Shown piece after piece: positions 1 to 24,735 of a DNA stretch of 24,735 bases. The stretch's first letter is position 1. The number at the start of each line of letters is the position of its first letter. Source of the DNA: a virus. Below the pieces are notes generated by a model. It made no database searches. It worked only from the letters and a program-made list of their open reading frames with translations, and was not told the origin of the DNA. The stretch covers positions 1 to 24,735 of the IMG/VR virus record IMGVR_UViG_3300042197_001596; one strand, written 5' to 3'. Both the position numbers and the translations under genes were made by a program.

Positions 1-254
1 ACAGTTAAATCTACAACTGTACTCGTAGGAACACCTGTTGCATAAGAACGAGTAGCCCATTTGTATTTTTGTTCAACAACTTCAGAACCTTTATCCTGAG
101 TTAAACCACCTATTTTGTTGACATGCTCTATAAGTAGTTCACCACCTGAAACAGAAGCTGGTGGAAGTATCGTAACCTCAAAAAGGTTTTGATACATAGG
201 TTCGTAGTACTTAGTAGAAGCTCTACTGTTTAGGAAATGTGATAAACCTGCCAT
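1..254 (-). CDS. Tail tube protein, gp19-like (3' part outside the window)
   Basis: This is the N-terminal 84 residues of a protein that runs off the left edge. It begins MAGLSHFLNSRASTKYYEP and continues with NLFEVTILPP, which resembles the NLFQVEI segment near the start of T4 gp19, the protein that polymerises into the inner tail tube. It lies directly downstream of the tail sheath in transcription order, as gene 19 follows gene 18 in T4, although a small holin-like gene sits between them here. The ATG is preceded by an A-rich leader without a Shine-Dalgarno sequence. The family call rests on one short motif plus gene order, since the conserved C-terminal half is not visible. A baseplate protein sharing the tube fold is the main alternative. 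Confidence 0.68.
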   Translation of the reverse strand, partial: MAGLSHFLNSRASTKYYEPMYQNLFEVTILPPASVSGGELLIEHVNKIGGLTQDKGSEVVEQKYKWATRSYATGVPTSTVVDLT

Positions 255-269
255 GTTTTTTATTTATTT
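251..269 (-). repeat. A-rich initiation leader, copy 1
   Basis: On the minus strand this reads AAATAAATAAAAAACATGG and includes the ATG of the tail tube gene. The same 19 bases recur at 12601-12619 around the start of a 75-codon gene. There is no purine-rich Shine-Dalgarno motif. A-rich leaders of this kind are typical of translation starts in Bacteroidota. Confidence 0.55.
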
Positions 270-434
270 ATTTTTTGCGATTACTGACCAAATTGTACCA
301 GTTAAAGTAACGATTCCACCAATAATTTCAGTTACTGTAGTTTCGTCAACTAGACCTTTCATAACAACAATACCACCAATAAATGTTAATGTGTGTCTTA
401 CAATGCCTAGAACTTGTTCTTTTGTTAATTTCAT
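264..434 (-). CDS. Small holin-like membrane protein (56 aa)
   Basis: This 57-codon frame fills the space between sheath and tube genes. The protein starts MKLTKEQVLGIVRHTLTFIG and ends IWSVIAKNK. It has two hydrophobic stretches, about residues 9-28 and 35-53, joined by a short acidic turn (LVDETT), giving a helical hairpin. The order of an IVRH-type start, a glycine-rich first helix, a KGLVDE-type turn and a second helix ending IWS recalls a family of very small putative phage holins (the Pam3 gp28 type). Holins form the membrane lesions that time lysis. The start at 434 is preceded by AAATAAATAAAAAATAAAG-type sequence like other leaders here. The family match is from memory and pore-forming function is inferred. 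Confidence 0.6.
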   Translation of the reverse strand: MKLTKEQVLGIVRHTLTFIGGIVVMKGLVDETTVTEIIGGIVTLTGTIWSVIAKNK

Positions 435-466
435 ATCTTTATTTTTTATTTATCTAAGGTCCATTC

Positions 467-486
467 GAGGAGGCCGTAGCCTCCTC
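467..486 (-). terminator. Intercistronic hairpin with UACG loop
   Basis: A perfect 8-bp stem (GAGGAGGC / GCCTCCTC) closes a 4-base loop. In minus-strand RNA the loop reads UACG closed by a C-G pair, a member of the extra-stable UNCG tetraloop class. It lies 17 bases after the sheath stop codon and before the holin-like gene. No U-tract follows, so it may protect the 3' end of sheath mRNA or attenuate read-through rather than act as a full Rho-independent terminator. Confidence 0.5.
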
Positions 487-502
487 TTTAGACTTTAATT
501 TT

Positions 503-3500
503 TTAGATGAAGTTACCTGTTGCTATAGCTCCTGTTTTAAGAATTGTAGTTCTATGAATTAGGATTCCCATACCTCTTACCGGTTCAACATAAGTATCAA
601 GGATACCGATATTAGAATCGATAATTTCAGGTGTATTGTTAGAGCTATCCATTACGTTTTGGAAGTCGTAAACCCCTCCATCAGAAAGAATCTGAGTTAA
701 GAAGTTATCTGCTAACGTTTTAATTTCTAAACGATTTTGAGCAGTATTGAATTCCCAACGGTAATTTTTAAGAATAGCTTCGATTCCGTCTTGGATGTAA
801 ATTAATAACTCTCTTACGTGAATTTGAGAAAGAGCTGACTTAACAGTTTGTTGAGCAGTTTGATTAGCGTTAATTACTAATCCAAATCCTCGTTTGTTAA
901 GAATTGCATTATATCCGAAAGGTTCGATTGCGTCTAGATCTGTTCTATCGAATGCATATTCAACCCCTACAACCCCTTCTCCTGTTACTACACCTCTACG
1001 AGGTCCGGCAACGATTGAGTAAGGAAGAGCTAAATTATATTTATCGATGAATAGATTAGAAACATAAGCAGCCGGTGGAATAGATTTGTTGGATCCATTT
1101 TCTCTAACAGTCATGTTAGGACCATAGAAGGCAGCATAGTTAGCTCCGTCAGCGATTCCTGGTAAAGAGAAGATATTAGATGGGTTAAGATCTAAGTTAC
1201 CTCCGTCTGCAATATATCTAGCTTCAAATGTAGATGTTGAATCGAATTTGAATAGAGGATTAGTGCTATCTCTAAATTGTTTTACTGAAGGCATATTTAA
1301 GATTGCCAATGAAGATTGTTGAGCTTTAGCAAGTCTAGAAAGTTTTACTTTAGATGCCGGCTCGATTCCTCCTTCAAAAGTATCAACAATATATCGATAA
1401 GTAATTACTTCTCTGTCGATAAGAGCATTGTAAATTCCTGTATCGTACATAACATCTAGGATTTCATTTTGACGATCTAAAGTACCATCAGGCATCATAC
1501 TAGAAGTTAATGTATAACCACCTAATGTATGGAATCTATAGTGAGAAACAAAGTTTTCGATTGATTTATATCTCTCGATTTCGTTACCGGTCTTAATAAA
1601 GATTGGTTGATTTGTAGTCACTTTAATTTTTTGGTAATAAGTATTTGTAGGATCAGATATCTCTTGTACAGAAATAACTTTAGTTAAACGAGATTTACCT
1701 GTGTTAGGATCGATTTTAGTAGGAGTAGCAGTTCCACCAAAATTCATTACAAGATATTGTCCTTTTTTGATCTTTCCAATAAATCCACCCAATCCATAAG
1801 GTCCAGAAGCACTGTTATCTAACCAAACGCTAGTTACTGGATTTGTATATGTAACTCCTGTCCAAAGAGGAAGAGATTCGTTAATGTCTCCTGTAAGTGA
1901 TTTGAATTCGAAAGGAGAAGAAACGTTAATTGCAGTAGCTCCAGTAAGATCTGAATTTTCGTAAGCGTCTACTTGTAACCAGTTAACAACATGAGAAAGA
2001 ACTGGAGAAGGTCCGGAAGCAAAGTCGAATGGAGTACTTGTTAAATCGTTATCATTGAATCTAACAAATTCAGAATATCCATAAGTAGCAGTACCGCTTA
2101 TTAAAACTCTATCTCCGTCAATTAAAATACCATTTAAGTTATCTTGATAGATGTCGGAATTAACCAATCCAAATACGTTAGTAAAGTCACCTTCAACCTG
2201 ATCTAAAAGATTAACATAAATTGTAGCGGTTCCACCGGCACTTGTTATCGCAGATGGTCCGTTTTCTATTGAAAGGTAACTTATTGCAGTAGATGTAGGT
2301 CCAGTAACACCAGATTCAACAGTTAATGAAATTTGAAGAGTTAGAGTTTCAGCAGAAACACTCAATACAGAATCAATAACTTTTGAGTAATTAATTCCAT
2401 TTGCTGAGTAATTTTCTTGAGCTTCAACGAATACATTTCCATTATTTACTATAGAAGCGAAAGCGATAAAATCTTCAGTTGAAGCAAAGGCAGAATCAAA
2501 GGCGCCGTTTGTTACCGCATCAGCATTTGGTCCGTAAATAACCATCTTGTCAAAATACCCTGGTTGAACTGCGGTAGCACCTGTTAATGAAGCTGATTTT
2601 TGAACTAAAACGTTAGCTCCTGTTTGTCCAGCAGTTGCAGCAATTACGAATGGAGTAACTCCACCTTTTTGATCGTATTCTTTAGTTTCGATTATACTTC
2701 CGTAGTAAGACAAGAAGTCTAAAGATGTAGGTTCTTCGGATTCAATTGTATGACCAACTAAATCAATAAAATCTCCTGATACTTCAAGAGGAGAATCATC
2801 TAAGAATTCGTTATCGAATCCTAAAAGAAGTCCGGTTTTAGAAGTTTCAAGGTTAACAAGATCTTGAATATAAAGATTTTCACCATTTTTTGATTGGAAT
2901 TCTGGAGCTAAAGTTCCAGTATAAACTCCAAGAACGTTAACGTTATCTAATGCAAGGAAAGAATCTAAACCGTTTCTTGTAAATCCAAATTGGTCTACAT
3001 AAGTCTTTTTAAGACCAGTAGCATCGAAATAAGGACCGAAAATAGGGTCGATTGCAAGAGATGAATAATCAGAGAAGTCACCTTCAACTACGATTAAATC
3101 GATCATATAATCGTTAATGTAGTCATTTTCATTCATATATTCTGGAATCTGTCCAACTTGGAACCAATCTTTTGCCAAGATTTCAAATCCTAAAATATCT
3201 GATTTTTTAGTAATTACGGAGATTGTTTTTCTACCAACGTTAGCTAAATTAAGAAGCTTTTTAGTGATAGGTTGTTCTGCATTTGCATAATCAACAAAAG
3301 TTCTAGCATCAGTAAACCAAAATTTATCTGTGTTGAAAAATTCTGTAACTGGTGCAGTTTGAACCGAGTTATTTGTCATTGTTGAAGAAGTAGAAACAGT
3401 TCTAAATTGACTGGTATCCGCATCGGTCAATTTAAGTAAATTCAAAACAATAACAGGTCCTCTAGTTAAACAAGTAAGAACGGTTCTATGAAAGAACGAT

Positions 3501-3715
3501 CCTTTTCTTTCCAAAGTTGTATCAATATCTCCGAAGATAGTCTTAAAGAAAACTGAATCTTGAACAAACACTGGAGTGTTGAAGGGTCCTTTCTTTGAGA
3601 ATCCAATGATAAGACGAATAGTCTCAGCTGGGATATTGATAATTTGGCTCTTGTCAAATTCTAGACGATAAACACCTGAAGATTTGAATTGTTGTAAACT
3701 TGGTGAAAGTGCCAT
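503..3715 (-). CDS. Tail sheath protein, gp18-like, enlarged (1070 aa)
   Basis: This is the contractile sheath subunit that surrounds the tail tube and shortens to drive DNA delivery. The N-terminus (about residues 1-120: GVYRLEFDKS, IGFSKKGPFNTPVFV, then a segment ending RGPVIVLNLLKL) and the C-terminal third (about 770-1070: YIVDTFEGGIEP, LPYSIVAGPRRG, GFGLVINANQTA, RELLIYIQDGIEAILKNY, EPVRGMGILIHRTTIL) have the usual pattern of myovirus sheaths. T4 gp18 is about 660 residues. The surplus lies mostly between about 250 and 700, a Gly/Thr/Ser-rich, beta-strand-like region that probably forms extra domains on the outside of the tail. The ATG at 3715 is the first in frame and follows a GATATATAC motif by 22 bases. 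Downstream genes encode a holin-like protein and the tail tube. Confidence 0.92.
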   Translation of the reverse strand: MALSPSLQQFKSSGVYRLEFDKSQIINIPAETIRLIIGFSKKGPFNTPVFVQDSVFFKTIFGDIDTTLERKGSFFHRTVLTCLTRGPVIVLNLLKLTDADTSQFRTVSTSSTMTNNSVQTAPVTEFFNTDKFWFTDARTFVDYANAEQPITKKLLNLANVGRKTISVITKKSDILGFEILAKDWFQVGQIPEYMNENDYINDYMIDLIVVEGDFSDYSSLAIDPIFGPYFDATGLKKTYVDQFGFTRNGLDSFLALDNVNVLGVYTGTLAPEFQSKNGENLYIQDLVNLETSKTGLLLGFDNEFLDDSPLEVSGDFIDLVGHTIESEEPTSLDFLSYYGSIIETKEYDQKGGVTPFVIAATAGQTGANVLVQKSASLTGATAVQPGYFDKMVIYGPNADAVTNGAFDSAFASTEDFIAFASIVNNGNVFVEAQENYSANGINYSKVIDSVLSVSAETLTLQISLTVESGVTGPTSTAISYLSIENGPSAITSAGGTATIYVNLLDQVEGDFTNVFGLVNSDIYQDNLNGILIDGDRVLISGTATYGYSEFVRFNDNDLTSTPFDFASGPSPVLSHVVNWLQVDAYENSDLTGATAINVSSPFEFKSLTGDINESLPLWTGVTYTNPVTSVWLDNSASGPYGLGGFIGKIKKGQYLVMNFGGTATPTKIDPNTGKSRLTKVISVQEISDPTNTYYQKIKVTTNQPIFIKTGNEIERYKSIENFVSHYRFHTLGGYTLTSSMMPDGTLDRQNEILDVMYDTGIYNALIDREVITYRYIVDTFEGGIEPASKVKLSRLAKAQQSSLAILNMPSVKQFRDSTNPLFKFDSTSTFEARYIADGGNLDLNPSNIFSLPGIADGANYAAFYGPNMTVRENGSNKSIPPAAYVSNLFIDKYNLALPYSIVAGPRRGVVTGEGVVGVEYAFDRTDLDAIEPFGYNAILNKRGFGLVINANQTAQQTVKSALSQIHVRELLIYIQDGIEAILKNYRWEFNTAQNRLEIKTLADNFLTQILSDGGVYDFQNVMDSSNNTPEIIDSNIGILDTYVEPVRGMGILIHRTTILKTGAIATGNFI

Positions 3716-3737
3716 TTTATTATACTATTTTTTTACT

Positions 3738-3746
3738 GTATATATC
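3738..3746 (-). promoter_or_regulatory. Candidate phage promoter core GATATATAC (sheath)
   Basis: Minus-strand GATATATAC ends 22 bases before the sheath ATG. Near-identical 9-mers sit 18 and 23 bases before two other genes (11296-11304 and 22825-22833). The fixed distance suggests a -10-like late promoter element. AT-richness makes chance occurrences possible and no start site is known. Confidence 0.35.
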
Positions 3747-3765
3747 TCGGTTCGAATAAAATGTT

Positions 3766-5553
3766 TTAGTAGAAATCGAACAAATCGTCATCACCTTTAT
3801 CGGTAAATTCCAACAAGGACTCAATAATTTTTTGCTTTTCCGGTTCAATAAAGTCAAAATACTCTTCCACAATTTCAATATAATCTATCGTATCAAAAAA
3901 CGAAGAACTGTTTATAATTGTCATCATAATATCGTCATTTCCGGCCTGTGCTGAGTATGTTCCGTTCGGATTTCTCGAAAATAGCTCAGCTTCTTGTATT
4001 GATTTCTTTTCTTTTACTCTTATTCTTCCTTCGGATATAAGTTTTTTTGCTTTCTCACAAAAGAGTTTTTTAGAATCTTTTTGTATTCTTAGTCCTAAAT
4101 TTTTAGTTCTTGCACCTACTCGGTGATAGTATCTAACAATCGTTTCTTCGTCAAAATCATTAGATGAGGGATAGAGGGTGACAAGATTTTTAATTAGATG
4201 GGATCCGTATGTATTGTATTCTATGACTAATCGAAGATTTTCTTGATTGAAAAAGTTAACACAGAGAGTATAGAGTATCTTAGAGACATCATCAATTGAA
4301 TGAAGATTGGATCTGAATATACCGATTTGATCGATTCCAAAGAAATCAGATATAGATCCTGGAGATTTAATAGATTGCATATCAATTTCTTCAATCTCTT
4401 GAATCTTAAATATATTGAATACAGTATAATCTCTTCCCACTCCTTCGGAAAGGTCTATGGTCATCATAAAGAAATTTTTATCCGATTCGATTTCATCAAC
4501 ATCAAAATCAGGATCCCATCTCAGTCCAGAATAATCTATACATAGATCGTCTAAAGGATCGATCTCTCGAAATTCAAAGTCCTTTTCATTTTTCCTTAAA
4601 CGTAAAAGTTCTTCAGATGAAAGTAAAAGAGATGAAGAAGAAAGGAATTGACAACCGTATTGTTGATTGAAAGCCTCTTCTGATCCTAGATTGGCTATTT
4701 CTCTAGCTTTCCAGGCTTCGTCTCTACCAGGAACATCCCACCAATCTACTCGAATTGCAGTGTATTCATTTATCCCATTAATTGCAGCATCGTATAAATC
4801 ATGAAACAGATCATATCCATTAGGCGTACTTGTAATAATTACACGAGAAATTTTAGATGAAGAAAGTGTAGGATAAACGTTTTCATAGAAAGGTCGTTTA
4901 ATACTTTCTTGAATGTGAGCAAACTCATCTAGGAATAAAAGGTGAATGGTAAAACCAATACCACCGGTCTTGGTTGTGTTTTGGCCAATGATTCGACATT
5001 TATTATCGAACATCATCGCCATTACGTCTTTTTTAATAATTCCTGGCTTAAGAAAGAAAGGAAGACCTTCAACAATGGCCTTAATTTTATCCATAATTTC
5101 TTTCGTTGTAGCCCCTTTGTTAGACATAAGAAGAACGTTTTTATCAAAGTGAAATAGAAGATACCAAGTCAAAAATATCGAAGATGTAATAGTTTTACCG
5201 ATTTGTCGAGGAGCTAGAAAGATATTCCATCGATTTTCTTGATATGAACGAAGAACCATTTCCTGATAAGGTCTTAATCGAATATTCATATAACCTTCAT
5301 CGGTCATCACTTGACAATAGGTGTTAGCAAAATGTATAATATCTTTTGCACATTTTTTAAGTTCTTCTATTTCGATATCTGTATACTCAAATACGATGTT
5401 TCCTTTTTTATAATCAGGATTTCCTTCATAGAAGGGATTTTCCGATGTATTGTAGCCTTCTTCCATAGCTACAAGAAGTTTTTCAACTTTTGCAGTGGTC
5501 CAGATTACTCTGTCATCTTCATTTTCCTCTTTATATTCTTTTACTTTGAACAT
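3766..5553 (-). CDS. Terminase large subunit, gp17-like (595 aa)
   Basis: This is the ATP-driven motor and nuclease that cuts concatemeric DNA and pumps it into the prohead. The N-terminal ATPase shows a Walker A motif APRQIGKT at 114-121, a Walker B motif LLFLDEFAHI at 205-214 (Asp209, Glu210) and a coupling motif TSTPNG at 241-246. The C-terminal RNase H-like nuclease shows Asp367 in MMTIDLSEG, Glu445 in LVIEYNTYG and Asp540/541 in AGNDDIMMT, the expected acidic triad. Length is close to T4 gp17 (about 610). The ATG at 5553 lies two bases after the glycosyltransferase stop, so the gene is probably translated from the same message. It is followed after about 50 bases by the sheath gene. Confidence 0.96.
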   Translation of the reverse strand: MFKVKEYKEENEDDRVIWTTAKVEKLLVAMEEGYNTSENPFYEGNPDYKKGNIVFEYTDIEIEELKKCAKDIIHFANTYCQVMTDEGYMNIRLRPYQEMVLRSYQENRWNIFLAPRQIGKTITSSIFLTWYLLFHFDKNVLLMSNKGATTKEIMDKIKAIVEGLPFFLKPGIIKKDVMAMMFDNKCRIIGQNTTKTGGIGFTIHLLFLDEFAHIQESIKRPFYENVYPTLSSSKISRVIITSTPNGYDLFHDLYDAAINGINEYTAIRVDWWDVPGRDEAWKAREIANLGSEEAFNQQYGCQFLSSSSLLLSSEELLRLRKNEKDFEFREIDPLDDLCIDYSGLRWDPDFDVDEIESDKNFFMMTIDLSEGVGRDYTVFNIFKIQEIEEIDMQSIKSPGSISDFFGIDQIGIFRSNLHSIDDVSKILYTLCVNFFNQENLRLVIEYNTYGSHLIKNLVTLYPSSNDFDEETIVRYYHRVGARTKNLGLRIQKDSKKLFCEKAKKLISEGRIRVKEKKSIQEAELFSRNPNGTYSAQAGNDDIMMTIINSSSFFDTIDYIEIVEEYFDFIEPEKQKIIESLLEFTDKGDDDLFDFY

Positions 5554-5555
5554 AT

Positions 5556-8375
5556 TTATGATTCGATTATTTCTAAAATTTTTTTAGATTGATCCTCATA
5601 GGAAACAACTTTTGATTTTTGTAGATCTTCCCTTATTTTAAGAGATTTTTTTATTTTTTCGACGATATCATTTTCATCGCTAAAAAATTGTATATAATTT
5701 TCGTTGTTATTTAATTTTCTTATTTCTGCATAATCTCCTGATACTATTGGTAATCCTGCTTGGAGATATTCAAAAATTTTATTAGGGAGCATAGAATCAG
5801 CTATCATTTTATTACCTTCCAAATATAGAAGTGCACAATCGTATTGAGTTAATTCTTCGATCAAATCTATCGGATCAATCGTTTTGTGAAGGATAACGTT
5901 TTCTAATTCTTCGTATATTTTAGGAAGACCAACCGCACTAGGATAAAGATGTAATTTTATTTCTTTACTTTCGCTAATTTTCTTAAAAAATTTGTAAAAA
6001 TATCTATGATTTTCCACGTTATCGGAAATAGTTCCTGAATAAACAAGATTAATAAATCCATTATTCAGTTTATTTTTTGATTTCTTTTGTCTTAATTCAG
6101 AAATTATACCATTTACCAAAACATAAGATTTTTCCTTAATTTCTGGATAAAATTTCAAAGCTTCGTTCATTTGATTTTCAGAAACAAAAACTATTTTATT
6201 AGCATCTTCAAATGATTTCTTTTCGTCATTTTTGTTTTCTTCATAATAAGATTTTAGATCACCAACTGCTTGTATCGTTTTGATGTTAATATGACTCAAT
6301 GACTTAATGTTTGTATTAAAAGATATATGTAGATCGTAGAGTTTAGAATAATCTAAATTTTTATCATATTTATGGATTTTGAATTCTGAAAAATCTATGT
6401 TATGTATAGGTTCTCCGGTCGAAACTATTTCTACCGAATATCCTAATTTTTTTAGTGATTTTGCCCATTTGTATAATCTTATTGCTGGTCTATATTGAGA
6501 TAATAAAATTCTTTTTTGTTTTTCTAGGATTTTTTTGTAAAAATTTATCCAAAGATTCCCTACGTGATAATATGAATGAATTTTACTTGCATAATCTTTA
6601 GTTTCTATAGAAAGAGTTTCCAAAATTTGTGGATTGTTCAATAGATATCGTAAAGAATCTTTCAGTTCCTCTTTATCTTTTACATTCAAAATTTTAGAAG
6701 ATTCCGAAATTATACCATTTGACTGGATTTTTGATTTATCCGAGATATATGCTATTGTTGGTATACCAAATTGCATAGATTCAATGGCTGACATTCCATA
6801 AAACCCAGTTTCGCAAATTTGATCAATAAATATATTTCCTTTCTTTTTTCTTTCAATACATTCATAATTTGAAACATTTTCTATTAGGTCAATATCAAAA
6901 TCAAATCCTTCATTTTTCAGTTCATATAAAGCCGGTAAAATTATATTATCACTTCCTTTTTTTTCTCTCATAGAAGGAGAATGTTGTATTGTCAATTTAT
7001 CTTTTATTTTGAAAGTGTATGGAGCAGAATCGACGTCAATAGCATGTGGTATATAAACCCCTTTGAATTCTGGATAATTAAGGTCTGGTGTTATAGTACT
7101 TCTAAAATCCGTAATTTCTAAATAATCTTTAATAGGATGCCATTCTAAGCATAATCTAGGATCGTCTCCTCTACGGAATCCGCTACCTCCAACGGTTAAT
7201 ACTATTTTTTTATTTTCAGGAATGGTTAATCCGTACCAATTTCTTTTTGGCAAATCATCCCCCTTAAAATGAATGATATCACAATCATCTATAAGTTTCT
7301 GTATTTCTTCTCTATTTTTTTCCGATAGAATGAAATCTGAAGGATATCCATATTTATGACTCTTAATCACAACAGAATACATTTCTATGTTTTTATCTTG
7401 GCTTAATATCGCCTCTTTTATTTTATTCCCACTTCCAGCAAAATCTCCAACCGATAACATAATCACTTTGATGATATCCTTAAAAAAATATCCAACATAA
7501 AGATCTTTTAATGATCTATGATTAGTTTTGTAAGCTTCGCTATATTTTCTTCTTTCTTCCTTTCTAATCTTCTTAGTTAAATTCCAATCACTAACATAGC
7601 AATTGCTTAATATGATTGAATTTCTTTTTATAGATTTTTCACCAAAAGTCAATAAAAACCTATCGATATATTCGGTGTCTCCTCCAAAACGAGTATTATC
7701 GTAATAACCTAATTCTTCAAAAACTTTTTTGTCATAGATAACCATCGATTCACCGTAAGTAAATTCCGTTATAGTTTGTCCGTTTTCAAAATTTATTCTA
7801 CGATATCCGGCAGAAGAAGCAAGTATATTAGGATCTTCAAAAGATCTTAATTGAATTTCTATTTTATCTTCCAACATCATATCATCAGATCCATGAATTG
7901 TAAAAAAATCAAAAGATTCTTCATATTGATATAATGCTGAATTAATAGCTTCGTAGGTTCCTCCATTTATAGGTTTATCGATCCATTTTAATCTATGGTC
8001 ATCTATAGATTTTATGATATTGAGAGTTTCGTCTGTACTAGCGTCATTAACAACAACAACTAAAATATCTTTATAACTTTGTTGTAATACAGAATTTATG
8101 GATTCTCTTATTGTCTTTTCCGCATTATATGCAGGAATGATAACAAGGACTTTTCCGGTTATAGGCGTTATAGGCATAATCTCTTCTATCGAAGGGTTAA
8201 TTTCCCTTGTTTTTTGAGATAAACTCAATTTATGTCTCTCAGTTCTTGATAAATTAACAAATCTGAAACCAGTACCTACACCATCACCTTTATAGGGTTT
8301 TTTACGAGGTTTTGGCTCTTCCGCCCTTATAGGAATTAATTTACCTTTTTGATCTATTAAAAATCTTTTTTTCAT
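5556..8375 (-). CDS. Three-domain glycosyltransferase (GT2 + two GT-B modules, 939 aa)
   Basis: A basic leader (1-73) precedes a GT-A/GT2 domain at about 74-290: VLVIIPAYNAEKTI, VVNDAST (108-114) and HGSDD (161-165, the metal-binding DxD-type site). A first GT-B-like module follows to about 600, with GSGFRRGDDPR, HSPSMREKKGSDN and an Rossmann/acceptor signature GFYGMSAIESMQFGIPT. A second GT-B-like module runs to the end, with LVYSGTISDN and PNKIFEYLQAGLPIVSG. Such chains build short glycans one sugar after another. The target could be a virion protein or modified DNA; neither can be chosen from sequence. Its start overlaps the upstream stop as ATGA, and it separates the candidate small terminase from the large one. 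By hand count TCGA is far less frequent here than in the replication genes. Confidence 0.85.
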   Translation of the reverse strand: MKKRFLIDQKGKLIPIRAEEPKPRKKPYKGDGVGTGFRFVNLSRTERHKLSLSQKTREINPSIEEIMPITPITGKVLVIIPAYNAEKTIRESINSVLQQSYKDILVVVVNDASTDETLNIIKSIDDHRLKWIDKPINGGTYEAINSALYQYEESFDFFTIHGSDDMMLEDKIEIQLRSFEDPNILASSAGYRRINFENGQTITEFTYGESMVIYDKKVFEELGYYDNTRFGGDTEYIDRFLLTFGEKSIKRNSIILSNCYVSDWNLTKKIRKEERRKYSEAYKTNHRSLKDLYVGYFFKDIIKVIMLSVGDFAGSGNKIKEAILSQDKNIEMYSVVIKSHKYGYPSDFILSEKNREEIQKLIDDCDIIHFKGDDLPKRNWYGLTIPENKKIVLTVGGSGFRRGDDPRLCLEWHPIKDYLEITDFRSTITPDLNYPEFKGVYIPHAIDVDSAPYTFKIKDKLTIQHSPSMREKKGSDNIILPALYELKNEGFDFDIDLIENVSNYECIERKKKGNIFIDQICETGFYGMSAIESMQFGIPTIAYISDKSKIQSNGIISESSKILNVKDKEELKDSLRYLLNNPQILETLSIETKDYASKIHSYYHVGNLWINFYKKILEKQKRILLSQYRPAIRLYKWAKSLKKLGYSVEIVSTGEPIHNIDFSEFKIHKYDKNLDYSKLYDLHISFNTNIKSLSHINIKTIQAVGDLKSYYEENKNDEKKSFEDANKIVFVSENQMNEALKFYPEIKEKSYVLVNGIISELRQKKSKNKLNNGFINLVYSGTISDNVENHRYFYKFFKKISESKEIKLHLYPSAVGLPKIYEELENVILHKTIDPIDLIEELTQYDCALLYLEGNKMIADSMLPNKIFEYLQAGLPIVSGDYAEIRKLNNNENYIQFFSDENDIVEKIKKSLKIREDLQKSKVVSYEDQSKKILEIIES

Positions 8376-9001
8376 TGTAAATCTGTTTGTTCTTCTGAAT
8401 CGAAATCAGTATCTTCTATTTCTTCTTCGTTACCTAATTCAGCTTGAATGTCTTTCATTAGATTACGAGTTCCTCGATTTACAGATATTCCTTTTATATC
8501 AGTTATGTCTATAGCTTTGGTATCTGAATAAATGTCAATATCTCTTTTTATTTTTTTCATATTTTCTTCGGCTGCCATCATATGAAGAGTTTGATGTTTC
8601 ATGATATCCAACATCGTCTTCTGAAGGCCTCCAAGAACTTCGAACATTCTAGGAGTAAATTCTCCGCTATCGATAGTTCTCATTAAAGTTGTTATTGCAT
8701 GTTCTGCAATTTCCATTTGATTAATCAAATTAGCAAGAGTCATCGTATCAACTTTTGCTTTTAGCTGAACATATTCATTATTCTTAATTAAGTCTTGTGA
8801 AAGATAAAATTTCAAAAGAGAATTCATTAATTTCTTTGCATCATTTGTAGCGTTTCCTTTTGCTACTGCATAATCCATCGGTTCGTGCTCATTAAATGCA
8901 GGTAAACCCGAACTTGATGTTGTAGGTAAATTATCTTCATTTAATAAGTCATCAATACTCTTTCTAACCGGATTATCGTTTGTATTCTGTTCTTCGATCA
9001 T
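8372..9001 (-). CDS. Candidate terminase small subunit or packaging accessory (209 aa)
   Basis: I see no diagnostic motif. The protein has a polar, disordered-looking N-terminus (1-50), a predicted all-helical core (about 55-160, including YVQLKAKVDTMTLANLINQM and an amphipathic stretch with HQTLHMMAAEENMKKIKRD), and an acidic C-terminal tail (EEEIEDTDFDSEEQTDLQ). Size, helical core and charged tail suit small terminases such as T4 gp16 (164 residues), which form rings that recognise DNA and stimulate gp17. The position also fits, upstream of the large terminase on the same strand, although a glycosyltransferase gene intervenes. The ATG at 9001 follows an A-rich leader. The function is inferred from context only. 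Confidence 0.4.
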   Translation of the reverse strand: MIEEQNTNDNPVRKSIDDLLNEDNLPTTSSSGLPAFNEHEPMDYAVAKGNATNDAKKLMNSLLKFYLSQDLIKNNEYVQLKAKVDTMTLANLINQMEIAEHAITTLMRTIDSGEFTPRMFEVLGGLQKTMLDIMKHQTLHMMAAEENMKKIKRDIDIYSDTKAIDITDIKGISVNRGTRNLMKDIQAELGNEEEIEDTDFDSEEQTDLQ

Positions 9002-9027
9002 AGTCGATTTCTTTATTATATGAATGA

Positions 9028-10887
9028 TTAACGAACGTATTCCTTAATCATTCTCAGTGGAGGAATAGCATTGTCTATAAGAAGTCCATATCTGGCTTCT
9101 CTAACTACATATTGATTTAAGAATAGTGCCTGTTTTTCTTCTTCTACCGCTTCTGACATAACTCTAACATTGGTGATACCGATAGTTCCGGCTCTTAATT
9201 CGAAGGTTCCTCCACTAATTACTTCGGATGGTGTTATTGCGGAATTACTTGAGTAGATGAGTTTAAGGTCTGTAGTTTTATTTTGATTAGGCTGATTAGG
9301 ATTGTATTTCATTTCCCAAAGATAAACAGCTACTTGAGAGTATTCGTTAAGATGATTAATCACTAATCCATACCAGGTCTCGGGGTTAAGAACCGGTATA
9401 TCGAAAGTAAGAGATTCATCGTTGATTTTAATGGTAATAGATTTAGTGATTGCTGAATCAGCTGTTGTTCCGGGAACGTAATCTAAAGTAAATCGATAAC
9501 CCTTTTCGGTTATATCGTTATAACCTTCTAGAAGAGTGTCGTAAGTATTCGTCGATGTATTACTAAAAACTGTTTTGGTAGTCTTAAACCACATAGTGAA
9601 TGCGGTATTTTCGTCTGCTTTTCTATTAACGGGAAGTTTATATTTAACTGCCAAGTCATTCCAATTCATTGCTGTTTTCATGTCATAAAAATACTTACCT
9701 ACAACCGTAAAGTAATTTGTTAGGTCTTTTACTTCTATTTTAAGAATGGTGTTTATGCTAGATCTAACTTTATCAAATCCACCAACCGCAACAGTTTCAT
9801 ATTGCATCGGCTTCGTAATATCTATAAATTCTTTATCGATCTCTGGTTGTAGAATCTCATCAAAGTCTTCTGTAAGATCATCAACATATTTAGCAATGTC
9901 TGGATTTTCTCTCATGACATTAGCCTTGTCTTGCCATTTATAAAGCATAACTTTATAGTAGGCTTCGGCAGCCATAAAATCTCGATACAAATAGGCTGAA
10001 TGAACTTCGAATAAACGATCGATTAAAGGAAAGTACAAATAGTCTTTTTGTTCAGGTAGATCATCAAAACCAAATGCTCTTTCGAAATGTTCTTTAACTA
10101 TATGAACTTCGATACCATCTCCAAAATCCATATCAAATGGCATGAATTTAATAGCGTTATCTGGAAGTGCATTATCTGGAACTAGAATTTTTATATCCTT
10201 TACGTCAGTTACTTCATATAGAGAGTATTCCTTAAGAACCGCATCTGCTGATTCTATTTTTGCTTGAGTTTTGAAGTATCGAACACAATGTCCGAACATT
10301 TCAGAAACTGCACATGATAGATCTTTCCATAGTTGTATACCAGGACCCATTGCGTCATAAGGTCTAAAAAGAGTATCGGAATTACAATTTAAAGAGACTC
10401 CCGAATTAAAATTAGGAGTAACACAAGAATTGGCTTTACATGCCGATTGATTCGGAAATAAGTCACCTGCTTTTTGAGGTGTCTCTGGTGCAGATCCGTG
10501 AGTTAAATCCAAAACAACAGTTTCAATTCTTCTTGCCCCGGTTTCAGATCCTCTTCTTACAAATCTTAGTTGTAGATCAAAAGAATTATTTTTTAGAATT
10601 TCTTCGTATATTTCTTGATGATTTGTATTTACTCCACCGACTCTAAAATCAATCCAAGAAGACCAAGTAATATGTGGTTTTCCTGAAGCACGATCTAGTT
10701 GTTTAGTATCATAAGACCATCTGATTTGAACATTATGTCCATTCTCTAAAGTATCTAAAGGAATTAAATCAAATTCTATCGAATTGATAGAATCAACATA
10801 CAGAAATGGCTCAGAAAACGAAACTAATAGAGAGTCGCCTTCTTTATACGTGATGTTATTCGAATTTATATTGAGAGTGTATTTCAT
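9028..10887 (-). CDS. Large virion structural protein with LamG-like C-terminal domain (619 aa)
   Basis: I do not recognise a named family. The N-terminus (1-130) is beta-rich (MKYTLNINSNNITYKEG, FDLIPLDTLENGHNVQIRW). A Cys-containing linker follows at about 145-195 (SACKANSCVTPNF, LNCNSD, DLSCAVSEMFGHC). The middle (about 200-350) is mixed, with the aromatic segment YLYFPLIDRLFEVHSAYLYR. Residues about 410-590 (AFTMWFKTT, GYRFTLDYVPG, ETWYGLVINHLNEY, GGTFELRAGTIGITNVRVMSE) read like a concanavalin/LamG jelly-roll. That combination, next to packaging and tail genes, suggests a neck, whisker or baseplate part, possibly glycan-binding. No signal peptide is present. It precedes the 209-aa gene by 26 bases. 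Confidence 0.55.
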   Translation of the reverse strand: MKYTLNINSNNITYKEGDSLLVSFSEPFLYVDSINSIEFDLIPLDTLENGHNVQIRWSYDTKQLDRASGKPHITWSSWIDFRVGGVNTNHQEIYEEILKNNSFDLQLRFVRRGSETGARRIETVVLDLTHGSAPETPQKAGDLFPNQSACKANSCVTPNFNSGVSLNCNSDTLFRPYDAMGPGIQLWKDLSCAVSEMFGHCVRYFKTQAKIESADAVLKEYSLYEVTDVKDIKILVPDNALPDNAIKFMPFDMDFGDGIEVHIVKEHFERAFGFDDLPEQKDYLYFPLIDRLFEVHSAYLYRDFMAAEAYYKVMLYKWQDKANVMRENPDIAKYVDDLTEDFDEILQPEIDKEFIDITKPMQYETVAVGGFDKVRSSINTILKIEVKDLTNYFTVVGKYFYDMKTAMNWNDLAVKYKLPVNRKADENTAFTMWFKTTKTVFSNTSTNTYDTLLEGYNDITEKGYRFTLDYVPGTTADSAITKSITIKINDESLTFDIPVLNPETWYGLVINHLNEYSQVAVYLWEMKYNPNQPNQNKTTDLKLIYSSNSAITPSEVISGGTFELRAGTIGITNVRVMSEAVEEEKQALFLNQYVVREARYGLLIDNAIPPLRMIKEYVR

Positions 10888-10899
10888 GCAAAATTTGCC

Positions 10900-11277
10900 T
10901 TATTTGTTTATAGCGGCAAAAATCAAAGAAATAATAATACCAACTAATGAAGTGTAAACGATCCACAGTGCTCTACTAACACCATCTTTCCACTGTTCAA
11001 GATTATCGACTTTATTTTTGATTTCAGGAACTTCGTCTATTGTATCTTCATATCTCGAAATAGAATCTGAATTTTTATTTATTCTTACAATAACTCCGTC
11101 GTCTGGATTAAAAAGTCTTTTCTTAAAATATTCGAGGTCCTCTTTTATTATTTTTTGGTCCTCACTTAAACTTTGAATAGATTGCTTAATCACCTCTAAC
11201 TCACCATTTGGAAGTTTCTTCTTGATCAGTTCTAGAGCCAATAAAATTTCTTCTATTCGTGGATCATTTCCTGCCAT
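10900..11277 (-). CDS. Tail-anchored coiled-coil membrane protein, XhlA-like layout (125 aa)
   Basis: Residues about 5-95 are charged and heptad-like (IEEILLALELIKKKL, VIKQSIQSLSEDQKIIKEDL, EIKNKVDNLEQWKD). One hydrophobic helix follows at about 102-122 (LWIVYTSLVGIIISLIFAA) with a short polar end (INK). A coiled coil with a C-terminal membrane anchor is the layout of the phage-encoded XhlA/hemolysin-associated proteins that assist holins, but the sequence is not a definite match. It could equally be a membrane adaptor for assembly. The ATG at 11277 is 18 bases after a GATATATAG motif that overlaps the previous gene's stop, so it may head its own late transcript into the structural genes. Confidence 0.5.
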   Translation of the reverse strand: MAGNDPRIEEILLALELIKKKLPNGELEVIKQSIQSLSEDQKIIKEDLEYFKKRLFNPDDGVIVRINKNSDSISRYEDTIDEVPEIKNKVDNLEQWKDGVSRALWIVYTSLVGIIISLIFAAINK

Positions 11278-11295
11278 TTCTATTCTTTGTTTTTA

Positions 11296-11304
11296 CTATA
11301 TATC
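11296..11304 (-). promoter_or_regulatory. Candidate phage promoter core GATATATAG
   Basis: This is the second of three matching 9-mers, 18 bases before the ATG of the coiled-coil membrane protein and overlapping the stop codon of the preceding gene. It is followed by an A-rich run (TAAAAACAAAG), as in the sheath copy. It would mark the boundary between the replication block and the packaging/tail block. Confidence 0.35.
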
Positions 11305-11971
11305 AATTTTCAACGATAACAAGTAGAACAGGATTATCCTTTTCTATCTTGGAACCTAATATGAGAAGTATATTATCAACATAAGCAACCTCTTCTTCAT
11401 CTTCGATAGTATGAACGTATTTCATTAATCGATCGATTAAATCCTGAGAAGATATTTCAAAATAAGGAGATTTATCGAATTTATCTCTCTTCCATACACC
11501 GATTTTTTGAAAGATTTCTTGACATTTTTCAAGAAATTCAGGAGTACAAAATGAAGTGAAATTTATTCGAGAATGTATAATTTTAAAGTCAAAATATATC
11601 GAGTCTTTGCTAATTCTCGAGTAAACTTCGGAATTAGAAATGCTGACTTTAAAGTATTTAAGAGTGCCGAATTCTTTTATTATGTTATCGATAAAATAGA
11701 TCGATGTTACGTTATCACTCAAAGACTTCCCACTAAGAGATTCGAAACCTCGAATATCTTTCTTAAAAGATGTATTTAGAACCGATATAACATCTTCAAC
11801 TCTAACAAAAAACGAATTAGAAATATCCGAATCCAGCTTTACTAAATGAGCCTTTTCTTTTAGCTCAGATATTAGAATTCGGTCTTTGTAATTATTTTTG
11901 TAGAGATAAATTTCGAGAATAAGAGGATCTATGACATTTGTAATCATATCTTCGTTAAATTCATCAGTCAT
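11303..11971 (-). CDS. Unknown protein (222 aa)
   Basis: No family is recognised. The protein is soluble, with alternating helix- and strand-like stretches, no membrane segment and no metal or nucleotide motif. The C-terminal part ends in a hydrophobic strand (VAYVDNILLILGSKI, NPVLLVIVEN). A longer reading is possible from an ATG at 11992 (adds MRNKLKC). I prefer 11971 (MTDEFNED) because its ATG overlaps the upstream stop by eight bases (ATGACTGA), the same kind of coupling used elsewhere here. It is the last gene of the replication-linked run before the tail block. Ile/Phe-Asp/Glu junctions here often use C before GA, as in neighbouring replication genes. Confidence 0.7.
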   Translation of the reverse strand: MTDEFNEDMITNVIDPLILEIYLYKNNYKDRILISELKEKAHLVKLDSDISNSFFVRVEDVISVLNTSFKKDIRGFESLSGKSLSDNVTSIYFIDNIIKEFGTLKYFKVSISNSEVYSRISKDSIYFDFKIIHSRINFTSFCTPEFLEKCQEIFQKIGVWKRDKFDKSPYFEISSQDLIDRLMKYVHTIEDEEEVAYVDNILLILGSKIEKDNPVLLVIVEN

Positions 11972-12377
11972 ACATTTTAATTTGTTTCTCAATCGACGAA
12001 ATGATTTTTTTCATTTCGTCAGGGTAGAAACGAATTGCATCTTTAAGATCCCTTTCAGTTAATCCGTTTCGTTGCATCCATATCTTTGCAGCTTCAGGAT
12101 CAGGTTTATAGATTTTTTCGTTCTTTTCGACTTTTTTGGTCTTTGTATATATCCAACCTGGGACTCTTCCATTAAATCGCATTCCGATCATTTGCCATAG
12201 GTCCATTACGGCAGATCCATTCATACCTACACGATTTAGTTGTTGTGCTGTCGTAGGAAATTTAATCGACATAAACCTTTGAACCATAAAGAAATGTCGA
12301 CCTTTATCTGAAGACTTTATCTTCGAAAATTTCATGGGATCGGTAAATAGAACTTTAACAAATTCAAATAATTCCAT
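11964..12377 (-). CDS. Candidate clamp-loader small subunit, gp62-like (137 aa)
   Basis: This is a small, basic, mostly helical protein. The segment FFMVQRFMSIKFP, then LNRVGMNG, DLWQMIG and a Trp-containing GWIYTKT, parallels from memory the order of features in T4 gp62 (FMVENALSQFP, then MNLIGSG, then GKWAKL). The C-terminal part WMQRNGLTERDLKDAIRFYP may match the gp62 LAKRYQVNTNDAINY region. T4 gp62 (187 residues) binds four gp44 subunits to load the sliding clamp, and a clear gp44 homologue lies 2.2 kb upstream on the same strand. The ATG shares a base with the previous stop (TAATG). The match is weak and unaligned, so this is a proposal rather than an identification. Confidence 0.4.
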   Translation of the reverse strand: MELFEFVKVLFTDPMKFSKIKSSDKGRHFFMVQRFMSIKFPTTAQQLNRVGMNGSAVMDLWQMIGMRFNGRVPGWIYTKTKKVEKNEKIYKPDPEAAKIWMQRNGLTERDLKDAIRFYPDEMKKIISSIEKQIKMYD

Positions 12378-12604
12378 TATTTTTTCTTTTCTTCTTTTAT
12401 GTCTTTAATGAATTCTTGTGCATCTTCCAGTTTAGAGTCACGATTTTCCTTAAGATATTTTTTTTGTTCTAGGAGAAGTCTTTTTTCTTCGATTTGATTT
12501 TTCTTTTCTAATCCTTCTGCGATTCTTTCTAATTGTTTTGTTATAGCCGGAAGGTCTACATTAAGAAACTTCATACCGGCACGAGTTCTTGAAAATTCGT
12601 CCAT
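12377..12604 (-). CDS. Small coiled-coil protein of unknown function (75 aa)
   Basis: The protein starts MDEFSRTRAGMKFLNVDLP and then becomes one long charged helix (about residues 20-75) rich in Lys and Glu, ending KDIKEEKKK. It has no membrane segment and no Cys/His cluster. The start at 12604 carries the same 19-base leader as the tail tube gene. Its stop overlaps the next start by one base (TAATG), so it is probably co-translated with the candidate gp62. A role as a helical adaptor in replication is possible but unsupported. Confidence 0.65.
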   Translation of the reverse strand: MDEFSRTRAGMKFLNVDLPAITKQLERIAEGLEKKNQIEEKRLLLEQKKYLKENRDSKLEDAQEFIKDIKEEKKK

Positions 12605-12619
12605 GTTTTTTATTTATTT
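12601..12619 (-). repeat. A-rich initiation leader, copy 2
   Basis: This is identical over 19 bases to 251-269 and includes the ATG of the 75-residue gene. Two unrelated genes share the leader, so it is likely a preferred translation-initiation sequence rather than gene-specific regulation. Confidence 0.5.
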
Positions 12620-12629
12620 TATGAAATGA

Positions 12630-13883
12630 TTATTTTAGAAGATCATTCCAAAATCCATCATCGAAAGATCCTTTAGGAGCCTCGTTAATTTTAACTTCGG
12701 ATTTTGTCTTTTCCACTCCTATTGAATTAAATAGACCAGATTCGTTAAATTCGGTTTTCTTTTCTTTGGTATACGAAGTTCCTTTAAGGATTTGTTCTTT
12801 ATCGAGAATTCCATGAATTTCAGATGCTGAAAGAGTAGAAGTTTTTTCTTCAATTTTTTGAAACATTGCTTCGGAAACTTCGTTAGGAATGCAATTAATA
12901 TGAAGATAAACAAGGTCTCGATTAGTTTTCCATCTATGAATAATTTCTTCGATAGGCTTTTCGATTTTAATTACTCGTTTAGCGATTTCGCAGATTTCTT
13001 GGATGTTTTCTTCGTTGAAGAAGTGAGCGTTATTTACGAAGATTTTATTTTCTTTGTAAGAGCTAAGAATTTCGGAAACGTGTTTATCGGTTACTCGATA
13101 TGTAATAGGACCACGTTTAGTTTCTTTGATAACGGTATGTAAGGGCGGAACATTATCGCCTGAATCGCCAACTAGAATTTTCTTAAAGATAAATTCGTTT
13201 ACGTTTACCTCATGAGATTTCATTTTGTTTCCTTTAACAATATCTCGTAGTTGTTGCTTTGTATTGCTGAGTATATCGGTAGGTAAATTGAAGATATCCT
13301 GAGTTGTGTTTAATTCTTCTTGATTAAGCCAAGAATCGAATTTAGGAAAGACGTGAAGGTCTTTATCGAATTTATTGTAATAAATTGTATTTGCACCGGA
13401 TGATTTGTCCATATTAACCAATTGTAAAAGGTCGTTATCGCCTGAAATAATGATTGCATTTTGGCCATTTTGATTTAGGTAAGAAGACCATGCAAAGATA
13501 AGGTCGTCGGCTTCGGCTTGATGAACTCGATTAATAATAATCCCTAGAGATTCGAGAGATTTTACGAATTCGTTATGTACATCGTAAATAGCGGACCAAT
13601 CGATTGAAGAGGATTTTACTCGATTTGCTTTGTATTCTTGATCTAGGAATTTTTTACGCCACGAAGAAGAATCGACAGTATAAACAATTCGATTTACGAC
13701 ACCTTCGAATCTACGAATTTCGGCTGAGAAATCGACGGCCAATTTCCAAAGAAGAAGATTTTTATCGGCTTCGGGTTCGTCGATGAAATTAAAAGGTTTG
13801 CCTGTTTTAATTTTTTGACCGATGAAATAAGTTTTGTGTAGCCAAAAGTTACCATCGAATATAAGGGTGTACTTACCGGTCAT
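12630..13883 (-). CDS. FEN-family 5'-3' exonuclease / RNase H, T4 Rnh-like (417 aa)
   Basis: This is a PIN-like flap nuclease that removes RNA primers and 5' flaps from Okazaki fragments. The metal-binding acidic set is complete: Asp10 (LIFDGNFWLHK), Asp71 (YTVDSSSWRKKF, with the basic helical-gateway residues), Glu124/Asp126/Asp127 (HQAEADD), Asp149/Asp151 (ISGDNDLLQL) and Asp240/Asp243 (VGDSGDNVPP, the helix-hairpin-helix entrance). At 417 residues it is longer than T4 Rnh (305). The extra length is mainly a C-terminal tail from about 330 that ends in FDDGFWNDLLK, which may bind a clamp or single-strand-binding protein. The ATG at 13883 follows an AT-rich leader (CATATAATTAAAAAAATC). TCGA is about five times more frequent than base composition predicts by my hand count. 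Confidence 0.92.
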   Translation of the reverse strand: MTGKYTLIFDGNFWLHKTYFIGQKIKTGKPFNFIDEPEADKNLLLWKLAVDFSAEIRRFEGVVNRIVYTVDSSSWRKKFLDQEYKANRVKSSSIDWSAIYDVHNEFVKSLESLGIIINRVHQAEADDLIFAWSSYLNQNGQNAIIISGDNDLLQLVNMDKSSGANTIYYNKFDKDLHVFPKFDSWLNQEELNTTQDIFNLPTDILSNTKQQLRDIVKGNKMKSHEVNVNEFIFKKILVGDSGDNVPPLHTVIKETKRGPITYRVTDKHVSEILSSYKENKIFVNNAHFFNEENIQEICEIAKRVIKIEKPIEEIIHRWKTNRDLVYLHINCIPNEVSEAMFQKIEEKTSTLSASEIHGILDKEQILKGTSYTKEKKTEFNESGLFNSIGVEKTKSEVKINEAPKGSFDDGFWNDLLK

Positions 13884-13912
13884 ATGTTATGATTTTTTTA
13901 ATTATATGTAGA

Positions 13913-14164
13913 TTAATTCCAATTGATTTCAGAGTACATTTTTCGAAGAGGTTCCTTTTTAAGGTATTCGAAAAACTCTTGAAAGGACATAATTTCAATA
14001 TCTTCCATATATCGTTCATCCCAAACTTCTAGATCTCCTTTATCGCTTTTCAGGACTGAGATGATAGAACCATTTTCTCGAACGTAAATGTAATTGACTG
14101 CAAACATAAGAAATGGATTTTCAGAAACTCGGAAATCCTCAGGAAATTGAATTGTATTTTTCAT
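13913..14164 (-). CDS. Unknown small acidic protein (83 aa)
   Basis: The protein starts MKNTIQFPEDFRVSENPF and is mixed beta/alpha, with strands around YIYVRENGSIISVLKSD and a terminal helix (FQEFFEYLKKEPLRKMY). It has no Cys pairs, no membrane helix and no recognised motif. It lies between a short basic protein and the exonuclease with gaps of about 20-30 bases, so it is likely part of the same transcript. The reading frame is supported by a clean start after an A-rich leader (CCAAAAAATATG) and by codon use like its neighbours. Confidence 0.65.
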   Translation of the reverse strand: MKNTIQFPEDFRVSENPFLMFAVNYIYVRENGSIISVLKSDKGDLEVWDERYMEDIEIMSFQEFFEYLKKEPLRKMYSEINWN

Positions 14165-14184
14165 ATTTTTTGGATTAAAAGTGA

Positions 14185-14457
14185 TTATGCTAATTCCATC
14201 ATGGTAATGGGTAGTGTGTATTTTTCTCTAGGATTAGTAGTATTTTCGATAGAAGCTTTAGTTCTTCGCATAGAGATAACTCGGAAAATCTTTCCTGATG
14301 TTTTTGGGTGATTAACTTTGATTAAAGAACCTATCGAAATAGTTTGCTTATTTCGTTCGAGCTTTTGAAATTTTCTAAGATTAATTTCGTTTGCAATTTG
14401 CGAACGTAAATCGTTTAGTTCGATATCCGAAAGAGAAGATAAATTGATGTTTTTCAT
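14185..14457 (-). CDS. Small basic protein with SH3/KOW-like C-terminal half (90 aa)
   Basis: I place the start at 14457 (MKNINLSSLSDIELNDLR) rather than at the upstream ATG at 14499. The upstream option would encode ENLYYFYTINLIQ from inside a promoter-like repeat that is also present, non-coding, before another gene at 15825-15875. The N-terminal 40 residues form a charged helix. The second half (ISIGSLIKVNHPKTSGKIF, RVISMRRTKASIENT, YTLPITMMEL) has the turn-rich pattern of a small beta barrel of SH3 or KOW type. It is probably an early or middle gene, given the element in front of it. No specific function can be assigned. Confidence 0.65.
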   Translation of the reverse strand: MKNINLSSLSDIELNDLRSQIANEINLRKFQKLERNKQTISIGSLIKVNHPKTSGKIFRVISMRRTKASIENTTNPREKYTLPITMMELA

Positions 14458-14458
14458 T

Positions 14459-14545
14459 TGTATTAAATTTATAGTATAAAAATAATACAAATTTTCCAAA
14501 GAAAAAAATGTTTTGTGTTAAATTTTGTTAAAGTTATTAACAATT
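14459..14545 (-). promoter_or_regulatory. Duplicated promoter-like element, copy A
   Basis: Positions 14459-14509 match 15825-15875 with one mismatch in 51 bases. In transcription order the element holds a GTTAATAAC...TTAAC cluster, an A/T run, CTTTGG, then TATTATTTTTATAC and TATAAATTTAATAC, ending one base before the chosen ATG. TTTG about 18 bases ahead of TATAC recalls the TTTG / TAnnTTTG spacing of Bacteroidota primary-sigma promoters, though the downstream TTTG is absent. Sequence beyond 14510 is conserved more loosely, mainly the GTTAATAAC block. It drives, at most, a very short leader. Confidence 0.55.
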
Positions 14546-14563
14546 TTTGATATATGTCCTTTA

Positions 14564-15517
14564 CTAGGATCGAAGAATAAGCTGAATTTTATAAACAAGT
14601 GAAAGTATGGTAATAACAGGGTCGATGACAAAACGACTTTCGTAAGAATGTCGATTAACTTCGAAACATATTTCACCTATTTTGTGAACTTTATTAGGAT
14701 GTTCCATTTGAATGTATTCGATAAATTCTTGACCTAAAGCCTGAATAACATCATCTACTTTAGAAGAGTAATTAGAAACGATGTATTGGTAATTTTTTAC
14801 TTCGTCGTTTCCTGGATTAAAGATATGCTGATACAAGTCCTTAAATACACCTTGGAATTTTTGAACGTCTTCTAAAGAGATTTTAGTTCGACCTTCGGCA
14901 TGATATCCTTGAAGAATAGAGATAGTGGCACGAAGATCAGGGAATTTTCGACGAACTAATTCAATAAGGGCGTCTTTTTCAATTTCCATTCCTTCGATTT
15001 TTAGAATTTCGAATACTCGCTTAAAGTATTTCTTTTCAATTTCCTTTTCTTCTGTATCAGAAAAATCGAAGTTGATACATTCAAATCGAGATTGAATGTT
15101 ATCTGGAATTTTGTTGAAGTAATTACAGGTTGCTATGAATCGAGCAGTTGAGTGGAATTGTTCGATGGTTCCACGAAGAGCTTTCATATATTGATCCGAT
15201 ACACCATCAAATTCGTCGAGGATTACAACCTTTAGCTTTCTTTCGCCATCAATAACGGAAAGAGTCGAACAAAATTCAGTGATCTTGGATCGAACAACAT
15301 CTACACCAGTTTCCGAAGAGCAATTGATGTACATCGAAGGATGTCCAGATGCAAGAATTTTGGCAGAAGAGGTTTTTCCTGAACCAGGACCGCCATAAAA
15401 AAGAAGGTTTTGATAAACGCCATTCTTTAGCTTGTTATACACTCGATCGGGTACGATCAATTCATCTAGTTCGGTAGGACGGTATCTTTCTGTCCATAAT
15501 AATTTTTTTGGATTCAT
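14564..15517 (-). CDS. Sliding-clamp loader large subunit, gp44-like (317 aa)
   Basis: This AAA+ ATPase opens the sliding clamp and places it on primed DNA for the phage polymerase. It shows WTERYRPTELDELI at 8-21 (the N-terminal box of clamp loaders), Walker A GGPGSGKT at 42-49, Walker B VVILDEFD at 97-104 (DEFD in place of the common DEAD), sensor 1 ATCN at 129-132 and the arginine-finger SRC-type motif QSRFE at 142-146. Length nearly equals T4 gp44 (319). The C-terminal collar domain is helical. It follows the 35-codon membrane peptide by 7 bases. It is separated from the next gene by a conserved promoter-like element, suggesting a new transcript starts there. TCGA is most frequent here of all genes counted. 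Confidence 0.95.
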   Translation of the reverse strand: MNPKKLLWTERYRPTELDELIVPDRVYNKLKNGVYQNLLFYGGPGSGKTSSAKILASGHPSMYINCSSETGVDVVRSKITEFCSTLSVIDGERKLKVVILDEFDGVSDQYMKALRGTIEQFHSTARFIATCNYFNKIPDNIQSRFECINFDFSDTEEKEIEKKYFKRVFEILKIEGMEIEKDALIELVRRKFPDLRATISILQGYHAEGRTKISLEDVQKFQGVFKDLYQHIFNPGNDEVKNYQYIVSNYSSKVDDVIQALGQEFIEYIQMEHPNKVHKIGEICFEVNRHSYESRFVIDPVITILSLVYKIQLILRS

Positions 15518-15524
15518 ATATATT

Positions 15525-15632
15525 TTATGAAATGATGAATGCTATGATTCTCATGATAGATGCAGTAACATAAAGAGATAAAGTAAGTCCGCAAAGAATG
15601 TAAACTAGGTTGTGAAATCTGTCTTGGTTCAT
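15525..15632 (-). CDS. Tiny membrane peptide (35 aa)
   Basis: The 36-codon frame reads MNQDRFHNLVYILCGLTLS and ends MRIIAFIIS. After a short polar N-terminus almost the whole peptide (about residues 9-35) is hydrophobic, enough for one transmembrane helix. The ATG comes one base after the stop of the 61-codon gene (TAATATG), and its own stop precedes the clamp-loader ATG by 7 bases, so it sits in a tightly coupled trio. Tight packing and a clean start support a real gene. The function is unknown; a lysis, exclusion or membrane-remodelling peptide are possibilities. Confidence 0.55.
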   Translation of the reverse strand: MNQDRFHNLVYILCGLTLSLYVTASIMRIIAFIIS

Positions 15633-15633
15633 A

Positions 15634-15819
15634 TTATTCAGAAATTGTGTAGGTTGCAGAAATAAAAGTAAGAACCATTAAGCAAAGAGTAAAACCGATT
15701 TCGTTAAGAGTACCGGCAAAATGAATATGATTTTGCAAGGTTCCTTGCATCATAAAGTAGGTTAAAAAACATCCTGTGATAGTCATTAACAAGTACCCGA
15801 GCTTTTTAAGATTTTTCAT
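15634..15819 (-). CDS. Small two-helix membrane protein (61 aa)
   Basis: A basic start (MKNLKKLGYLL) leads into a first hydrophobic helix (about 8-25, YLLMTITGCFLTYFMM). A polar loop containing His residues (QNHIHFAGTLNE) follows, then a second helix (about 41-57, IGFTLCLMVLTFISATY). It is the first gene after promoter-like copy B, so it is probably expressed early with the tiny membrane peptide and the clamp loader. No family is recognised. The hairpin topology would suit a holin, antiholin or superinfection-exclusion protein, but nothing in the sequence decides among these. Confidence 0.6.
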   Translation of the reverse strand: MKNLKKLGYLLMTITGCFLTYFMMQGTLQNHIHFAGTLNEIGFTLCLMVLTFISATYTISE

Positions 15820-15824
15820 ATTTG

Positions 15825-15920
15825 TGTATTAAATTTATAGTATAAAAATAATACTAATTTTCCAAAGAAAAAAATTTTTTATATTAAATTTTTGTTAATT
15901 TTTTGTTAACGTTATTAACG
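15825..15920 (-). promoter_or_regulatory. Duplicated promoter-like element, copy B, with TTAAC repeats
   Basis: This is the partner of 14459-14545. The 51-base core is 15825-15875. Upstream of it, in transcription order, lies GTTAATAACGTTAAC, then AAAAAATTAAC and AAAAATTTAAT, a run of TTAAC/TTAAT units about 11 bases apart, one helical turn. They could be an UP-element or a binding array for a phage regulator. The stretch is the divergent boundary with the plus-strand decarboxylase gene (15820-15994 in all). I see no coding frame in it. An A/T-rich replication origin is an alternative. Confidence 0.5.
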
Positions 15921-15994
15921 GTTTGTGGTTTATTTTTTTGAAGTTTTCGAATAAATACGTTATTAAAACAACATAAAAAAAGCTTTTTTAATGG

Positions 15995-17104
15995 ATGAAA
16001 AAGTTCGATGAACCTCCACAGCGAGAGGAACCAGTTCAAGTAATTTATTTGAGCGAAATATCCAATCGAATAGAAAAATGGAAATCTCTTTTACCTAGAG
16101 TTAAACCATTTTATGCCATAAAATCGAATCCAGACAACAAAATTCTCGAAGCCACATTACAACATAATATAGGTTATGATTGTGCGAGTAAAAAGGAAAT
16201 AAAAACCATGCTAGACATGGGAATAACGGCAGATAGAATAATTTATGCCAATCCTTTTAAGCAACCTGATTTTATTGAATACTCAATAGAAAATGGCGTC
16301 TATAGAATGACTCTAGATTCCGTATATGAATTAGAAAAAATAGCTAAAATCGATAAAGAAAAAAAGTCTAAGCTTGTTCTAAGATTAAAAGTGGATTCTG
16401 GCGAGTCATCAATAATTTCATTTTCAGAAAAATTTGGAGCAACTCGAGAGGTTGCTCTTGGTGTATTGATACGTGCAAAAGAGTTAGGATTGGACTTTAT
16501 AGGTGTTAGCTTTCATGTTGGGTCTATGTGTCATAATCCTAATATATTCGAAACTTCAATTCGATTTTGTAGAGAGATATTTGATATGGCCAAGACTTTT
16601 GGATTCGATATGAATTTTTTAGATTTGGGAGGAGGATTTACCGGGAAAACATTCGAAGAGTGTGCTAAAGTTATTAATCAATCTATCGAAAAATACTCTT
16701 TCGAAGATACAGAAGTTATAGCTGAACCTGGCAGATTTCTTTGTGAATCCTCTATAGATATTTATTGTAGAATTATAGGTAAGTCTCTTAAGAATAACAA
16801 ATTTCATTATATTCTAAATGACGGAGTATACAATTCATTCGTCTCCGTGATTTATGATGCTAGAAAACCTCTACCTGAAATCATTAAACCTTTCGAAGAA
16901 GAGACTTATCCTTCAGTTCTTTGGGGAAATACTTGTGATAGCTTAGACTGTTTGGGAAAAAATTTCCACCTTCAGGAGTTGGAAATAGGAGATTGGTTGG
17001 TGTTTAGAGAATTTGGAGCTTACGGTCAACCTTGTGAAGGATTTAATGGATTCGAATTAACCGAAAAAATTTACTTGGATCATGAATATAAAAGACATTC
17101 ATAA
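15995..17104 (+). CDS. Ornithine decarboxylase, eukaryotic-type fold-III PLP enzyme (369 aa)
   Basis: The enzyme would convert ornithine to putrescine and CO2. The alanine-racemase-type barrel carries the PLP lysine Lys43 (YAIKSN), His174 (FHVGS), the glycine loop 212-214 (LGGGF) and phosphate/pyridine contacts in EPGR (244-247). The C-terminal barrel has Cys314-Asp315 (GNTCDSLD), the catalytic pair contributed across the dimer, and Tyr343 (GAYGQ). Asp288 in VIYDAR corresponds to Asp332 of trypanosome ODC. The related chlorovirus arginine decarboxylase has Glu there, so ornithine is the likelier substrate. Length matches compact viral and bacterial members (about 370). An ATG at 15991 is out of frame and closes after six codons. 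The gene stands on the opposite strand from the rest of the window and shares the local TCGA-rich codon habit, so it seems long resident. Confidence 0.9.
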   Translation: MKKFDEPPQREEPVQVIYLSEISNRIEKWKSLLPRVKPFYAIKSNPDNKILEATLQHNIGYDCASKKEIKTMLDMGITADRIIYANPFKQPDFIEYSIENGVYRMTLDSVYELEKIAKIDKEKKSKLVLRLKVDSGESSIISFSEKFGATREVALGVLIRAKELGLDFIGVSFHVGSMCHNPNIFETSIRFCREIFDMAKTFGFDMNFLDLGGGFTGKTFEECAKVINQSIEKYSFEDTEVIAEPGRFLCESSIDIYCRIIGKSLKNNKFHYILNDGVYNSFVSVIYDARKPLPEIIKPFEEETYPSVLWGNTCDSLDCLGKNFHLQELEIGDWLVFREFGAYGQPCEGFNGFELTEKIYLDHEYKRHS

Positions 17105-17402
17105 CAAGCTACATATCGTTAGTTGGCTTTTGAAAGATGCATTTTGGTGCCTTCAATTGACTATACCTGCAATTGTTATGATCTTTCCTACAATAGGTCT
17201 AATGTTTTGGATGATTTATAAACATCCAGAAGACAGATTAGAAAATTTAACTTTATCCGCTTGGATTATGATGAATATCTTATGGATGTTACATGAGCTG
17301 CCCACACAATGGCCGAAATGGCCGGTTTACTTTCCGATGGCTTTGGGATCTCTTCTTTCGATAATCTTAATATCAAAACTAAAAAAGTCAGTTAAAAACT
17401 GA
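17082..17402 (+). CDS. Small membrane protein overlapping the decarboxylase (106 aa)
   Basis: The ATG lies 23 bases inside the 3' end of the decarboxylase gene in another frame, which points to translational coupling. After MNIKDIHNKLHIVSWLLKD there are three likely transmembrane stretches: about 24-47 (LQLTIPAIVMIFPTIGLMFWMIY), 58-74 (LSAWIMMNILWMLHELP) and 82-99 (FPMALGSLLSIILIS), then a basic tail. The layout recalls small uncharacterised membrane proteins of Bacteroidota rather than a known phage family, from memory. A polyamine-related transport role is only suggested by its partner. The stop codon lies inside the terminator stem. Confidence 0.7.
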   Translation: MNIKDIHNKLHIVSWLLKDAFWCLQLTIPAIVMIFPTIGLMFWMIYKHPEDRLENLTLSAWIMMNILWMLHELPTQWPKWPVYFPMALGSLLSIILISKLKKSVKN

Positions 17403-17403
17403 C
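17387..17403. terminator. Bidirectional Rho-independent terminator between convergent genes
   Basis: A 7-bp stem (GTCAGTT / AACTGAC) with a 3-base loop lies between convergent genes. It is preceded by AAAAAA and followed by CTTTCTTTTT, so each strand has a U-rich run after the hairpin. It can end both the decarboxylase transcript and the head-block transcript. The stem includes the stop codon of the plus-strand membrane gene. Confidence 0.75.
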
Positions 17404-17411
17404 CTTTCTTT

Positions 17412-18902
17412 TTAATCTTTTATGAATTTGATTCCTGCATGAGGATCTCCTTTAGCGTCTCCTGCGGCATATTCACCGTCAAATGTAGTTGTTATAAAAG
17501 TTTTATTCGGAGAAACTGCACAACCAATTCTTTCCATGAATTTTCTATTTACCAAGAACTTTGTGGATTTTTCTTTTCTGTCTACTAAAGAAACATGAAC
17601 ATCTTTATAATTTTTTCCGGCAAATTGCATATCCAATTCGATGATAGGTCTTTCATGAGTTTCGGATCCTACTTCAGCATTAGCAAAGCCAATAACCTTT
17701 GAAGTAAAAGTTTTCCCTCCTAATTCCCATTTAACAACTTTTTTATCGTCACTTAATTCGGCTTTATCATAAGTCATTGAACATGAAAGAGATCCATTAC
17801 CGGTGTCGAATTTAGCAACTAAATCTCCAATACCTTCAACGTAAACTACTTCACGGAAACCTACAACTTTTTTAGAACGAATCCAGTTAGTTTTATCCGT
17901 TACAAAATCTACAATATCAGCAACTACATCAATTCCAGTAGCCTTCTTTAATCCTTGAGTTCCAGGAGAAGAATTGACTTCGAGAACATAATTTTTACCT
18001 GTCTTTTTATCTACAATTAGATCGACACCGCACCAATTACATCCTATGGCTTTTGCAGCGGCAATTGCAATTTCTCCTTGTTCTTTAGTTACTTTTGTCT
18101 TTTCTACGGTTCCTCCTAAGGAGTAATTTGTACGAAAATCCTTCTTGACTCTATTTCTTCTCATATATCCAAGAAGAACAGCATCGGTATCTTCTGGAAC
18201 AGGGGAATTAAATTTCTTAGTCAATACGTGAATTCTTAAATCATATTCAGAATTGATTTTTTCTTGAATAAGAATCTCAATTGATTTATCCAGCTTCCAT
18301 ATAGTTTGAAGTACAGATTTAAGAGATCCATAAGAATCAACTATAGAAACTCCAATACCATGAGAACCGGAAAGTAACTTAATAACGACCGGGAATTTAC
18401 CACCAACCTCTTTTACACCTTGATCGATTTTTTCCTCGTTTTCTATTATTGCCATCTTAGGAACAGGAATTCCTGAATCCATAAGCAATTTAGAAGTAAC
18501 ATATTTGTTTTCACAAGCCATTATTGAATCAAGAGTATTAACAACAAAGAATCCATTGTCTTCTAAAGTTGATACAATATCCCTTGTATGAGTCGAAGAA
18601 ACAACTCCCCTACGAGTAAGAATTGCAGTATCGTCTACTGATATTCCCATTGGCTTTTTATTCTTGGTATCGAAGATTAAAAAGTCGTATTTCATTTTTT
18701 TGTCAGGAATAATAGAAGCGGTAGATACATCTATTATTCGACATTCAATTCCTCTTTTTTTACATTCCGCTTCAACGGCAGGAACTGTATATGATTCTTC
18801 ACTTAGATTTGAAAGAAGAACCAATTTAGTTTTGGGTTTTTTAGAACTTTTTGCTTCATTCAAAGCATTAAATTCATTAAAGTAGAGAATTTCTCTTTTC
18901 AT
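17412..18902 (-). CDS. RimK-type ATP-grasp ligase fused to RimB-like aspartyl-protease domain (496 aa)
   Basis: Residues about 25-320 are an ATP-grasp ligase of the RimK group, which joins amino acids such as glutamate to protein or peptide ends: ENKYVTSKLL (121-130), FPVVIKLLSGSHGIGV (170-185), LIQEKI (211-216), DLRIHV (221-226), NYSLGG (249-254) and the metal-binding EVNSSPGTQG (298-307). Residues about 325-490 form a retropepsin-like domain of the RimB/COG4067 kind, with FDTGNGSLSC (335-344; catalytic Asp336) and FLVNRKFM. Thus a writer and a possible trimming domain are fused. The first 20 residues, MKREILYFNEFNALNEAK, resemble T4 capsid-targeting leaders, with a possible prohead-protease cut after Glu16. 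The gene overlaps the upstream zinc-ribbon gene by 26 bases and ends at the shared terminator. Confidence 0.85.
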   Translation of the reverse strand: MKREILYFNEFNALNEAKSSKKPKTKLVLLSNLSEESYTVPAVEAECKKRGIECRIIDVSTASIIPDKKMKYDFLIFDTKNKKPMGISVDDTAILTRRGVVSSTHTRDIVSTLEDNGFFVVNTLDSIMACENKYVTSKLLMDSGIPVPKMAIIENEEKIDQGVKEVGGKFPVVIKLLSGSHGIGVSIVDSYGSLKSVLQTIWKLDKSIEILIQEKINSEYDLRIHVLTKKFNSPVPEDTDAVLLGYMRRNRVKKDFRTNYSLGGTVEKTKVTKEQGEIAIAAAKAIGCNWCGVDLIVDKKTGKNYVLEVNSSPGTQGLKKATGIDVVADIVDFVTDKTNWIRSKKVVGFREVVYVEGIGDLVAKFDTGNGSLSCSMTYDKAELSDDKKVVKWELGGKTFTSKVIGFANAEVGSETHERPIIELDMQFAGKNYKDVHVSLVDRKEKSTKFLVNRKFMERIGCAVSPNKTFITTTFDGEYAAGDAKGDPHAGIKFIKD

Positions 18903-19380
18903 TTTTTTTAATGTATTTTATGAATTTCTGTTGGGTTTCTCGTAATAATTTCTTGTAGTGATCTCCAAATTTAACCATCGAGTCGATAACTAATTGACTT
19001 ACTTTTTTGTTGTCTTTTATGTAATATGTATAACACTTCTTACAGCAAAAATTCTCAGAATTAAACTTATCTACTCGAGACTTTATGGGTGCTTTACAAA
19101 AGGCACAGGTCCAATCAAGTATTTTATAGGAGTCCTTCACGTTTGAATACGTGGATATCTCTCGGGTCTCTAGATTAACAAACGGTCTTTGATTATAGGA
19201 TATATTAATTCTTGCTTCTTCCATCTGAAATAGACAATTTAAGAATTGATCGTCATCTGCATTCTTCTTAATTACCTCATTTTTCAAAAGGATTCTTTGA
19301 TATCGAGGAGGAAGTGAAGAAAGTAGAATGCCAAAACGAGTCTTGGCTCGACCTTTATTTTGTCTCTTTATATTAATCAT
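18877..19380 (-). CDS. Zinc-ribbon protein of unknown function (167 aa)
   Basis: A basic N-terminus (MINIKRQNKGRAKTRFG, then LPPRYQRILLKNEV) is followed by a charged helix. A four-cysteine site comes next: Cys92-x2-Cys95 (WTCAFCKAP) and Cys113-x2-Cys116 (FCCKKCY), spaced 17 residues apart, typical of zinc ribbons or treble clefs. The C-terminal helix is strongly basic (QQKFIKYIKKNEKR). Such proteins usually bind nucleic acid or protein. The start overlaps the stop of the Lys/Glu-rich gene by eight bases, and its last 26 bases encode the leader of the ATP-grasp protein in another frame, so the three are probably made together. A late-gene regulator or assembly factor are both possible. Confidence 0.65.
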   Translation of the reverse strand: MINIKRQNKGRAKTRFGILLSSLPPRYQRILLKNEVIKKNADDDQFLNCLFQMEEARINISYNQRPFVNLETREISTYSNVKDSYKILDWTCAFCKAPIKSRVDKFNSENFCCKKCYTYYIKDNKKVSQLVIDSMVKFGDHYKKLLRETQQKFIKYIKKNEKRNSLL

Positions 19381-22120
19381 ATAGATGATCGTAAAAATCC
19401 GTGTCTATTTTTCTCTCTAGCATTATCATAGCAGCTTCAATAGCCCATAACTCTTGTTCGAAAAGTTCAGGGTCTATACCAAATTCTAAAGACTCTTTCA
19501 ATTTCTTAATAGCAGCTCCTAGAGCTTCTACGTTTTTATTAATTGCAAGTTTCTTATTAGGATCATCTGTCTTATTAAGAGCTTCTTTAGCACCTTTTAA
19601 TTTCTTTTCGAGTTGTTCAATTTTAAATTTATTGGCTTCTTTAGCAGCCTCTTCGGGCGATTTCTTTTCTGTAGGTTCGGAAACTCCCGAAGTTTCCGGT
19701 TTTTTAGCAGCCCCTTCCTTAGAGTCTTTATTTCCTTTCTTGTCTGCTTCTTTAGCCTCTGGTGTTTTTTCGGGATCAGTTCCTTCTTTCTTGGCCGTTT
19801 CTATAGTTTCTTCTGCTTTTTTAGCTTCTGGAGTATCCTTTTGTCCATCTGCAGCTTTATCAAGATTTGCTTCTGCTTCATCCGCATCTTCGGCAGCTTT
19901 ATTAGCTTTTTCTTCGAATTCTTCTGCCTGATCTCCTCCACTAATAGAAGCGATTGCATTGTTATATTCTTCTCGATTTCTTAGACGTAAAGCTGAAAGC
20001 TTGGATCTTAGCATTAAATTCCAACCAGCTTTCTTGTTAGATTCGTCCATAAGAGCTTTAATCTCTTCGTTTTTCCCGTCCTTAGTATCTTCTAGTTGTT
20101 TTTCTAGAGACTCTATTTTAGACAATAAAGCTTCTAATTCCTCTTCAATACTATCTTCATCTTTTTCTTCTTCTTCGGCTTTATCTAGAGCTTCTTCTTT
20201 AGCAGTTTTCTTTTCAGTATCATATCCAGGAGGGAATGCATCTTTACCTTTGGATTTGATATCTGCAATTTCTGCTTGTTTATCAGCAATTTCTCCTTGA
20301 ATTATAGCTTTTTTCTTCGGATCTTTTTCTGCAGCTAATTTTTCCTTAAGATCAATTAATTCTCCTTTAGCTTTTTCTAATTCTGCTTGATTTTTTTGCT
20401 GGTCTGGAGTTCCTTTACCGGATTCTATGTCTTCTTTTGAAGTTTTCTTTCCTTGAAGTTCAGCTAGCTCCTTTTGTTTTGCACTTAATTCGGTTGTTGC
20501 ATTCTTAATTTTTAATTCTTGCTCTTGTATCTCCGAAGGTTTTGCAGGAGGATCTTTCTCTTTTAATTTGGTTAAAGCTAAATTCTCATTATCGACGGTA
20601 GATTGTAAAGTTGCAACTTCTTTCTCTAAAGCCTTTACTTTTTCTTCGTTTGCTGCATCGTCTTCTGGAGTATCTTCTTTTTTCTTTTTAAGAGGCACCT
20701 CGTTACCGTCTTTATCTTTTATTGTTTTGGTTTCGTATTGATCCTTTTCTTCTTCGGAAGGAGTTCCTTCTTCCCAGCCCTCTTCCTTAGCCTTAGTAAG
20801 CTCGTCCTCTTTCTCTAATTCTTCAGTGTCAACTCCTTTTTCTTTAGCTTTTTCTAAAGCATCTTCTGCCTTTTGTATGTCCGCTTCCGTGTCTTTAGGA
20901 TCATATTCCTCCCCTTTAAGTTTTGCAAGTTCCTCTTTAGCTTTCTCTTTCTCCTTAGTTTTCTTCTTCATCTTCACGGCCAATCCTGCAACTTTAATCA
21001 TGGATTTTAGATCAGGATCTTCTTCCATCAATTTATCCATTTCTCCTTCGATGGTATCCATTTCCGCTTGTATATCATCGACCTTCTTTTGAGCAGCATC
21101 TATAGCGGCTTGATCTTTCTCTTCTCCTGTTTCTTCTTCAGTTTCTTCGGTATCGGTACTCTCTTCATCGCCTTTCATTAAAGCGTCTATTTTCTCTTGA
21201 GTTTTAGCAGCGGCATCCGTCCATTTTTGTTTACCTTCACCATCAGCCATACCTTCTTGAGCTTTCTGTCTCTCAAGTTGAGCTTGTAAGAGTCTAATCT
21301 TAGTCTCTTTTATTTTCTCTTTTAGTTTCTCTTTATCCTCTTCTCCTCCTTCTGCTTCTCCTAAAGATTCTAATTCTTTTTTAAGTTTAGAAAGAATTTC
21401 ATATTCTTCTGCTTCTTTTTGTTTAAGTTGAGCAAGTTTTGCAACCTCTCCGGCATTATCGTCTCCTTCTATCTTTTTCTTTTGTGCAGACAATTCGCTT
21501 TTTTCAGCAGAAGCTTGTAGAGTTTGTAATTTAATATCTCTTGCCTTTTCCGGATCTTGATCCGAATCGACGTTTTCTTTTTGTTTTTTTAATCCTGAAA
21601 TTTCTTCTTTCTTAGCATCTAACTGTTTCTGGATTTTTTCAATTTTTTTAGCGTCTTTGTCTCCAGTTCCTTCTTCTTTTCCTTTTTCTTCTCCTTTTGA
21701 TTCTGGAGATTTCTCTTCTCCTTTCTTTTCAGTGTCTTTAGATTTTTCTTTATCTTTAGAAGGTTCTTCTTTCTTGGGTTTCTCTTTATCTTTAGAGACT
21801 TCTTTTTTAGGTTTTTCTGCTTTAGGTTTCTTTTCTACTTTAGCTTTCTTTTCTTTTTTAGGTCCTGCTTTTCTGGCTCTCATTTTGGCAGCCTTTCTTT
21901 GTGCCGGAGTTTGAGCAGCTTCAACTAAAACAAAATACAAATCATTTTCCCATAGTTCGTATTTGAAGGGTTCGAGTGCTTCTAGAAGTTCTTCTACTGT
22001 GGTGTCTTCTGTAATTTCTATATCGAATTCATCAGAAACAGATTCTATGAATTCCATCATTAATTGGAAGTTCTGATAGTTTTCGTATTCTTCCAATAAT
22101 AGATTATCGATATTGTTCAT
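19373..22120 (-). CDS. Lys/Glu-rich coiled-coil protein, candidate prohead core protein (915 aa)
   Basis: An acidic N-terminal domain (1-67, with ELLEALEPFKYELWEND) ends in LVEAAQTP, where Leu65-Val66-Glu67 before Ala68 fits the T4 prohead protease rule (Leu/Ile-x-Glu). A basic stretch follows (RARKAGPKKEKKAK), then about 750 residues of Lys/Glu/Asp/Ala-rich repeats alternating disordered (KPKKEEPSKDKEKSK) and coiled-coil parts. A more ordered helical end follows (about 835-915, ELFEQELWAIEAAMIMLERK). Highly charged, helical, gene-23-adjacent proteins are typical of T4-type scaffold/core (gp22 and internal proteins), though this is about three times longer than gp22. Low-complexity composition makes homology hard to judge. 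The plus-strand frames over it are shadows of the repeats. It precedes the zinc-ribbon gene with an overlap. Confidence 0.6.
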   Translation of the reverse strand: MNNIDNLLLEEYENYQNFQLMMEFIESVSDEFDIEITEDTTVEELLEALEPFKYELWENDLYFVLVEAAQTPAQRKAAKMRARKAGPKKEKKAKVEKKPKAEKPKKEVSKDKEKPKKEEPSKDKEKSKDTEKKGEEKSPESKGEEKGKEEGTGDKDAKKIEKIQKQLDAKKEEISGLKKQKENVDSDQDPEKARDIKLQTLQASAEKSELSAQKKKIEGDDNAGEVAKLAQLKQKEAEEYEILSKLKKELESLGEAEGGEEDKEKLKEKIKETKIRLLQAQLERQKAQEGMADGEGKQKWTDAAAKTQEKIDALMKGDEESTDTEETEEETGEEKDQAAIDAAQKKVDDIQAEMDTIEGEMDKLMEEDPDLKSMIKVAGLAVKMKKKTKEKEKAKEELAKLKGEEYDPKDTEADIQKAEDALEKAKEKGVDTEELEKEDELTKAKEEGWEEGTPSEEEKDQYETKTIKDKDGNEVPLKKKKEDTPEDDAANEEKVKALEKEVATLQSTVDNENLALTKLKEKDPPAKPSEIQEQELKIKNATTELSAKQKELAELQGKKTSKEDIESGKGTPDQQKNQAELEKAKGELIDLKEKLAAEKDPKKKAIIQGEIADKQAEIADIKSKGKDAFPPGYDTEKKTAKEEALDKAEEEEKDEDSIEEELEALLSKIESLEKQLEDTKDGKNEEIKALMDESNKKAGWNLMLRSKLSALRLRNREEYNNAIASISGGDQAEEFEEKANKAAEDADEAEANLDKAADGQKDTPEAKKAEETIETAKKEGTDPEKTPEAKEADKKGNKDSKEGAAKKPETSGVSEPTEKKSPEEAAKEANKFKIEQLEKKLKGAKEALNKTDDPNKKLAINKNVEALGAAIKKLKESLEFGIDPELFEQELWAIEAAMIMLERKIDTDFYDHLYD

Positions 22121-22135
22121 TTATAGAGGGTTGAT

Positions 22136-22801
22136 TTATTTATTAGGTTCTGGTACTGGTTCTAATTCAGGACCTTCTGCCATTGTAGGGTATTTGACAG
22201 TAAGAGAAACTTCTTTTTTCTTGTCTTTTGGAAGTTTGTCGGATAGGTCTTTTGCTTGTTGCTTCATTTGAGCTAACTTTTTATAAGGTTCTAATTTAGC
22301 TAATTCTGCATCTAATTCTTTCTGAACCATTTTCTTTAATTTACCTTTTTTGAATAGGTATTGAACATACATTCCTGCGGTGGCAACTCCTGCTAAAGCA
22401 ACACCACCGGCAACCATAGCTCCTGTCTTAACTATACCAACGGCGGAATCGAAATCTTTTTTGTTATCGTATGTACTGTCTCCTTTGAAAGAGGTAAATT
22501 CTACAAGACTGAATTCTTCGAATTCTTTTTCTGATTTTACAGTGAATTCGTTTTCATTTATGGATTCGATATCCTCTATAAGAGATCTGAACATGTGATT
22601 TGTTATGTAATCAGGAGTCTTTTCGAAAGACTCGCATAAACGACTCATACTAGCAGCCGGTTGACTATTAAGTAAAAGAAATTTGATTATTTCATGAAAG
22701 TCGGATTCTTTAGGACGATAATCATACTTCTTACAAAGAACAACAAATTCAAATAGTTCTGATCTTAATTCACTATATTCTCGAGGAGATATTAATTTCA
22801 T
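22136..22801 (-). CDS. Head-cluster protein with one membrane-like segment (221 aa)
   Basis: No family is recognised. Residues 1-110 look globular and acidic, with helices (YSELRSELFEFVVLCKKYD, DFHEIIKFLLLN). A glycine/alanine-rich hydrophobic stretch at about 121-148 (AVGIVKTGAMVAGGVALAGV...) could span a membrane. A basic helix (KKGKLKKMVQKELDAELAKL) and a Pro/Glu tail (GPELEPVPEPNK) follow. It is the first gene after the capsid-gene terminator and has a GATATATAC element 23 bases before its ATG, so it likely starts the transcript carrying the Lys/Glu-rich, zinc-ribbon and ATP-grasp genes. Proheads of T4 assemble at the inner membrane, which would give a membrane-anchored partner a role; this is inference. 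Confidence 0.6.
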   Translation of the reverse strand: MKLISPREYSELRSELFEFVVLCKKYDYRPKESDFHEIIKFLLLNSQPAASMSRLCESFEKTPDYITNHMFRSLIEDIESINENEFTVKSEKEFEEFSLVEFTSFKGDSTYDNKKDFDSAVGIVKTGAMVAGGVALAGVATAGMYVQYLFKKGKLKKMVQKELDAELAKLEPYKKLAQMKQQAKDLSDKLPKDKKKEVSLTVKYPTMAEGPELEPVPEPNK

Positions 22802-22824
22802 ATTCTATTATATGCTTATTTTGA

Positions 22825-22833
22825 GTATATATC
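22825..22833 (-). promoter_or_regulatory. Candidate phage promoter core GATATATAC (head-core operon)
   Basis: This is the third copy of the 9-mer, 23 bases before the 221-residue gene and just beyond the terminator that follows the capsid gene. A terminator followed by a promoter is a sensible way to set capsid and core genes at different levels. Confidence 0.4.
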
Positions 22834-22855
22834 CACAAAAAAAACTTCAAATAAA

Positions 22856-22880
22856 AAGGGCTCTCGAAAAGAGAGCCCTT
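22856..22880 (-). terminator. Rho-independent terminator after the major capsid gene
   Basis: A 10-bp perfect stem (AAGGGCTCTC / GAGAGCCCTT) has a 5-base loop. In minus-strand reading it is followed by TTTATTTG. It starts 22 bases after the capsid stop codon. It is the strongest terminator in the window and fits a very highly transcribed gene. Confidence 0.85.
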
Positions 22881-22902
22881 AGTATTAGTATCAGAGTTAG
22901 GA

Positions 22903-24525
22903 TTATACTAAAGAACCTAATGAAGCGCCTAAGTTAACACCCGATGTCATATACATGGTTTCTGGGTGGAAACCAGCTTCAACAAGAGCGTAACGAGATT
23001 TTACAGCAACTTTAGGAGCCATAGTTCCTTCAGCGATAGTCTGTACTGATTCAGCCATTAAGTAAGGCATGAATACAAGACCTGGAGAGTTACCGTCACC
23101 TTTACGTCCAACGCAGAAACGAGTATCGTTCCAAGCACGGTTTGGATCGTTATAGATCGCAAGACCAGCAAGAGTTCCGATTGGGTAAAGAGAACCACTC
23201 ATTTGGTTGATTGTGTTAGCCATTGGTGCAGGGATGAATCCAGCAACATCTTGAAGGGCAGAACATACTTGACCGTTAGTTACTACGAAAGTAGCAGGAC
23301 CACGACGACCTCTGATTGCGATTAAGTTCGCGATAGCAAGGATCTTAGACATGATCTTTCTTTGACGGGTATGTAAGTTTTCAGAAGCAGAGTTAATAAC
23401 CTCAGTAGCAGCTACAACTTCATTTCTCAATGCTGTTGATTGAATATAAGCACCGAAGTTAGTAGCAGATGAACAAGAAGCACCTACAGTTATAGCAGTA
23501 GATCCTAAGTTCAAGAAGAAGTTTTGACCTTGAGTACGTAATACAAACTCATGGTTTCTTTCTCCTAAGAAGAACAATCTGTCAAGGATGTTTTTGTTGA
23601 TAGATTGAGTCAATTCGTTGATAAGTACTGATTCAACTTGTGAAACAGCATCCACTCCAAATTGTTTCAAATCTTGAACTTGTTCACGAGTTACTGCAGC
23701 AGCAACTTGGAAAGTCTTAGCTTCAACTGATTTGTTGAATAGACTTAAGTTCATGATGTTATCCATCGTACCTTCACCGTCATTTCTTGAATAAGGATCG
23801 TTAATATCGAATCCTGTGTAGTCTTCCTCAAGAAGAGCTTTACCAGAGAATCCTGTAATGTGATCTTCTAGAGCTTTAACTAATTCGATAGTTAAACCAT
23901 CAGTAGCACCAGTTACACCACTGATACCTGTTACACCGATTGCAGTAGTTGCAACCGTAAGTAGAGTACCAGAAGATAAAGTTCCTCTTACGTGGAAAAT
24001 TGGATAACCGTCGATACGAGAAGCTCCTACATAAGCTAAAGTAATACCGTTAATAGTATCTGAAGTTCCTCCGGCAACAAATGCAGGAATTGAGGTAGAT
24101 CCATAATTAACTTTGATTAAAGTTGGGATGTTATCTCCAGTTCCAGAAGTTTTACCACCAGCATAAACAAAGTCTAAGTAAGTAAGAACACCCATTGGAC
24201 CAGGCATAGGAACAACTGGTACTAGGTCTAGACCAACTGTTTGTGCAGCAACTTGCATAGCAAGTGGTAACAATGTGTGAGCTTTATCACCAGAACCTGT
24301 AGTCTGTGTGTAAAAATTGTCTTGTGTGCCTGGGTCACCAGGGAAACGTGTAGCTCCCATACCGTTAACAGCACCAAGAACTGAATAAGAGTTACTTTCG
24401 TAAAGTTCGTGATAATGACAGTATTTTGACATCCACTCAACTTTAGAACGATCAGTAATTCCTACTTCGGACTCCAAAATTGGAGACCACTTAGAAAAAA
24501 TTTCTTGTTCGTTTAACAAATACAT
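22903..24525 (-). CDS. Major capsid protein, gp23-like (540 aa)
   Basis: This is the HK97-fold shell subunit of the head. The opening EIFSKWSPILESEVG parallels the LLNKWKPLLEGEG start of T4 gp23. The C-terminal part (RFCVGRKG, GLVFMPYL, VAVKSRYALVEAGFHPETMY) follows gp23 (GVFYSPY, GFKTRYGIQVNPF). T4 gp23 loses 65 N-terminal residues at a Leu-x-Glu site. Here Leu41-Tyr42-Glu43 before Ser44 is a plausible equivalent, giving a shorter 43-residue propeptide. A Gly/Thr/Ser-rich stretch at about 135-225 is probably an inserted surface domain. Length is close to T4 gp23 (521). The ATG follows a C/A-rich leader (ACACAACAAAAATG). TCGA is rarer here than in any other gene I counted. Confidence 0.93.
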   Translation of the reverse strand: MYLLNEQEIFSKWSPILESEVGITDRSKVEWMSKYCHYHELYESNSYSVLGAVNGMGATRFPGDPGTQDNFYTQTTGSGDKAHTLLPLAMQVAAQTVGLDLVPVVPMPGPMGVLTYLDFVYAGGKTSGTGDNIPTLIKVNYGSTSIPAFVAGGTSDTINGITLAYVGASRIDGYPIFHVRGTLSSGTLLTVATTAIGVTGISGVTGATDGLTIELVKALEDHITGFSGKALLEEDYTGFDINDPYSRNDGEGTMDNIMNLSLFNKSVEAKTFQVAAAVTREQVQDLKQFGVDAVSQVESVLINELTQSINKNILDRLFFLGERNHEFVLRTQGQNFFLNLGSTAITVGASCSSATNFGAYIQSTALRNEVVAATEVINSASENLHTRQRKIMSKILAIANLIAIRGRRGPATFVVTNGQVCSALQDVAGFIPAPMANTINQMSGSLYPIGTLAGLAIYNDPNRAWNDTRFCVGRKGDGNSPGLVFMPYLMAESVQTIAEGTMAPKVAVKSRYALVEAGFHPETMYMTSGVNLGASLGSLV

Positions 24526-24613
24526 TTTTGTTGTGTTTTTTTTGTGTTTTATTTTAATTTTCCTTTTGCTTTTGGCATCTTAGCAATATCGGAATGTTTT
24601 CTATTATATTTTT
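24526..24613 (-). other. Leader region of the major capsid gene
   Basis: These 88 bases between the upstream stop and the capsid ATG hold an A-run followed by TATAATAG (a possible -10 element about 80 bases from the ATG), then an A/C-rich leader with no Shine-Dalgarno sequence. An in-frame mini-frame (MPKAKGKLK, 9 codons plus stop) is present but is too short to call. Confidence 0.35.
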
Positions 24614-24735
24614 TTATCTTTTGAATCTTTGACGGAATCCAGCTCTAACAGCATCCATATAACCTTCAGGCGTTTTGTATTCTGAAGATTCTGTAATAGG
24701 TGCAGTAGTTCCTTCATTAATCAAATCTGCTTTAA
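24614..24735 (-). CDS. C-terminal end of an unidentified head-region protein (partial)
   Basis: The frame enters from the right edge and ends in YKTPEGYMDAVRAGFRQRFKR and a TAA stop. Only 39 residues are visible, moderately acidic then strongly basic at the end. Position immediately upstream of the gp23-like gene corresponds in T4 to the scaffold gene 22, but nothing visible confirms that, and the basic, aromatic tail is unlike T4 gp22. Prohead protease, portal-vertex partner or an unrelated protein are all possible. Confidence 0.6.
   Translation of the reverse strand, partial: KADLINEGTTAPITESSEYKTPEGYMDAVRAGFRQRFKR

What the first reader, a model, noticed from the sequence alone, without database searches (positions are those of the whole stretch)
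17412..18902. A RimK-type ligase/protease fusion that may be packaged inside the capsid
Seen: the first 18 residues, MKREILYFNEFNALNEAK, combine an MK start, an EF pair and Leu-x-Glu followed by Ala. Known: T4 internal proteins carry a leader of the MKTYQEFIAEA type that sends them into the prohead core, and protease gp21 cuts after (Leu/Ile)-x-Glu. The protein is encoded in the head cluster, two genes downstream of another Leu-x-Glu-Ala protein. Inference: the mature enzyme, starting at Ala17, travels in the capsid and may be injected to modify host proteins, for example by adding glutamate to ribosomal protein S6 or another target, with the fused RimB-like domain trimming the product. A capsid-borne ATP-grasp peptide ligase would be a new type of ejected phage effector.
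Basis: partly seen in the sequence, partly recalled or inferred. Interest (0 to 1): 0.72.

Follow-up and report, generated by a model that had tools for sequence, protein, structure and literature searches.

The report
Capsid-targeted RimK–retropepsin phage enzyme
This phage gene encodes a protein-tagging enzyme fused to a tag-removing protease, and it carries the short "address label" that large phages use to load proteins into their heads, so the enzyme is probably delivered into the bacterium with the DNA; its target is unknown.

Summary
The ORF is real but lies on the minus strand (window 17412-18902:-, 496 aa). It is a RimK-family ATP-grasp ligase (residues 25-341) followed by a RimB/RloA-type retropepsin domain (345-471); both active sites look intact. 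Residues 1-24 precede the RimK fold and are predicted disordered. This extension, ...YFNEFNALNE|AK, is conserved in all 34 non-redundant relatives of the wider clade, while the linker after it drifts. The same leader sits on many unrelated proteins in related genomes (36 hits against about 0.2 expected from shuffles), as with T4's MKTYQEFIAEA. T4-type prohead proteases occur in the related contigs. The closest experimental evidence is a 33%-identical orthologue in Yersinia phage YerA41, reported as virion-associated by LC-MS/MS; its different leader (LNKFEA) is shared with other YerA41 virion proteins. Capsid packaging is therefore well supported. Cleavage at Glu16, injection, and a host target (S6 or other) are not shown. 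One clade of nine relatives lacks the leader. Phage RimK with a C-terminal DUF785 was already reported in 2008, so the new element is the capsid-targeting reading. New variant of a known kind.

The parts
18855..18902 (-). leader, residues 1-16 (MKREILYFNEFNALNE), T4-CTS-like; predicted cleavage after Glu16
   Evidence: Conserved F11/N15/E16 in 38 aligned relatives; shared with unrelated proteins; pLDDT <50 for residues 1-21; lies before RimK residue 1
18831..18854 (-). variable linker, residues 17-24
   Evidence: About 2-3 bits of entropy per column and gaps at several positions from 19 on in 38 aligned relatives
17880..18830 (-). RimK-type ATP-grasp ligase domain, residues 25-341
   Evidence: PF08443, TIGR00768, Z 30.9 to Pseudomonas RimK 7qyr/7qys; active-site residues invariant
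17490..17870 (-). RimB/RloA-type retropepsin domain, residues 345-471, DTGN at 366-369 (17796-17807)
   Evidence: Z 15.5 to 2pma, 15.4 to 9g59; profile hits 9g59 E=1.3e-10; DTGN invariant
17415..17489 (-). C-terminal tail, residues 472-496 (AKG..HAGI.F)
   Evidence: Largely conserved in the jumbo-phage members, absent from Mosig and YerA41
18877..19380 (-). overlapping upstream gene, 167 aa, Cys-rich; adjacent in the window clade, not a universal partner
   Evidence: 10 of 51 loci
19373..22120 (-). 915-aa Lys/Glu-rich protein, probable core/scaffold protein, LVE|AAQ site near residues 65-69
   Evidence: Sequence; no family match over a cut-off; role inferred from composition and position
22903..24525 (-). 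major capsid protein gp23
   Evidence: PF07068 E=4e-35

Best explanation
The gene makes a two-domain enzyme that is loaded into the phage head. The first ~16 residues act like the T4 capsid-targeting sequence: they bring the protein into the prohead core, and the T4-type prohead protease then removes them after Glu16. The mature enzyme, starting at Ala17, is carried in the virion and most likely enters the cell with the DNA. There the RimK domain adds amino acids, probably glutamates, to the C-terminus of one or more proteins, and the fused RimB-type domain trims the tail or stimulates the ligase. Shown by computation: domain architecture, intact active sites, shared and conserved leader. Reported by others: virion detection of the YerA41 orthologue. 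Inferred: cleavage, injection, amino acid and target. Step estimates: packaging 0.85, cleavage at Glu16 0.75, injection 0.65, polyglutamylation 0.6, S6 as main target 0.3.
For: Leader shared with unrelated proteins: 36 genes against about 0.2 expected; a looser scan found 71 unrelated body clusters among 93 proteins, with some chance matches. Leader conserved while linker drifts: F11 0.57, N15 0.83, E16 0.59 bits against about 2-3 bits in the linker. All 34 rows of the wider clade have LxE. More divergent relatives carry related leaders: Mosig MQVQPFKNYLEEA, L162 MENFKSFITEQ and L152 MGIKQYLTEG, Melnitz MTQKFSQFITEE, which has no RimB domain. T4 ipII/ipIII read MKTYQEFIAEA and ipI MKTFKEF...ITEA. 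Prohead protease family found in 15 of 23 records searched, upstream of the capsid gene in several relatives. YerA41 orthologue annotated 'structural protein'; the paper's g112 'Ribosomal protein modification protein' is marked as LC-MS/MS-detected. Its LNKFEA leader recurs on seven YerA41 proteins, six labelled structural, P=0.004. Fold: leader precedes RimK residue 1; Z 30.9 and 15.5.
Against: Nine non-redundant orthologues in one clade lack an LxE leader although a genome of that clade has leader-bearing genes. No virion data exist for any phage with the window-type leader. YerA41 virion lists include replication enzymes such as a ribonucleotide reductase subunit, so carry-over contamination is possible, and g112 was expressed in the middle phase. 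The match g112 = YerA41_066 was inferred from gene order, not checked in the supplement. In Mosig the gene sits among replication genes. The S6-ligase equivalog model is missed by a wide margin (92.9 against 331 bits), and a bacterial RimBK hybrid showed protease but no detected RpsF ligation (PMC11957791).
Confidence: 0.68

Rival explanations
1. The protein is packaged but works during head assembly: it modifies the core, scaffold or capsid proteins inside the prohead, and any copy in the virion is left over.
For: In the window the gene sits just downstream of the capsid and probable core genes; the leader would place it in the prohead core; RimB-type enzymes cut glutamate runs (PMC11957791) and the 915-aa protein is very Glu/Lys-rich.
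Against: The location is not kept: in G006 the gene is about 30 kb from the capsid gene and in Mosig it is among replication genes. T4 leader proteins with known functions act in the new host (PMC3012670; PMC12373910).
Confidence: 0.17
2. It is an ordinary intracellular enzyme made during infection that modifies S6 or another protein to favour phage translation; virion presence is incidental. This was the 2008 proposal for phage RimK.
For: Middle-phase expression of the YerA41 gene; replication-gene neighbourhood in Mosig and Melnitz; cyanophage S-CAM8 RimK has no leader; proposal in PMC2530865.
Against: Does not explain why this protein carries a leader shared by many unrelated proteins, conserved over a drifting linker, or the separate leader shared with YerA41 virion proteins.
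Confidence: 0.12
3. The N-terminal extension is a signal for something other than the capsid, for example a subcellular compartment or a partner protein.
For: No direct localisation data for any window-type phage.
Against: Close resemblance to T4 leaders verified from the T4 genome, including the Glu cleavage position; prohead protease present in relatives; YerA41 leader set mostly labelled structural.
Confidence: 0.03

Closest known systems
T4 internal proteins IPI, IPII, IPIII and their capsid-targeting sequence
   Same: Short N-terminal leader with F..F and a Glu before the cut, shared by proteins with otherwise unrelated bodies; T4-type prohead protease in the related genomes.
   Different: T4 IPs are small restriction inhibitors; this cargo is a two-domain enzyme, and the leader set per genome is larger. 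Cleavage and injection are not shown here.
Bacterial RimK and RimB (Pseudomonas RimABK)
   Same: RimK fold and ATP-grasp residues; retropepsin fold and DTG motif; both activities concern C-terminal glutamate tails. A Vibrio plasmid has rimK followed by rimB as separate genes in the same order.
   Different: Fused in one chain, with a capsid leader, in phages; score far below the S6-ligase model.
RimBK hybrid of Desulfotalea psychrophila
   Same: RimB and RimK domains in one polypeptide.
   Different: Opposite order (RimB first), cellular; protease activity shown but RpsF ligation not observed (PMC11957791).
Phage RimK with C-terminal DUF785 in ocean metagenomes (PMC2530865)
   Same: Same domain order in phage contigs, described in 2008.
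   Different: No leader or virion location was proposed in the passages read; they suggested translation control in the cell.
YerA41 g112 / YerA41_066
   Same: Orthologue at about 33% identity, same domains, reported as virion-associated.
   Different: Leader of a different type (LNKFEA); annotated only as structural protein or ribosomal protein modification protein.

Membership tests
RimK family alpha-L-glutamate ligase (TIGR00768, PF08443) | score over curated cut-off | tested here: met
   157.2 against 143.4 bits; 126 against 21 bits
RimK family alpha-L-glutamate ligase (TIGR00768, PF08443) | ATP-grasp and poly-Glu-binding residues kept | tested here: met
   R97, R223, N310 invariant and match R64, R189, N262 of P. 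aeruginosa RimK by the alignment; K133, K175, D294, E308 invariant and E214 nearly so; residue roles from PMC10092738 and general ATP-grasp knowledge. Other poly-Glu contacts (S7, R8, S14, S68) were not all matched.
S6--L-glutamate ligase equivalog (NF007764) | score over curated cut-off | tested here: not met
   92.9 against 331 bits
RimB/DUF785 retropepsin family (PF05618) | Pfam gathering score | tested here: not met
   18.7 against 27 bits for the window protein; homologue L153 reaches 42.6
RimB/DUF785 retropepsin family (PF05618) | fold and catalytic DTG | tested here: met
   Z 15.5/15.4/14.8 to 2pma/9g59/9g58; DTGN invariant
RimBK hybrid | RimB domain N-terminal to RimK | tested here: not met
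   Order here is RimK then RimB-like
T4-type internal (capsid-targeted) protein | short leader ending in (L/I)xE, shared by unrelated proteins of the same genome | tested here: met
   tested on related contigs, since the window itself holds only one such gene
T4-type internal (capsid-targeted) protein | T4-type prohead protease in the genome | tested here: inconclusive
   Present in relatives, e.g. G010 upstream of the capsid gene; the window ends before that position
T4-type internal (capsid-targeted) protein | protein found in virions | not testable with these tools
   Only a published report for the YerA41 orthologue
T4-type internal (capsid-targeted) protein | N-terminal processing and injection | not testable with these tools
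   No experimental data

The most novel reading that the evidence does not exclude
A widespread family of large phages injects, with its DNA, a self-contained polyglutamylation machine (ligase plus trimming protease) that tags host proteins at their C-termini before any phage gene is expressed, to reset translation or disarm a defence; unrelated phage groups have separately fitted the same enzyme with their own packaging leader.
Probability: 0.42. Interest if true: 0.8.

Novelty: new variant of a known kind. Interest (0 to 1): 0.6.

Why it matters
Functions are known for very few injected phage proteins, and the T4 ones I found described are mostly restriction inhibitors. This would be an injected enzyme that adds and removes peptide tags, kept in phages whose gene-start signals suggest very different hosts. 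The leader set also gives a testable way to list the protein cargo of large uncultured phages from sequence alone.

Tried and rejected
Bacterial origin by pattern scan of genome contigs: one weak hit on the RimK part only, uninformative. Two Vibrio plasmid hits looked like RimK-RimB fusions; in L215 the ORF list shows separate adjacent genes, and L216 also has RimK as a 301-aa ORF. A conserved partner gene was sought in 51 loci; no neighbour family exceeds 19 of them. PADLOC: no match. A search for the FxFKG leader on other genes of G013 found none near an N-terminus besides RimK. PF05618 in 59 genomes of one phylum gave three stand-alone hits in ORFs of 155-225 aa. A short DNA pattern for the leader found nothing in the window, as it was too rigid. 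S6 C-terminal sequences of likely hosts could not be checked because the hosts are unknown.

Full report
OBSERVATION. The ORF at 17412-18902 is on the minus strand; the plus strand there is not open. The protein has 496 residues. Its start is fixed by an in-frame stop six codons upstream with no other start codon between (read). It overlaps the upstream 167-aa gene and lies in a head cluster with the gp23-type capsid protein and a terminase. The 915-aa Lys/Glu-rich protein two genes upstream has an LVE|AAQ site.

DOMAINS. RimK is clear by Pfam and NCBIfam. An AlphaFold2 model built from 49 window and locus sequences has mean pLDDT 86.4, with residues 1-21 below 50. Model residue 25 aligns with residue 1 of Pseudomonas RimK, Z 30.9, so residues 1-24 are an extension in front of a complete RimK. 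The C-terminal domain, folded alone (mean pLDDT 93.6), matches RimB/RloA-type retropepsins 2pma, 9g59 and 9g58 at Z 14.8-15.5, with retroviral proteases next at about 8. DTGN is invariant in all aligned relatives, including YerA41 and Mosig. The residues of P. aeruginosa RimK that contact poly-glutamate and could be matched (R64, R189, N262; PMC10092738) correspond to invariant R97, R223 and N310 by the alignment. Both sites therefore look functional. The protein is far below NCBI's S6-ligase model, so the substrate must not be assumed.

THE LEADER. Across 38 aligned relatives, F11, N15 and E16 have 0.57, 0.83 and 0.59 bits of entropy, against about 2-3 bits in the linker that follows. A tree built without the leader shows the LxE leader in all 34 rows of the wider clade. 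The leader is not a property of RimK: in seven related contigs (window included), 36 genes carry the tight motif within 30 residues of the start, against about 0.2 expected after shuffling each N-terminus. Some contigs are related to each other, so these are not 36 independent events. A looser scan of six contigs grouped 93 proteins into 71 unrelated bodies; that looser pattern includes chance matches. T4 ipII and ipIII begin MKTYQEFIAEA and ipI MKTFKEF...ITEA, and the literature describes T4 internal proteins as sharing only this leader (PMC3012670; PMC12373910). Prohead-protease family members were found in 9 of 12 records in one search and 6 of 11 in another; missing ones may reflect fragmentary contigs.

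VIRION EVIDENCE. The YerA41 orthologue (33% identity) is annotated 'structural protein'. In PMC7354516 Table 3, g112 'Ribosomal protein modification protein' carries the asterisk for LC-MS/MS detection in particles and lies just after the ribonucleotide reductase genes g109-g110, as YerA41_066 does; I equate the two on that basis. Its N-terminus, MNTLNQSPARRLLNKFEAADEK, lacks the T4-like leader. However, a KFE[A/S/G] leader recurs near the start of seven YerA41 proteins, six of them labelled structural, P=0.004 against 63 of 201, or 0.012 with RimK left out. I found this motif after looking at the N-termini, and 'structural' is the submitters' label, so I treat it as strong support rather than proof. 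It suggests that RimK is packaged in YerA41 through a different leader.

COUNTER-EVIDENCE. Nine non-redundant orthologues forming one clade start with a different extension (...EKFVFKG...) without LxE. In G013, a genome of this clade, other genes do have leader-like starts, but none shares the FxFKG form. Packaging was either changed or lost there. Cyanophage S-CAM8 RimK has no extension, whereas Melnitz RimK, which lacks the RimB domain, has MTQKFSQFITEE.

SPREAD AND HOSTS. That count includes weaker matches. The window and its closest relatives rarely use Shine-Dalgarno-like sites (6-21%), unlike YerA41 (69%) and G015 (72%). That fits Bacteroidota-type hosts for the window group, an inference from translation signals only. 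No neighbour gene is constant.

PRIOR WORK. Phage RimK with a C-terminal DUF785 was described from ocean metagenomes in 2008 and proposed to modify S6 (PMC2530865). RimB is an aspartic protease that removes glutamates from RpsF and stimulates RimK; a bacterial hybrid has the opposite order, RimB first (PMC11957791). I found no paper in the held library linking phage RimK to a capsid-targeting leader, but that library is partial.

VERDICT. The most useful result is the tie between a leader system, a conserved enzyme and an independent mass-spectrometry report.

Noticed in passing
L075:1395-2549 (G006): A CCA-adding/poly(A) polymerase-type enzyme (PF01743 E=2.4e-34) carries a capsid-type leader MKIKTYTEFKLLTEAQ: another possible packaged enzyme.
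   Followed up: partly
G002 133186-135648; G003 126364-131198; G006 56442-57492: Runs of consecutive or near-consecutive genes with leader-type N-termini and unrelated bodies, most of the larger ones tested without a Pfam match: possible cargo islands.
   Followed up: partly
L153:908-3073 and L154: 722-aa version with an extra N-terminal nucleotidyltransferase-like stretch (FTFGRFQPPTIGHEKL) before RimK and the retropepsin domain; the N-terminal part had no Pfam match.
   Followed up: partly
YerA41 record 139741-143979: Cluster of small genes sharing an N-terminal (L/M)NxKFE-type leader, most labelled structural protein.
   Followed up: yes
window 15995-17104:+: A PLP-dependent decarboxylase of the ornithine/DAP type (PF02784) on the opposite strand between the clamp-loader gene and the RimK gene.
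   Followed up: no
window 18877-19380:-: 167-aa Cys-rich protein overlapping the RimK start, adjacent in 10 of 51 loci, only weak unknown-function PHROG matches.
   Followed up: no
G018, G013, G017, G016, G012, G007 and other contigs: The prohead-protease domain lies in an open frame of about 570-700 aa, much longer than in Mosig (221 aa).
   Followed up: no
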